The notes below the pieces were generated by a model. The model searched no databases. It saw only the letters and a list, made by a program, of their open reading frames with translations, and was not told the DNA's origin. Below, piece by piece: positions 1 through 54,217 of a stretch of 54,217 bases of DNA. The stretch is from contig JASHNQ010000004.1 of the NCBI GenBank assembly GCA_030041545.1, forward strand, positions 1-54,217. The letters are read 5' to 3'. Position numbers and translations under genes: made by a program. Each line of letters begins with the position of its first letter. Position 1 is the stretch's first letter. The DNA comes from a candidate division FCPU426 bacterium. GTDB lineage: Bacteria > Oederibacteriota > Muellerivitia > Muellerivitales > Muellerivitaceae.

Positions 1-2286
1 GGGGTTGGTGGTGGTGCCGGAAACCTGGTTGTCGGTGAAAAAGAAGCTGCCGTAGAAAGGCTGGGGAATCCCCAGCATCTTGTTGAACTCAAGCTTGGCC
101 TTGAGGGTGATGTAGTTGAAGGTTTTGAGGTTGTCCAGGGGGATGTAGGTATTGGTTCCCGAGCTCACCGTGACGGGCCGGCCGTCGACGTATTGGACCG
201 GTTCGTTGGGCGTGGGGAGGATGAAGGGGATGCGTTGCAGGTAATCCACCCCCATGTCCGTCAGGTAAAACTCGTTGGTGCCGGGCGTGTTCCCGTCGTT
301 GCGGATGGCGGCGATGTTGTCCTCGTAGGCGGTCCCCATCGGATGAGGCCCCGTATAGCCGCCCCAGATGCTGCCGCCCCAAAGGCCGGTATCGTCGGGA
401 TAGTAAACCGTGACCAGCTGGTAGGCTTCGATGACGTTGTAGCCGGACTCGTCCGGGATGACGGTGTATTCGGTGTTCGAGGCCACGTCGAAATTGATGA
501 CCACGTCGTCGAGGAAGGAGGGCCAGGACTTCATCCAGTCGGACTGCCGGCCCTGCCAGCCCAGGTTGGCCCTCCAGCCGTGTCGGTCGCTGATCATGTC
601 GTTCACCATCCCCACGTAGCCGTAATACCACTCGGGGAAGCTGGAGGCGGCGTAGGAATAGCCGTAGCGGTTGAGGTTGAAGCCCGCCAGGTAGGCCGTG
701 CTGCTGAGGTCCGAGTAGGTGTCGCTGATGGCGGTGTAATACAAGGTGAAAGGATAATAGGTGAGGGACGCCTGGCCCGCCGGGGCTTCCAGGGGCTTGG
801 GGTTGGAAATCAGGTTGTTGTTGTTGGCGGTGACCAGGTTGCTGGGGGAGGGAGCGACCAGGCTATAGTAGCCCTCCGTCTGCATTCCCGTGTAGAACTG
901 GCTGTAGGCGCCCTTGAGGGAGAGGAAAAAGGGCTGCAAATTCACGCCCATGTCGGCCTCGTAGTTCTGCGAGTCCATGTTGGGCGTGTTAGGCGGGTCA
1001 ACCCCCAGGTTCTCGTTGATCCAATAGGCGGAAAAGGAAGTCTGCAAAAACCCGTTGGCGAAGGGCTGGGTGTATCTCAACCCTTCCTCCAGCCGGTGGA
1101 AATCCGGCAGGTTGGTGGTGCGCCCCATGCGCCCGACCAGGATGGTGGCCTTGGCGTCCTGGCTCACCAGGGGAAGGTCGCTTCCCAGCATGTAAAGCCC
1201 GTCGAAGACGATGCCTGTGTTATTGGAGGTGATCCAGGACGTGTAGCTGGGCACGTAGTTCAGGTTGGTCATGTAGTCGTCCCAGTTTTTCATGTCCTGG
1301 TCGGTGGAATACCGCTTGATCTCGAAGGGCTCCTCGTAATCCAGGTTGCTCAAGGGGTTGCCGCGCGTGAAATCCCCCAGGTCCACGTCGGCCGTGTAGT
1401 CCTCCACCGCGAAGGTATTGCTCCAATGGCCCAGTTCCCCGTCCAGGTGCACGTTCACGTTGGGGCTGAAAAGGTAGATGGAGGCCGGGGCCGAGGAGTT
1501 GTCCGACTCGGAAGAATAAAGCCAGCTGCCTAGGCCAAGGCTCAGCGAGCCCTTGCCGCCCAAGTCGCTCCAGACCCCCAAGTTGACCTCGTTTTTCACG
1601 GCCGTGGCGCTGATTTGGGTGAGGCCGGAGGTGTTGATGTTCTCCACCCGCACGTCGGAGATGGAGCTGAAATGGGGCGTGCCGCTGGCCTTGTTGGCCT
1701 TGCGGAATTCCGCGTCAATCTCGTCCTGGACGGCGGAGAGCTTATCCAGCTCGTCCTGCTGCTGTTGGATGCGGTAATCATCCAAGCCCACCCGGTTGCG
1801 CAAAACCTCCGATTCCTGGTGCAGTACCTTCAATAATTCGTCAACCTCGTTTTGGAGGTCCTGCCGGGTGGCCCCCGTGGAGGGGAGGGGCGCGGGCAGG
1901 GCGGGAGCCGCCGCGGGTGGCGGCAGGGAGGGCGGAGCCTCTGCCGGGGCGGGAAGCGGGGTTGCCGTCGGGGCCGGGAGACCGGCCTCCGGCGTAGGGG
2001 TGGATGACAGGATGGTGGGCGTGAATTGGGGCTGTAGGAGGAGGGCCTTGGCCTTTTCCGTATAGAAGGCCAGTTCCAACCGCGTGACGACCAGCCCGGC
2101 GTCCAGGACGGCCTTATCCCGGGGATCCAGCAGGCCGTAAGCACCCAGGGCCTTCACCCGCTGGTAAAGGGGCTGGTCCGGCGTGACGTTGTCGGAGGGA
2201 TCGGCCCATAGGGATGGCGCGGCGGTAAAACCCGCCGCCAGGCCAAGGGCAAAAACCAACAGGACAATTTTTGGTTTCAGGCGCAA
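1..2286 (-). CDS. Outer-membrane porin-like protein with N-terminal SLH-type segment (C-terminus cut by window edge)
   Basis: The frame is open for 762 codons from a TTG start at 2286 to the window edge, so the C-terminus lies outside. The TTG is preceded by GGGAG about 8 nt upstream; no ATG is available near the mature start. The product begins with a signal peptide (MRLKPKIVLLVFALGLAAG). Next come an SLH-like helical segment (about 40-83, YQRVKALGAYGLLDPRD), a Pro/Ala-rich linker (about 84-138), and a coiled coil (about 139-198, rich in E, Q, L). A long Tyr/Asn/Asp-rich region of alternating hydrophobic residues follows, as in outer-membrane beta-barrels. This order is known from SLH-porins that tie the outer membrane to the cell wall. 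The role as a channel is inferred. No downstream partner is visible. Confidence 0.72.
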   Translation of the reverse strand, partial: MRLKPKIVLLVFALGLAAGFTAAPSLWADPSDNVTPDQPLYQRVKALGAYGLLDPRDKAVLDAGLVVTRLELAFYTEKAKALLLQPQFTPTILSSTPTPEAGLPAPTATPLPAPAEAPPSLPPPAAAPALPAPLPSTGATRQDLQNEVDELLKVLHQESEVLRNRVGLDDYRIQQQQDELDKLSAVQDEIDAEFRKANKASGTPHFSSISDVRVENINTSGLTQISATAVKNEVNLGVWSDLGGKGSLSLGLGSWLYSSESDNSSAPASIYLFSPNVNVHLDGELGHWSNTFAVEDYTADVDLGDFTRGNPLSNLDYEEPFEIKRYSTDQDMKNWDDYMTNLNYVPSYTSWITSNNTGIVFDGLYMLGSDLPLVSQDAKATILVGRMGRTTNLPDFHRLEEGLRYTQPFANGFLQTSFSAYWINENLGVDPPNTPNMDSQNYEADMGVNLQPFFLSLKGAYSQFYTGMQTEGYYSLVAPSPSNLVTANNNNLISNPKPLEAPAGQASLTYYPFTLYYTAISDTYSDLSSTAYLAGFNLNRYGYSYAASSFPEWYYGYVGMVNDMISDRHGWRANLGWQGRQSDWMKSWPSFLDDVVINFDVASNTEYTVIPDESGYNVIEAYQLVTVYYPDDTGLWGGSIWGGYTGPHPMGTAYEDNIAAIRNDGNTPGTNEFYLTDMGVDYLQRIPFILPTPNEPVQYVDGRPVTVSSGTNTYIPLDNLKTFNYITLKAKLEFNKMLGIPQPFYGSFFFTDNQVSGTTTNP

Positions 2287-2383
2287 AAAAGCGCTCCCAA
2301 GTTTTCGATGAAACAAAATGATATCGTCCTAGAACCGGTTTAAATGAGGAACCCCAAGCCCGCTGCCCAAGGCCCCAAGCGTA

Positions 2384-3154
2384 TTAAAAGAATTGCACCT
2401 CGTCCACCCAATAATCGATGGGGTAGGTACCCGCGGTGTTCTGGGAGTTATGGCTCCATTCGATCGTTTTGATTTCCGTGAGGTGGTCGGTGAAGTCCGG
2501 GGGATTCACGGGCGACCCCCAACCCGGCTGCCGCTTGAGGTCCGAGAAGGCGTAAGTTTTGAGGACCCAATCCCCCGTCGTGGAGAGGTCCGCGCCGAAG
2601 TGGTTGTAACAAGCATCCGTGCAGGTTCCGCCGTTGGAGGTGGGAAGGGTGGCGGCGATGGTGACGGAGAAGCGCCGGGCCGTGGCCTTGTCGTCCGCCG
2701 GGCATTTGTAATAATACTGGATTCCCTGGAACATGCTGGCGTCGAAAAAGCCGCTGTCCTTGAACATCCCTTGCAGCGTGAAGGCGGGATAGGAACCGTC
2801 GCCCTTGTTGACCAGCGTGCCTGAGATATGGGCGGCCATTTTCGTCCCGTTGGCCCCGCCCGGGACGATGAAAGGCATGTTGATGGTGTTGCCAGCGTAG
2901 GAAAAGGCGTTCCACTTGCCCGCGGGCGCGCCGTAAAGTTGGGGGTTCATGTTCGGCGAGCCGTCCTCGAAGTTTGAAATGATTTTTTGGTCGGCTGACA
3001 CGACCACCGTGGGCTTGCTTTCCGCCGGGTTCTTTAAACCGTCCGTTAAGGGTTCCTGCTTGGAACCTTCGTTCACCAGGACGGCCCCGCATCCGGCCAT
3101 GGACAAAACGAAGGAAATGGCGAGGACGTTGAAAACCATTTTCGAGGCTGACAT
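2384..3154 (-). CDS. Lipoprotein with CBM11/CIA30-like jelly-roll domain
   Basis: The 256-residue product starts at ATG 3154, where AAAGGCGG stands just upstream; a longer in-frame start at 3238 lacks a ribosome site and would bury the signal peptide. Residues 1-24 are a lipoprotein signal ending in the lipobox SMAGC, so the protein should be lipid-anchored. The rest (from about residue 60, IISNFEDGSPNMNPQLYG) is a single beta-sandwich resembling CBM11/CIA30-type carbohydrate-binding folds, ending IDYWVDEVQFF, the typical last strand. No catalytic motif is seen. It is divergent from a second jelly-roll lipoprotein (3512-4303) and near a glycosidase cluster, which suggests surface glycan binding, but no ligand can be read from sequence. 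Confidence 0.7.
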   Translation of the reverse strand: MSASKMVFNVLAISFVLSMAGCGAVLVNEGSKQEPLTDGLKNPAESKPTVVVSADQKIISNFEDGSPNMNPQLYGAPAGKWNAFSYAGNTINMPFIVPGGANGTKMAAHISGTLVNKGDGSYPAFTLQGMFKDSGFFDASMFQGIQYYYKCPADDKATARRFSVTIAATLPTSNGGTCTDACYNHFGADLSTTGDWVLKTYAFSDLKRQPGWGSPVNPPDFTDHLTEIKTIEWSHNSQNTAGTYPIDYWVDEVQFF

Positions 3155-3254
3155 GAACCGCCTTTCAATAACGAGGGAAGGGATGGATGTCACACAACCC
3201 GGCTCCAAAGCGGCGCTCATTTTACCCGAAAGATTCAAATCCCCGTATGATTTC

Positions 3255-3307
3255 CGTTAACATTTTCGGTTAAACATTTTTTGGAAAGTTTAAACATGGT
3301 TTAACCG
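3255..3307. promoter_or_regulatory. Cluster of GTTWAAC-type sites between divergent lipoprotein genes
   Basis: The 357-bp divergent intergenic space holds at least four related AT-rich dyads: GTTAAC at 3256, GGTTAAACAT at 3268, AGTTTAAACAT at 3287 and GGTTTAACC at 3299, plus a weaker GGGTTAATC at 3328. Starts are spaced about 12, 20, 11 and 30 bp, close to multiples of one helical turn. This looks like a binding site cluster for a transcription factor that could control both flanking genes. No regulator gene is present in the window, so the assignment is inference from layout only. Confidence 0.35.
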
Positions 3308-3511
3308 GGCCTCTCTTAATTTAGCGCGGGTTAATCATAAAGCCTGGAAGGATTTGAGTTGAAAAAAGGAAATTCAAGGCGGCTGCCGGGTCTGGCCCCG
3401 CCCCATGGCGCGAATTTAGCCTCCAACCCTTTCTCAAAACAGCGATATAATAAATTTTAGTCGTTAAATCCACCTCGCCATGGAATGAACCGCGCGGGCA
3501 ACGGAGGCCCC

Positions 3512-4303
3512 ATGAGACCCTGGATGAAATTGGCCGCTTTGGGCGGCGGACTTTTTTTGATTTTCGCATGGACGTTGCTGGAAGGGTGCCGCAACGTCGC
3601 CACGCCGACTTTCCCGGGAACCGCTACGCCCGCGCCCACCAACACCCCGGCCGGATCGCCCGTGGCCACGAACACCCCGGCCATTACCGCCACTCCCACC
3701 ATCACCAACACTCCGGGATCCGGAACCAACACCGCGACCCCGACCGCGACCGTCTACACGTGGACGACTGAAAATTTCAACGGCCTATCCTCGGTTCCGT
3801 CCGGGTGGTCCTCCAACAACAATGGCGGCCCAGCCACATTTGTGGTCCCCGCCGTTCAATTTTCAAGCGCCGAGTACTATGGCACTTGCTCTTCGGGCTG
3901 CCAATCCCTTTGGATCGAAGTGCCTTTCGCGGCGGCAAGCCAGGAGGCGAACATCCAATACGCGTTTACCAGCAATCCGAGCGGCTACTGCACCAATTTA
4001 ACCGGCGACACGATCAGCCTGTATTATTACTTGGACGCCGCTCCGTCGAGCGGGGCTTATGGTCAAATGTTCATCCAAGGCGGCGCCGCGGACTCCTACG
4101 ATTACCAATCCTACGGCTTTCAAGGAACCTATGCCTTGACCATCGGCGCATGGACGCAAGTTTCAATCCCGGCGAATGAGGGTGGGGTAAATCCGTCGGA
4201 CATTTGGCAATTTGGTGTCCAAATTGGAACGGGAACCGGCTCCAACAGCGGAACGGACGATTCCACCGTCAACTTCTACATTGACGAGGTTTCCATCCAA
4301 TAA
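3512..4303 (+). CDS. TPT-linker lipoprotein with jelly-roll domain
   Basis: The start at ATG 3512 is chosen because GGAGG lies 4 nt upstream; this gives a 263-residue protein. Residues 1-25 are a lipoprotein signal (LEGC at the cleavage site). A Thr/Pro-rich linker follows (about 30-80, repeats of the type ATPTITNTPG), then a beta-sandwich domain (about 82-263) that ends TVNFYIDEVSIQ. That last strand is like the end of the neighbouring lipoprotein at 2384-3154, so the two may share a fold. The same TPT linker style recurs at 47.6-48.7 and 52.4-54.2 kb. Likely a surface-exposed, lipid-anchored binding protein; ligand unknown. Confidence 0.68.
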   Translation: MRPWMKLAALGGGLFLIFAWTLLEGCRNVATPTFPGTATPAPTNTPAGSPVATNTPAITATPTITNTPGSGTNTATPTATVYTWTTENFNGLSSVPSGWSSNNNGGPATFVVPAVQFSSAEYYGTCSSGCQSLWIEVPFAAASQEANIQYAFTSNPSGYCTNLTGDTISLYYYLDAAPSSGAYGQMFIQGGAADSYDYQSYGFQGTYALTIGAWTQVSIPANEGGVNPSDIWQFGVQIGTGTGSNSGTDDSTVNFYIDEVSIQ

Positions 4304-4334
4304 AAAAGCGGACGTCCCCAAGACCTGCTTTTTT
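4302..4334. terminator. Bidirectional intrinsic terminator
   Basis: AAAAAAGCGG at 4302-4311 pairs with CC(T)GCTTTTTT at 4324-4334, giving a GC-containing stem with a T-run on either strand. It lies exactly between the convergent ends of the lipoprotein gene (stop at 4303) and the GH2 gene (stop at 4360), so it can end both transcripts. Confidence 0.6.
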
Positions 4335-4359
4335 CCAAGCAAGGCATAAGGAATCAGGA

Positions 4360-7281
4360 TCACTGACCTTCCAACTCCGCCGGAACGGCGGGCCTCCAGG
4401 GAACGGCCTTAGAGCCGATCCTTAGTTCGGCCGGAGCCAAGTCCTTGGAGAATGCCTTCAATACGATCTCCCCGGGTTTGCGCTCGGATTGAACCAGCAC
4501 CTGGGCCAGGCCCGAAAAGAGGCTTCGTTTCCAGGGTTTCGCCGGGACGACGGTTCGGACGAACCCCGGGTCCTGGTTGAGTTCCTCCCAAGTCCAGCGC
4601 CGCAAAAGTTCCTTCCCCACCACCGCGTAGGTGTTGCGCCCCTCTTTCAGGATGTCCTTGGGAAGGGTGACACCCTTGATGTTCTTATCGTCCCGGCCGA
4701 TCTTGTCCGCCACTAAATGCCCATTCACGAAAACGGCCTGGGCGTCCACGATGGGCTTGGGATAAAGGGTGATTTCGGTGTAGTCGGCGAGGGTACCCAG
4801 CTCAAATTGGCCCCGTACCACACGGTTCTTGGGGTCTTCCTTGGGAGGTGCCCCTTGGTCGTCCGACCGGCCGCTGAAAAGCACGGGCCAATTGGAGTCG
4901 TCCACGCCCGGTTCCACCTCCGGCCCCTCCCCCGGGGGCCCTCCGTCCTTCATCCTCAAGTCCTCGATGGGCACCTGGGAAACCACATCAAAATACCGGT
5001 CGGGCTCGTGGCAGATGGGGTCGCCGTTGCCCACCCCAATGATCTTGCCCGGCCCTTCCAGGGAGAACTGGATTTCATTGGAAGCGGTCGGAATCGGCCT
5101 TCCCTGGGCGTCCAGTGCCTGAACCGTCACCACCGAGACATCCTCGCCGTCCGCCTGGATCGCGCTTCGGTCGGCGGAAAGCGCCACCGAAGCCGGGTCA
5201 CCCGTGGTTTCCTCCTTGGCTTCCACCGACACCTTTCCATCCTTATATCCCTTGGCCGACAGGGTTCCGGGCTCATAGGGCACCTTCCACTCCAGGTGGG
5301 AATTTTCCTCCATGGTTTTTTTGCCCAAGCTCTTGCCATTGAGGAAAAGCTCCACCTCGCCGCAGTTGCTGTAGGCCCAAACGTCGATGGCCTGGCCTTC
5401 CTTCCCCTTCCAGTTCCAATGGGGGGTGAGGTATAGCGCGGGCTTGCCGCCCCACCAACAGGCGAGGTAATCCGCGCAATCCTTGAAGAAACCGCAGGTG
5501 TCCAGCACGCCGTACTGGGAGCTGATGGCGGGAAAATGGAAGGGGTTTTCCTCGCCCCGGTAGTCGAAACCCGTCCAAAGGAAGAGCCCGCCTAGGTAGG
5601 GCCTTTGGGCGTAGTACTTCCAGATGCGCTCGATGGCTTCCTTCCCGCCGTTTCGGTCCGTGGGGCCTTCCCGCCCGTAAACAGCGTCGTCATAGACACC
5701 CCGGGACTGGTGGGTGGTGGCCTCCTCGGTGGCGAAGCTGGGCTGGTCCGGGTGCTTGGCGTGGTAGTCGTCAGTGTCGCCGTGGTCCATGTAGTTGAAC
5801 CCCATGACCTCAACGGACTTGGAGGTTCCCTGGCCCCATCCCCCATCAATGGCCGCGGTCACGTAACGGGTGGGGTCCAGGCGCTTGACGAAAGCCTGGA
5901 GCGAGGCCGCGATCCGCGTGCCGAAATCGTTGAACTCGATACCCCATTCCTCGTTCCCCATGGACCAAGCGAAGATGCAGGGATGGTTACGTTCCAACAA
6001 AATCTGGCGCTTGAAGCGGTCCAAAAGTTCGGGGGCGGTTCCCATGAGCCGGTTCTCGGTTAAAACCACCATTCCCAGCCGGTCGCAGGCGTCCAAAAGC
6101 TCGGGCGTGGGCGGGTTATGGGAACAGCGGTAGGCGTTGCAGCCGAAGGATTGAAGACTCCGGAGCCGGTATTCCTGTAGGGCGTCGGGAAGGGCCACGC
6201 CCACGCCCGCGTGGTCCTGGTGGTTGCTGGTGCCCTTGAGCTCCACGCGCTTGCCGTTAAGGAAAAAACCTTTGTCCGGGTCAAAGAAAAGGGTGCGGAT
6301 GCCGAAAGTCGTCTCGACTTGGTCCACGGCCTTTCCCTTAGATTTGACCGTGGTCACCAGCCGGTAAAGGTTCGGGTCCTCCAGGGACCACAGCCGGGGA
6401 TGGGACAGTTTCAGGGAGACGGGCCAGCTTTGGGTGACGCCGGCCGCCAAGGAAAGCCTGGCGAGGCTCCCCTTGGCCACCGTCCTGCCGTCCGAATCCA
6501 GGACTTCTTGTTCGATCCGGAAGGATTCCTTGCCTTGGAGGTCTTCATTGACCAGGGTTGTATCGGCCGTAACCTCGGCTGACCCCTTCCCCACCTTGGA
6601 CGTAACGAAAACCCCGCAATAATCCACGTGGAGGGGATTGGTTTTCGTCAGCCACACGTGCCGGTAGATGCCCGCGCCCTCGTAGAACCACCCTTCCTCC
6701 CAGGTGGCGTCCACGCGAACGGCCACGGTGTTGTTGCCGCCGTAATTGAGGTCGTCGGTGATGTCGTAGCGGAAGTTGTTGTACCCGCTCTGTTCCCGGC
6801 CCAAGTAGATGCCGTTCACCCATACCATGGAATCACGGAAAACGCCGTCAAATTCCAGGCTGATCCGTTTGCCCTGGTCTTCCTTGGGGATAAAGAAGAT
6901 CTTTCGGTACCAGCCCACGCTGTTCTGGGGAAAAGCCCGGCCCAGGGCCTTGTAACCGTGGCTGAAACCGGCCTTTTCGTCAAAAGGCAGTTCCACGGCC
7001 CAATCGTGGGGCAGGTTAAGGGTGCGCCAGCCCCGGTCGTCGAATGCGGGGTCCGCCGGGCCGTCGGCCTTGCCCGCCTTGGCGAACATGGAGAAATAAG
7101 CCGTCCCAAAGCCGAAATCCTTATCGGGGTCGGTGGCGTGGCCTAGCGCGAACCGCCAACCGAAGTCCATCAGCAAGTGTTCCCTCGGCATGGAAGCCTC
7201 CTGGGCGAAAGACGGCAGGGGTGATAGCGCTCCCAGAACCGTCGAAATGAACATCATGGCGAATCGCAGGAATTTTTTCAT
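4360..7281 (-). CDS. Exported GH2 glycoside hydrolase, probable beta-galactosidase
   Basis: A 973-residue protein with a signal peptide (about 1-26, ending PLPSFAQ). Domains in order: sugar-binding jelly roll (about 35-215, with NSVGWYRKIFFIPKE and GYNNFRYDITD), Ig-like GH2 domain (to about 335), TIM barrel (about 340-640), then DUF4982-like and invasin/Ig-like beta domains (DPASVALSADRSAIQADGEDVS). The acid/base is E444 in SMGNEEW and the likely nucleophile is E519 in ATEEATTHQSRGVY, matching the SETA...SRG motif of this GH2 group. It hydrolyses terminal beta-linked sugars, most often galactose, outside the cytoplasm. With GH31, GH44 and GH29 nearby it would remove xyloglucan galactose. Beta-glucuronidase or beta-mannosidase activity is less likely. 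The TA genes just upstream are probably a separate transcription unit. Confidence 0.85.
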   Translation of the reverse strand: MKKFLRFAMMFISTVLGALSPLPSFAQEASMPREHLLMDFGWRFALGHATDPDKDFGFGTAYFSMFAKAGKADGPADPAFDDRGWRTLNLPHDWAVELPFDEKAGFSHGYKALGRAFPQNSVGWYRKIFFIPKEDQGKRISLEFDGVFRDSMVWVNGIYLGREQSGYNNFRYDITDDLNYGGNNTVAVRVDATWEEGWFYEGAGIYRHVWLTKTNPLHVDYCGVFVTSKVGKGSAEVTADTTLVNEDLQGKESFRIEQEVLDSDGRTVAKGSLARLSLAAGVTQSWPVSLKLSHPRLWSLEDPNLYRLVTTVKSKGKAVDQVETTFGIRTLFFDPDKGFFLNGKRVELKGTSNHQDHAGVGVALPDALQEYRLRSLQSFGCNAYRCSHNPPTPELLDACDRLGMVVLTENRLMGTAPELLDRFKRQILLERNHPCIFAWSMGNEEWGIEFNDFGTRIAASLQAFVKRLDPTRYVTAAIDGGWGQGTSKSVEVMGFNYMDHGDTDDYHAKHPDQPSFATEEATTHQSRGVYDDAVYGREGPTDRNGGKEAIERIWKYYAQRPYLGGLFLWTGFDYRGEENPFHFPAISSQYGVLDTCGFFKDCADYLACWWGGKPALYLTPHWNWKGKEGQAIDVWAYSNCGEVELFLNGKSLGKKTMEENSHLEWKVPYEPGTLSAKGYKDGKVSVEAKEETTGDPASVALSADRSAIQADGEDVSVVTVQALDAQGRPIPTASNEIQFSLEGPGKIIGVGNGDPICHEPDRYFDVVSQVPIEDLRMKDGGPPGEGPEVEPGVDDSNWPVLFSGRSDDQGAPPKEDPKNRVVRGQFELGTLADYTEITLYPKPIVDAQAVFVNGHLVADKIGRDDKNIKGVTLPKDILKEGRNTYAVVGKELLRRWTWEELNQDPGFVRTVVPAKPWKRSLFSGLAQVLVQSERKPGEIVLKAFSKDLAPAELRIGSKAVPWRPAVPAELEGQ

Positions 7282-7312
7282 TGGTTGCCCTCTATATTAG
7301 GTTAGTCATCAG

Positions 7313-7663
7313 CTAGATGCTGATAATGGATTTTAAAATCCGTTGGAGGGTCGTCTTATCGCTGACGTGAAGATGACCCATCTTCTGAATCACCAGGCTC
7401 TTTTCGATGGTGGCCAGGATGGGCTTGAAAAAGGAAGGTTTTAAAAGCCCCGCGCCTTTCCAATGGGAAAGGCCGGCTCCCCCAAACTGGCCGCCGGTGG
7501 CCGGTTGGCTGGTTAAAGCCAAAATGATAAGGTCGGGCCTTGCGCGGTTATAAACGGACGAACTGACCGCTTCGGCAGGCCGCTTCTTAACCGCGGTTTG
7601 GTTGGAAAAAGGGAAAGGAACTAGGACAACGTCCCCGAAGTCATAGTTTGTCGTAGATGGCAT
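7313..7663 (-). CDS. MazF/PemK-type toxin of a type II toxin-antitoxin pair
   Basis: A 116-residue protein with the start of a MazF/PemK fold: YDFGDVVLVPFPFSNQ, then a KKRPAEAVSSSVYN segment corresponding to the RPAvviSs strand. The C-terminal part (LATIEKSLVIQKMGHLHVSD) matches the family's last strand and helix. Known MazF/PemK proteins are ribosome-independent or ribosome-associated endoribonucleases. It overlaps the upstream antitoxin gene by 23 bp, the usual arrangement for co-translated pairs. The usual small residue run after RPA is altered to EAV, so activity is not certain. A second, unrelated mazEF lies at 41.1-41.6 kb. Confidence 0.72.
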   Translation of the reverse strand: MPSTTNYDFGDVVLVPFPFSNQTAVKKRPAEAVSSSVYNRARPDLIILALTSQPATGGQFGGAGLSHWKGAGLLKPSFFKPILATIEKSLVIQKMGHLHVSDKTTLQRILKSIISI

Positions 7664-7847
7664 CTTCGGGATTGTCCCAGACTCGAGCGAAGGATTTTAC
7701 GGACCGTTTGGAAGCGGCTTTCGTCAATAGACGGTCGGTGCTTTTATGGCGCAGGAACTCCACGAAATCCTCAACCTCGTTGATCTGATCCAAGGGAAGG
7801 GATTCAATTTTTTTGATCAGCGTCAGGACATTTTTCTTTGTTTTCAT
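7641..7847 (-). CDS. Antitoxin partner of the MazF-like toxin (DUF2281-like)
   Basis: A 68-residue acidic/helical protein: MKTKKNVLTLIKKIESLP, then NEVEDFVEFLRHKS and a C-terminal tail RVWDNPEDAIYDKL. The helix with EVxDFVxFL followed by a WxxPE(D)xxY(D) tail is typical of small antitoxins of the DUF2281/VapB-like group that pair with MazF or PIN toxins. It precedes and overlaps the toxin gene. A consensus -10 box lies only 7 nt before its ATG (7855-7860), which implies a leaderless transcript. It should bind the toxin and repress its own promoter; both are inferred from the family. Confidence 0.7.
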   Translation of the reverse strand: MKTKKNVLTLIKKIESLPLDQINEVEDFVEFLRHKSTDRLLTKAASKRSVKSFARVWDNPEDAIYDKL

Positions 7848-7854
7848 GAGGGCG

Positions 7855-7885
7855 ATTATACACGTTTAAATTATTTTTTGAAAGT
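7855..7885 (-). promoter_or_regulatory. Probable leaderless promoter of the toxin-antitoxin pair
   Basis: On the minus strand a perfect TATAAT (7855-7860) stands 7 nt before the ATG at 7847, with a weak TTTCAA -35 candidate around 7880. The expected start point is at or next to the start codon, and no Shine-Dalgarno sequence is seen, both consistent with leaderless translation. A TTTAAA-containing AT-rich stretch overlaps the spacer and could be the operator. Confidence 0.45.
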
Positions 7886-7981
7886 TCATGCAGGATGAAA
7901 GGTATTGGGAATTTCCTGGGAAAGGTCATTGAGGCGGGACTTCAGCCGGCGGGAAAGGTTTTCATCGAGCTTGATTTTCAC
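7886..7981 (-). pseudogene. Truncated DUF5615 (PIN-like) toxin remnant
   Basis: A GTG at 7981 overlaps the stop of the DUF433 gene (GTGA). It opens a 31-codon frame, VKIKLDENLSRRLKSRLNDL and so on, ending at TGA 7886-7888. The first 15 residues match the start of DUF5615 PIN-like toxins (MKIKLDENLPRRL...). These normally run to about 110-120 residues and follow DUF433 antitoxins. Here the frame stops after the first helix and AT-rich DNA follows, so the nuclease core is missing. This is most simply a decayed toxin whose antitoxin remains. Confidence 0.6.
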
Positions 7982-8220
7982 TTCCCGGCGGCTACCTTCC
8001 AAACGTTTTCGTGGGAAAGCTCGGAGGCGTAAACCAAAGTGGCATGAATGTCGTCAATGGTCAAATGGGGATAATGGTCGATGATTTGCTCCGGGGTCAG
8101 GCCCTCGGCCAATCCATCGAGGATGATGGAAATGAAAATTCGGGTCCCGCGGATGCAGGGCAATCCCCCAGCGACATTGGGATCGACGGTCACCCGTTTT
8201 AGAAGTTCATCATGCGACAT
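7978..8220 (-). CDS. DUF433-family antitoxin
   Basis: An 80-residue protein from ATG 8220, preceded by GGAG at good spacing (a start four codons earlier is possible). The sequence MSHDELLKRVTVDPNVAGG, then LPCIRGTRIFISIILDGLAEG and LTPEQIIDHYPHLTIDDI, is a textbook DUF433 (VapB45-like) winged-helix antitoxin: the phrase GxPxIRGTRI and the turn before the YPxL(T) helix are both present. Its cognate DUF5615 toxin follows with a 4-base overlap but is truncated to 31 codons, so this is an orphan antitoxin now. Members bind DNA and the PIN-like toxin. Confidence 0.85.
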   Translation of the reverse strand: MSHDELLKRVTVDPNVAGGLPCIRGTRIFISIILDGLAEGLTPEQIIDHYPHLTIDDIHATLVYASELSHENVWKVAAGK

Positions 8221-8243
8221 GAGGTTCTCCATGGCTTTAAAAA

Positions 8244-8410
8244 CTTAGAGATTCCAACAAAACCCTGTTTTTAAGAAATATCCCCCTCTCCCTTGAGGGG
8301 AGAGGGACGGGGCGAGGGTGGCAACTGCGGGGTTTTCCACACCCTTCACCCTACCCTCTCCCGCAAGGGGCGAGGGTCTTGGGAGGTTTTGTTAGTGTCT
8401 CTTAGTGTGA
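8244..8410. repeat. Head-to-head pair of GC-rich REP elements inside a longer inverted repeat
   Basis: Two copies of a dispersed REP-like sequence (core CCCTCTCCC-loop-GGGCGAGGGT) stand in opposite orientation at about 8282-8320 and 8341-8378. They are framed by a further inverted repeat: ACTTAGAGATTCCAACAAAA near 8244 against GGTTTTGTTAGTGTCTCTTA near 8385-8405, 18 of 22 bases matching. The whole unit is therefore a 165-bp imperfect palindrome resembling a BIME or non-autonomous element. Further single REP copies are at 13166-13200 and, in coding sequence, 39970-40009. Confidence 0.65.
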
Positions 8411-8545
8411 TTATAGGCGAAAGGGCTTCGGAATGCTCTTTTTAGGCCTTCAGGGCCTTGCCTGCAGGCCCTTGTCCTTTTGGGAATCCTCATGCTGGAT
8501 ATCCAAGGGAGTTTCCTTCCGGGTTACCCTTATAATGGACTTTGA

Positions 8546-8759
8546 GGGTGTTCAGCGGGTGAACACCCTGGGCTTTTCCAGGTAGACCGTCGGGTGGGGT
8601 GTTAACCAGGTTAACATTCTCTGCCGCACCAACGGGGCTTGGGGTGTTAACCAGGTTAACACCCTTGACTTGACCAGCCCGTTCACCGGGCAGGGTGTTC
8701 AGCGGGCCATAATCCCTACATTTTCAAGGCGGCTGGGGGTGTTCAGCGGTCCCGGCGGG
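8546..8759. repeat. Array of five GGGTGTT-headed palindromic repeats
   Basis: Five repeats start at 8546, 8597, 8642, 8693 and 8737 (periods 51, 45, 51, 44 bp). Two types occur. Type A is GGGTGTTCAGCGGG: perfect 9-bp arms in the first copy, only the left half in the fourth and fifth. Type B is TGTTAACC-A-GGTTAACA, with perfect 8-bp arms in copy 2 and 11-bp arms in copy 3. Spacers of about 20-30 bp are unrelated. No open frame covers the region and no cas gene is near. The array sits between the GH44 stop and the DUF433 antitoxin. Confidence 0.75.
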
Positions 8760-8770
8760 GTTTTCCCTCA

Positions 8771-8813
8771 AAAGTACCGGCAACTTTGCCAGTGGCAAAG
8801 TTGCCGGTACTTT
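8771..8813. repeat. Perfect 20-bp-arm hairpin with nested dyads
   Basis: Arms 8771-8790 and 8794-8813 are perfectly complementary with only a 3-base loop (AGT). Each arm is itself near-palindromic (GGCAACTTTGCC and GGCAAAGTTGCC), so the DNA can fold as one long hairpin or as two small ones. There is no T-run, so it is not an ordinary intrinsic terminator. Confidence 0.8.
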
Positions 8814-8869
8814 CACGATAGCCCTAATGTTGGCTGGTTTTACACCCATTTTGGGGAGGCCCAAGCGCG

Positions 8870-8912
8870 AAATTACCTTGAAATTTCAGGGCCCGAAATT
8901 TCAAGGTAATTT
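8870..8912. repeat. Perfect 18-bp-arm hairpin built around GAAATTTC
   Basis: Arms 8870-8887 and 8895-8912 are perfectly complementary around the loop AGGGCCC. Each arm contains the self-complementary octamer GAAATTTC, repeating the dyad-of-dyads design of the preceding hairpin with unrelated sequence. Confidence 0.8.
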
Positions 8913-8930
8913 TCCGGTGATTTGTGCCCC

Positions 8931-8975
8931 AAAACCGCCTTGAACATTCAAGGCTGGAACGTTCAAGGCAGTTTT
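8931..8975. repeat. Third nested hairpin (GCCTTGAAC / GTTCAAGGC)
   Basis: AAAAC-C-GCCTTGAAC on the left pairs with GTTCAAGGC-A-GTTTT on the right (one mismatch). The left arm also forms its own palindrome with the centre (GCCTTGAA-CA-TTCAAGGC, 8938-8953), and the right arm carries the dyad GAACGTTC. Same construction as the two hairpins before it. Confidence 0.7.
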
Positions 8976-9083
8976 GCCCCGGATAGGGTTCACATAGGCT
9001 CACCCTTAAAATATGTCGCCACATCTACTCAGCCACCACCAAAACCGCCGATGGATTCGACTCCCTCCGGTCGCTCACCATGG

Positions 9084-11669
9084 CTATTGGGCCATTACTA
9101 AAACGGCCGAGAAGGCGGGCACATCCAACCGAATCTGTGCTCCGCCGGCGGCCTGGGCCCCGGAGTCATAAATCCGTTTTCCGGAGGTTTGGCTCAAGGT
9201 ATAGGTATGGTAGACCGTGGCGGCCGCGGGAAGGCTGACGGTGGTGTCCAAGTCCGAATCGGGGTTCCGGTTGACCAGGACCACGAAGGTCTTGGCGGCG
9301 TCCCTGGCGCCGAAGGCATAAAGGTCCGGCGAGGAACTGGTGGCGTCCACGTAGTCGCCCCCGACCCTGTCCCCTCTCCCGTCGTAGTTGCTGTAAAGCT
9401 CGTGGGCTAAAAAGACGTAGTTGCCCGCGTGGGCGCCGTCCCAGTCGCAGGCCAGGTCCAACCCCTCCCGCATGAAGATGCCCAGGGTGGCGGCCTCCAG
9501 GAGGCCACCGTGGTAATAGCTCTTGCTGCTGGGATAGTATTCGGTCATGGAAAGCTTGGTGCCCGGGTAATTCTCCGCGATGATTTTTTTCAGCTTGGGG
9601 ATGATCCCCACGAAGGGGTCCCAAAGGTAAGGCTTGTTGTCCGGGTTCGCGCACCAGCTGTCCGGGTTCTCGAAGGTCGGGTCCCAGAAGATTCTCAAGG
9701 CGTCGAACTGCTTTTGGGCCACCACCGGATCGTAAGGAATGTCGTCCGTGATGAGCTTGATGCTGTGGCCGTTCTGGTCCTTGCCCCACACTTCCGGGAA
9801 GCCGTGGTCGTCCAGGTAGTCGATCAGCCGCTTCCCCGCCTTTTGGGACCGCAGGTTCATTTGCCTCAGGAACCACGCCACCTGCGGTAGGTCGCCGTGC
9901 GCCTTGCGGTCGGTCCATTTGGGGCCATCCCCTTCCTTCTTGTACCCCGTGACGCCGCCCGGCATGTAGTCCCAAGCCGATCCCGCCAGTTCCATGACGC
10001 CCCAAGCCACCATGCCGATGACCTTGGCGCCGGGGTCCAGGGCCTTGACCATGGCCGCGTAGGCGGCGTTCAGGTCCGCCAGTTCATCGTAACCCACGCC
10101 CTTGGGGCGGACGTCCCGGTGGTTCTCATTCCAAAGCCCCGGTTCGTTGTCCATCTGGTAGAACACCACCCCGCCCTGGGAGGAGGACCCGAAGTCCTGG
10201 AGGAGGGTCCTCACCCATTCACCCTGGAACTGGGGCGTGGAGGGAAGGTAGTTATAGTTGGGGTCGTTTCCCCAGAGTTTCTTGCCGTTGGCCGTTTCCC
10301 CCTTGCCCAGCCCCGGTTCGCCGCCGGGGGCCTCCGTCGGGAAAAGCGAAAGGGGGAAGGAGCCGAACTTTTGGCCGTTGGGCGGCGCTTGGGCCACCCA
10401 GCCCGTGATGGGGATGGTGATGATGGGCCTGGCGCCGGCGGACTGGGTGTCCTGGATGAACTTGTAATAGCGTTTGTCCTTTTCGGCGATGCCCACCGGG
10501 CCGCCGGTATTCAAGTAAAACCAGTCGGCCCCGTGGTTGTCCGCGTCGTCCTTCCAGTTGTAGCCGGTGGTATCGTTGCCGCCCCAGCGGTTGAGGGTGC
10601 CGCCCATCTTTTTCAAGGATTCGCCGTCCTGGTAATTGAAGCCCCAAAGATAGGGGGAGATGGGATGGCCCAAGGCCGCCGAAAGCGAGACCGACGCCAC
10701 GGAGCTGGACGTTGGCGCCGTGGTCACGGTGACCGCCTCATAGGAGGAAACCTGCTTTCCGTTGTCGGCCGCCACGCCCACCACGTGCGGCCCGGCGCCC
10801 GGAAGGACGGCGTTTTGGAGTTCCACCCGCCTTTTGCCGGCCCCCGTCACCCGGCCCGCCACCTTGCCGTCGACGGACACCAGGTAACTCCCAATCCCCG
10901 TGTCGTCGGACTTGTCCCACATCACCATCACGCCGCCGGGAACCCGCAGCCACCCCAGGTTTTCCACCGGGGTCACCAAGGCCGTATCCGTGACGAAGAC
11001 CTTGTCGAAATGGACGTAAACCGGCGTGTTCTCGGGATAGGAACCCGCCAGGTCGAAGCGCAGGGTCTTCACTTGGGTGAGGTCGACCTTGGAAAGGCTG
11101 GGGAAGGCCGCGAAGGGAATGACCACTCGGGTCCAGTTCTCACCGATCTTTTTGCCCTCGGCGAAGTCGCTGAGCTTGACGTTGCCGGTCTGGACCCCGT
11201 CGGTGGTGCCGGTCAAGGCCAGGTTGAAATCCACCCCCGGCGCGTTGGTCTTGGCGTAAAGCACGAGGTACCTGGCCTGGGAGAAATCCTGGGTATTCCA
11301 GGAACCGTTGAAAGCCAGTCCCCCTCCCGACCACATCTGGCCCCAGAACTTGTTGGAGGGCGTGGTCACCCAGGTGAACTCGTAGGACAGGCACTTGTCG
11401 TTGTTGCTGTCGCTGTCGAAAAGCACCCAATTGGGGTGGACGCCATAGGTCTTGGCGTCGATCTTTTCCTTGCTGGGGTCGGGCCGCAGGAGGAACTGGC
11501 GCTTGTCGGCCGTGCAGACGATGCTGACCCCTCCCTTTCCATCCTTGCCCGAGGAGTCCACCCAAGAAGGGCCGTAAAACTCGACTTGGTCGTCCGCCCG
11601 GACCAGGGTTGGTTCCAGGACCAGACCCGACGTTAAGCAAACGGCTACCAGGAAAAGGATTCGGCGCAT
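9084..11669 (-). CDS. Exported GH44 endo-beta-1,4-glucanase/xyloglucanase with N-terminal CBM11-like and FN3-like domains
   Basis: The start ATG 11669 follows AAGGGGG; an upstream in-frame ATG at 11744 has neither ribosome site nor signal peptide. The 861-residue product has a signal peptide (1-25, MRRILFLVAVCLTSG). A CBM11-like beta-sandwich follows (about 26-225, ending PVYVHFDKVFVTD), then an FN3-like domain (about 228-315) and the GH44 catalytic part (about 330-860). GH44 hallmarks are visible: NRWGGNDTTGYNWKDDADNH, acid/base E509 in QMDNEPGLWNENH and nucleophile E710 in SMTEYYP. GH44 enzymes cut internal beta-1,4-glucosidic bonds of xyloglucan, CMC or glucomannan. Among the neighbours GH31 alpha-xylosidase and XylF-like protein favour xyloglucan as substrate. 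Confidence 0.9.
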   Translation of the reverse strand: MRRILFLVAVCLTSGLVLEPTLVRADDQVEFYGPSWVDSSGKDGKGGVSIVCTADKRQFLLRPDPSKEKIDAKTYGVHPNWVLFDSDSNNDKCLSYEFTWVTTPSNKFWGQMWSGGGLAFNGSWNTQDFSQARYLVLYAKTNAPGVDFNLALTGTTDGVQTGNVKLSDFAEGKKIGENWTRVVIPFAAFPSLSKVDLTQVKTLRFDLAGSYPENTPVYVHFDKVFVTDTALVTPVENLGWLRVPGGVMVMWDKSDDTGIGSYLVSVDGKVAGRVTGAGKRRVELQNAVLPGAGPHVVGVAADNGKQVSSYEAVTVTTAPTSSSVASVSLSAALGHPISPYLWGFNYQDGESLKKMGGTLNRWGGNDTTGYNWKDDADNHGADWFYLNTGGPVGIAEKDKRYYKFIQDTQSAGARPIITIPITGWVAQAPPNGQKFGSFPLSLFPTEAPGGEPGLGKGETANGKKLWGNDPNYNYLPSTPQFQGEWVRTLLQDFGSSSQGGVVFYQMDNEPGLWNENHRDVRPKGVGYDELADLNAAYAAMVKALDPGAKVIGMVAWGVMELAGSAWDYMPGGVTGYKKEGDGPKWTDRKAHGDLPQVAWFLRQMNLRSQKAGKRLIDYLDDHGFPEVWGKDQNGHSIKLITDDIPYDPVVAQKQFDALRIFWDPTFENPDSWCANPDNKPYLWDPFVGIIPKLKKIIAENYPGTKLSMTEYYPSSKSYYHGGLLEAATLGIFMREGLDLACDWDGAHAGNYVFLAHELYSNYDGRGDRVGGDYVDATSSSPDLYAFGARDAAKTFVVLVNRNPDSDLDTTVSLPAAATVYHTYTLSQTSGKRIYDSGAQAAGGAQIRLDVPAFSAVLVMAQ

Positions 11670-11812
11670 CCAAGCCCCCTTAGTTTTTGATGAAGCCCGT
11701 CGGCGGGCGAAAGAAGCATAGCGGAGAACAACCGACATTTCCACGAACCAGAAGCCTCGCTTAGAATCGCATTAAACTTTTCCCGGATTGTTTCTGCGTA
11801 ATTTTAATTAGG

Positions 11813-12018
11813 TGTCATTGCGAGGAATGCCCGACGAATAGGCGGGCGTTCATGACAGGCTTGAAGTCGTTGGCCTGTAATTCAGGCCAACCATCCTGGG
11901 GGCTAAAACCTCAGGACAACCCCAGTTTAAATATGCCGTTTCAAAAATTAACGGCTCCGGCCAAAACCACCCATGAACTGAGGTTGCTTCGCCTCAAAAT
12001 TCGAGGCTCGCAATGACA
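11813..12018 (+). mobile_element. MITE-like element, copy 1 (TIR TGTCATTGCGAG)
   Basis: A 206-bp non-coding unit with perfect 12-bp terminal inverted repeats, TGTCATTGCGAG...CTCGCAATGACA. It contains internal hairpins (GTTGGCCTG/CAGGCCAAC and a CCTGGGG/CCTCAGG stem). A second copy lies at 14458-14651 in the opposite orientation; the cores share long identical runs such as GTTGGCCTGTAATTCAGGCC. No transposase is encoded, so it would be mobilised in trans. It lies between the GH44 start and the XylF-like stop. Confidence 0.75.
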
Positions 12019-12080
12019 ACTAAGCACAACCCCATTAAAAAGCATAGGAACCTAAAGGCATAAATTCCTCGCCGGGAATA

Positions 12081-13133
12081 TCACGGCTGTTGGGGGGCTG
12101 CGGGCCACTGCTCCTTGGGCACGTTCTTATAAACCTCCTCCATCTTCTGGAACCCGTCGGCGATCACGGTTTGGACCATGTTGTCCTTGGTGACCGCGAT
12201 GGGGTCCAAGAAATAGCTGGGCACGTTCTTTTTCCCGTTGTTGGTGGTCACCGTTGTGGCGGGCAAAGGTTCGCGCTTGGCCAGGGCTACCGCGATGTCC
12301 GCGGCCTTGGCGGCCAGGAAACGAACCGGCTTGTAAACCGTCATGGTTTGGGTGCCAGCCACGATGCGCTGGCAGGCGGCCAATTCCGCGTCCTGGCCTG
12401 AGACCAGGACCTTCCCCGCCAGGCCCTGCTCGGCCAGGGCCTGGATGGATCCGCCCGCCGTACCGTCATAGGAATCCACCACCGCGTCCACCTTGTTGTC
12501 GTTCTTGGTGAGGATGTTTTCCATGTTCTTGAGCGCGTTGACCGCCAGCCAGTCGTTGGACCATTGGTCCCCCACGATCTTGATATCGCCTTGTTTCACC
12601 AGCGGCCCCAGGACGTTCATCTGTCCCTGGCGCACCAGGATGGCGTTGTAGTCCGTGGGCGCCCCGCCCATGAGCGCGTAGTTGCCCCGGGGCTTCAGCC
12701 TCACCAGGGTCGCGGCCATCAGTTCCCCCACCTTGACGTTGTCGAAGGAAACGTAGGCGTCCACGTCCGAATCCAGGATGAGCCGGTCGTAGGAAAGCAC
12801 GGGAACGCCCATCTTGTGGGCCGCCTCCACCAGGGTGGCGCAGCTCTTGGCGTTGTGGGGGATGACCACCAGGCACTGGATGCCCTGGGTCAGCAGGTTC
12901 TCCGCCTGGGATATTTGAAGCGCGTCGTCGGAATCCGCCGATTGCACCAGGACACCCACGCCTTCGGCGTTGCACCGGGCGGTCAAGACATCCCGGTCCT
13001 GGGCCCAACGGGGGGCCCGCAGGGTGTCCATGGAAAGGCCGATTCGGACGGGGTATTTGGACTGGGGGTTGCCGCAACCAGCTACTAAACCACCCGCCAG
13101 GAAAAGAACTATCCGTATTGCGTTGTGTTTCAT
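12081..13133 (-). CDS. XylF/ChvE-type sugar-binding lipoprotein (probable D-xylose)
   Basis: A 350-residue periplasmic-binding-protein of the type I fold. Its lipoprotein signal ends in LVAGC. The start is ATG 13133, 5 nt after AAGGAG; the adjacent ATG 13136 is equally possible. The mature protein follows XylF closely: VRIGLSMDTLRAPRWAQDRD, DAYVSFDNVKVGELMA, NYALMGGAPTDYNA, QWSNDWLAVNALKNMEN and VLVSGQDAELAACQRI. XylF delivers D-xylose to an ABC permease. No permease or ATPase gene lies nearby, so the rest of the transporter must be elsewhere, or the protein is a sensor component. Xylose is the product expected from the neighbouring alpha-xylosidase. It sits downstream of the DUF6786 gene, separated by a REP element. 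Confidence 0.87.
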   Translation of the reverse strand: MKHNAIRIVLFLAGGLVAGCGNPQSKYPVRIGLSMDTLRAPRWAQDRDVLTARCNAEGVGVLVQSADSDDALQISQAENLLTQGIQCLVVIPHNAKSCATLVEAAHKMGVPVLSYDRLILDSDVDAYVSFDNVKVGELMAATLVRLKPRGNYALMGGAPTDYNAILVRQGQMNVLGPLVKQGDIKIVGDQWSNDWLAVNALKNMENILTKNDNKVDAVVDSYDGTAGGSIQALAEQGLAGKVLVSGQDAELAACQRIVAGTQTMTVYKPVRFLAAKAADIAVALAKREPLPATTVTTNNGKKNVPSYFLDPIAVTKDNMVQTVIADGFQKMEEVYKNVPKEQWPAAPQQP

Positions 13134-13165
13134 CATTACTCCTTAAAATTCAGTTTAAAAATCAC

Positions 13166-13200
13166 CCTCACCCTTTCCCTCTCCCCTCAAGGGCGAGGGT
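13166..13200. repeat. REP element between DUF6786 and xylF-like genes
   Basis: CACCCTTTCCCTCTCCCC-TCAAGGGCGAGGGT type sequence, same family as the copies at 8282, 8341 and 39970. It directly abuts the stop codon of the DUF6786 gene, a usual place for REP elements within operons, where they can stabilise the upstream mRNA. Confidence 0.65.
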
Positions 13201-14433
13201 TCAGTGGTTGAAAACGGCCGCGATGTCGTCCAATCCCACTCCCAACAGGGCGCGGGCAATGGGATCCAGGTCGGCCTTGGGCCCTTGGAAATGGAAGGTA
13301 CGGTGATGGTGGGTGGCGGATTCACCGGGCTTTAATGCCAGGGCGGGCGACGAGGATTCCATCTCGTAAAATTTCCCCAGCTGCTTGGCGCCGGGCGACG
13401 CCGGGCCGTCGTTGTAGCTGTTGGCCACGTCCCCCCCGTAGGGGTCTTTCTGGAGTTCCCAAAGGGAATTCACGTAATCCTCGCGGCCCGGGGGCAGGTC
13501 AAACTGCACGATGGTGAGCACGCCCTTATCCGGGTCATAACTGCCGATAAAGGGCTTGCACCTGGCTGGGGGAACTCCGAACTTGCTGCGCCAGGCCGCG
13601 TCGGCCTTGAAGTAGATGTCGCCCTCCTTCACCACCAGGCGGTCGGCGGGAACCTTCCCGAAATAAGTGTCATGGACCACCGGCCCCAGTTCGGATTCCG
13701 GCCCGGTTTTAAAGGGAAACACAACGGTATTGGAAGGTGTGGCGTTCATCATGCCCAAGACCCAGATGGAAAGAAGCCCTGTTTTTTTGTCCCAGGCTTT
13801 TGAACCCGTGTTTTTCAAGGTGTTCACCGACTCAAAAGCAACGGCCCGGGCCGAATCCGGTAACGTCATTCCCAGGATCCCGGCCATTTCCTCTTTCCCC
13901 AACATCCTGATTTCGCGGGTCACCTCCAGGTCGAAACGGGTTTTGGAATAATTGACCAGTTCGATCTTGCGTTGAAAGCGGACATATCCCTTCCCTTGTT
14001 CAACCACCGGAAGGGATTCCGTGTCCAGGGGGGCCGGCGTGAACCAATGGGCCAGGTCAAAGGGGACGCCAGGCGCGAAAAACACCGAAAACTGGCCGCC
14101 CTCGGGACCGATCCAAAGCCGGTCCTCCCCCCCGAAAGGGTTGATGTGCTGGACTTGCTTCCCGGAGGAAATTAAATCGCGGTTGACCCAGCCGTAGCCG
14201 ATCCCCTTTTCGGCGTCCGAGGCGCTGGTCATCACCCGGCCCTGGTAAAGGGGCGAGACCACGACCTGGGCTTTGCCGCTTTCACCGGTCAGGACGACAA
14301 GGTTGGGATCGTATTTGCGAAGGAACGATACATCATCCTTGAAGGATTCCCCCGCCGCCAAGGTCGGGGTTACCAAAGAAAAAAGAAATCCCCAACCCGC
14401 CGCCAAAACCAAAAAGGCTTTTAAAGTTTTCAT
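13201..14433 (-). CDS. Exported DUF6786-family protein
   Basis: The start ATG 14433 follows AAAGGAGTGAGA; upstream codons to 14463 belong to a mobile element. The 410-residue product has a signal peptide (1-26, ending TPTLAAG). The body resembles DUF6786: FGGEDRLWIGPEGGQFSVFF and later REDYVNSLWELQKDPYGGDVANSYNDG, ending with a THHHRTFHF-type strand. The fold is probably a galactose-mutarotase-like beta-sandwich; DUF6786 genes often neighbour glycosidases, but their activity is not known to me. It may be a lyase-like or aldose-epimerase-like enzyme acting on released oligosaccharides. Together with the XylF-like gene it is bracketed by inverted copies of a MITE. Confidence 0.72.
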   Translation of the reverse strand: MKTLKAFLVLAAGWGFLFSLVTPTLAAGESFKDDVSFLRKYDPNLVVLTGESGKAQVVVSPLYQGRVMTSASDAEKGIGYGWVNRDLISSGKQVQHINPFGGEDRLWIGPEGGQFSVFFAPGVPFDLAHWFTPAPLDTESLPVVEQGKGYVRFQRKIELVNYSKTRFDLEVTREIRMLGKEEMAGILGMTLPDSARAVAFESVNTLKNTGSKAWDKKTGLLSIWVLGMMNATPSNTVVFPFKTGPESELGPVVHDTYFGKVPADRLVVKEGDIYFKADAAWRSKFGVPPARCKPFIGSYDPDKGVLTIVQFDLPPGREDYVNSLWELQKDPYGGDVANSYNDGPASPGAKQLGKFYEMESSSPALALKPGESATHHHRTFHFQGPKADLDPIARALLGVGLDDIAAVFNH

Positions 14434-14457
14434 TCTCACTCCTTTAAGGTTTTTATC

Positions 14458-14651
14458 CGTCATTGCGAGGGTCGACTTCGGACCCGAAGCAACCCTAGTT
14501 CATGGGTTGTTGAAATCTTAGGTCAAAGGCTTATTTATACCGGGGTTGTCCTGGGGCTAAAGCCCCAGGATGGTTGGCCTGAATTACAGGCCAACTACTT
14601 CAAGTCTGTCGTTACCGTGCCGCTATTCGCGGCACACTCCTCGCAATGACA
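14458..14651 (-). mobile_element. MITE-like element, copy 2, inverted relative to copy 1
   Basis: A 194-bp unit bounded by GTCATTGCGAGG and CCTCGCAATGACA, homologous to the element at 11813-12018 read on the other strand. Internal hairpins GTTGGCCTG/CAGGCCAAC and CCTGGGGC/GCCCCAGG are perfect. It begins 25 bp upstream of the DUF6786 start codon and ends one base short of the GH29 stop codon, so it must carry or separate the promoter between the two genes. Confidence 0.75.
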
Positions 14652-14652
14652 G

Positions 14653-16893
14653 CTATTTCACTTCGACTGGGCCCAACGGCCCCTCATGTAGCCCCGCGTC
14701 GCCGGGGCCGTCGTAAACGCGGATGGCGATCACATTCTCCTCCCCAAACCGGACCAGTTCGGCCGGGACCTCGTAACGCCGCTCCTGGTTCCAAGCCGTA
14801 TTGTAGTCCGGTGGCAAACTTCCCATGCGTCCGATTTCCTGGCCATTTAAATAGGAAATATCCACGTCGTCGATCTTGCCCAGGGGAATCACAAGGGAAT
14901 GCCCCGCCCATTCCTTGGGAATGATAACGTGCTTGCGGTACCAACCGAAACATTTCTCGTATTTGTGCCCATGCGCCGACCAATAGGCTGGCAAGTTGAC
15001 TTTATCCCAGCCGGCATCCTCCAAATCCAATTTCGACCAGGAGGGATCGTCCCCCGCATGGAAAAGCCATTTCCCCGAAAGGTCCATGAACGGCAAGGCG
15101 GCCTGCCCGGAAAGCTCCGGCTGGCCTAGGGCGGAAAGGGAAACCTTATAAACCCCGGCCCTGGAGATGCGGCAGGGGATTTCAAAGGCCAGGCCGCCTT
15201 GGGATTCCGCCCGGAGGGTCTTGGACGAAGCCTTCTTTCCATCCACCAGAAGAGTTGCCTTGAGGGTGGCTTGACTGCCGTCGTAATTCTGGTAAACCGC
15301 CCTCGCGGTGAAACCCTTGGGTCCCGTGCCTAGGGAAAAATCACCCCAGGCCGACCCGGACAATACGGCCTTGAAAACAACCGGCAAGGGGCCGGAAAAC
15401 CGGTCCGCCGAAATCGTCAGGTTTTGGGGCCCTTGGTCCCATTTCACGGTTCCCCGTCCCGACAGCGCAGTGACAGCCTGGATCGTGATGCCGGGGACCT
15501 GGTCCTTGCCCAACGACTGGAGTACCAGGGGCTTGGTGGGAGGCGCCAGGCAAAGGATATAAAGAATGTCCCTCTTACGGGTAAAACGCACGTCTCCTTC
15601 TTGGTATTTGACGTCCGACTCGCTGAACTTGCCCCCCGCCTCCTGCGTGGGCCCTTCCCCGTAGGTAATCCAAGGCCTCGTACCGTAAATAGCCTCGCCG
15701 TTCACCTTCAGCCAGTCGCCGATTTGAAGGAGAATTTTCTCCTGTTCTCCCGGGATCGTGCCATCGGGCTTGGGGCCGATATCTAAAAGCAGGTTGCCGT
15801 TGCGGCTGACGGTATCAATAAGGGTGCGGATCAGGTAACCCGCGTCCTTAAGTTGGTCATCTTTCAGGTAGGCCCAGGATTTCCAGCTCACGGAGGTATC
15901 CGTCTGCCAGGGCACGGGGTTGATGCCCGGCGGTTTCCCTTTTTCCACGTCCTGCACGGCCGTGCCCGGCACAAAGGCCTTGTCCTTGGTGTTCAAAACC
16001 ACGCCTTCCTTCCATTCCGCGGCCCGGTCGTAATAGTAGGCCGTGAACTTCTCCAAATAAGGCTTGAAGACCGCCTTCTCCCCGATCCACCAGTCGAAAT
16101 AAACGAGTTGGGGATGGTATTTATCCACTAGTTCGGCGGAGCGGGCCAGCCAGTTGCGGGTCCATTCTTCGCTGGGCGCACTGTCATCCTCGGCGGCCGG
16201 CCCATAAAACTCGGCGTAGCGGGGATCTTGGACGTCGGATTTGAATTTCCGGCCGCCGTTCATGAACCACCAATGCTCGGCCCGGTGGGAGGAAAGGCCG
16301 AACACCAGCCCCTCGGCCCTCACCGCATGGGCTAATTCCCCGATCACGTCGCGGTGGGGCCCCATCTTCAAGGAGGTCCAATCGGAAAAATCCGAGTCAT
16401 ACATGGCGAAACCGTCGTGGTGCTCGGCCACCGGCACCACGTACTTGGCCCCGGCTTCCTTAAAAACCTTGGCCCAGTGCGCCGGGTCGAACTTCTCGGC
16501 CTTGAAAAGGGGGATGAAATCCTTGTAACCGAACTTGTCCTGCGGTCCGTAGGTGGCCAGGTGGTGCTTGAAGGCGTCTTCGCCTTGCTGGTACATGTTG
16601 CGGGAATACCATTCGTTGGCGTAGGCGGGCACGGAATAAAGGCCCCAATGGATGAAGATGCCGAACTTGGCGTCCCGGTACCAGTCCGGAACTTGGTGGT
16701 TCCCCAACGACTTCCAATCGGAGTGGAAGGGGCCCTGGGGGACAACCCCATTCACTTGGAGGATTTTCTGGTCGACCTTGGTCCTGGTGACGTCCGATTC
16801 CCAGTTTAAAGGTTCCAATTCATCCGCCAAGCACCCAAATCCAGCACAAAGCCACAAAGCCGCCAAGAATGAAATAAGGATTTTTTCAATCAC
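14653..16893 (-). CDS. Exported GH29 alpha-L-fucosidase with C-terminal GH2-type sugar-binding domain
   Basis: A 746-residue protein with a signal peptide (1-23). The GH29 barrel runs from about 60 to 400: KFGIFIHWGLYSVPAYANEWY, HHDGFAMYDSD, and nucleophile D267 in VYFDWWIG. It is followed by a GH29 C-terminal beta domain (about 405-500), an Ig-like part, and an extra jelly roll (about 620-746) of the type found at the N-terminus of GH2 enzymes (ISYLNGQEIGRMGSL, GEENVIAIRVYDG). GH29 enzymes remove alpha-L-fucose; in xyloglucan this caps galactose. Part of the signal peptide (SFLAALWLCAGFG) is encoded by one arm of a dispersed CACAAAG-type inverted repeat that continues upstream to 16940. It follows the GH43 gene in the same direction. 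Confidence 0.87.
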   Translation of the reverse strand: MIEKILISFLAALWLCAGFGCLADELEPLNWESDVTRTKVDQKILQVNGVVPQGPFHSDWKSLGNHQVPDWYRDAKFGIFIHWGLYSVPAYANEWYSRNMYQQGEDAFKHHLATYGPQDKFGYKDFIPLFKAEKFDPAHWAKVFKEAGAKYVVPVAEHHDGFAMYDSDFSDWTSLKMGPHRDVIGELAHAVRAEGLVFGLSSHRAEHWWFMNGGRKFKSDVQDPRYAEFYGPAAEDDSAPSEEWTRNWLARSAELVDKYHPQLVYFDWWIGEKAVFKPYLEKFTAYYYDRAAEWKEGVVLNTKDKAFVPGTAVQDVEKGKPPGINPVPWQTDTSVSWKSWAYLKDDQLKDAGYLIRTLIDTVSRNGNLLLDIGPKPDGTIPGEQEKILLQIGDWLKVNGEAIYGTRPWITYGEGPTQEAGGKFSESDVKYQEGDVRFTRKRDILYILCLAPPTKPLVLQSLGKDQVPGITIQAVTALSGRGTVKWDQGPQNLTISADRFSGPLPVVFKAVLSGSAWGDFSLGTGPKGFTARAVYQNYDGSQATLKATLLVDGKKASSKTLRAESQGGLAFEIPCRISRAGVYKVSLSALGQPELSGQAALPFMDLSGKWLFHAGDDPSWSKLDLEDAGWDKVNLPAYWSAHGHKYEKCFGWYRKHVIIPKEWAGHSLVIPLGKIDDVDISYLNGQEIGRMGSLPPDYNTAWNQERRYEVPAELVRFGEENVIAIRVYDGPGDAGLHEGPLGPVEVK

Positions 16894-16940
16894 GACGATG
16901 CTTTCTTGCCTTCCTTTGAGTCTTTGTGACTTCGCGCTGG
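16841..16940. repeat. CACAAAG-type inverted repeat overlapping the GH29 signal-peptide codons
   Basis: The arm CCAGCACAAAGCCACAAAG (16841-16859) matches 16 of 19 bases with the reverse complement of 16922-16940; CTTG/CAAG blocks continue inward. The left arm, read on the minus strand as GGCTTTGTGGCTTTGTGCTGG, codes the hydrophobic core of the GH29 signal peptide. Simple CTTTGTG repeats of this kind are known as dispersed intergenic elements in many environmental genomes. Confidence 0.5.
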
Positions 16941-16950
16941 CGGTTGGTTT

Positions 16951-19056
16951 TTATTTTTGCCTTGCGATCTCGATGGCGCAAACCTTGGCGTTCTGGACTT
17001 CGGAAGTGAAGTGAATGTTGATCCATCCTTCCCCGCCGGGCTGGATGTCCTTGAAGGTCTTATCGACTCCGGTGAAATCCGTTTTGGTTTCTTGAAGGAT
17101 GTCGAAATGGTCCAGTACCTTCTTCCCGTTGACGAGCACGTCAAAAACCCGTTCCCCCGGCTTTTTCACGTAGGTCTCGGCGAACTTGAGGGTGACTTGG
17201 TACTTGCCGGGCGGGACCGGGAAGCGGTAGCTGAAATCCTGCCCATAGCGTTCCGTGGAATAAAGCTCCGGATCCTGTGAAGCGGTCACGGGCTTTCCCG
17301 CCGTGGCCGTGTCCCCGCCTTCGTAAGCCTTGTCCGCCGACCAGGCCCGGCCTTGGGAGTCGGTAAAAGTCTCTCCGCCGGACCTCACCCGCCAGGTATC
17401 CGAGGGGACGGGTGGAACCGGCGTGGGCCGGGGCGAAAGGGCGATGGGGGCGGGCGCCTTGCCGTTTTCCATTTCAAACCAGGCGAAATCGGCGGAGGCG
17501 TCCGAATCCCTGCCGTTGGCGCTGGCGTAAAGCCCGATCACGGCCCCGGTGAACCAGAGGGTTTTCTCGCCGTACAGGTCCCCCGTGGAGGAAGCCCCCA
17601 GGGTGTTCCATGTTTTCCCGTCAGGCGACCAGGCGAACTGGTATTGGTTTTCATCGGCCGTGACCCGTAATTGAACCTCCCCGCTTTCCAGGGGCTGGCG
17701 GGCCAGGGTGGAAGTGACGCCTTTCAGGGTGTTCCGGAGGAAGGCCTGGGTCTTCCCCTGGAAAAATTCCATTCCCACCTCGTAGTGGTTGTTGTCGTTG
17801 GCCCTTACGCAAAGGCCCGCTTCTTCCCCTTCCTGGGTGGGGTTGAACTCCATGGCCGTCCGCGCCGTGACGCGGAAATCGGTTTGGCGCTGGCCCACGA
17901 AGGCGGGCGCCTCTTGTTTGTTGCTCAAGGTCTCCTTGGCCGCCTTGATCCGTAAAGAACCATGCTCCAGGGAGAAGTTGGAGGGATCGGCGTTGCGGAC
18001 ATGGATCCACTCGGGGCCCAATTTTGTTTTCGAAAAGTCAGTGCGGGGCGGACGATAAGGCAAAGTCATTGTCCGGAGTTTTGGCGCGGGCATTTCCAGG
18101 GACACGTGGTGGTCGCCGTTGACCACCGGCCAACCGTCCTGGGTCCAGGAAACCGGCGCCAGGAAGGTCTCGCGCCACATGACCGATTTGCCGTTCCGGG
18201 GCCGCACGCCTAAAAATACCGCCCACCAGCTGCCATCCGGGGCTTCCACCAAATCCGCGTGGCCCGTGCATTGGATGGGGCTCTTGGAGTCGTCCCGTTC
18301 GGTCAGGATGGGGTTGTAGGGGCATGGCTCAAAGGGGCCCCAGGGCGAAGAGGACCTCGCGATGAACTCCGCGTGCCGGTTGGCGGTCCCGCCCTCGGCC
18401 AGCATGAGGTAATACTGGCCCTTGGTCTTGTAAAGGTGCGGCCCCTCGTTCCAGGGTTCCTTCGGGTCGTGGTAAATCACCTTCATGGGAGTGAGCAGCT
18501 TGCCCGTGGCGGGGTCGAATTCCGCCTGGGCGATGCCGTCATCGCCCCCCGCGTGGCGGGTGTAATAGGCCTTTCCGTCGTCGTCGAAGAACATGGAACC
18601 GTCGATTTCAAAGTCATTCATCCACATCGGCTCGCTCCAGGGCCCGGCCGGGTCCTTGGCGGTGACGATGAAATTCCCCCCGCCGCTCACGTTGTCGCAG
18701 GTCAGGTAGAAAATCCCCTTCCAATAACGGATCGTGGGCGCGTAAAGGCCGCCGGTGTCCGTGGCGCCCTTCAAGGGCAGCTGGCTGGGCCGGTCCAAAG
18801 CGTTGCCGAGCTGCTGCCAATGCACCAGGTCGCGGCTGTGGTAGATGGGCAACCCCGGGAAATATTCGAAGGTGGAATGGGTGAGGTAAAAATCATCCCC
18901 CACCCGGCAGATGCTGGGGTCGGGATGGAAACCGGGAAGGATGGGGTTCTGGAACGTCTTCGCCGCTTCCTGCGCATGGGCTTGGCCGGACCGCAAAAAA
19001 ACATAAAGCAATAAAAGGATTCCCACCGCCACCAAAAGCACTCCCATCAGGCGCAT
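16951..19056 (-). CDS. Exported GH43 beta-xylosidase/alpha-L-arabinofuranosidase with C-terminal malectin domain
   Basis: A 701-residue protein. An N-terminal hydrophobic segment (1-28) serves as signal peptide or anchor. The five-bladed GH43 propeller (about 34-340) shows all three catalytic acids: D46 in HPDPSI (base), D152 in EIDGSMFF (pKa modulator) and E204 in EGPHLYK (acid). A GH43-C2 beta-sandwich follows (about 345-545, DPSNFSLEHGSLRIKA). The C-terminus is a malectin-type domain (about 565-700, YSTERYGQDFSYRFPV, RVFDVLVNGKKVLDHFDI), known to bind carbohydrate. GH43 enzymes of this layout cut beta-xylosides or alpha-L-arabinofuranosides; arabinosylated xyloglucan or arabinoxylan are possible substrates. 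It is divergent from the GH31 gene and probably heads the leftward run of glycan genes. Confidence 0.88.
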   Translation of the reverse strand: MRLMGVLLVAVGILLLLYVFLRSGQAHAQEAAKTFQNPILPGFHPDPSICRVGDDFYLTHSTFEYFPGLPIYHSRDLVHWQQLGNALDRPSQLPLKGATDTGGLYAPTIRYWKGIFYLTCDNVSGGGNFIVTAKDPAGPWSEPMWMNDFEIDGSMFFDDDGKAYYTRHAGGDDGIAQAEFDPATGKLLTPMKVIYHDPKEPWNEGPHLYKTKGQYYLMLAEGGTANRHAEFIARSSSPWGPFEPCPYNPILTERDDSKSPIQCTGHADLVEAPDGSWWAVFLGVRPRNGKSVMWRETFLAPVSWTQDGWPVVNGDHHVSLEMPAPKLRTMTLPYRPPRTDFSKTKLGPEWIHVRNADPSNFSLEHGSLRIKAAKETLSNKQEAPAFVGQRQTDFRVTARTAMEFNPTQEGEEAGLCVRANDNNHYEVGMEFFQGKTQAFLRNTLKGVTSTLARQPLESGEVQLRVTADENQYQFAWSPDGKTWNTLGASSTGDLYGEKTLWFTGAVIGLYASANGRDSDASADFAWFEMENGKAPAPIALSPRPTPVPPVPSDTWRVRSGGETFTDSQGRAWSADKAYEGGDTATAGKPVTASQDPELYSTERYGQDFSYRFPVPPGKYQVTLKFAETYVKKPGERVFDVLVNGKKVLDHFDILQETKTDFTGVDKTFKDIQPGGEGWINIHFTSEVQNAKVCAIEIARQK

Positions 19057-19166
19057 GAAAACCTCCCAGAAACAAGGTTGCGGCGAAGGAGGTTATTATC
19101 GTCCCGGGGAAGTCAAAGGTCACGGCGGAATTGTCCCCACCGCCTCGGAACAAAACCTTTTGCTTT

Positions 19167-19180
19167 CAGTTTAAAACCTG
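19167..19180. promoter_or_regulatory. Dyad CAGTTTAAAACCTG in the GH43/GH31 divergent region
   Basis: The 250-bp divergent space between GH43 (start 19056, leftward) and GH31 (start 19307, rightward) holds one near-perfect palindrome (12 of 14 positions). The half-site CAGTTTAAA recurs at about 13150, just upstream of the xylF-like gene, and GTTTAAAC variants cluster at 3.26-3.31 kb. It may be a shared operator for the glycan genes; no regulator is encoded in the window. Confidence 0.3.
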
Positions 19181-19306
19181 TTTCATCACATTTCGCTCAA
19201 ACAATGATTCAATGCTCGAACAAGGCCACTACCCAAGCGCTCAAATAGTTCAAAGGCCTTTCGATTTATGGGAGAATAGCCGGCCAAAATCCAATTGAAA
19301 GACATC

Positions 19307-22123
19307 ATGTCAATGCGTTTAAGCGGTTTCCTTCTTTTCGCTTCCCTTTTGATTTTGCCTTCGATGGTTTTTTCAAAATCCCCAACCCTTAAAAAACAGG
19401 CCGGCGGCGTCATCCTCCAATTGCCGGAAGGCCTTCTCAACGTCCGTTTCTTCTCGGATTCCATCGTCCACGTCCAATTCGCCAAGGACCGCCGGTTTTT
19501 CAAGCATAAAACCCTGGATGTGGTGGGCCGTCCCGATCCCAAAATCCATTGGACCCTTGAAACCACAAGCACGGGATGGAACCTTCACGGCGACCGGTTG
19601 ACTGTTTCGATTGACGCGGCCTCGGGAAAAGTTTCCTTTTCCGACCCCGCCGGAATACCCGTCCTCATGGAATCGGACCGGCAAATGGAACCGGCGTCCA
19701 TCCAGGGCATGAGGACATTTCACATACGCCAACAATGGCTGGGACGCTCCGGCGAATCGTTGTATGGGCTGGGCCAGGAGCAAATCGGAACGCTGGATTT
19801 GAAGGGTTATGACCTGGACCTTTGGCAGCACAACACCAACGTGGTCGTTCCCTTCCTGGTTTCCAGCCTGGGCTTCGGCATCCTTTGGGACAACCCCTCC
19901 TATACCCGTTTTGGGGATTTGAGGCCCTTCGTCCCGATTCCAGCGGAGAGTTTGCTGGACCGAAACGGCCATCCGGGTGGTTTGTCCGCGGGGCCCCTGG
20001 ACGGCTCCTCCCCTGTTTCCACTACCGCCGATATCAGCGTGGATTTCCACGGGAAAAATTGGGACGACCATCCCCCTTCCCAGCGATGGGAAGGATTCTT
20101 GAAAGCTCCCGAATCGGGCGATTACCAATTCCGTTGCGCTTCCAACGGTGGCATCAAAGTGTGGTTGGACGGAAAAACCATCACGGACCATTGGCGGCAA
20201 AAATGGCTGGCCGCCGACGACCAGGTCAAGGTTCATTTGGAATCCGGAAAGCAATATCCGTTTAAAATTGAATGGACGACTGAACAAGGCTCCACCCTGC
20301 GTTTCTTTTGGAAAACACCCTCCAATGAAATGAATACTTCCCTGTGGTCCGAAGTCGGAGACGGTATCGACTATTACTTCGTTGATGGGCCCGGGCTGGA
20401 CAAGGTGGTGGCGGGCTATCGCGTCCTGACCGGCCAGGCTCCCCTGATGCCCGCCTGGGCCTTCGGCCTCTGGCAATCCCGTCAGCGCTACGAGACGGCC
20501 CAGCAAAGCCTGGATGTGGTGGACGGTTTCCGCAAGCGCGGGATTCCCTTCGACAACATCGTGCAGGACTGGATGTATTGGCGCAAGGATTCCTGGGGCT
20601 CCCACCAATTCGACCCCGACCGCTTCCCCGACCCCGTGGGCTGGCTGAAAGCTTTACATGAAAAGCACGCCCACGTCATGATCTCGGTCTGGGGCAAATA
20701 TTACCCAGGTACGGACAACTTCAAGGCCATGCTGGGCCACGGCTTCCTCTACAAACCGCTGCTGGACGAGGGTATCAAGGACTGGCTGGGATATCCCTAC
20801 ACCTTTTACGATGCCTTCAACCCCAAGGCCCGCAAGGCCTTCTGGGGCCAGATCAATTCGGCCTTGTTCCAAAAGGGCATCGACGCCTGGTGGATGGACG
20901 CCACTGAACCGGACTTGATGCCTTCCCCGCCCACCCTGGAAGGCCAGGAAGCGCACCTGAACCCCACGGCCCTGGGGCCCGGCCCCAAGGTCTTGAACGC
21001 CTATCCCCTGGAAAACAGCACCGGAGTATATGACGGCCAGCGGGCCGCGGCACCCGACCAGCGGGTCTTCATCCTCACCCGCTCCGGTTTCGCGGGCTCC
21101 CAGCGCACGGCTTCAGCCCTTTGGTCCGGCGACATCACCTCCACCTGGACCGCCCTGGCCAAGCAAATCCCCGCCGGGCTCAATTTCAGCCTCTCCGGCA
21201 TCCCCTATTGGACCACCGACGCCGGAGGCTACACGATGCAATGGAAATATTCCCGGAAGGACCCCAAGCCGGAGGACGAGGAGGAATGGCGGGAACTGAA
21301 CGCGCGGTGGTTCGAGTTCTCCACCTTCTGCCCCCTTTTGCGCGTGCACGGCGAGCTCCGGCCCCGGGAAATGTGGACCTTGGGCGAGGGTTCCCCGGCC
21401 TACAACGCGGAATTGAAGTTCGACCGCTTGCGGTACCGGATGTTCCCCTATCTTTATTCCACGGCCTGGGCCGTAACGAAGAACGGGAAAACCTTCATGC
21501 GGCCCCTGGTGATGGATTTTCCGAATGACGCCCAAGCCATTGAATTAACGGATGAATACATGTTCGGGAAATGCTTCCTGGTAGCTCCCATCACGCGTTA
21601 TAAAGCCCGCAGCCGGAAAGTATATTTACCCGGCCTGTCCCCCGAAGCTTCAGCGAAGGGGGATGGCGCTTCTTGGTACGATTTCTGGACGGGCCGGGAG
21701 GTTCCCGCCGGCGCCCTGGACGCGGCGGCGCCCTATGACGCCATTCCCCTCTTTGTCCGGGCGGGTTCCATCGTTCCCTTGGGCCCCGAAATCCAATACA
21801 TCGGCGAAAAGCCCCAGGACCCCATCACCCTTTACGTTTACGCGGGAGCCGACGACGACTTTACTTTATATGAGGATGACGGGCTGACTTACGGTTACGA
21901 GAAAGGAGCCTATTCGGAGATTCCCATCCACTGGGACGATGCCTCGGCAACACTGACCCTTGGGGACCGGAAAGGCCGGTTCCAGGGGATGCCACTTCAC
22001 AGGGTCTTTAAGGTGGTATTAGTTTCCAAGGACCATCCGGCGGGATTTTCCTTCACGCCTCAAGCCGGCCGAAGGGTGGAGTACGGCGGGGGAAAAACAA
22101 CGGTTTCTTTTGGCCATCTCTAA
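19307..22123 (+). CDS. Exported GH31 alpha-xylosidase with inserted PA14 domain
   Basis: The start is ATG 19307 after GAAAG; an in-frame TTG at 19295 and an ATG at 19313 are alternatives. The 938-residue product has a signal peptide (1-24, ending PSMVFSK). An N-terminal beta-sandwich is interrupted by a PA14 domain (about 230-360, RWEGFLKAPESGDYQFRCAS, GGIKVWLDGK). The GH31 barrel follows, with nucleophile D531 in WWMDATEPD and acid/base D609 in WSGDITSTW, then two C-terminal beta domains. The PA14 insert in this place is known from Cellvibrio japonicus Xyl31A, an alpha-xylosidase that acts on xyloglucan oligosaccharides. It should release xylose from the non-reducing end. It is divergent from GH43 and convergent with the ExeA-like gene. 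Confidence 0.9.
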   Translation: MSMRLSGFLLFASLLILPSMVFSKSPTLKKQAGGVILQLPEGLLNVRFFSDSIVHVQFAKDRRFFKHKTLDVVGRPDPKIHWTLETTSTGWNLHGDRLTVSIDAASGKVSFSDPAGIPVLMESDRQMEPASIQGMRTFHIRQQWLGRSGESLYGLGQEQIGTLDLKGYDLDLWQHNTNVVVPFLVSSLGFGILWDNPSYTRFGDLRPFVPIPAESLLDRNGHPGGLSAGPLDGSSPVSTTADISVDFHGKNWDDHPPSQRWEGFLKAPESGDYQFRCASNGGIKVWLDGKTITDHWRQKWLAADDQVKVHLESGKQYPFKIEWTTEQGSTLRFFWKTPSNEMNTSLWSEVGDGIDYYFVDGPGLDKVVAGYRVLTGQAPLMPAWAFGLWQSRQRYETAQQSLDVVDGFRKRGIPFDNIVQDWMYWRKDSWGSHQFDPDRFPDPVGWLKALHEKHAHVMISVWGKYYPGTDNFKAMLGHGFLYKPLLDEGIKDWLGYPYTFYDAFNPKARKAFWGQINSALFQKGIDAWWMDATEPDLMPSPPTLEGQEAHLNPTALGPGPKVLNAYPLENSTGVYDGQRAAAPDQRVFILTRSGFAGSQRTASALWSGDITSTWTALAKQIPAGLNFSLSGIPYWTTDAGGYTMQWKYSRKDPKPEDEEEWRELNARWFEFSTFCPLLRVHGELRPREMWTLGEGSPAYNAELKFDRLRYRMFPYLYSTAWAVTKNGKTFMRPLVMDFPNDAQAIELTDEYMFGKCFLVAPITRYKARSRKVYLPGLSPEASAKGDGASWYDFWTGREVPAGALDAAAPYDAIPLFVRAGSIVPLGPEIQYIGEKPQDPITLYVYAGADDDFTLYEDDGLTYGYEKGAYSEIPIHWDDASATLTLGDRKGRFQGMPLHRVFKVVLVSKDHPAGFSFTPQAGRRVEYGGGKTTVSFGHL

Positions 22124-22134
22124 CGGCCGGGGTT

Positions 22135-22956
22135 TCAGTCCTTCTTCAACCCCAAATCCTTCACCACCTGCTCGATGATGTCGGCGTCGATCAGTTCCCG
22201 CTTCAAGAGGTAGCCTTCCAGCATGGCGTTGTCGCAGCCGGTGTTGATGAGGCGCGGGATTCCCTTGGTGTACTCGTAGATGCGTTGGTAGGCGTTGGGC
22301 GTGAAAACGTCCCGGTCGCAGCCCGCCACGCTCAGGCGGTGCTTGATGTACTGCTCGGTGGTCTCGCGGGTCAGGGATTTGATGAAGAACTTCATGGCCA
22401 CCCGCTGCAGCAGGGGCGGGTCGAGCCCTAAGTAGGTTTCCAGCTCGGGGAGGCCCAGCAGCACGATGGAAATGAGCTTGCGGCCGGGCACTTCCAGGTT
22501 CAAGAGGCCCCGGAACTCCTCGAAAATTTCCTTCTTTTGCAGCATGTTGGCCTCGTCGATCAGCACCACCGCCTTGCGGCCTTCCTCGTAAATCTTCATG
22601 AGGCGCTCGTAAAGCTGGGAGATGACCTGGGCCTTGCTGTCCGCCGGGGAATCCACGCCCAACTGGTGGGCGATTTTCCGGAGCATCCATTCGGCGGAAA
22701 TTTCGCTGTGGACGATGACCAGCAGGGTGGCTTCGTACTGGGGGTCTTGTTCGAGCTTCTCGAGGGCCTTGCGGGCCAGCAGGGTCTTGCCCGCGCCGAT
22801 GTCGCCCACCACCACGGTCAGGCCCTTCATGGTGTCCACGGAGTGGAGCATGCGCACCATGGCCTCGGCGTGCTGGCTGCTTTCGAAATAAAAGCGGCTG
22901 TCCGGGGCGTTGGAAAAGGCTTGTTCTTTTAATCCGTAGAAGTTTTCGTAGCTCAT
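22135..22956 (-). CDS. ExeA/GspA-type AAA+ ATPase
   Basis: A 273-residue protein from ATG 22956 (MSYENFYGLKEQAFSNAPD), preceded by AAGGA; seven further in-frame codons upstream are possible. The first 20 residues match the ExeA/GspA family start (YxxFYGLxExPFxxxPDPxF). Walker A is GDIGAGKT, Walker B VVLIDEAN, with sensor regions SIVLLGLPELE and RIYEYTKGIPRLIN. ExeA-type ATPases of type II secretion and pilus systems assemble envelope complexes; many stand-alone members also act as transposition-like or regulatory ATPases. No peptidoglycan-binding domain or membrane segment is present, so this is a cytosolic ATPase. The neighbouring TPR gene is upstream in the same direction, but a terminator lies between them. 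Confidence 0.8.
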   Translation of the reverse strand: MSYENFYGLKEQAFSNAPDSRFYFESSQHAEAMVRMLHSVDTMKGLTVVVGDIGAGKTLLARKALEKLEQDPQYEATLLVIVHSEISAEWMLRKIAHQLGVDSPADSKAQVISQLYERLMKIYEEGRKAVVLIDEANMLQKKEIFEEFRGLLNLEVPGRKLISIVLLGLPELETYLGLDPPLLQRVAMKFFIKSLTRETTEQYIKHRLSVAGCDRDVFTPNAYQRIYEYTKGIPRLINTGCDNAMLEGYLLKRELIDADIIEQVVKDLGLKKD

Positions 22957-23052
22957 AGGGTGGTCCTTGACAGGCAAGAGCTACTCGGCAGCCCGCCACT
23001 CCAGGAGGCCCGTTTTCCGGCCGGTGCCGGGGGCCCGGAAATTACCGCGGCC

Positions 23053-23081
23053 ATAAAAAAGGCCCTCCCTTGCGGAGGACC
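23053..23081 (-). terminator. Intrinsic terminator of the TPR gene
   Basis: On the minus strand GGTCCTCC (23074-23081) pairs with GGAGGGCC (23061-23068) over a 5-base loop, followed by a run of six T. It lies about 15 bp after the TPR gene stop and before the ExeA-like gene, so the two are separately transcribed or partly attenuated. Confidence 0.75.
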
Positions 23082-23095
23082 CTGGTCCGCTGAAA

Positions 23096-25516
23096 TTAGA
23101 CGTAGCCTACCCTATTTGATTTCTTTTTGCCACCCGAATCTTTTTCCGGTCCCGGCGGGCGAGGGGCTGGGGCCGGGCCGGGGGACGGGGCCGCCCCCGC
23201 GGACGGCTCGGGGGGCTTGGCCGGGCCGGACCCGGCGGCCGGGGAGCCGCCCTTGGACTTGATGAGGGCCTCGACGTCCCCCAATTTCTTCCGGGCCTCC
23301 AGGTTGTCGGGTTCGGATTGGGTGATGCGGCGGTAGATCTTGGCCGCCTCTTCCAAAAGGCCCTGGCGGACGTAGATCTCCGCCACGGCGATGGTCGTGA
23401 ACTCGTCGCGGCCCTCCTCCAGGGAGTCGCCCTTGGAGGGCGGCGGCGTGCGGGAAGTGGCGGGCGACACGGCGGCCTTTTCTTCCCGGGCCTTCCTTTC
23501 GGTTTCCTCCCGCATACGGCGCTGCGCCTCTTCCTGGGCCTTCCTCAGCGACTCCTCCCGGGACTTCCTTTCCAATTCTTCCTTTTGCCTCCGTTCGGCG
23601 TCGGCCTTGGTCAGCCGCTCCATTTCCTCACGGGCCTTCAGCTCCGCTTCCTCCCGGGCCCTCCTTTCCAATTCGAGGCGGGCTTTTTTATCCGCTTCCT
23701 GGCGCGCCTTTTGTTCCAATTCCTCCCTCAGGCGCCGGGCTTCCTCTTGGGCCTTTTTCTCCATCTCGGCCCGCAAATGCTTTTCTTCCTCTTCCTTGGC
23801 CTTCTTTTCCGCCTCCAAGGCCCCGATGACTTCATCCCCGGTTTTAACGTAGGCCGTGTAGGCCTGGCTCAACTTTTGTTTCACCTGGGCGTTATCCGGA
23901 TAGGCTTCGGACAACTGTTGGTAAATCTCAATGGCCTCCTCCACCATTCCTTGTTTGAGGTAATTGTCCGCGATGGAAAGTTGGGCCCTCAAGTCCTCTT
24001 CGGGATCCACCGCGGCGGGCGCGGGCGGGGCAGCCCTCTCGGGCGCCGGGGGCTGTAACGGGGAGGGAGTCGCGGCGGCCGCCTTGGGCGGCCCGGAGAA
24101 AGGCTTGGCGGCTTCTTGCTCCAAGTCCAAAACGCCCGCGGCCGGGGCCTTCGCCGCGGGAGGCGCCGGGGTGGGAGCCGCCGCTGGGTGCGGGGCGGTT
24201 GCGGCCGCACCGGGAGCCGCCCCGCCCAGGAGCCGCTTTTGGGCTTCCGCGTGGTTCGGGTTGAGCTCCAGCGCCTTGCGGATCGCGTCCGACAGGGCGT
24301 CTTTCTTGTCCTGTTTCTCGTAAAGGAGGGCCAGTTTGAAATAAGCCTCGGCGGCCGCGTCCCTGTTCCCGCTTTTGAGGAGAGCCTCGGCCAGTTTGGA
24401 ATGGGCCGTGGCTGAATTCTCGTCCAGGGAAAGCAGCGCGCGGGCGAACTCGGAGGCCTTGGCGTAATCGCCCTTGGCGGAGTAGCGGTCGATAAGCGTT
24501 CCCAGGTTCGTGACCGCCTCCGCCTTGTTGCCCTTCTTGAGGGAAAGCTCCACCCAGGCTTCCATGGCGCTCAGGTTGTCCTTCTCGAGCTTGAGGGCTT
24601 TCTGGATGTTTTCCGCGGCCTTGTCGGCCTGGTTGAGTTCCAGCAGGACCCTGCCCAGGTGCGTCAAGGCGCCCACGTGGTTCACCTTGAAGCGCAACAG
24701 GCTCTCGAACTCGGCCTTGGCCTCGGAAAGTTTCTGCCTCTTGAAAAACACGATGCCCAGGACGTAGTGGGCCTCGATGCTCTTGAGTTCCACGGCCTTG
24801 GCCGCGTGGGCGTTGGCGCCCTCCAGGTCCCCGGCGTTAAGGGCCTGCTCGGCGGCGTTGAGGTATTCCTTCTTGGCATCCGATTCGGAGCCTTGCTTGA
24901 GGAAAATCTGGGCCAAGTTGGAGTGGGCTTCGGTATTGGAGGGGTCCAGCAGGGCGACCTTTTGGTACATTTCCTGCGATTTTTTGTAGAGGCGGTTTTT
25001 CAGGAAGGCCGCGCCCAGCATCTGGTACTGCTTCACCGCCTCGGCCACCTGCCCCTTTTTCTCGAACAACTCCCCCAATTTGTAGAAGGCGGCCAGGTTC
25101 TCGCTGTCGAGCTTCAGGACCTCGGTCAGGGCCTCGATGGCGGAGTCCACGTCGCCCTGTTCCATGGCCGTCTCGGCCTTGAGGGTCTGCTTGATGAGGC
25201 TTTGTTTTTTCTGGGCCTCGGCCGGCAGCAGGCTGGCGTCCAGGGAGGCGATCTTCTTGTTGACGATAACGGCCTTGTCGGATTGGCCGCGCGAGGAAAA
25301 ATCCGTGGAAACCTTTAGGTATTCCTCGAAGGCCTCGCGGGTGGAGCCCTTCTTGACGTAAACGTCCCCCAACATGTTGTGGGTGTTGATGTCCTCGGGG
25401 TCCAGGGCGATGAGCTTTTTGTATTCCTCAATGGCCTTATCCCAACGGCCTTCCTGGAAATAGATATAGGCCATTTTTACGATATTTTTCTTGTCCCCAC
25501 CTGCAGGAGCGTTCAT
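23096..25516 (-). CDS. Large TPR protein with charged single-helix segment
   Basis: An 806-residue protein from ATG 25516 (MNAPAGGDKKNIVK), behind GAGGT; an ATG at 25552 lacks spacing from its purine stretch. About 11 TPR-like repeats span residues 15-440 (WDKAIEEYKKLIALDPEDINTH is the first). A Pro/Ala-rich linker (about 440-510), one more TPR pair (about 515-560), and an uninterrupted E/K/R/A-rich helix follow (about 565-690, units like EEARRLREELEQKARQEADK). The protein ends in a further TPR (about 720-765) and a Pro/Gly tail ending in KKKSNRVGYV. No signal peptide, so cytoplasmic scaffold. The alternating charge pattern predicts a stable single alpha helix acting as a rigid spacer. Partner unknown; the neighbouring ExeA-like ATPase is a candidate. 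Confidence 0.75.
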   Translation of the reverse strand: MNAPAGGDKKNIVKMAYIYFQEGRWDKAIEEYKKLIALDPEDINTHNMLGDVYVKKGSTREAFEEYLKVSTDFSSRGQSDKAVIVNKKIASLDASLLPAEAQKKQSLIKQTLKAETAMEQGDVDSAIEALTEVLKLDSENLAAFYKLGELFEKKGQVAEAVKQYQMLGAAFLKNRLYKKSQEMYQKVALLDPSNTEAHSNLAQIFLKQGSESDAKKEYLNAAEQALNAGDLEGANAHAAKAVELKSIEAHYVLGIVFFKRQKLSEAKAEFESLLRFKVNHVGALTHLGRVLLELNQADKAAENIQKALKLEKDNLSAMEAWVELSLKKGNKAEAVTNLGTLIDRYSAKGDYAKASEFARALLSLDENSATAHSKLAEALLKSGNRDAAAEAYFKLALLYEKQDKKDALSDAIRKALELNPNHAEAQKRLLGGAAPGAAATAPHPAAAPTPAPPAAKAPAAGVLDLEQEAAKPFSGPPKAAAATPSPLQPPAPERAAPPAPAAVDPEEDLRAQLSIADNYLKQGMVEEAIEIYQQLSEAYPDNAQVKQKLSQAYTAYVKTGDEVIGALEAEKKAKEEEEKHLRAEMEKKAQEEARRLREELEQKARQEADKKARLELERRAREEAELKAREEMERLTKADAERRQKEELERKSREESLRKAQEEAQRRMREETERKAREEKAAVSPATSRTPPPSKGDSLEEGRDEFTTIAVAEIYVRQGLLEEAAKIYRRITQSEPDNLEARKKLGDVEALIKSKGGSPAAGSGPAKPPEPSAGAAPSPGPAPAPRPPGPEKDSGGKKKSNRVGYV

Positions 25517-25751
25517 AAGACCTCGGGAAACACGGCTAGGGGGATGATTCATCCTTCACGGCACAAAAAACCGTGGATGGGGATGGTTATCGGCGATAAA
25601 AAGCCCTCAAACCGACCACTTTCAACCGGTTTCATTGATTTGGCGGAAAGACCGTCAGCCCGCTAAAAACCTTTTAATTCAATATAACATCCGGGTTTTC
25701 CCAGCGCAAGGAAATGAGCCTGCTTTCGGCCCGGGAGGGTCGTCCAACGGC

Positions 25752-26345
25752 TCACTTCCCGGCTTTGGAGCCGGACGCAAGCTGCCGGTAGCGGAAACAT
25801 CTGACAAGATGGTCGTTCACCATGCCTACCGCCTGCATGTGGGCGTAAACGACGGTGGGACCCATGAACTGAAATCCCCTTTTTTGGAGATCCTTTGCCC
25901 AAGCTTGGGCCTCCGGGGTGAAGGCCGGGCAATCCCCCTGCCGCCGGAAGCGATGAAGAAGGGGCTTTCCCCCGGCCCAGGACCACATGTAGCGGGAAAA
26001 GGTCCCGAATTCCCGGCGCACCTCCAGGAACCTCCGGGCATTGAGGATGGCGGCCCCTATTTTAGCTCGGTTGCGGATGATGCCCGGGTTGCGCAGGAGC
26101 CTTGCCCGGTCCCTTGCCCCGAACCCGGCCACCTTCCGGAAATCAAACCCCGTGAAGGCCTTGCGGAAATTCCCGCGCTTGTAAAGCACCGTCCTCCAGG
26201 ACAAACCCGCTTGGAAGGTTTCCAAAACGAGGAACTCGTAAATTTTACGGTCGTCCTGGACCGGCACGCCCCATTCCCGGTCGTGATAGGCGGTCATCAG
26301 GGGGTCCCCGGCGGACCATGGACAGCGGCTGGGTTCTCTTTTCAT
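25752..26345 (-). CDS. tag: DNA-3-methyladenine glycosylase I
   Basis: A 197-residue protein that matches Escherichia coli Tag along its length: RCPWSAGDPLMTAYHDREWG, LVLETFQAGLSWRTVLYKR, NPGIIRNRAKIGAAILNAR and GFQFMGPTVVYAHMQAVGMV, NDHLVRCF. The zinc snap residues (Cys near the N-terminus, the His in YHDREWG, and His/Cys in NDHLVRCF) are all present, as is the E of TAYHDREWG. It removes 3-methyladenine from alkylated DNA in base excision repair. The start has GGGAG 5 nt upstream. It appears to be a stand-alone gene. Confidence 0.95.
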   Translation of the reverse strand: MKREPSRCPWSAGDPLMTAYHDREWGVPVQDDRKIYEFLVLETFQAGLSWRTVLYKRGNFRKAFTGFDFRKVAGFGARDRARLLRNPGIIRNRAKIGAAILNARRFLEVRREFGTFSRYMWSWAGGKPLLHRFRRQGDCPAFTPEAQAWAKDLQKRGFQFMGPTVVYAHMQAVGMVNDHLVRCFRYRQLASGSKAGK

Positions 26346-26387
26346 GTCGTCTCCCCGTTAAAAAAATAAGTAAGCGGCTCTAAAAAA

Positions 26388-26560
26388 ATCTCTCACCACG
26401 AAGTACACATGCCGACCTTCCATAAAGTTGTTAAAGAGGTCGGTATAGTACCGATTTCATTAACTCCTTTAAGGTGAATCGGCACAAAGGACACCAAGTT
26501 AAATCGTGTTGTTTTTCCATAATGTTTTTATGCCTCACTTTGTGTACTTTGTGGTAAGAG
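26388..26560. repeat. CACCACGAAGTACACA inverted-repeat element, interrupted by a 75-bp element
   Basis: CTCTCACCACGAAGTACACA at 26390-26409 is the inverted counterpart of CTTTGTGTACTTTGTGGTAA near 26538-26557. The left arm is broken after GTACACA by a 75-bp insert (26410-26484) and resumes as CAAAGGACACCAAG. Removing the insert together with one copy of the CA dinucleotide restores the arm expected from the right side. Confidence 0.6.
26410..26484 (-). mobile_element. 75-bp palindromic mini-element, copy 1 (nested insertion)
   Basis: Bounded by TGCCGA and TCGGCA, with an internal stem TCGGTA-CTA-TACCGA. A second copy, about 77% identical by eye, lies at 30554-30627 in the opposite orientation. 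The flanks CA|element|CA inside the CACCACGAAGTACACA repeat suggest insertion with a 2-bp target duplication. No coding capacity. Confidence 0.6.
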
Positions 26561-26586
26561 TTTGGATTTTGAAATGGCTTCTAAAC

Positions 26587-29112
26587 TCATTCCCTGTTCT
26601 TCCCAAGCTCCTCGGCCCTTTGCAGGCATTGGCGGGCCAAGCCGGTCTTTCCCAACCTCTGGTAATCCTCCCCTATTTGCCGCAGGACCTTGGGGCTGGT
26701 GGGGTTGAGCGCCAGGCCGGTCTTCAACATCCCCAGCGCCTGGCCTTTTTGGCCTTGGGCCAGGTAGATATCCGCCGACTTCAGGTAATAAAGGGGTTCG
26801 CCGGGATTATGCTTGATGCCTTCTTGGTACAAGAGCAGGGAATCCCCCGGCCGGCCTTCCCATTGGAAGATGGTGGCCAGGTTGACCAGGTTCTCGGGGT
26901 TGGAGGGATCCAGTTCAAAGGCCTTTCGCAGCGCCCCCTCGGCCTCCGGATAGGACTTGAGGATGGCGTAACTGGTGCCCAGGCGCCGGTAATCGTCGGC
27001 GGAGTTGGGATTGGCAGCCACGGCTTTTTTCATCTCTTGGACCGCATCCTCATGCCGCCCCAGGTGCTCGTCGATCTCCCAAAGGTTCTCGAGCGGGCCC
27101 GCGAAATGCCCGTCCTGGGAAGAGGCGGCTTGGAATTCCGCCACGGCCTCCTCCACCTTCCCCAACCGCAAAAGGGCCATTCCCGCGCCGTTATGGAGGA
27201 GGGCCAAGGTGGCGGGATAAGAAGAGGCGGCCTGTAGCGCCCGCCGCATGCAAAGGAGCGATTCCTCGAACCGGCGTTCCTGGTTATAGATCAGTCCTAA
27301 ATGGTAGTAAAACTCATAGTATCTTCCCTGGCTGCGCCGAATCCCCTCCAAGAAGAAGGGCTCGGCCGTGGCCGGGAGGCCGTAGGCTTCGGTGAAAAGC
27401 CCCATATTAAAAAGGTCCGATGGATAGGCCGTGGATTGGAGGAACCCCTTGAGGAAGGCCGCCCCGCCGGAAAGAGGTACCATCCGCAAAAGACCCGGCT
27501 GATCGGCCACAAGGGTCGGCGGGACGCCGTATTGGGACAAGAGCGTGCCGTAATCCAGGGAAGGCACGTTGTCGCCGAAACCTTTCTTGAGGAAAATCCC
27601 CGCGTCGGGGTCCAAGTAAACCAGCCGCCAGTCGGGCATGGCCTTGAGCTCCTCCGCCCATACCAGCGTGTTAAGGGGCTGCAAAAGGATGATCTCCGCC
27701 CCGTATTTTTCCGCCAGGGCCCGCAGGCCGCCGGGCTTGAAGGCGAGGTTGTATTCGTTGAAGAATTCCGGTCCCATGACCTCCAGGCGCCCGTCAATGA
27801 AGGTCATCCCCGGAGGCCCTTGCCAATCCAGCCAGCCGCCCAGGCCGATCTGGTTCAAGATGCGGCCGTCTAAACGGTTGCCGGCGAGGAATTCGCAAAC
27901 CTTAACCGGAACATGATCCTCGTCCAAACCCAGTCCCACCCGTTCCGTCCGGTGCTCGGAGGCGTAATAGGCCCCGGTGGCGACCCGGCAGCAGAGCCCC
28001 AGCAGCAAAACCGTCCAAAGGGCGGGCCCTGGGGCCCGCCCCAGGGCCGGCGGCAGGCGCAGGCGGGAAAAGGCCCCCAACTCCCGTTGGCTCCAATCGG
28101 CCCAACACCGGGCCGCCAAGGGCGCGCAGGCCATCAGGAAAAGCGGGATGTTGCGCACGGCCACTAAGGAAAGGATGAAAAACACCGCGACCAGGAGGAT
28201 CTCATGGATTTTCCGGCGCCGGAAAGTCGAGGCGCAAAGGGGCAGGAGGAAAAAACTGAAAAGTTTGTAGGCCTGAAGGTAATGGGCCGGCATCAGGAAA
28301 AGGCCGCCGTCGATGGGCCAGGACGGCTGCAATTCGCCCACGTTCTCCTTGAAGACGTTGATGGAGCCCAGCATCAGCAGGTGGCCCAGGGGGTAAAACC
28401 ATCCGTTGGCCATGTTGGGGTTCCAAAGGCATATCCCCACGCAGAAGAAAAGATAAGCCCCCAACCGCTTGGGAAATATCCCGTGGTGGAGGTGCTCCGA
28501 GATGAAATAGAAGGCGAGGATGCCCCAGCCCAGGGGGAAAAGGCCCTCCACGTTGGCCCAGGCCAGGCTGATCAGGGGCAGGAGGAAAAGGAGGTCGCGC
28601 CCCCCGGCCTCGCGTTTTTCCAGGACCCAAAGGGTCGAAAGCATGAAAAGCCAGCTCAAGGTTTCGGGCCGGGCCCGGAAACGGAACTCCGAGCCCACGA
28701 GCACCGCCAAGGCCAACAGCACGCAAATACCCGTGGAAGCGCCGGTGGCGCGCAGGCGTTTCCACGTGATGAAAAAGACCGCTAAAAGCACGAAGACGTT
28801 GGCGAAGTCGATCAGGCCATAGCTGCCCAGGCGGTATAGCAGGTAAAGGCCCACCTGGTAAAGCCAATGGATGTCCACGTAATCGTGGTCCGTCACGGTA
28901 TAGGTGTAGGTGTCCTTCAGGGGAACCCTGTGGTTTTCCAGGATCCATTGGCCGCCCTTCAAATGGAACCCCAGGTCGGTGTCCACCAGGGGCCGTACGG
29001 CCAGCAATAGGCCAAGGAGGAAAAGGGCGATGACCGGATAAAGCCAGGGGTCCTCCCGGCGGGAAGGCGCCGGCGCGGGAACTTGTTTTTGGGGTTTGGG
29101 CGTTGAATCCAT
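26587..29112 (-). CDS. Polytopic membrane protein with C-terminal TPR domain
   Basis: An 841-residue protein from ATG 29112; a second ATG 39 bp upstream gives a Pro-rich extension, and neither has a clear ribosome site. The N-terminal half (about 25-400) holds roughly ten transmembrane helices, starting PWLYPVIALFLLGLLLAVRP. A conserved-looking DTDLGFHLKGGQWIL motif follows the first, recalling GT-C-type or PMT-like membrane proteins with an acidic pair in the first loop. A periplasmic part follows (about 415-560, GRILNQIGLGGWLDWQGPPG). The last 270 residues are TPR repeats (FAGPLENLWEIDEHLGRHED, PNSADDYRRLGTSYAILKSY). Such TMTC-like or O-linked transferase-like layouts are common in candidate phyla, but the enzyme activity cannot be stated from sequence. 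Confidence 0.75.
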   Translation of the reverse strand: MDSTPKPQKQVPAPAPSRREDPWLYPVIALFLLGLLLAVRPLVDTDLGFHLKGGQWILENHRVPLKDTYTYTVTDHDYVDIHWLYQVGLYLLYRLGSYGLIDFANVFVLLAVFFITWKRLRATGASTGICVLLALAVLVGSEFRFRARPETLSWLFMLSTLWVLEKREAGGRDLLFLLPLISLAWANVEGLFPLGWGILAFYFISEHLHHGIFPKRLGAYLFFCVGICLWNPNMANGWFYPLGHLLMLGSINVFKENVGELQPSWPIDGGLFLMPAHYLQAYKLFSFFLLPLCASTFRRRKIHEILLVAVFFILSLVAVRNIPLFLMACAPLAARCWADWSQRELGAFSRLRLPPALGRAPGPALWTVLLLGLCCRVATGAYYASEHRTERVGLGLDEDHVPVKVCEFLAGNRLDGRILNQIGLGGWLDWQGPPGMTFIDGRLEVMGPEFFNEYNLAFKPGGLRALAEKYGAEIILLQPLNTLVWAEELKAMPDWRLVYLDPDAGIFLKKGFGDNVPSLDYGTLLSQYGVPPTLVADQPGLLRMVPLSGGAAFLKGFLQSTAYPSDLFNMGLFTEAYGLPATAEPFFLEGIRRSQGRYYEFYYHLGLIYNQERRFEESLLCMRRALQAASSYPATLALLHNGAGMALLRLGKVEEAVAEFQAASSQDGHFAGPLENLWEIDEHLGRHEDAVQEMKKAVAANPNSADDYRRLGTSYAILKSYPEAEGALRKAFELDPSNPENLVNLATIFQWEGRPGDSLLLYQEGIKHNPGEPLYYLKSADIYLAQGQKGQALGMLKTGLALNPTSPKVLRQIGEDYQRLGKTGLARQCLQRAEELGKNRE

Positions 29113-29151
29113 TAGATCGGGGGGGCCTTTGGGAATTGGGGGTTGACGCAT

Positions 29152-29463
29152 TTTATCTTGGGTGGCCGTTGATGGGTCAGTTTATGTTTCGTTGTGAGGA
29201 GCCCTATCCTAATAGCGTGATTTCTCTTGTCATGCGGCGCGCGAAGCCCCGCTGCATGGCCGCCACAGGCAGCGGGCCCCTACTTCAAGTGGGGCGATTG
29301 ATGAATCGCTCCACGACGGGGACCCTTTCGACGGGCCCAGGGCAGGCCGGATTGACACAAAAAGACAACAGCCCGTGGATTTTCGGGGAAATTTGCCCCA
29401 GTAGTCTGGGATAATTAAAGCCTGAGGATCCGGCCTCCAACGACCAATGGAAAGAGCGGCCCC
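29152..29463. other. Intergenic region, 312 bp, divergent promoters and hairpins
   Basis: No credible gene. It contains a GGGGCGATT-GATG-AATCGCTCC hairpin (about 29292-29313), a fragment of the dispersed CCCTTTCGAC...CAGGGCAGGC repeat (29325-29350) and a possible promoter near TTGACA at 29350 for the downstream barrel gene (weak -10). The rest shows nothing I can name. Confidence 0.4.
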
Positions 29464-30471
29464 ATGAAAAAAAAATATCCCCTCAAGGCCGGTTTTTATC
29501 CCACCGCGGCGGGAATCGCCTTGTTCCTCCTGCCCCTTGGGGCCCGGGCTTTCGACTTTTCCCCGGACGCCTCCCGGGTGCTTTCGGACCCGGCCTATAT
29601 GCCCCTGGGGTGCCAGGTTTTCGGCGACACGGAATACTCTTACGCCAATACCAGCTCCACGACGGATAACCTGGTGGGGACGCTCAAAAGCTCAAACTCG
29701 ACCCTCTCGAGCACGGTCAACCAGGTTCTGGAGTACGGCCTCACCAGCGAGATTGAACTCCGCGTCACCGATTCCTACGAATGGCTTTCCTCCACCAACA
29801 GCTACCCGAACGGCGGGATCACGGTGACCTATTCGGACGGGTTCATCGACCCGACCTTCACGGCGCTCTTCCGGGTGGCGGACCAACAGGACCATCCCCT
29901 CAGCTGGGACCTCCTGGCGAGTTACGCCCCCAACCTGCTCAATGCCCAATCGGCGGACCCGGCGGTCAACGGAACGGTGGCGCGGGGAGGGGCCACGGCC
30001 ACCTTCGGCACCGCGATCAGCCAGAAAACGAGGGCTTTTACCTTCTACCTGGAAGGCACCACGACCTACCTGGACAGCCGTGCGATTTTGAACCCGAGCA
30101 ACAACATCACCACCAGTTACGATCCCAGCTGGCAGTTTTTCATTGAAGTGTCGACCCAGACGCGCTTCAGCGCCCAATGGTCCCTCAATTTGACCTACGC
30201 CGAAACCTTCAACGGCGACGTCAATACTTCTTACGTCGACAGCCGGGGCGCCGCCGTCAACTCCATCAGCCAATCCGGGCAGGTTCAGGAGTTCACGGCG
30301 GCCCTTAATTATCACATCGTCCCCAACCGGTTCGTGATCTCCCTTATTTACAACCATTACTCCTACAACGGCGTGAGCAACACCAACCAGACCATACCGG
30401 CCGACAGCACCCAGACGGATGAAAAGGACCAGGACGTCCTCAACGGGGAATTGCGATACGTCTTTTTTTAA
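29464..30471 (+). CDS. Outer-membrane beta-barrel protein (unknown function)
   Basis: A 335-residue protein with a signal peptide (about 1-29, ending LGARAF). The mature part is a chain of amphipathic strands (VNQVLEYGLTSEIELRVTDS, FIEVSTQTRFSAQWSLNLTY) and ends GELRYVFF. A terminal Phe after alternating residues is the usual BamA-recognised signature. About 12 strands would fit; it resembles transporter-like or DUF3187/phenol-meta-type barrels only in general form. The start follows GGAAAGAGCGG. No neighbour suggests a substrate. Confidence 0.7.
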   Translation: MKKKYPLKAGFYPTAAGIALFLLPLGARAFDFSPDASRVLSDPAYMPLGCQVFGDTEYSYANTSSTTDNLVGTLKSSNSTLSSTVNQVLEYGLTSEIELRVTDSYEWLSSTNSYPNGGITVTYSDGFIDPTFTALFRVADQQDHPLSWDLLASYAPNLLNAQSADPAVNGTVARGGATATFGTAISQKTRAFTFYLEGTTTYLDSRAILNPSNNITTSYDPSWQFFIEVSTQTRFSAQWSLNLTYAETFNGDVNTSYVDSRGAAVNSISQSGQVQEFTAALNYHIVPNRFVISLIYNHYSYNGVSNTNQTIPADSTQTDEKDQDVLNGELRYVFF

Positions 30472-30553
30472 GAACGGCGTTCGGTGGCGGGTTGTCCAAG
30501 ACGGGGACCCTGATGGCGGAGTTGCCTTCGGCAACACGCCATGTAGTATGCGG

Positions 30554-30627
30554 CGCCGATTCACCTTAAAGAAGTAAGCGAAACCGGTGCTATACCGACC
30601 CCTTTTACTTCTTATGGAAGATCGGCA
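30554..30627 (+). mobile_element. 75-bp palindromic mini-element, copy 2
   Basis: Runs from CGCCGATTCACCTTAAAG to GGAAGATCGGCA, matching the nested element at 26410-26484 in the opposite orientation, including the central GGTGCTATACCGA stem (one arm here degenerate). It sits in a 246-bp intergenic space that also has two short stems, GTTGCC-TTC-GGCAAC (about 30523) and GGGATGC-GAA-GCATCCC (about 30639). Confidence 0.55.
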
Positions 30628-30717
30628 TGGCGCTCTTCCTGGGATGCGAAGCATCCCCCGTGGTTCAAATGGGTTTTGTTAGAGTCCTAATCGGCGGCGC
30701 GAGCTTGGAGGCTTGTC

Positions 30718-31134
30718 ATGGAACGAAGGGAAGCTGGTGAAAAAATCATACGCGAGATGATGGGCGAAGAAACGGCGGAGCGGCTATTGGCGTCCGCCGG
30801 ATCAGGCACGTTCGGTTCGGCGGTCGCCGGATACGCCATTGACCAGGCCTTTGGCGAGATCTGGACCCGGCCCGGCCTGGACCGGAAAGCGCGCAGCCTG
30901 GTGTCGATGGCCGTCATGATCGCCTTGCGGCAGCCCAATGAGTTCGCGATCCACATGAATATCGCCCTGAACAACGGCCTGACCCTCGACGAGATTGAGG
31001 AGGCCCTCATTCAGACACTGCCCTATGTGGGATTTCCCGCTGTCGCGACCGCGCTCGCCGCGGCCGGGAAGGTCATCCAAGAGAGGGGACTTGATCAAAA
31101 CCCGGACTATCGCGGTCATCGCGGGCTGCTTTGA
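30718..31134 (+). CDS. Carboxymuconolactone decarboxylase (CMD) family protein
   Basis: A 138-residue all-helical protein: AIDQAFGEIWTRPGLDRKAR, SLVSMAVMIALRQPNEFAIH, NNGLTLDEIEEALIQTLPYV, GFPAVATALAAA. This is the PcaC-like CMD core with the conserved E.W.RpGL..K.RsL and H.. .A...G.t..Ei.E. pattern. The CxxC of AhpD-type peroxidatic members is absent, so it is of the decarboxylase/isomerase-like branch. It probably acts on a small lactone or beta-keto acid, or in redox defence; the substrate is unknown. GGAGG lies 6 nt before the ATG. Confidence 0.85.
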   Translation: MERREAGEKIIREMMGEETAERLLASAGSGTFGSAVAGYAIDQAFGEIWTRPGLDRKARSLVSMAVMIALRQPNEFAIHMNIALNNGLTLDEIEEALIQTLPYVGFPAVATALAAAGKVIQERGLDQNPDYRGHRGLL

Positions 31135-31261
31135 TGCCCCACCGCCGATGAAGTTGTCCGCGGCGGGCGCCGTTTAAAGTTGGTTCTAGGGGATCGAATG
31201 TCAGGATTGATCCCGGAACCCGGTTGAAAGAAAATGGCCGGGGCCGGATTGGAAAATTACC

Positions 31262-31516
31262 ATGAGAAATAAAACGAAGTCCAAAAGACCAAAAATTCCA
31301 GTTCCGGTTTTAAGGGTCGCCGTGGAGATGGGTTTCATTATTTTTTTGTTTTATTCCAATCTTTTAATGGGGGAATTTACCCGGTCCAACAGCGCCCAGG
31401 GAAAGAGCCTGCTATTCGCGGTGAGGGACGTATTCACGGCCGCCAATTTCGCGATCGCCGTTATTTCCTCGTTGATCGGCCATTTGATCTTTGAGCATTT
31501 CAGGAAGAAAATTTAA
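31262..31516 (+). CDS. Small two-helix membrane protein
   Basis: An 84-residue protein with a basic N-terminus (MRNKTKSKRPKIP) and two hydrophobic segments: LRVAVEMGFIIFLFYSNLLM (about 17-36) and FTAANFAIAVISSLIGHLIF (about 58-77), ending EHFRKKI. Positive residues at both ends predict both termini in the cytoplasm. The ribosome site is weak (GGA). I do not recognise the family. Confidence 0.5.
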   Translation: MRNKTKSKRPKIPVPVLRVAVEMGFIIFLFYSNLLMGEFTRSNSAQGKSLLFAVRDVFTAANFAIAVISSLIGHLIFEHFRKKI

Positions 31517-31546
31517 GGGCCCGTCAAAACCAAAGACAAAAGCCGT

Positions 31547-31663
31547 TTGAACCACCAAGGCACCAAGGGCACCAAGAAAGGAAACGGAATATCTTGGCTT
31601 TGAGCTGTTTTTAATCAATTTTGTTTTGCAGTTCTTGGTGCCCTTGGTGCCTTGGTGGTTCAA
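31547..31663. repeat. Perfect 32-bp inverted repeat between convergent genes
   Basis: Arms 31547-31578 and 31632-31663 are perfectly complementary; each reads TTGAACCACCAAGGCACCAA and on, with a repeating CACCAAGG motif, around a 53-nt AT-rich loop. It lies between the convergent ends of the small membrane protein gene and the ABC exporter gene and could end both transcripts by forming a very stable hairpin. The motif belongs to a dispersed CACCAAGG repeat type. Confidence 0.8.
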
Positions 31664-31681
31664 CTGCCTTTGCCTCGGCTT

Positions 31682-33475
31682 TTACCCGATATACCCGCCC
31701 TTCTGCAAATTCCACAGCTTCCGGTAAAGCCCCGGTTTCCTTATCAGTTCCTTGTGGCTTCCCTTCTGCGCCACCTTGCCCTTGTCCAGCACCACGATGA
31801 TGTCCGCTCCCATGATGGTGGAAAGCCGGTGGGCGATCATCAGGCAGGTCCTTCCCCTCATGAGCCCCCTCAAGCCCTCCTGGATCTCGTGTTCTGTTTC
31901 CGAGTCCAGCGAGGAAGTGGCCTCGTCCAGGATGAGGATCTTCTTGTCCGCCAAAAGGGCCCGGGCGATGGAAACCCTCTGCTTTTCACCGCCGGATAGC
32001 TTCACGCCCCGCTCCCCCACGATGGTTTTTTCGCGGGAAGGCAGGCTTTCGATGAATTTCTCCAGTTGGGCGAAACGGATGGCCTTGAAGACCTGTTCCC
32101 GGGAAGCTTGGGGGTTGGAAAAGGCGATGTTGTTGTAGATGGTGTCGTCGAAGAGGATGCATTCCTGGGGCACCATGGAAAGCGAATCCCTGAGGGATTC
32201 CTGGGTGACATCCCGAATGCGCTGCCCGTCCAGGCGGATGTCCCCCCTTTCCACGTCGTAAAGCCGGTACAAGAGGCGGATCAAGGTGGTCTTGCCCGCG
32301 CCCGAGGGCCCCACCACCGCCACCCGCTTGTGGGCCGGCACCCTCAGCGTGAACCCCGACAGCACCGGCTTCTTGCGGTAGGTGAAGGCCACGTCCTTGA
32401 ACTCGATGCCGCCCTTGGCCAGTTGAAGCGGTCTTGCGCCCGGAGCGTCCTTGATCTCGTTCTCCAGCTTGCCGTACTGGAAAAGGTCCTCGAAGTCCGC
32501 GATGGCGCGCACCATGTTGCGCACGCCCATGATGAAGCCAGAGAGGGGCTGCATCAGGGTGCCGTAGGTGGCGAAGACGAACACGAAGGTGCCCACAGTC
32601 ATGCCGCCGGCCAGGAGGCTTGAAAGCGAGAGCGCGATCACCGCGAAGGCGCCCAGCCCCACCAAGAGCAGTTGCCCCCCCTCCAGCCATTTGTACTGGT
32701 CCCAAAAGCCCAGCTGGAGCTCCCGGGTCTTCTCGCTGAGCTCGAAGAACCGGCCCTGCACGTCCCCCTCCTTGGCGAAATACTTGATGGGCTCGATGTT
32801 GGTGAAAACGTCGCTGATGTTGGCCTTCTCGATGTCGGACATGTTGTTGTACAGCGCGTTGGCCCTCTGCTGCCTCTGGGTGACGGTCAGGGAAAAGGCC
32901 ACGTAAACCGTGACCGTGGCCAGCACCGCGAAGCCCACCGGACGGGTGAAGTAGAAAATGGAGCCGCCCGCCAGGCCCAACTGGAAGAGCACGGGCACGA
33001 ACTGGAAGATGATCACGTCCGTCATGGTTTCCACCGACCCCGACCCCCGGATCAGGCGGGAAATGAGGGAGCCCGTCTTGTGCGAGCTGTGGAAGCCGTG
33101 GGAGAGGAAAAGCAGGTGGCCGAAGAAGTGGCGTTTGATATCCGCGATGAGCTTGGATTCCAGCCGGTTGATGGAGCCCAGGTACTGCCACCTGCCCCAG
33201 CCCCGGGCCACGGGAATGGCGAGGATCACCCCGAAGGCCTTGGGGAGGAAAGTATTCAGTCCTCCCCCGTCGTCCGTGTGGTGGAGGAACTGGGTGGCAT
33301 GGTCCACGATGAGCTTGAAGGTGTAATTGAGCGCCAAGTCGAGGGTTTGGATCACGAAAGCCAGGAGGATCAGGAAGACGCAGACGCCCTTATATTTCGA
33401 AAGGAACCCGAAATAGACCTTGAAGTTGTAGCGGAAGTCGATGACTTCCTTGTCCGATACCTCGATGGCGGCCAT
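31682..33475 (-). CDS. ABC exporter, fused permease and ATPase
   Basis: A 597-residue half-transporter. Six transmembrane helices are in residues about 25-330 (GVCVFLILLAFVIQTLDLAL is the first). The ATPase domain (about 355-590) has Walker A GPSGAGKT, Q-loop MVPQECILF, signature LSGGEKQR, Walker B ILILDEATSSLD and the H-loop AHRLST. It would work as a homodimer in the inner membrane, exporting lipid, peptide or drug; members of this ABCB/Atm1-like form cannot be told apart by substrate from sequence. AAAAGGGA precedes the start. Its first 56 codons and leader are duplicated at 34778-34954, on the far side of the DUF4143 ATPase gene. Confidence 0.9.
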   Translation of the reverse strand: MAAIEVSDKEVIDFRYNFKVYFGFLSKYKGVCVFLILLAFVIQTLDLALNYTFKLIVDHATQFLHHTDDGGGLNTFLPKAFGVILAIPVARGWGRWQYLGSINRLESKLIADIKRHFFGHLLFLSHGFHSSHKTGSLISRLIRGSGSVETMTDVIIFQFVPVLFQLGLAGGSIFYFTRPVGFAVLATVTVYVAFSLTVTQRQQRANALYNNMSDIEKANISDVFTNIEPIKYFAKEGDVQGRFFELSEKTRELQLGFWDQYKWLEGGQLLLVGLGAFAVIALSLSSLLAGGMTVGTFVFVFATYGTLMQPLSGFIMGVRNMVRAIADFEDLFQYGKLENEIKDAPGARPLQLAKGGIEFKDVAFTYRKKPVLSGFTLRVPAHKRVAVVGPSGAGKTTLIRLLYRLYDVERGDIRLDGQRIRDVTQESLRDSLSMVPQECILFDDTIYNNIAFSNPQASREQVFKAIRFAQLEKFIESLPSREKTIVGERGVKLSGGEKQRVSIARALLADKKILILDEATSSLDSETEHEIQEGLRGLMRGRTCLMIAHRLSTIMGADIIVVLDKGKVAQKGSHKELIRKPGLYRKLWNLQKGGYIG

Positions 33476-33517
33476 GCAGGGCGTCCCTTTTCAGATGAGG
33501 ATGGGGCTTTGTTTTTT

Positions 33518-34678
33518 TTAAACCAATGGCAGCGGTTTGCCGGGAAGCATACCCAGCATGAATTCTTCCAGTTCAAGGCAAGGTATCCCATCAAAAACCT
33601 TTTTGGATGGGGAGCGCGAAAGCAGGGCCACTTTGGCCTCCGGATAATCCTTCCGGAAAGCCCTTAATCCAACCGTGTCTTCCGGGCGAACGGCCCCCCG
33701 GGATTTGACCTCAAACGCCCAAAGCCCTGCTTCCCCGAAGGCGACAAAATCAACTTCCAAACCGGCGCGTGTACGCCAAAAGAAAAGGTCATTCTTGCCG
33801 TCCTGGTGTGAAATCCAGGATTTCAAGTGCTGGCCCACCAATCCCTCCAGCGCGCCGCCGCCGATTTCGCGGCCCGAATCCAACGGATTGCGCGGCCGGA
33901 TGGCCTGGTAGACGCCCGGGTCGAAAAAATAAAATTTCGGGTGGGCCGCCAGCAGCCGCTTGGCGCGTTTCTCGAAGACCCTCAGGCGGAAGGCCAACAT
34001 CATGTCCTCAAGGACTTCCACGTAGCCTTCGGCGCTGCGCCGGGTGACGGAGCATTCCGCGGCGACCGCGTTGAGGTTCAACTGCCCCCCGTGACTCAAG
34101 GAAATCGCCTCCAAAAACCTGGCGAAAGCCCCCAAGTCCCTCACGGAGGCTTCTTCCTTGACTTCCTGTTGGATATAAAGAGTGGCATAGGCCCTTAAGG
34201 TTTCCGTGGGGCGCTTCGACGCCAGCGCCAAGGGCAACATACCCTCGCTTAAAGCGCGCTCCAGGTTGAATTCAGTCCCCAGTTCGCAAGCCAAGTAAGG
34301 ATGAAACTGCCTCCATAAAAGCCGCCCGCCCAGCAGGTTCACCCCCGTCCGTCGCAGTTTGCGGGCGCTGGAGCCCGTCAGGATGAACTGGCGGCCCCTC
34401 CCCTTGCCCTCCATGGATTGGTGGACCGCGTCCAGGAGCGCCGGAGCCTTTTGTATCTCATCAATGACGACGGGTTCCCCCGGCGGAGCCTTGGCGATGG
34501 CCTCCCCCAAGCGCTCGGGGCGGGAGGAAAGATCCCGGAATAAGACCGGGTCCAACAAGTCCAGGTACAAGGCTTTCGGGTAGGCGTGTTTGAGCCATGT
34601 TGATTTGCCCGATCCCCTGGGCCCAAAAAGGAAATGGCTTTGATCGATCTTCGGGAAAAGGCGCGGCAGGTAACCCAT
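33518..34678 (-). CDS. AAA+ ATPase of the DUF4143 family
   Basis: A 386-residue protein from ATG 34678 (MGYLPRLFPKIDQSHFLFGP). Walker A is GPRGSGKS, Walker B EPVVIDEIQKAP, and the sensor FILTGSSARKLRR is typical of the AAA_14 module. The C-terminal DUF4143 part is nuclease-like: LFFWRTRAGLEVDFVAFGEA with GLWAFEVKSRG carries the E...D...E-K pattern of a PD-(D/E)XK fold. Function in the family is unclear; these genes spread horizontally. It is sandwiched between the ABC exporter gene and a duplicated copy of that gene's 5' end. A 33-bp palindrome lies directly at its ribosome site. Confidence 0.88.
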   Translation of the reverse strand: MGYLPRLFPKIDQSHFLFGPRGSGKSTWLKHAYPKALYLDLLDPVLFRDLSSRPERLGEAIAKAPPGEPVVIDEIQKAPALLDAVHQSMEGKGRGRQFILTGSSARKLRRTGVNLLGGRLLWRQFHPYLACELGTEFNLERALSEGMLPLALASKRPTETLRAYATLYIQQEVKEEASVRDLGAFARFLEAISLSHGGQLNLNAVAAECSVTRRSAEGYVEVLEDMMLAFRLRVFEKRAKRLLAAHPKFYFFDPGVYQAIRPRNPLDSGREIGGGALEGLVGQHLKSWISHQDGKNDLFFWRTRAGLEVDFVAFGEAGLWAFEVKSRGAVRPEDTVGLRAFRKDYPEAKVALLSRSPSKKVFDGIPCLELEEFMLGMLPGKPLPLV

Positions 34679-34681
34679 GAC

Positions 34682-34714
34682 TTTCAATTTTAACCTGCCA
34701 GGTTAAAATTGAAA
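34682..34714. promoter_or_regulatory. Perfect 33-bp palindrome at the DUF4143 gene start
   Basis: TTTCAATTTTAACCTG and its exact reverse complement flank a single C, so AACCTG-C-CAGGTT is the core. The palindrome ends 4 bp from the start codon and its GAAA also serves as the ribosome site. The position suggests an operator through which the gene product or a partner represses the gene, or a mobile end. Confidence 0.65.
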
Positions 34715-34935
34715 ATAGGCCTTTTTATCCCCCACGCGTTTTCCACCATTTCGCGGAAGATGTTACGGCCAATAGTAAAGGCGCAATTCAGCGCTAAATC
34801 GAGGGCTTGGATCACGAAAGCCAAGAGGATCAGGAAAACGCAGACGCCCTTATATTTCGAAAGGAACCCGAAATAGACCTTGAAGTTGTAGCGGAAGTCG
34901 ATGACTTCCTTGTCGGAGACCTCGATAGCGGCCAT
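34690..34935 (-). pseudogene. Truncated duplicate of the ABC exporter 5' end
   Basis: The first 50 codons (MAAIEVSDKEVIDFRYNFKV and on) equal those of the intact exporter gene, with two changes (QALDLALNC). The frame then enters unrelated sequence and stops inside the DUF4143 palindrome. At DNA level 34778-34954 aligns with 33318-33494 at a constant offset of 1460 bp and about 92% identity, leader and ribosome site included. It cannot make a transporter. Confidence 0.8.
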
Positions 34936-35130
34936 GAAGAGCGTTCCTTTTCAATTTAAAGTTGAAACCTTGTACTAGAAAAGGGCGTTTGGAGCAAAAC
35001 GCGAAAAAGGAAATGGAGCCTTTGTTAGGAATGCTGCCAGCGCGCAACCCGGCCCAGATTCGGATCACCAAAAGTATAAAATATTGGCTAGACAGCTTTT
35101 GATTGCTAAAGTCCCGGACCTTTTGTTTTT

Positions 35131-36840
35131 TTAGATGGGTGAAAGATGTTTTTTTATTTTTTTCGGCCAATCCGCAAGATATGGGATGTTTGCAAAAATA
35201 TCATAAATATCAAAAGTACGGGCCAAAAATTCAAAATCACTTTCAGGGTGTGCAACGTAGTCAACTCCGAAGGCTGCTTGACTGCGACTTGCAAAACGTG
35301 AACACAATTCCTTACCGTCGAAAAGTTTGACTATTTGTTCGACGTCCTTGTTCGCTAAGGCTTCATATACTTTTCCAGCACGAACTTTGAATTTCTCCTC
35401 CAGGTCTACAGGTGGCGTTACTGCAACATTTGTGACCGAGGTATCGCCCAGAGAATACTTAATATCAACATATCTCCGACTCAAGTGAGCGCTGATTGAT
35501 AACAATGTCCTGTCGCGTGCTTCACTAGCTGCTTCAATAAGAACAGCCTTAAATTCTTCAACCGTAACCTCCCGGTTGGTCTTCTTCGACAACAATCGCG
35601 TTGCGACTTCAGGGATCAACAATAACGATTCCGCTTCAAACAAAGGAAAACAGAATATATTCCTGCTTTCCAAATTCCGCACATCGTCGTCATCTCTGCT
35701 ATCGCGATCAATAATTCCACAATTTAGGAACGCGGAGCGTATCTTAGCCCATGATTTATCCTCATTCCTTGCCGCCGCTACAACAGTTTCGTGCCCCGCT
35801 AGCAATACGAGTTCGTATTTATCCTTGGGCAACAAGGCCGAAGCTACACTTCTCAATAAAATATCTTCGCAGAAAACTATCGGGTTACTCGAACGCAATA
35901 TCTGAACACGCGCGCCAACCATCTCTCGAACGATTGTGTATGGGAGAGGTGTTTCGGGCATCAGAATCTCGATTTTACTATCCATCCCCATTAAAAAAGT
36001 TCGAGAAACTTTGGGCCGCGTGGCAAAAACTATATTGTGGGTCGCATGTAAAAAAACTGCTTCTGGAAAATAACCTTCTATTTCTTCCCAAAATTCCACC
36101 GCTCTAGATTCATTAAGATATAATTCTGGCTCATCCACCAAAAAAATAAACTTGCTGGCCCGATTTTCAACCAGCATCCAAGCGAGCAAAAGGATTTGTT
36201 TTTCTCCATCGGAGAGCCCCGCCCATTTAAACGTCGAACTTTTGCCCGAGAAAATTAGCTCGGGGCGTTGAGCTGGATATACAACAGGCTGAGGATCCGG
36301 TATGCCACGATGAACACCTACTTGAGGACGGGGAGCTGATTTTGGAGGTGGCGCCGGTTCCTGAACCATTTCAATTTTTGTCTGATACTTTAATAGTCGT
36401 TCTACCAAGGTTTGAAGTTGACTAAGTTGATCTATTGGAAGCGTTGGTTCTTGACCTTTCTTCCCCCCCTTATACCATGCAAAAATTTGTTCTTTGGATT
36501 TATTATCCCTATGGGGAACCGATTTAATTATGGATGCTATTTCCCAAAATATTGCTTTTCCGAAATCAACCTGCCTTCGAAATATAGCCGATAGAGTAAT
36601 TGAGTCTTCCTCTTTTACTGGAGCCTCATTTGCAGTTATAGGTGTTAGCGAACGATTCGCAGGCAATCGCAGGGCAGAAATCTTTTTGGCATTAAGTGTT
36701 TTTTCTATCGATTCCAACAGGCGCGACTTGCCAGCGCCATTAGGCCCCATAAGAGTGAAGATACGCCCGTGAGCGGGTTCTTGTAGTGCAGCGGTTAGGT
36801 CACTCAAAACATCTATAGATTTTGATTCTTGTTCTGCCAT
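35131..36840 (-). CDS. Fused AAA ATPase-DUF4435 (TOPRIM-like) protein, PARIS (AriAB)-like candidate defence gene
   Basis: A 569-residue protein. The N-terminal ABC/SMC-type ATPase has Walker A GPNGAGKS (32-39), signature LSDGEKQ (209-215), Walker B FIFLVDEPE (231-239) and H-loop HATHN. The C-terminal part (about 315-569) resembles DUF4435: IVFCED with E325, then NCGIIDRD with D378 and D380, the acid set of a TOPRIM nuclease. PARIS systems pair AriA ATPase with AriB DUF4435 and also occur as single fused proteins; in known systems a phage anti-restriction protein triggers AriB tRNA cleavage. This gene is much more AT-rich than its neighbours, which suggests transfer. An OLD-like ATPase-TOPRIM protein of another group is the main alternative. 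AGGTGG precedes the start. Confidence 0.72.
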   Translation of the reverse strand: MAEQESKSIDVLSDLTAALQEPAHGRIFTLMGPNGAGKSRLLESIEKTLNAKKISALRLPANRSLTPITANEAPVKEEDSITLSAIFRRQVDFGKAIFWEIASIIKSVPHRDNKSKEQIFAWYKGGKKGQEPTLPIDQLSQLQTLVERLLKYQTKIEMVQEPAPPPKSAPRPQVGVHRGIPDPQPVVYPAQRPELIFSGKSSTFKWAGLSDGEKQILLLAWMLVENRASKFIFLVDEPELYLNESRAVEFWEEIEGYFPEAVFLHATHNIVFATRPKVSRTFLMGMDSKIEILMPETPLPYTIVREMVGARVQILRSSNPIVFCEDILLRSVASALLPKDKYELVLLAGHETVVAAARNEDKSWAKIRSAFLNCGIIDRDSRDDDDVRNLESRNIFCFPLFEAESLLLIPEVATRLLSKKTNREVTVEEFKAVLIEAASEARDRTLLSISAHLSRRYVDIKYSLGDTSVTNVAVTPPVDLEEKFKVRAGKVYEALANKDVEQIVKLFDGKELCSRFASRSQAAFGVDYVAHPESDFEFLARTFDIYDIFANIPYLADWPKKIKKHLSPI

Positions 36841-36941
36841 GTAAATTCCACCTCATCATCTTAAACAATGAGAAAGCCAAGGACGCTTGGGTCAACGCGG
36901 AAATTAAATCCGCTCAGAAATCGAAAGAATGGCAAAGATTT

Positions 36942-37712
36942 TTAGAATATTTTCAAATCATTCCCAACACCTTTTAATTGCCACTCCATAAAAGCGCGCA
37001 ATGTTTTAAAAGCGTGTTCAACAAGAAAATGGTCCCTTTGGACATTCGGGTTTTTGCCACCATGAAAAAGGTTGTTTCGAACCGCATACCAAAATTCAAC
37101 CATGTTGACCCAGTCCCTCGTTGTTTTGACAACACCTTTCTTCTCTTTTGCTTTTTTCGGTTGGTCTCCCGAACTGTTCCACCATTTGTCCACTTCAGGA
37201 TTATCCATATCCCTCGAAGCATTTAACAAAGGTTTCTTTTTCAGTTCCGCAATTAACTCTTCCCAAGTCCACTTCAGTCTTGTATCCGCGTGGATAATTT
37301 TTAGGTACATTGCTTCAAGTTGGGCATTTCGCTTCAGACGTTGGATTGCTGCCCGGTCGGATACTTCTTCAAGGACAATGCGGCTCTTGATAAAAGCATT
37401 GAAGGATATGTACTCGAAAATAAATCTAGAAAAATAATCACCTTGCTCTGCTTTTTCATGCCACATGAAAATCAAATAGTCATAGTCTTTTACTGATTCG
37501 GTCACCAAACCGATCCTCATTCCAAATTGTTTGCAATCCGAATTACGGCACTCATATTCAACCACCCCATAATCCCATTCACCGGTATTACCCGATTCCT
37601 GCGCGGCAATATAATCGGCGAATTGGCCTTCGGTTTCCGTCCCATCCAATTCATCAATGTCAATATATCTATCGACTTTTACCATCAGTTTTGCACATGT
37701 CTCGCAAATCAT
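36942..37712 (-). CDS. Zinc-ribbon protein with C-terminal HEPN-like domain
   Basis: A 256-residue protein from ATG 37712, preceded by GGTAGAG; a longer ATG start at 37763 is less likely because the zinc ribbon would no longer be at the start. Cys3-x2-Cys6 and Cys55-x4-Cys60 form a treble-clef or ribbon. After a helical middle, the C-terminus holds RNNLFH (R212, H217) followed by GGKNPNVQRDHFLVEHAF. R-x4-H with a polar residue after R is the HEPN ribonuclease motif. HEPN proteins occur in abortive infection and toxin systems and usually cleave RNA. It lies 101 bp upstream of the PARIS-like gene in the same direction and is equally AT-rich, so the pair may form one unit. The family is not one I can name. 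Confidence 0.6.
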   Translation of the reverse strand: MICETCAKLMVKVDRYIDIDELDGTETEGQFADYIAAQESGNTGEWDYGVVEYECRNSDCKQFGMRIGLVTESVKDYDYLIFMWHEKAEQGDYFSRFIFEYISFNAFIKSRIVLEEVSDRAAIQRLKRNAQLEAMYLKIIHADTRLKWTWEELIAELKKKPLLNASRDMDNPEVDKWWNSSGDQPKKAKEKKGVVKTTRDWVNMVEFWYAVRNNLFHGGKNPNVQRDHFLVEHAFKTLRAFMEWQLKGVGNDLKIF

Positions 37713-37922
37713 TATCTCTACCGTTATTAATTGTACAGAAACCTTACGAAAATGCGGAGCCATGGAGTCAGGCCACCATAATCCATTTTCCCCATATCCG
37801 GGTTTCGGCCAATAGTTTATTTTCTTAAATCCAAATTTGGTAAAAACAAATAAAAAACCAGGAATTTACTGGCTCCCCCTCCCGCACGCCCATAAATTGG
37901 GCTTAACCTGTAAAATAACCCT

Positions 37923-38723
37923 ATGAAACTTAAAAAAATCATTCTTTGGGCTCTCTCCTTTCTCCTACTCGCTGGGTTTGGTTCTTATTTTTCGTATCGG
38001 CAAATAACTAACGCCGCATCCGATACAGCCCAACCAGTTCTCGCGAAAAACTCACCCGAAGATGAAATACAGATGTTGGTTACGGCTTACATGGGCCAAT
38101 ATTCCCGATGGCCACAGAATGTAGCCGAACTTCAAAAATTCGTTGAAGAAAACCAAGCCCAAAAAGATTTCGATTTAAATGCCTTTCAAGGACTTACTTT
38201 CAGCGAAACCTCTCAAAAAAATTTAAAAATCCACTATTCAAAATTCCAGGACGGGACCATCAGCACGGGTCAGGGAGATTTTGAAATGATTTACGAGCAC
38301 ACTGCCCACCTTGACCTTTTCAAGAACCTCAAATTGAATCCCAAGACAGCAGTGGATTGTTACCGATTGGGGTGCCTCGTTATGTTCTGTGGCGATCAGG
38401 GCAAGGCGATTCCTTATTTCACCAAGGCCATTTCCCTCAAAGCAAACTATGGGGAAGCCTATCTGACCAGGGGGGAGTGTTTTAGTAGCGAAAGAAAAAA
38501 CGACCAAGCCATCCATGACCTGACCTTAGCCATCCAATTCAACAAGGATTCTTGGTTGGGCCTTGCCTATTACGCCCGGGGCCAAGCCAACCTGAATAAG
38601 GGGAATAAGGAACAAGCCATCCAGGATTTCAAAATGGCGATGGATCATGCCCAAGATGACTCGACCATTTATGCCGTGGCCAAAATGGAATTGGCCGAAG
38701 CGCAACCTAAGCCAACGCCGTAG
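37923..38723 (+). CDS. Exported or anchored TPR protein
   Basis: A 266-residue protein with an N-terminal hydrophobic segment (about 4-22, KKIILWALSFLLLAGFGSYF) lacking a clear cleavage site, so possibly membrane anchored. Residues 40-130 are unique (MLVTAYMGQYSRWPQNVAEL). The C-terminal half has three TPR units (AVDCYRLGCLVMFCGDQGKA, YGEAYLTRGECFSSERKNDQ, GLAYYARGQANLNKGNKEQA). It lies divergent from the HEPN gene and is AT-rich like it. Function not known. Confidence 0.65.
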   Translation: MKLKKIILWALSFLLLAGFGSYFSYRQITNAASDTAQPVLAKNSPEDEIQMLVTAYMGQYSRWPQNVAELQKFVEENQAQKDFDLNAFQGLTFSETSQKNLKIHYSKFQDGTISTGQGDFEMIYEHTAHLDLFKNLKLNPKTAVDCYRLGCLVMFCGDQGKAIPYFTKAISLKANYGEAYLTRGECFSSERKNDQAIHDLTLAIQFNKDSWLGLAYYARGQANLNKGNKEQAIQDFKMAMDHAQDDSTIYAVAKMELAEAQPKPTP

Positions 38724-38729
38724 CCTGGG

Positions 38730-40799
38730 CTACGGCGCAGGTGCTTCCTTGATTTTGGTCACGGCCCAAGTGTTATCCGGGTTGTGGTAGAAGGTGATGA
38801 CCAAAGCCGTGCGCCGGGTCGATAGCGCTTGGTTCGGATAAGCCACGTCGCTGAGTGTGGTCACGGTCCCCTCCACCGCAATGTCGTCCGTATTTTTATA
38901 AATCTTGGCCAGCCGGGGCGGGGCGGACTGGACGAAATCAAAGTACATCTTGTTTTCCTTGAATGCCTCCAGGCGCGCCTTGGAATAATATTTGGCGTCG
39001 AACTCGTCCACGTAATTATCCGCCACGCAGTCGAAGAACTTATACCAATCCCCAAAATCCAGCTTGTAGGAGAAGGCGTAAAAGTTCTTGGCCAGCACTT
39101 CCGCTTGGGCCTTGTCGCCTTCAATCCGTGGCATCAGTTCTTCGGGAACGTAAGGCTCCTTGAACTTCGAGTTAGGAGTGAGGAGTTTGGAGTGAGAAGT
39201 TTGAGAACTCGAATTCCCGCCAAAGGGCACGTTGATGCCCAGCCCCTTCTCCACCACCTCCACCCCCGCCACTTGCCCCTTTAATTGGGGAGCGAGGGAA
39301 ACCCCGTTGGAGGACAAGCCGCCGTCCACGGATAAACCATGGACGGAGGAGCTCGAAACCGAGGCCAAAGTTTTCGGGTTGCTGGGCCCATTTGACCCGT
39401 TGGATCCATTCGCCTTTGCTGTATCCCCCTCACCGGATTCGACTCCCATTTGGTCGCTTCCCCCGTCGCCCTTTGGGCTTCCACCTTCGCTAAAGCTACG
39501 CTGGACAGGTTGGGAGACAGGCCCCCCAGGCCCAAGTGAGTTTTGAGTGTTGAGTTTTGGGTTCTGAGTTGGAACCGAAAGACTTTCGGGAGCCGGATTT
39601 GATCCATTAGGCCCATTCGACGAACTTACCGCGGGCCCCTTCGACATGCTCAGGGTGGGCCGAGCAAAATAGGCATACAACAATCCCCGGCCAAGGAGGC
39701 GGCAGCCCCAATCGATCACGAACCCTCCCAACCAAAGGGCCAGGAAGGCCGTCAGGATGGTGGCCACAACCGGGCTTTTGACCCCCCGCTTTTGGAACCA
39801 GTTATTGACGAAATGGAATGCCCCCAGGAACCGGGAGAACACCCCACCGGCGACCCGCCCAAAAGCCCGTTTGGCCTCCTTCAGGAACTGATCGGCGGTT
39901 ATCCATGCCCCAATTTTTGAGGCCTGGCTGATTTGGGTGTTCGGGGAAGCCTGGGCCCCCTTTGCTGTATCCCCCTCACCTTGACCCTCTCCCGCGAGGG
40001 GCGAGGGTTGGGTAGGTTGGCTTGTCTGGGCTTGTTTGGAACCTGCCGCAGGCTTACTCGGGGCGGCATTTGATTGAAAGGTCTCTGGTGGGTTACCCAC
40101 CTTGACCCATTCGACCAGCCCTTTGACCTTAGCCTCGGTCAAATGGTCGTCCAGAACCTGGCGGAGGGCCCGTTCGACCTGCTGAGGGTCCTCCAGGTCG
40201 GCCAGAGCCAGCAAGATGGACTCGGTTATCAAAAAAACCTTATTTTTCGACTTGCGCGGCGCAAGTTTTTCATCCTGCTGGCTATCCTGGGAGGCCAGAT
40301 TTTGCCTTACGAGTTCCCGAGCACCGGGGTTCAAAGCCATCATGATTTTCATGACCCGGCTAATCTTCGACTCATGCCATCCCAACTGCGCGGCCAGTTC
40401 CCTTTGGGTGGGTGCCTGTTCCCCACTTAGGAGCTTCTCAATGGCCAAATCCCACTGCCACCAGCCCATGTCCTCCCAGCGGTTGTCCAAAAGGGCGGCC
40501 AACAGCTCCTGGCCGGGGGCGATTCCCTCCACCACGATAGCCCGGAGGGTTGGGAGGCCGGCCAGTTTGGCTCCCGCCAGGCGCACATGGCCCCCGATGA
40601 GCAGGTACTCGCAAGGGGGGTATTCAGCCTCGGTCAGTCGCCGCACCCGGATCTCGGTCTTTTGCCCTGCCTCCTTCAGGGATTCGGCCATAACCTGGGC
40701 GGATTCCGGCGAAACCGGCCCCCGGGGGTTTTCCGGGTTTTCCCGGATCAGCTCGATGGGGATATCCAGGACTTCGGTTTTGGATAGGGTCACGGGCAT
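38730..40799 (-). CDS. ParB-domain/HTH protein with transmembrane segment and C-terminal NTF2-like domain
   Basis: A 689-residue protein with GAGGAGG ahead of ATG. Residues 8-105 are a ParB/KorB-like N-terminal domain (IPIELIRENPENPRGPVSPE, LLIGGHVRLAGAKLAGL). Residues 128-152 are a helix-turn-helix (TQRELAAQLGWHESKISRVM). A single transmembrane helix is at 344-364 (VVATILTAFLALWLGGFVID). A 170-residue low-complexity linker (about 380-550) is followed by an NTF2/VirB8-like domain (565-689, FYAFSYKLDFGDWYKFFDCV). Soluble ParB proteins bind parS DNA; a membrane-spanning ParB is unusual and would hold DNA at the membrane. Several linker stretches are translated dispersed repeats, for example SPLAGEGQGEGDTAKG from a REP element. 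No parA lies nearby. Confidence 0.72.
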   Translation of the reverse strand: MPVTLSKTEVLDIPIELIRENPENPRGPVSPESAQVMAESLKEAGQKTEIRVRRLTEAEYPPCEYLLIGGHVRLAGAKLAGLPTLRAIVVEGIAPGQELLAALLDNRWEDMGWWQWDLAIEKLLSGEQAPTQRELAAQLGWHESKISRVMKIMMALNPGARELVRQNLASQDSQQDEKLAPRKSKNKVFLITESILLALADLEDPQQVERALRQVLDDHLTEAKVKGLVEWVKVGNPPETFQSNAAPSKPAAGSKQAQTSQPTQPSPLAGEGQGEGDTAKGAQASPNTQISQASKIGAWITADQFLKEAKRAFGRVAGGVFSRFLGAFHFVNNWFQKRGVKSPVVATILTAFLALWLGGFVIDWGCRLLGRGLLYAYFARPTLSMSKGPAVSSSNGPNGSNPAPESLSVPTQNPKLNTQNSLGPGGPVSQPVQRSFSEGGSPKGDGGSDQMGVESGEGDTAKANGSNGSNGPSNPKTLASVSSSSVHGLSVDGGLSSNGVSLAPQLKGQVAGVEVVEKGLGINVPFGGNSSSQTSHSKLLTPNSKFKEPYVPEELMPRIEGDKAQAEVLAKNFYAFSYKLDFGDWYKFFDCVADNYVDEFDAKYYSKARLEAFKENKMYFDFVQSAPPRLAKIYKNTDDIAVEGTVTTLSDVAYPNQALSTRRTALVITFYHNPDNTWAVTKIKEAPAP
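39970..40009. repeat. REP element within the ParB-fusion coding sequence
   Basis: CCCCTCACCTTGACCCTCTC then CCGCGAGGGGCGAGGGTTG has the same core as the intergenic REPs at 8282, 8341 and 13166. It is in frame in the linker and codes SPLAGEGQGEG. An adjoining CTTTGCTGTATCCCCCTCAC is repeated at about 39416. Confidence 0.65.
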
Positions 40800-40949
40800 A
40801 GGCGCCTCCTCGGCTAAATAACGGCTTTAAGGGAGGAGGTTAGGGGCATACCGGCGCAAGCGCAATCGAAAGAAGAAGAATTAAGGGAGGATGGATTTAC
40901 TAAGGGGGTTCACTGCCTATTAATTGTCCGAACAACCGGTTGGCGGCCC

Positions 40950-41059
40950 GGGAGGGTCAGCGGTCGGCTTTCGTGAGGGAGGCCATTTCGGAGAGGCGCT
41001 TCGCCTGGCCCGCGACCCACGCCCGGCCCGGGCCCGGGAAGCCGTGGCGCCGGGGACGG
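40950..41059. repeat. 110-bp direct repeat, distal copy (duplicate of cyclase gene 3' end)
   Basis: Matches 41718-41827 base for base at an offset of 768 bp with 4 mismatches. The proximal copy is the last coding part of the nucleotide cyclase gene; this copy is a detached fragment downstream of mazF. Together they flank the mazEF pair. Confidence 0.85.
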
Positions 41060-41069
41060 CCCTCTTTTT

Positions 41070-41405
41070 TTATTCCATCATCAACAAGGCCGAAATCTTA
41101 TCCATAACCTCTTTAAGGACGGCCGGGGTAGCCTTTCCCTTGTAAACCGCCTTGCGGTTTTTCCAATCCAGGTTCTTCAAATGATCGGAAAGGACAACCC
41201 CCTGGACGCTTCCGGTGGTGATGGCCACTTCAAAAGGATATCCCTTGATTTGGGTCGTCAGGGGGCACATAACCGCCAACCCGGTCTTTCGGTTGTATTC
41301 CCTAGGGGATAAAACCAGGGCGGGACGGTGTCCCGCCTGTTCCCTGCCCGCTTGCGGCGTAAAATTCAACCAAATCACATCCCCGCGATCCGGGATGTAG
41401 TCCAT
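41070..41405 (-). CDS. mazF: MazF-type endoribonuclease toxin
   Basis: A 111-residue protein that follows MazF throughout: DYIPDRGDVIWLNFTPQAGR, EQAGHRPALVLSPREYNRKT, GLAVMCPLTTQIKGYPFEVA and GVVLSDHLKNLDWKNR. The catalytic Arg (in HRPALVLS) and Thr (CPLTTQ) are present. MazF cleaves mRNA at short sequence motifs and is held by MazE. It follows mazE with a 3-bp gap. It lies inside a 768-bp duplication interval whose edges are two copies of the cyclase gene's 3' end. Confidence 0.93.
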   Translation of the reverse strand: MDYIPDRGDVIWLNFTPQAGREQAGHRPALVLSPREYNRKTGLAVMCPLTTQIKGYPFEVAITTGSVQGVVLSDHLKNLDWKNRKAVYKGKATPAVLKEVMDKISALLMME

Positions 41406-41408
41406 GGA

Positions 41409-41648
41409 TCACCAAACCTCGTTCCCAACGGCTTTTCCCGCCTTGGTTTCTTGATGGAGATTTCCGGGAGTCACTTGGGCCAACAATTCCTTAAGGGACG
41501 GTTTATCGCCCGTGGGCTTGATTAAAAGGGCGCCGCCGTTTTCCACGATTTCAACAGGAGCCCCCTCCTTGACCTTGATATGCTCGGCCATGGTTTTGGG
41601 GATCCTCAAAGCAAGGCTGTTTCCCCATTTTTGAACCACTGTTTTCAT
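41409..41648 (-). CDS. mazE: MazE-type antitoxin (AbrB fold)
   Basis: A 79-residue protein from ATG 41648 behind GGAGG; the in-frame start at 41690 has no ribosome site. MKTVVQKWGNSLALRIPKTM is the classic MazE swapped-hairpin DNA-binding start, followed by VKEGAPVEIVENGGALLIKP and an acidic-poor C-terminal tail that would contact MazF. It binds its own promoter and neutralises MazF. Transcribed together with mazF. Confidence 0.93.
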   Translation of the reverse strand: MKTVVQKWGNSLALRIPKTMAEHIKVKEGAPVEIVENGGALLIKPTGDKPSLKELLAQVTPGNLHQETKAGKAVGNEVW

Positions 41649-41717
41649 TTTAGGCCTCCGCCGAATACCGTATCTACATTGAAGATACATTGGGTGATGT
41701 GGCCTGTCAAGGCCGTG

Positions 41718-41827
41718 GGGAGGGTCAGTGGTCGGCTTTCGTGAGGGAGGCCATTTCGGAGAGGCGCTTCGCCTGGCCCGCGACCCTCGCTCGGCCCGGG
41801 CCCGGGAAGCCGTGGCGCCGGGGCCGG
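41718..41827. repeat. 110-bp direct repeat, proximal copy within the cyclase gene 3' end
   Basis: Covers the last 34 codons of the cyclase gene (PRRHGFPGPGRARVAGQAKR and the C-terminus ASLTKADH) plus 7 bp beyond the stop. Partner of 40950-41059. Confidence 0.85.
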
Positions 41828-43827
41828 ATCAACTGGAAGATCTCGACCGACACCTTCCGGCCCTTCAAGGAGACTTTCCCTTTGGAGACGTATTTGAACC
41901 CCCTGGCCTCGCCGGCCAGGGCGGAGGAAAAGCAGAAGGTGTTGGGGCCCGTGTGCCGGGTGTAGCTTTCGATGCGCGCCGCCACGTTGACCGTGTCGCC
42001 AATCAGGGTGTAATCCAGCCTTTCGTCGGTCCCGATGAGCCCCAAGGTGCAGACCCCCCGGTGGGCGCCCACCCCCAGGGAAATAGGGGCATAGCCCTTG
42101 TCCCGCAGGCGCGAGTTGATGGTTTCTACGCACTTCAAAATAGCGTAGCCGGCCATGAGCGAATCCGTCTCCTTGCCGTCGAAATAAATGAGTAGCCCGT
42201 CGCCAATGATCTTGTTGATCTTCCCGTTGTGGCGATTGACGGTCTTTTGGACCTCGTCGATATAGGTGTTCAGGACGTCGGCCACTTCCTCGGGCTGGAG
42301 TTGCTCGCTGAAGGTGGTGAAGCCCACCACGTCCACGAACATGACGTCCACGGTGCGCTTCTGCACGGACTGGAACTCGCTGCCGAAATGGCTCAGGCGG
42401 GAAACCGCCTCGCCGGGCACGAACTTCTGGAAGGTTTTGCGAAGCTGGCGTTCCTGTTCCTCCAAAACCTTGGCCAGCTTTTCCGATTTCCGCACCGCCT
42501 CGAAGTTCCGTGCGTTGGGGATGAAATGGCCCATGAGCTTGGCCACTTCCATCAGGAGGTCCATGTCGTCGTTGACGAGGGGCCGGGATTCGTCGGTGTT
42601 TTCCACGGCCAAAACGCCCAGGGCCTGGCCCGAGGCCATGATGGGCACGGCGATGAAAGCCTTGGTGCCCAAAAGCTTCAGAAGCCTGCGGCTGCGGTAG
42701 CTGAGCTGGTTCATTCTCTTTTGGGCGTCCCTGAGAAAAAGAGGGGCCTTGGTGTTCAAAACATTGATGAAAAACCCCTGGGTGTTGTCCGGATTGATAT
42801 TGAATTCGGCCATTTCCATCAATTCCTTAATATCGCCCGCCAAACCCGCCGTAGCCGCCGTTTTCAGGATGTTTCTCTCGCTGTCGGCCAGCAGGACCAT
42901 CACCCGGTCATACTTCATGTGGTCCTTGATGGTTTTCACGGCCGATCCGCAAATTTCACCGAGGGAGGCGTCGTGGAAAGAATTAAAAAGTATGTTTTGC
43001 TTGAGGGTGTTCTCATCATAGCGTCTTTGGAAAAGGCGAAGGGACTCCTGGAGAGCTCCGTCCTTTTCCCGGACCATTGCCCGGAGCCGACGATTTTCGC
43101 GGAAGGCGAGGAAAAAATAAACGAACTGCCCCAGGCTTAAGGCGGCCAAGAATGAAAGTACCGGCTGCCGAGTTCCGAGAAAAAATAACGGCGCCGCGAA
43201 GACTCCCGTAATCCCCGCCGGCAACGCCGCCGGGAAGTTTAACCTGTTCTCCCAGGTGATTTCATACTCGCAGTAGTGGTCGCCCCGGTGGAGGCACTTT
43301 TTTTCCTCCAATTTGGCCTTGCCACCCCCAAGGTAAGCCGCTGCCGCCTCCAGTATTCCCTTCCGGTTAAGGCACTGGAAGGGTTTTTCCTCGCAACCCT
43401 CGACGGGCTGGCTTTGGAGAACGGCTTTCGTGGAACCGACCTGCACCGCCCGGATCACGGCCCCCCGGCTGTAAGCCATGGAATATTTGCCGATGTTCTT
43501 GAAGAGCACCTTGGGGGATATCAGGCTCTGGGCCAACCTACCGGCGATCCCCTTGGTATAGGCGGAAAAAGCGTAACAGCCGACTTTATATGCGACTTCC
43601 TTGTCGCCCGTCATTTGCTGGAGTTTTTCCTGGAAAAGGTCAGCCATGGATTGATCGAACCAGAAATCGTCCGCGTTCAGGCAGGAAATGTCGCGGCCGC
43701 AAAGCTCAAAAAGCTGTTCGACCTTTTCATCCGGCCAGCCGCATTTTTCCCTCAGGTAGGCCACGTAGTTCCGAAGGAGCTTGACGTTGTAAAACTTGCT
43801 GGAATAGGCGGACGGGGAGCTATGCAT
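41725..43827 (-). CDS. V4R/heme-like sensor, GAF and class III adenylate/guanylate cyclase
   Basis: A 700-residue protein. An N-terminal sensor region (about 1-200) ends in CLHRGDHYCEYEITW, typical of 4VR/heme-NO-like domains with a C-x8-C pair. Two transmembrane helices (about 200-245) follow, then a GAF domain (about 280-440, DRVMVLLADSERNILKTAAT and KAFIAVPIMASGQALGVLAV), a linker helix and a class III cyclase domain (about 490-665). The metal Asps are in DVMFVDVVGFTTFS and IIGDGLLIYFDG, and the transition-state residues in NVAARIES, so it should be active. It makes cAMP or cGMP. Its start overlaps the PilZ-like gene stop by 8 bp with no separate ribosome site, so translation is coupled. 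The last 34 codons are duplicated beyond mazEF. Confidence 0.88.
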   Translation of the reverse strand: MHSSPSAYSSKFYNVKLLRNYVAYLREKCGWPDEKVEQLFELCGRDISCLNADDFWFDQSMADLFQEKLQQMTGDKEVAYKVGCYAFSAYTKGIAGRLAQSLISPKVLFKNIGKYSMAYSRGAVIRAVQVGSTKAVLQSQPVEGCEEKPFQCLNRKGILEAAAAYLGGGKAKLEEKKCLHRGDHYCEYEITWENRLNFPAALPAGITGVFAAPLFFLGTRQPVLSFLAALSLGQFVYFFLAFRENRRLRAMVREKDGALQESLRLFQRRYDENTLKQNILFNSFHDASLGEICGSAVKTIKDHMKYDRVMVLLADSERNILKTAATAGLAGDIKELMEMAEFNINPDNTQGFFINVLNTKAPLFLRDAQKRMNQLSYRSRRLLKLLGTKAFIAVPIMASGQALGVLAVENTDESRPLVNDDMDLLMEVAKLMGHFIPNARNFEAVRKSEKLAKVLEEQERQLRKTFQKFVPGEAVSRLSHFGSEFQSVQKRTVDVMFVDVVGFTTFSEQLQPEEVADVLNTYIDEVQKTVNRHNGKINKIIGDGLLIYFDGKETDSLMAGYAILKCVETINSRLRDKGYAPISLGVGAHRGVCTLGLIGTDERLDYTLIGDTVNVAARIESYTRHTGPNTFCFSSALAGEARGFKYVSKGKVSLKGRKVSVEIFQLIRPRRHGFPGPGRARVAGQAKRLSEMASLTKADH

Positions 43828-45952
43828 AGCTGTAACTGTCGTTCTTGGAGGCAGAATATTCCGCCTTCAACCGCTTCAGGATTTCCTTGATATGGGCGAT
43901 GCTGGATTCAGCGGTGCTCTTGAAGAGGCTGACATAAGCGGTGTCGAAATACCAATAGCGGTATTTTCGCATTTTCTTGAAGTTTTCCGGCAAGGGTTGG
44001 TTCTCCTCCAAGAGAAGGATCGGCGTGGGCATTTCGGTCGTCTGGTAGGAAACCAGTACCTTCCGGGCCAGTGTGTTAACGAGTTCCGCATCCATCGCGC
44101 ACTGGGTGGCGGAATAATAAAAGCGAAACGAATTGGTCAGTTCGGACAGGTTGCAACCCGGCGAGGCGTAGTTGCATACTGCGTAAACTGCCTCCTCATC
44201 CCCCGGATGGCGGGCAACGAAGACCTTCCGGTATCGGTAAAGGCCCAGTTTTTCGTACTCGCTTGAAACCGAAAGCTGGCTCAACCTCTCGGCCGTTAAG
44301 CCCTCGACGCGGATCAGGAAATAACGGCCCTGCTCCACCAAAAGACGCTCCAGCCGCACTCGGTCTTCGGGGCTGGCCTCCCTGCAATCAACTTGTGGAT
44401 TTTCCCCGACAGCTAGGAGCCCCTTTTCCTCGGCTCCGGAAACACAAAAATCCAAATCGGCGGTTCCAGAAATCTCTGGTTTGGCGATAACCCTCGCCGT
44501 TTCACCGAAGAGCATCTCCGGATAGAGGTTGTCGGGCCGGTAATAACACGTCACGTAGCTGGTGTTTATCTTGCGGTTGACCGAGTAGTCCATAAAAAAA
44601 TTGATGATGGAGGACAAGATGGCTTGGGACGTGGCGGTCCCCACGGCGTGGTGCGTGGTCATATGCTGAACCAGCCAGGCGCGGTCAAAAAAACGTAGGG
44701 CCGAGAGATGCCCCTTGATCTCCCGCCCCTCCTTGAGGAGAACTTTATTCAGGATGGCTTCGCCGGATTGCAGAAGCGTGAGGTTGGTCTTCCGCACCGC
44801 CGCAGCGTATTTTTGGAGCTGTTTGCGCTTGCCTGAATAGATGAAGCCGGACTCAAAGAAAAACTCGAATAATTGGTCGAAATCCTCCCGCCTGCCCTGG
44901 GTGAGCCGGGGATCCAAGGCGCTATCCTTGAGGCGGTTGACGGCCTTGATCAGTTCGATGGACATACCCAAGAACTCACCCGTTACCCGGATCCCCGGCT
45001 CTTCTGCGGACGAGACGCAATGGATGACCTTGATGCAGGCCTTGAGGTTCAGGTCGTTGGGCGGGATGTGGACGAACAACTCGTTCAGGACCAAACCAGC
45101 CATGAAAGGTGTTTCCACTTCGTCCAGGGTAAAGGAAATCTTGGACGTGGAGAGGTCTTGGACCCGGCCGGAAAATCCATAGCCTTTGAGGATCGAGTGG
45201 TCCCCGTCCACGTAGGCCCGTGACCCTTCCATTCGGAGGCTTTCATTCGCAACGCCCGCTTCCACCGGAGTCTTAACAACCACAGCTTCCGGTTGTTTCA
45301 TGCGGATTACGATGAAAAAACTCTCCTTCATCTGGTCGCTCACGCGTTTCATGTCGGTGCGAAAGACAGTTCCCTCCGTTTCCAGAACGATGGAGTTTTG
45401 GTGGAAGATGCAGAGCGACGTGACCTTGTCTCCCGGCAGGACCAGCCCCTGAGAACGGTCCAGGAACATGGCCAGGAGGTTTTGGCTGATATCCACCAGG
45501 TGCCGGGTCTCGAAGGTGTAATCCCCCAACTGGCTGGAAATCTTGACTTCGGCTTTCAGGTAAGGCAAGTAGGGTTCCAGGGAGAAGCGGGGAACCTGAC
45601 GCTGGTTCCGTAAGATTCCCATATCTGGTTTTTTAAAGAAAAAATGTGTGCGTTTTTGTTGCTCCTTTCCCGTCTCTTGGAGCATGTCCATCAACCGGGT
45701 ATCGAATAGGAAGGCTTGATTGCGGTGTCCGGTGACGACTTGAAGATCCCGCCCCTTAAAATCTGACAGCCTGGACTTGCGGACGTTTTCGGGCGCTGCG
45801 TCCGCCACAAAACAATCTTCCATTATTTCCTCCACGAAAAAGGCTGTCGGGCTGCCGGGGTTGTCCTTAGTGGCAATATGGACGGGGCGATTGGAAAAAA
45901 TACAATAATCCAACACGCGGTCCGTGATCATGTGTCTCTCGGTCTCGTTCAT
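43820..45952 (-). CDS. Large PilZ-like protein (YcgR-related N-terminus)
   Basis: A 710-residue cytosolic protein. Residues 15-110 resemble the YcgR N-terminal beta domain. A degenerate PilZ motif follows: RQVPR (118-122) and DISQNL (154-159), where the usual G is L. A second DLSTSK motif near 270 suggests a second PilZ-like domain. The C-terminal 350 residues (HLSALRFFDRAWLVQHMTTH) look like an acetyltransferase-type or unknown enzymatic fold, unnamed. PilZ domains bind cyclic di-GMP. Being coupled to a cyclase gene (8-bp overlap) and to a methyltransferase gene (4-bp overlap upstream) it probably joins cyclic-di-GMP input to this pathway. Whether c-di-GMP is bound is uncertain given the altered residue. 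Confidence 0.68.
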   Translation of the reverse strand: MNETERHMITDRVLDYCIFSNRPVHIATKDNPGSPTAFFVEEIMEDCFVADAAPENVRKSRLSDFKGRDLQVVTGHRNQAFLFDTRLMDMLQETGKEQQKRTHFFFKKPDMGILRNQRQVPRFSLEPYLPYLKAEVKISSQLGDYTFETRHLVDISQNLLAMFLDRSQGLVLPGDKVTSLCIFHQNSIVLETEGTVFRTDMKRVSDQMKESFFIVIRMKQPEAVVVKTPVEAGVANESLRMEGSRAYVDGDHSILKGYGFSGRVQDLSTSKISFTLDEVETPFMAGLVLNELFVHIPPNDLNLKACIKVIHCVSSAEEPGIRVTGEFLGMSIELIKAVNRLKDSALDPRLTQGRREDFDQLFEFFFESGFIYSGKRKQLQKYAAAVRKTNLTLLQSGEAILNKVLLKEGREIKGHLSALRFFDRAWLVQHMTTHHAVGTATSQAILSSIINFFMDYSVNRKINTSYVTCYYRPDNLYPEMLFGETARVIAKPEISGTADLDFCVSGAEEKGLLAVGENPQVDCREASPEDRVRLERLLVEQGRYFLIRVEGLTAERLSQLSVSSEYEKLGLYRYRKVFVARHPGDEEAVYAVCNYASPGCNLSELTNSFRFYYSATQCAMDAELVNTLARKVLVSYQTTEMPTPILLLEENQPLPENFKKMRKYRYWYFDTAYVSLFKSTAESSIAHIKEILKRLKAEYSASKNDSYSYA

Positions 45953-46776
45953 TGCGGCCTCCTTCCCTCCACTAAGATGAGGGGCGTATAGCTGAATCGC
46001 CCGGGCGACTTCAAAAACTCAAAAAACCTTTCCTTAAATTTCTCCAGGTCCAGGTCCAGCCGCACCGTCTCCCGCCGTTGGAGCTCGATGAGGCGGTCGA
46101 TCTTGGCCGTCCAGTTGAACTCGTCGGTAGCGGACAAATCGCCATAAAAAAGGTGGTGGGCGGAAAAATGGACCTGGATATCCTCCAGGCGGGCGCGGTG
46201 GAAGAAGGAATAGAGTTTTCGGCCGATGTAGGGATCGAAGAAGTTGTTCGCCTGGAGGGCCTCCACGACGCGCAGGAGGTCTTCCTCCAGCTTGGGGTCG
46301 AGGGGATAGTGGGTCAGGCAGTTGTAGTCCAGGTCGCCCACGACTAGTTTACCGCCGGGCTTCAGAATCCGGGCCAACTCGTTGAAGACCCCTTGCGGGT
46401 CGGAAAGATATTCGAAAACGAAGCGGCAAATGACGTAATCGGCGCAGCCGGGCTCCAGGGGGATACTTTCCAAGTCACAAAGAATGTGCTGGTAGCGGAC
46501 CCTTTTTTCAGAACCAAGCCTGCGCTTCGCCTCGGCGTGCCTTTCCGCGGAGTAATCCAACAGCGTGACCAAGGGGAGGTCGAAATCTTCCTTGAGGAGG
46601 TCGCCCATGACTTCGGCGACTTCCCCGATGCCGCTACCGGCGTCCACCACATGGGGACTTCCTTGAAGGGATAGGATTCCAGTGGCAACGAGTTGCTGTT
46701 GAATCCTGTCCCAATTCCGGATGGTTTTGAGCCTTTTCGTCTCGGTTTCCGATTCCATCAGGTAAAAAGGGCTCAT
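45949..46776 (-). CDS. Class I SAM-dependent methyltransferase
   Basis: A 275-residue protein with motif I VVDAGSGIGEVAEVM (about 44-58), an acidic residue after strand 2 (VTLLDYSAERHAE), motif II/III CDLESIPLEPGCADYVICRF and RILKPGGKLVVGDLDYN. This is a methyltransferase type 11/25 core; the long C-terminal helical part (about 180-275) may set the substrate. AAGGAGGAG precedes the start well. It is first of a tightly packed operon (ATGA overlap with the PilZ-like gene), so its substrate could be a signalling or surface component, but that is not visible from sequence. Confidence 0.85.
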   Translation of the reverse strand: MSPFYLMESETETKRLKTIRNWDRIQQQLVATGILSLQGSPHVVDAGSGIGEVAEVMGDLLKEDFDLPLVTLLDYSAERHAEAKRRLGSEKRVRYQHILCDLESIPLEPGCADYVICRFVFEYLSDPQGVFNELARILKPGGKLVVGDLDYNCLTHYPLDPKLEEDLLRVVEALQANNFFDPYIGRKLYSFFHRARLEDIQVHFSAHHLFYGDLSATDEFNWTAKIDRLIELQRRETVRLDLDLEKFKERFFEFLKSPGRFSYTPLILVEGRRPQ

Positions 46777-47159
46777 GGTGCAATCTCCTCCTTCAGGAAG
46801 AGAGAAACTTGGGCGTATCGCCGGGTTGCGTTCCTTTTTTCGAAAGCGGTTGAAGGGGTACCTACTCTGGCAAAAGTGAACGAAAGTTGCAACAGCTTTA
46901 CCCTTTATTTTTTATTTTGCACAAAAAAAATCTAAAAAATCGTTATACATACGAAAAACATACACCACCCTTCCAGATTTTAGGTTAAAGGGTTTATCGA
47001 AATATCGAATGTTGGGTGGAGATTACATGGAGCGGTGATAAAAGAATGGGACGGGAATGTTACAAATAGTGGAAATCCAGGAAACCCATTGAGGTTCATC
47101 AGGCTTGTCAAAATTTTAGGCGGCTAAAAACGTTGCAAAGAAGACTTTGAAACCCCTAT
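46777..47159. other. Intergenic region upstream of the signalling operon
   Basis: An AT-rich 380-bp stretch (about 46900-46960 is over 70% A/T) containing possible promoter boxes for the leftward operon, but no gene. Nothing else is recognised. Confidence 0.3.
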
Positions 47160-47341
47160 GCGGGTTGCTGAAAAAGTCCCTAAAACAGACTTTTTCAGCT
47201 GACGACATTTGCGGAAACTCACGATTTCAACAGCGTTCATAGGGAAAACCCCTATGTACCCTCAAAACCAAGGCCCGCGGAATCTTTGGGGTAGGCAGGC
47301 TGCTTTGTAGCTCTTTTTTACTTTTTCAGCAGCCTGTTAGA
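47160..47341. repeat. MITE-like element with GCTGCTGAAAAAGT ends
   Basis: GTTGCTGAAAAAGTC at the left edge and the inverted CTTTTTCAGCAGCCTG at the right edge bound a 180-bp non-coding unit. A perfect 12-bp-arm hairpin (GCTGAAAAAGTC / GACTTTTTCAGC, loop of 9) is at 47165-47197, and CATAGGG / CCCTATG at about 47238-47256. GCTGCTGAAAAAG ends of this kind are known on dispersed elements elsewhere. Confidence 0.5.
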
Positions 47342-47411
47342 GGCTAGGTTTCCGGACCATGGGGCCAAGTGAAAAATGAGCATCGCATTTCAGCTTTCCT
47401 CCCACCCCAAT

Positions 47412-47443
47412 AAAAAAAGCCGGGCCCCCAAAGGGGTCCGGCT
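47412..47443 (-). terminator. Intrinsic terminator of the DUF11 lipoprotein gene
   Basis: On the minus strand AGCCGG-A-CCCC pairs with GGGG-CCCGGCT over a short T-rich loop, followed by seven T. It lies about 115 bp after the stop codon at 47560. Confidence 0.8.
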
Positions 47444-47559
47444 CTGGACTCCATGGAACCAGGCCGCCCCCTCATGGGAGGCAGTCTGGACGGTAGGAGT
47501 CCCATCGGCAAGGATGGCGGTTACGTCATCGTTTAGGGTTTTTCCTCCAGTCGTGTCCC

Positions 47560-48741
47560 TTAAAGGCCCAATAAACCCGTTATGAGACAGTCGGCCGTAG
47601 CCGTCAAGGACGAAGCCAGGCTGGAGCAGCTCAAGACCGCGCTGTTCTGAAGCGTCGACCCGACGAGGTTGGTCAAACTGTCGCTCACCTGGGTGACGTA
47701 GGTCATGGTGCAGGTGCAGGGGCCCACCGAGTTGTAAACCCAGGTCAGGGTCTGCCCGGAGGCGCTGAAGGTGCCGCCCGCGATGGTCGTGGCCGTTCCC
47801 TGCACGTAGCTCAACCCCGTGGGCAGGACATCCTGGATGGTCACGTTGTTGGCCGAACAGCTGCATCCCGTGACCCCCAGGTTGAGGGTGTAGGTGACCG
47901 CCGCGCCTAGGGCCGCGGAAACCGGAGCGCAGGACTGGCTCAGGCTGATGGTCGGGATGGGGATGGGCGTATTGGTGGGCGGAGGCGGTGCCGGTGTAAA
48001 GCTGTTAGTGGGAGTCGAGGTGAAGGTGGGCGTGTTGGTCGGCGGGACCGGCGTGTAAGTGTTCGTAAACGTGTAGGTATAGGTGGCCGTGGGCGGCACC
48101 GGAGTGAAGGTGTAAGTGGCCGTCGGAGGCACCGGAGTGAAGGTATTGGTGGGCGTGGGTGGCACCGGCGTAAAGGTGGGCGTGGGCGTCGGAATGACGA
48201 CCGTCGGCACCAGCGTCGGCGTGGCGGCGGTCACCAGCAGGTTGGCCGTTGAGGAAACGGCCGCGGACAGGAGGGAACAAGTCATGACCTCGGTGTTCGC
48301 CAGGGTCGATCCCACCAGGCTGGCCGAATTACCCACTTGGGCCACGTAGTTCATGACGCAGGTGCAGGGTCCCACCGCGGCATAAACCCAGGTCAAGGTC
48401 GATCCCACGCAGGTGAAGGTTCCGCCGGCCAGGGTGCTGGCCGTTCCCTGGACGTAGCTTAAGCCCGCGGGCAGCACGTCCGTGATCTGGCAGGCGGTGG
48501 CCGTGCCGCCGGAAATGTTCAACGCAATGCTATAGGTGACCGAGGCTCCCGGGGGTGCCGAGGTGGGAGAACAGGTTTGGGAACAACTACACGTCGGCCC
48601 GCCTACGGACGAGGATTTTTCCGCCGAAGCCTGGGTCTGGGGGGCGTTGACCGGGTTGTTGGCCTGCTGGCAACCCGCCACCCATAAAAGGGCCAAGGCG
48701 ACAGCGCTCCACCGAACGGCTTGGAATGGACTTTTCATCAT
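47560..48741 (-). CDS. Surface lipoprotein with two DUF11-like domains joined by a TPT linker
   Basis: A 393-residue protein; GGAG lies 6 nt before the first ATG. The signal ends in the lipobox WVAGC. Two homologous DUF11-type beta-sandwiches follow: about 45-170 (TYSIALNISGGTATACQITD, VLPAGLSYVQGTASTLAGG) and about 265-393 (VTYTLNLGVTGCSCSANNVT, VLPTGLSYVQGTATTIAGG). They are about half identical and rich in paired cysteines (CSCSQTC, CTCVMNY). The linker (about 175-265) has repeats like FTPVPPTATYTFTPVPPTAT. DUF11 domains are surface-exposed repeats. It probably forms an extended stalk bearing two heads. Disulfides and lipidation suggest outer-surface exposure. Confidence 0.75.
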   Translation of the reverse strand: MMKSPFQAVRWSAVALALLWVAGCQQANNPVNAPQTQASAEKSSSVGGPTCSCSQTCSPTSAPPGASVTYSIALNISGGTATACQITDVLPAGLSYVQGTASTLAGGTFTCVGSTLTWVYAAVGPCTCVMNYVAQVGNSASLVGSTLANTEVMTCSLLSAAVSSTANLLVTAATPTLVPTVVIPTPTPTFTPVPPTPTNTFTPVPPTATYTFTPVPPTATYTYTFTNTYTPVPPTNTPTFTSTPTNSFTPAPPPPTNTPIPIPTISLSQSCAPVSAALGAAVTYTLNLGVTGCSCSANNVTIQDVLPTGLSYVQGTATTIAGGTFSASGQTLTWVYNSVGPCTCTMTYVTQVSDSLTNLVGSTLQNSAVLSCSSLASSLTATADCLITGLLGL

Positions 48742-49427
48742 GTCGATCTCCTTTTCTCTTTTTCTCTTTACTTTAAGCTCCGTCCCTTGGCCGCCAAGGC
48801 GCCCATGGGACGAAGGATGAATAATTTGGGCCGTTTAAAAACACAAAACCAAAAATCCCCAAAACTTCTCTCTCCCAACCGTCCTTTGCCCTTTCGTAAC
48901 CGTTGAAAGAGCGGGCGGAATATTTTTGGAGATCCTTACGGTTACTCAAGCAACTCGGGTGCCAAATGAGGCGGCCGGAAAAAAGGCGTTTTTGGGGGAA
49001 AAGCCGGAAGAAGCGGTGGGGAGTTCGGGCGTCAACGCCCATGCGCCGGCGCCCGAAAGCGAGGGCAAAATCCGGAAAATGGTTTCAGGGCAGGGATGAC
49101 TCGCCGGAGGTTGGAAGCCTGGTAGAGACTCAGTTTGGATAATTCCCCTTTTGAAAGAGGGGAAAAGGGAAGATGTTCCGCCAAAATGAGTCACTACCGG
49201 AAGCCCGTATTTCTTGGTCTTGAGGCGCAGCGTTTTGGAATCCGATTGGAGGCCTTGGCCGCGCCCGGCTTTTGTGGCCTTTTAAGAAAATTCGCCTCCC
49301 CTTGGCTCCAAATGAACCTCCCGCAGCACCTTGCCCGCCGGCGGGGGAAAGGCTAAAGTGTCGTCGGAAAATGGGGTTTGAGCCGCCGTTCCCTCTTCCA
49401 TCCATCCTTGCCAGCGAGGTGAAAGCT
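48742..49427. other. Intergenic region, 686 bp
   Basis: Contains an ATTCCCCTTTTGAAAGAGGGG palindromic fragment (49141-49160) and promoters for both flanking genes. A weak 57-codon frame (TTG 48926 to TGA 49099, product including GEKPEEAVGSSGVNAHAPAP) has coding-like third positions but no good start. Otherwise nothing is recognised. Confidence 0.3.
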
Positions 49428-50453
49428 ATGAAGCCGGTCGCTATCCATAAATATTACGAGGATGTTTGGACGGACGGATGGATCACCCACTGCGAGGAAA
49501 ATTCCATCCCCTTCGAGGTGATCAACGGCTACCGGACGGATGTGGTGCCAAACCTCCGGAAATTCTCCGCCCTCTTTTGGAACTTCAATCCTTGGCGCTA
49601 CGAGGACCTGCTTTACGCCCGGCACATCCTCAAGACCGCCGAATTCATGGGCTTGAAAGTCTTCCCCAACGAGAACACGGCTTGGCACTACGACGATAAA
49701 ATCGCCCAGAAATACATCCTGGAGGCCATCGGCGCGCCCCTGGCGCCCACCTGGGTTTTTTACGACCGGAACGAGGCCCTGGGCTGGCTGGGCCGGGCCT
49801 CCTTTCCCCTCATCGGCAAGTTGCGCCGGGGCGCGGCCTCCCATAACGTTTTTCTCCTGGAATCCCGTTCCCAGGCCGAGGCCTACTGCCGGAAGATGTT
49901 CGGGCGGGGCATCGATCCCGCGCCACGGCTCTTCAGCGACATGGGAGTACGGATGAACAAGGTGAAGAAGCTGAAATCCGGCAAGGACGTGGTGAAGGCC
50001 TTCGCCAAGCTGGCGGTCAAGATCTCCAGCGCCCGGCATTTCTCGCAAGTGGAGAGGGGTTACGCGCTTTTCCAGGAATTCATGCCCGACAACCAGCACG
50101 ACGTGCGCATCTTCGTCATCGGCAACAAAGCCTTCGGCTTCACCCGTAACATGCGCAAGGGGGATTTCCGGGCATCGGGCAGCGGGTCCTTCGACTACAG
50201 CCGGGACCGGATGCCCGACGAAACCGTGAGGGCGGCCTTCGAGGTCTCCCGGAAACTGGGATTCCAAGCCATGAACTACGATTTCCTCAGGGATCAAGGC
50301 GGGAAGCATAAGTTGATTGAAATGAGTTTCGGAACCTTCGCCAAGCCCACCTATGACTGCCCCGGTTATTGGGACCCGCGCTTGAAATGGCATGAGGGGC
50401 ACCATTGGCCCCAGGCCGAGATCTACAAGGTCGTGGTGGAAGGCGGGAACTGA
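49428..50453 (+). CDS. ATP-grasp enzyme (RimK-like)
   Basis: A 341-residue protein from ATG 49428 behind GAGGTGAAAG; long upstream in-frame sequence is not protein-like. An N-terminal domain (MKPVAIHKYYEDVWTDGWIT) precedes an ATP-grasp fold: FPNENTAWHYDDKIAQKYIL, FPLIGKLRRGAASHNVFLLE (ATP-binding Lys and Gly-rich loop), LFQEFMPDNQHDVRIFVIGN, and metal site FDYSRDRMPDE...MNYDFLRDQGG, ending IEMSFGTFAKP. Such enzymes join carboxylates to amines; this branch occurs near polysaccharide or peptide-modification genes. Substrate not visible. It is convergent with the PorV-like gene (stop to stop 16 bp). Confidence 0.82.
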   Translation: MKPVAIHKYYEDVWTDGWITHCEENSIPFEVINGYRTDVVPNLRKFSALFWNFNPWRYEDLLYARHILKTAEFMGLKVFPNENTAWHYDDKIAQKYILEAIGAPLAPTWVFYDRNEALGWLGRASFPLIGKLRRGAASHNVFLLESRSQAEAYCRKMFGRGIDPAPRLFSDMGVRMNKVKKLKSGKDVVKAFAKLAVKISSARHFSQVERGYALFQEFMPDNQHDVRIFVIGNKAFGFTRNMRKGDFRASGSGSFDYSRDRMPDETVRAAFEVSRKLGFQAMNYDFLRDQGGKHKLIEMSFGTFAKPTYDCPGYWDPRLKWHEGHHWPQAEIYKVVVEGGN

Positions 50454-50469
50454 AAAGGCCTGGAACCCC

Positions 50470-52374
50470 TTAAGGGGTGGATTGGCTTAAGGTGACCGTG
50501 GCTTCCTGGCTGCGGGGGTACCATTCATTCGCCGAGTTCACGGGAACCACGATGAAGGAATAGGCGTCCTGGTTTCCCGGCGCCTTCATGAGCAGGTTCG
50601 TATCGGCCGTGTTGATCACCTTCAGGACCTCGTAAACCCCGTCCAAAGCGGGACTGCATAACAACAGGTAGCCGGTGGCGGCGGATTCGCCGTCCCAGGC
50701 CAGGAAGACCTCCCGGTCGGGTTGGGCCACCGCGCTCAGGCGCCGGCCGGGGGGCTTCCCCAGTTGGGCCAGTTCCCCGCCGGTGGGATACCAAACGCAG
50801 GTCCCGATGGTCCTTTCCTTCTGTTCCCTGACCACGGACGTCACGATCCACTGGCAGCCCAGGTTCTCCGGGGCGTTGACCAGCCAGACCCGGTTCGATT
50901 GGGAGGGCTCGCGGGTCATCTTGACCGCCTGGCCCCCCGGCGGCTTGCGGTAAAGGTTGTAGCCCAAAATTCCCCTCTCCCGGGGAACGACCCAGGAAAG
51001 CTCGATGCCCACCGAATCCACTTTCGCGGTCAACCCGTTGAAGACCGACTGCGGCGGGCGGCCCCCCCCCTCCTGCCGGGCCAGGTCGAGGGCCTCTTTC
51101 TCATCCGGCGTGGTGAAGTGGCTCTCGGGGGAAGGATAGCTCCGGCTTCCGCCGTCCCCCAAGGAAATCACCGCGACGCTGTAAGCCGTTCCAGGGGAGT
51201 AATTTTTGAGGTCATAAACGTTCCCCTTAACGGGTTGGGACGCCGTCCAATTCCCGCCATTAAGCGGCCGGGTCATGACCTCGTAGGTCCGGACCGGGCC
51301 CGAAGCCTTGTCCCATTGGATTTCCATCGTTTGAAAATCCTTTTGGCGGACCGTCACGTTTTGGGGGGCGTTGAGCTCGCTGCCCGGGATCCAGGGCCCG
51401 TCCCAACGGAAGATGCCCGAGAGCCGGTTGACGGTCCCGAGATTGTTGTAGGGTTCGAAGGCGTAATCCAGTTGGAAGAAGGAGTATCGGACCCCCGCTC
51501 CGGCCGAAAAGCCCTCGGTTTGGGAATCGGCCAGGTAACCCGCCCTCAAGGCGAAGGTTTTCTGGTACCAGTATTCCGCCCCCACGCTGAATCGTTGGGT
51601 GGCGTCCGTCACCTCGTCGGAAGCGTCGGCCGCCAAGGTCAGGCGGTAGGAGGGATTTTCCAGGGCGGTAAAGGCGATTCCCCCGTTCACCACCATCGGG
51701 AGCGGCTCCAGGCTGGAAAATTGGACGCCCGGGCCCAGGTTGAGGATGCTTCCGGCTAGGGTCAGCCGGGGGGTCACCCGGTAGAGCGCCCCGAAATCGA
51801 ACCCGAAGCCGGTTCCCTCCACCGTGGAGAGTTTCTCATCGATATATTCCACCCCCGCGCCCAATTGGAGGCTGTTGAAGGACATCCCCCAGTCCGCGAT
51901 GAGGGCCGTGTCTTGGGCCGAAACGGAGGGCGTGGAAGCCGAATTCGTGCTGTTGAACGGGGCCGTTCCCAGGCCCAGGTAGCCCAGCCCCAGGACGCCG
52001 CTGGCGCCCAGCGGGACTGCCGCGCCCACGAAATCGTAACCGATGCCAGCCAGGAAATCCTCGTGCCCATACCCGATTTCCGGCAGCAGGATGTTCCCCA
52101 AACCCGCCGGGTTGAAGGAGAGGGTGTCGATGTCGTCGGCCACGGCGCTGAAAGCCTGCCCCATGCCGTCGGGCCGGGCGCCCGGGGTCATGAGCAGGAA
52201 ATCGGCGCCCGATGTCAGGGCGGCCGCATGGGCTTGGGCGGCCGACATTAAAAAGGCGGCTCCCAAGATGAATTTTAAGCTTTTAGTTCCAAATTTTAAA
52301 TTATGGCCTGCTTTTCGCACCGAGAAAATTCTCAACCATTCAAAATTCAAGAATTCAAAATTTGTTTTCCTCAT
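50470..52374 (-). CDS. PorV/PorQ-like outer-membrane protein with FN3-like domains
   Basis: A 634-residue protein. The ATG 52374 overlaps the stop of the upstream gene (ATGA), so this start is firm. An unusually long leader (about 1-51) ends AQAHAAAL, and its first 35 residues are encoded by AATTC/AAATTT-rich repeat-like DNA. Residues 52-350 are a PorV/UPF0164-type barrel ([58 protein letters not shown]). Two to three FN3-like domains follow ([38 protein letters not shown]). In Bacteroidota PorV shuttles type IX secretion cargo. Gene coupling to a FlgD-like C-terminal protein recalls cargo recognition, but other T9SS genes are not in the window. Confidence 0.78.
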
Positions 52375-54217
52375 TGCTTCAACACCACCACTTTTCGGAT
52401 CACCGTCGTGCCGTTGGCTTGCCGCACAGCCACCAGGTAAAGGCCGCTGGAGGATGGCGATCCATCGCCGTCCTTGCCGTCCCACGTGGCACTGGAGGCG
52501 CCCGGCGCGACGGTCAGGTGCCGGATCAGGGCACCGGTGGCGGTATGCACGGTGATGGCCAGGGGGTCTCCGCCGCCGCCGTTGTACAGCACCGTCAGGG
52601 GCGCGTCGCTGAGGTCATGGAACACGTTGGCGCTCAAGTAGACCGCGCCCGGGGCCGTCGCCGGGGTCGGGGTGGCGGTAGCGCGGGACACCTGGGCCAG
52701 GGACCACCAGGAGAAATGGGAGGTCGCCACCGTCACCGCGCTGTTTGAAATGCCAACAACGGTTGCCTGGCTCCAGCCGGAACCGCTGTTGGTCAAGACC
52801 GTGATGTTCGACGTGTCGCCTGAGGTGTTGGGAAAGATCAGGGTGACGCTCGCGTCGGGTTGGACAGTGGTCCCCGAGGAGTCGGAAGCGCTGATGAAAT
52901 AGACCGATCCAATGGAAACGGGCTCAAACCCTGATGGTAGGGAAGGCGCGGCGCTTGAGCCGTATTCGGTGACGGTGATGGTGACGGGGTTGACGCTAAA
53001 CGCGCTCGCGGGCAGCGAGAGGACGATGTCATTGGAGCCCAGGGGGGTGAAGGTATTCGCGTTGCCGTTATAGACTACGGGTTCGCTCCCGATAGGCGTA
53101 TCGGTGGACGTGGCCGTCGGCGTGAAAGTGGGGGTCAGCGTTGGAGTGTCCGTAATGGTTGAAGTGGCCGTCAGGGTGGCGGTGCTGGTAGGCGTGAAAG
53201 AGGCGCTAAGGGTGGGGGTCTGGGAGGCCGTCGCCGTCGGGGTCGGAGTGACCGTGCTGGTGGCTGTTAAGGTCGCCGTGTTGGTGGCGGTGCCCGTGGC
53301 CGTGGCGGTCGGGGTCAAGGTGGGGGTTTGAGTCGTCGTGGAAGTGGCCGAATTGGTGGCCGTGAGGGTGGCCGTGGAGGTGGCGGTGCTGGTATCGGTA
53401 CCGGTTAGGCTGTTGGTGGAAGTCGCCGTGACCGTGCTCGTTACCGTATTGGTGGCAGTGTTCGTGGCCGTATTAGTAGCCGTGTTCGTCCTCGTATTGG
53501 TGGGTGTATCCGTGACCGTGTTAGTAACCGTGTTGGTCGTCGTGCCAGTGGTTGTGTCCGTGGCGGTATTAGTAGCTGTATTCGTCGCCGTGTTGGTGGG
53601 TGTGTTTGTGGCCGTGTTAGTGGGCGTACCCGTGGGAGTGGCGGTGAACACCAGGGTATTCGTCGGCGTCCCGGTGGCTGTGTCCGTTGCCGTCCAGGTA
53701 TTGGTCGGCGTGTTCGTCAAGGTATTAGTGGCCGTGCTGGTGGCGGTGTTGGTCGCGGTCCAAGTATTGGTGGGCGTATCCGTGGGAGTGGCGGTGAACA
53801 CCAGGGTGTTGGTCGGCGTCCCCGTGGCCGTGTCCGTTGCCGTCCAGGTGTTGGTAGGTGTATTCGTGGCCGTGTTGGTGGCGGTACCCGTTGCCGTCCA
53901 GCTATTCGTCGGCGTAGCCGTCGCGGTATTCGTAGCCGTGCTCGTCGCGGTCCAAGTATTGGTGGGCGTGCCTGTGGCCGTGTTGGTGGCGGTGCCCGTT
54001 GCCGTCCAGGTGTTGGTCGGCGTGGCCGTCGCGGTATTCGTAGCCGTGCTCGTCGCGGTCCAGGTGTTGGTGGGCGTGCCTGTGGGAGTGGCGGTGAACA
54101 CCAGGGTATTGGTCGGCGTCCCGGTGGCCGTGCCCGTCGCGGTCCAAGTATTGGTGGGCGTGCTTGTGGCCGTGTTGGTGGCGGTGCCCGTTGCCGTCCA
54201 GCTATTCGTCGGCGTGG
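52371..54217 (-). CDS. Giant TPT-repeat surface protein with FlgD-like C-terminus (N-terminus outside window)
   Basis: The frame is open from the right window edge to the stop at 52371, giving 615 codons with no credible start inside. The first 370 codons are tandem Thr-rich repeats ([18 protein letters not shown] and variants). A ZU5-like or beta-sandwich part follows (about 270-150 codons before the end, [20 protein letters not shown], ending [11 protein letters not shown]). The last 90 residues form a FlgD/CHU_C-type Ig-like domain ([40 protein letters not shown]). Such C-terminal domains act as sorting or attachment signals in several secretion routes. The Thr repeats would form a long, possibly glycosylated stalk. 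It overlaps the PorV-like gene by 4 bp, indicating an operon. Confidence 0.75.
53100..54217. repeat. Tandem coding repeat of the TPT protein
   Basis: Imperfect repeats of 12-18 bp (read on the plus strand as GGCGTATTGGTGGCCGTG types) are organised in higher-order blocks of roughly 120-250 bp with near-identical stretches, for example around 53640, 53790 and 54085 (GTGGGAGTGGCGGTGAACAC). The array extends beyond the window and would be prone to length change by slippage. Confidence 0.8.

Follow-up and report, generated by a model that had tools for sequence, protein, structure and literature searches.

Among the repeat systems described so far, REP/BIME mosaics are the closest known kind to the palindrome cluster analysed here. 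Published BIMEs are regularly spaced, are sometimes hybrid and carry complementary changes (PMC2817692). Like the units of the present cluster, they are extragenic stem-loops of 20-45 bp that form mosaics of several families with a species-specific distribution (PMC2817692, PMC3733652). The selfish palindromic repeats of Volvox organelle genomes offer a second parallel, being short intergenic hairpins with a preferred loop that are often inserted into one another and are related more by structure than by sequence (PMC2670323). Template switching can create, maintain and mend perfect stems, and can invert loops (PMC8794818).

The cluster lies in a window of 54,217 bp, by which we mean the whole stretch of DNA analysed, from a candidate division FCPU426 bacterium. 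It is probably a BIME-like intergenic mosaic made up of extragenic palindromic repeats that are non-autonomous and confined to a single FCPU426 genus. Many intergenic sites carry homologous units, and the size of the arrays differs between sister species. The genome (G000) is a 3.8 Mb draft in 115 contigs, denoted by C numbers below, and was compared with the congeners G001 and G002. About 30% of it was read base by base, partly picked by query matches, and the remainder was covered by pattern and similarity searches through the matches listed. Genes were checked against Pfam in the window; gene calls at the other clusters are based on open reading frames.

The cluster and its genomic setting

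The cluster occupies a gap between a DUF433 gene (7978-8232, minus strand; PF04255, 3e-21) and a GH44 gene (9084-11744, minus strand; PF12891, 2e-52), downstream of the stop codon of the latter, and its non-coding nature, proposed from a sequence-only reading, is supported. The distance from the GH44 to the GH2 gene is 1.8 kb in the window genome as compared to a few bases for the orthologues in G001. Within 7313-8232, the DUF433 gene is followed by an apparent truncated DUF5615-like frame (ca. 7888-7980, minus strand, identified by eye) and then by a DUF2281 and a PemK-like gene. These look like decayed toxin-antitoxin pairs, located in the stretch that separates GH44 from GH2. DUF433, which had been suggested as a conserved neighbour, is not one.

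A MITE-like element with internal CCCTCTCCC hairpins (8241-8405) adjoins the cluster. Its imperfect terminal inverted repeats, CTTAGAGATTCCAACAAAACC (8244-8264) and GGTTTTGTTAGTGTCTCTTAG (8385-8405), were read from the sequence, and it shows 74% identity over 164 bp to an element on C19. Related cores are present in C22, C13, C69 and C92, and such cores apparently bear different terminal inverted repeats in C13, C22, C19 and C92. Elsewhere in the window there is an isolated perfect palindrome of 33 bp, TTTCAATTTTAACCTGCCAGGTTAAAATTGAAA (34682-34714), and the contig end (53432-54217) contains a long array of imperfect repeats of 12, 24, 54 and 108 bp of the CCGTnTTnGTnG type.

The strong palindromes in 8500-9000 are real: five were observed with a score of at least 10, whereas 500 dinucleotide shuffles of 8501-9000 yielded none in 495 cases and one in 5. 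Folding of both strands, which had been proposed as a check, indicated strong structure, with RNA fold z-scores for the cluster of about -9 to -10.

The GTGTT dyad array

The first part of the cluster consists of 25-bp dyads of the form GGTGTTnACC.GGTnAACACC, with GTGTT starting at 8548, 8599, 8644, 8695 and 8740. The alternating 51/45/51/45 spacing noted in the sequence-only reading was thus recovered, but not its five dyads, since the array contains two clean dyads (AGGGTGTTCAGCGGGTGAACACCCT, 8545-8569; GGGGTGTTAACCAGGTTAACACCCT, 8641-8665), one with an imperfect outer arm (GGGGTGTTAACCAGGTTAACATTCT, 8596-8620) and two half copies with the left arm only and no AACAC arm (8692-8706 and 8737-8751). 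In the first dyad, 24 nt are identical to a copy on G002 C148. The segment 8692-8749 matches C69 at 85% and C114 at 83% identity, and the flank of the second half copy is common to C69, C114 and G002 C277.

The GTGTT/AACAC core is conserved, and covariation in the dyads is limited to one strongly covarying pair (29/41 versus 15.3). The exact pattern GTGTT-N9-AACAC has 12 matches in 3.8 Mb, at least one of which is unrelated, a count that leaves degenerate copies aside. In several other arrays the units are spaced at 32 and 42-44 bp. C69 (L002 1100-1290) and C114 (L010 1860-2130) contain a further intergenic array of TTTTTGAGAGTCTCAAAAA palindromes, with a 53-bp period in C69.

The 43-bp double palindromes

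The second part contains three hairpins, at 8771-8813 (E1), 8870-8912 (E2) and 8932-8974 (E3), with predicted DNA folding energies of -24.0, -15.6 and -10.9 kcal/mol. In all three, each arm is itself a near-palindrome, as had been noticed, with centres at columns 14.5 and 29.5. E1 contains the inner palindromes GGCAACTTTGCC and GGCAAAGTTGCC and is paired at 21/21 positions around a 1-nt centre; E2 contains GAAATTTC twice (20/21 paired); E3 contains CCTTGAACATTCAAGG and GAACGTTCAAGG, with 20/23 pairs when counted over 8930-8976. Arms of 14-20 bp and spacers of 3-8 bases had been reported, which understates the palindromes: with inner mismatches allowed, the arms reach 21-23 bp around a 1-nt centre.

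The hairpins had also been taken to be unrelated. Judged by their sequences, they are one family, each member exactly 43 bp long. A genome-wide pattern search identified three further palindromic 43-mers (two on C22, one on C1), giving six in 3.8 Mb, and all six share the ends AAAnnRCC..GGYnnTTT and have 18 of their 43 columns invariant. E2 and E3 are 76% identical over 38 nt, and the pair recurs as paralogues at C22:39654 and C22:39718; E3 and the latter are 89% identical over 63 bp, flank included. In the sampled sequence, the same ends at other lengths belong to terminator-like GC hairpins or short chance matches. The pattern retrieved no palindromic copy from 18 relatives, where matches were non-palindromic and about as frequent as in the control. 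No target-site duplication was visible in the 43-mer flanks and no clean empty site was found, the orthologous gap of the C1 copy being too diverged to compare. A separate family of dispersed hairpins, 41 bp in size and of the form GTnACnCCnAACGCT..AGCGTTTGGTGTnAC, occurs at L094 5843-5883, L035 11722-11762 and L135 6420-6460.

The architecture of the 43-mers outlives their sequence, and the copies covary in Watson-Crick pairs in the outer and inner palindromes alike. Among the six copies, 92.9% of the outer positions are paired and both sides have changed in 12 of the 21 pairs. Outer covariation was 0.460 compared to 0.155 after shuffling (0/500) and at most 0.137 in slid controls, and the inner palindromes yielded 0.427 compared to 0.128 (0/500). 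The clearest case is the hairpin at 8771, where the TTGAA-type quarter sites are instead GGCAA-type at all four places. The shuffle control leaves the kinship among copies in, and the covariation represents few independent events since there are only six copies, of about four lineages.

A sister family of 23-bp palindromes

A second family, AATT-N15-AATT, is absent from the window cluster itself and occurs in clusters of the same kind on C22, C13, C45 and C46 and on G002 C148 and C154, with single copies on C43 and C63. The elements are exactly 23 bp in size, and their 15 distinct variants are self-complementary, with fixed length and ends and almost freely variable stems. Palindromic AATT-Nk-AATT sequences (k = 11-39) are almost confined to k = 15, and none of the other self-complementary tetramers searched shows such fixed-length behaviour. 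Mismatch counts for AATT-N15-AATT in a 1.13-Mb sample were bimodal, with 0-1 mismatches in five sites and 4-7 in seventeen. The 15 variants are 98.2% paired, with G-T combinations in 2 of 165 cells and a covariation of 0.796 compared to 0.165 after shuffling. The loop is ATT (8) or AAT (1), and one base followed by AATAAGGG adjoins the palindrome in 11 of 11 tabulated copies, while at least four other copies are without AATAAGGG.

On C46, five such palindromes stand in tandem (12044-12526; L205 4045-4527) at spacings alternating between 136 and 94 bp, with near-identical flanks and different self-complementary stems. Downstream of the units at 12044 and 12274, 57 of 62 bases agree (92%), whereas three of the six stem positions per arm differ, all of them compensated. 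The difference between stem and flank gave a Fisher p of 0.0015 for this chosen comparison and of 0.012 for a second pair, 12180/12410. From these paired comparisons, stems appear to change faster than flanks while staying self-complementary, which simple constraint would not predict.

Distribution among sites and relatives

Pieces of 8518-8991 recur in C100, C69, C114, C22 and C1 and in the nearest named relative, the candidate division FCPU426 MAG JASHQZ (G002), which has GTGTT arrays too. In other genomes, the exact dyad pattern forms arrays in this FCPU426 relative only and gives single matches in the rest. No GTGTT arrays and no AATT 23-mer were found in G001, a member of the same genus. 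A phage or plasmid origin was rejected as no match was found; two viral contigs had one GTGTT match each and the 43-mer pattern in neither.

Two cluster sites are common to the sister species, where the units differ, and the third congener is without clusters. Between radA and ispD, G001 has a gap of about 70 bp and no array, G002 has an array of nine units, and G000 has a single clean copy alongside decayed ones. The gap downstream of the NQGTEFW gene has 23-mers and 43-mers in G000 and one 23-mer with GTGTT units in G002. The conditions under which the sequence-only reading was to be abandoned gave a mixed outcome: pairing is conserved among paralogues and lost in orthologous copies in G000, and one 43-mer, at C1:7797, stands isolated. 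Since orthologous copies decay, single copies are not strictly conserved, and the gains, losses and decay across congeners indicate that clusters come and go. Several clusters are located at gene 3' ends, and the one on C69 apparently lies between divergent genes. Several are apparently near toxin-antitoxin genes, but we claim no link since these were recognised by eye, without a background rate. A role as a partition, replication or recombination site, as had been suggested, found no evidence, the clusters being located at many unrelated intergenic places and missing from a congener.

Comparison with known repeat classes

The sequence-only reading had found no fitting element class and held that copying would not be expected to repeat one architecture with different sequence. 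Both the hairpins and the dyads are nevertheless copied elements present at other loci, and their organisation fits REP/BIME mosaics: window-type clusters are regularly spaced and extragenic, and stems are kept through complementary changes. The REP-defining features fail. A GTAG or CGTC tag within 6 nt of the stem was found in 0 of 58 units, and REPs usually exceed 100 copies per genome as compared to 12 exact GTGTT dyads and six 43-mers here. Stretches around RAYT-like genes, one with a TnpA cut by the contig end, contained no GTGTT, 43-bp or 23-bp unit, and RAYT-borne REPs were rejected on this basis. With tag, RAYT and copy number all failing, the cluster works like a BIME without being filed as one. 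It also differs in the 43-mer, whose palindrome is itself built of palindromes, and in the 23-mer stems, whose sequence is nearly free.

MITEs are likewise small non-coding repeats inserted in gaps, and the neighbouring element at 8241-8405 has terminal inverted repeats, but in the 43-mers and dyads the palindrome is the only such repeat, and no target-site duplication was seen. The Volvox repeats differ in belonging to organelle genomes and in their variable lengths, as compared to the fixed 23 or 43 bp here (PMC2670323). An intrinsic terminator was rejected, no GC stem with a T run matching the dyads or 43-mers, as was a known RNA family, the window giving only sub-threshold, miRNA-type chance matches in Rfam. 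At the related loci, tRNAs alone reached the gathering score.

Origin and maintenance of the symmetry

Selection for shape or template switching, the options offered by the sequence-only reading, are the right pair, because changes on the two sides leave the pairing intact. Hairpins that act on the GH44 transcript, ending, stabilising or processing it as a terminator, 3' stabiliser or attenuator, would account for a cluster just downstream of the GH44 stop codon, for the strong predicted RNA folds and for the several clusters at gene 3' ends. Such a function is unlikely, as the dyads and 43-mers have no terminator-like match with a T run, no Rfam family reaches the gathering score at the cluster, the changes are almost purely Watson-Crick with scarce G-U pairs, orthologous sites in a congener lack hairpins and the C69 cluster is apparently placed between divergent genes. 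The scarcity of G-T pairs and the lack of T tracts favour a symmetry kept at the DNA level over RNA structure. Duplex DNA might be bound by a dimeric regulator or nucleoid protein, with each 43-mer as two adjacent palindromic operators, and the perfect dyads, the conserved GTGTT/AACAC core and the unit spacings in several arrays, which at 32 and 42-44 come near whole helical turns, are consistent with this. We consider it quite unlikely given the 51/45 spacing in the window, the absence of arrays from G001 and the stems of the 43-mers and 23-mers, which are not conserved as a sequence-specific binder would need.

The units could also serve a resident HUH or tyrosine enzyme as sites of single-strand recombination, in the manner of attC or IS200/REP. 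Their fixed ends and free palindromic interior resemble the logic of hairpin-recognised sites, and the genome has 13 Y1_Tnp matches compared to none in the array-less G001. This is quite unlikely as well, since units were not found flanking any Y1_Tnp gene and the GTAG/CGTC tags are absent. Improbable too, and the least probable of these readings, is that each palindrome is a purely mutational relic of independent template-switch events, with no element class at all. Template switching is marked by loop inversion and by multi-base changes in pairs (PMC8794818), and the 92% downstream identity of the C46 units, with 3/6 compensated stem differences per arm, points the same way. Against it stand the lengths fixed at 23 and 43, the invariant ends, the 3' AATAAGGG tag and the copies at other loci, whose flanks are homologous. 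The fixed length and ends imply that the element is recognised too, template switching alone explaining the symmetry only.

For the preferred BIME-like mosaic, we infer that the units would multiply by duplication or insertion, in the form of DNA folded into single-strand hairpins. Their symmetry may be kept by an enzyme that recognises the hairpin through its length, ends and sometimes loop, and/or by hairpin-templated (template-switch) copying in which one arm overwrites the other. No transposase or other mover linked to the units was found in the stretches around RAYT-like genes. It is conceivable, though rather unlikely, that the units form a new class of DNA hairpins, mobile or copied, that are recognised by their structure: an enzyme or other process would fix their length, ends, 3' tag and, in some cases, the loop, with the essentially free stem rewritten on both arms together. 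The data can be explained without any physiological role.

Implications

To our knowledge, repeats of this bacterial phylum have not been described previously. Those of the present cluster are most likely extragenic palindromes, non-autonomous and operating at the DNA level, that duplication has spread and whose arms are kept symmetrical by a putative mechanism of hairpin-templated copying and/or hairpin recognition. It is unusual that some families change both mirror halves together with length and ends fixed. When both arms of a stem change in pairs, this is normally read as proof that an RNA structure is under selection. In the present families such changes affect DNA repeats that are dispensable, G-U intermediates are almost absent and, in one array, the stems differ more than the flanks. 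The repeats thereby provide a natural test of hairpin-templated copying versus selection.
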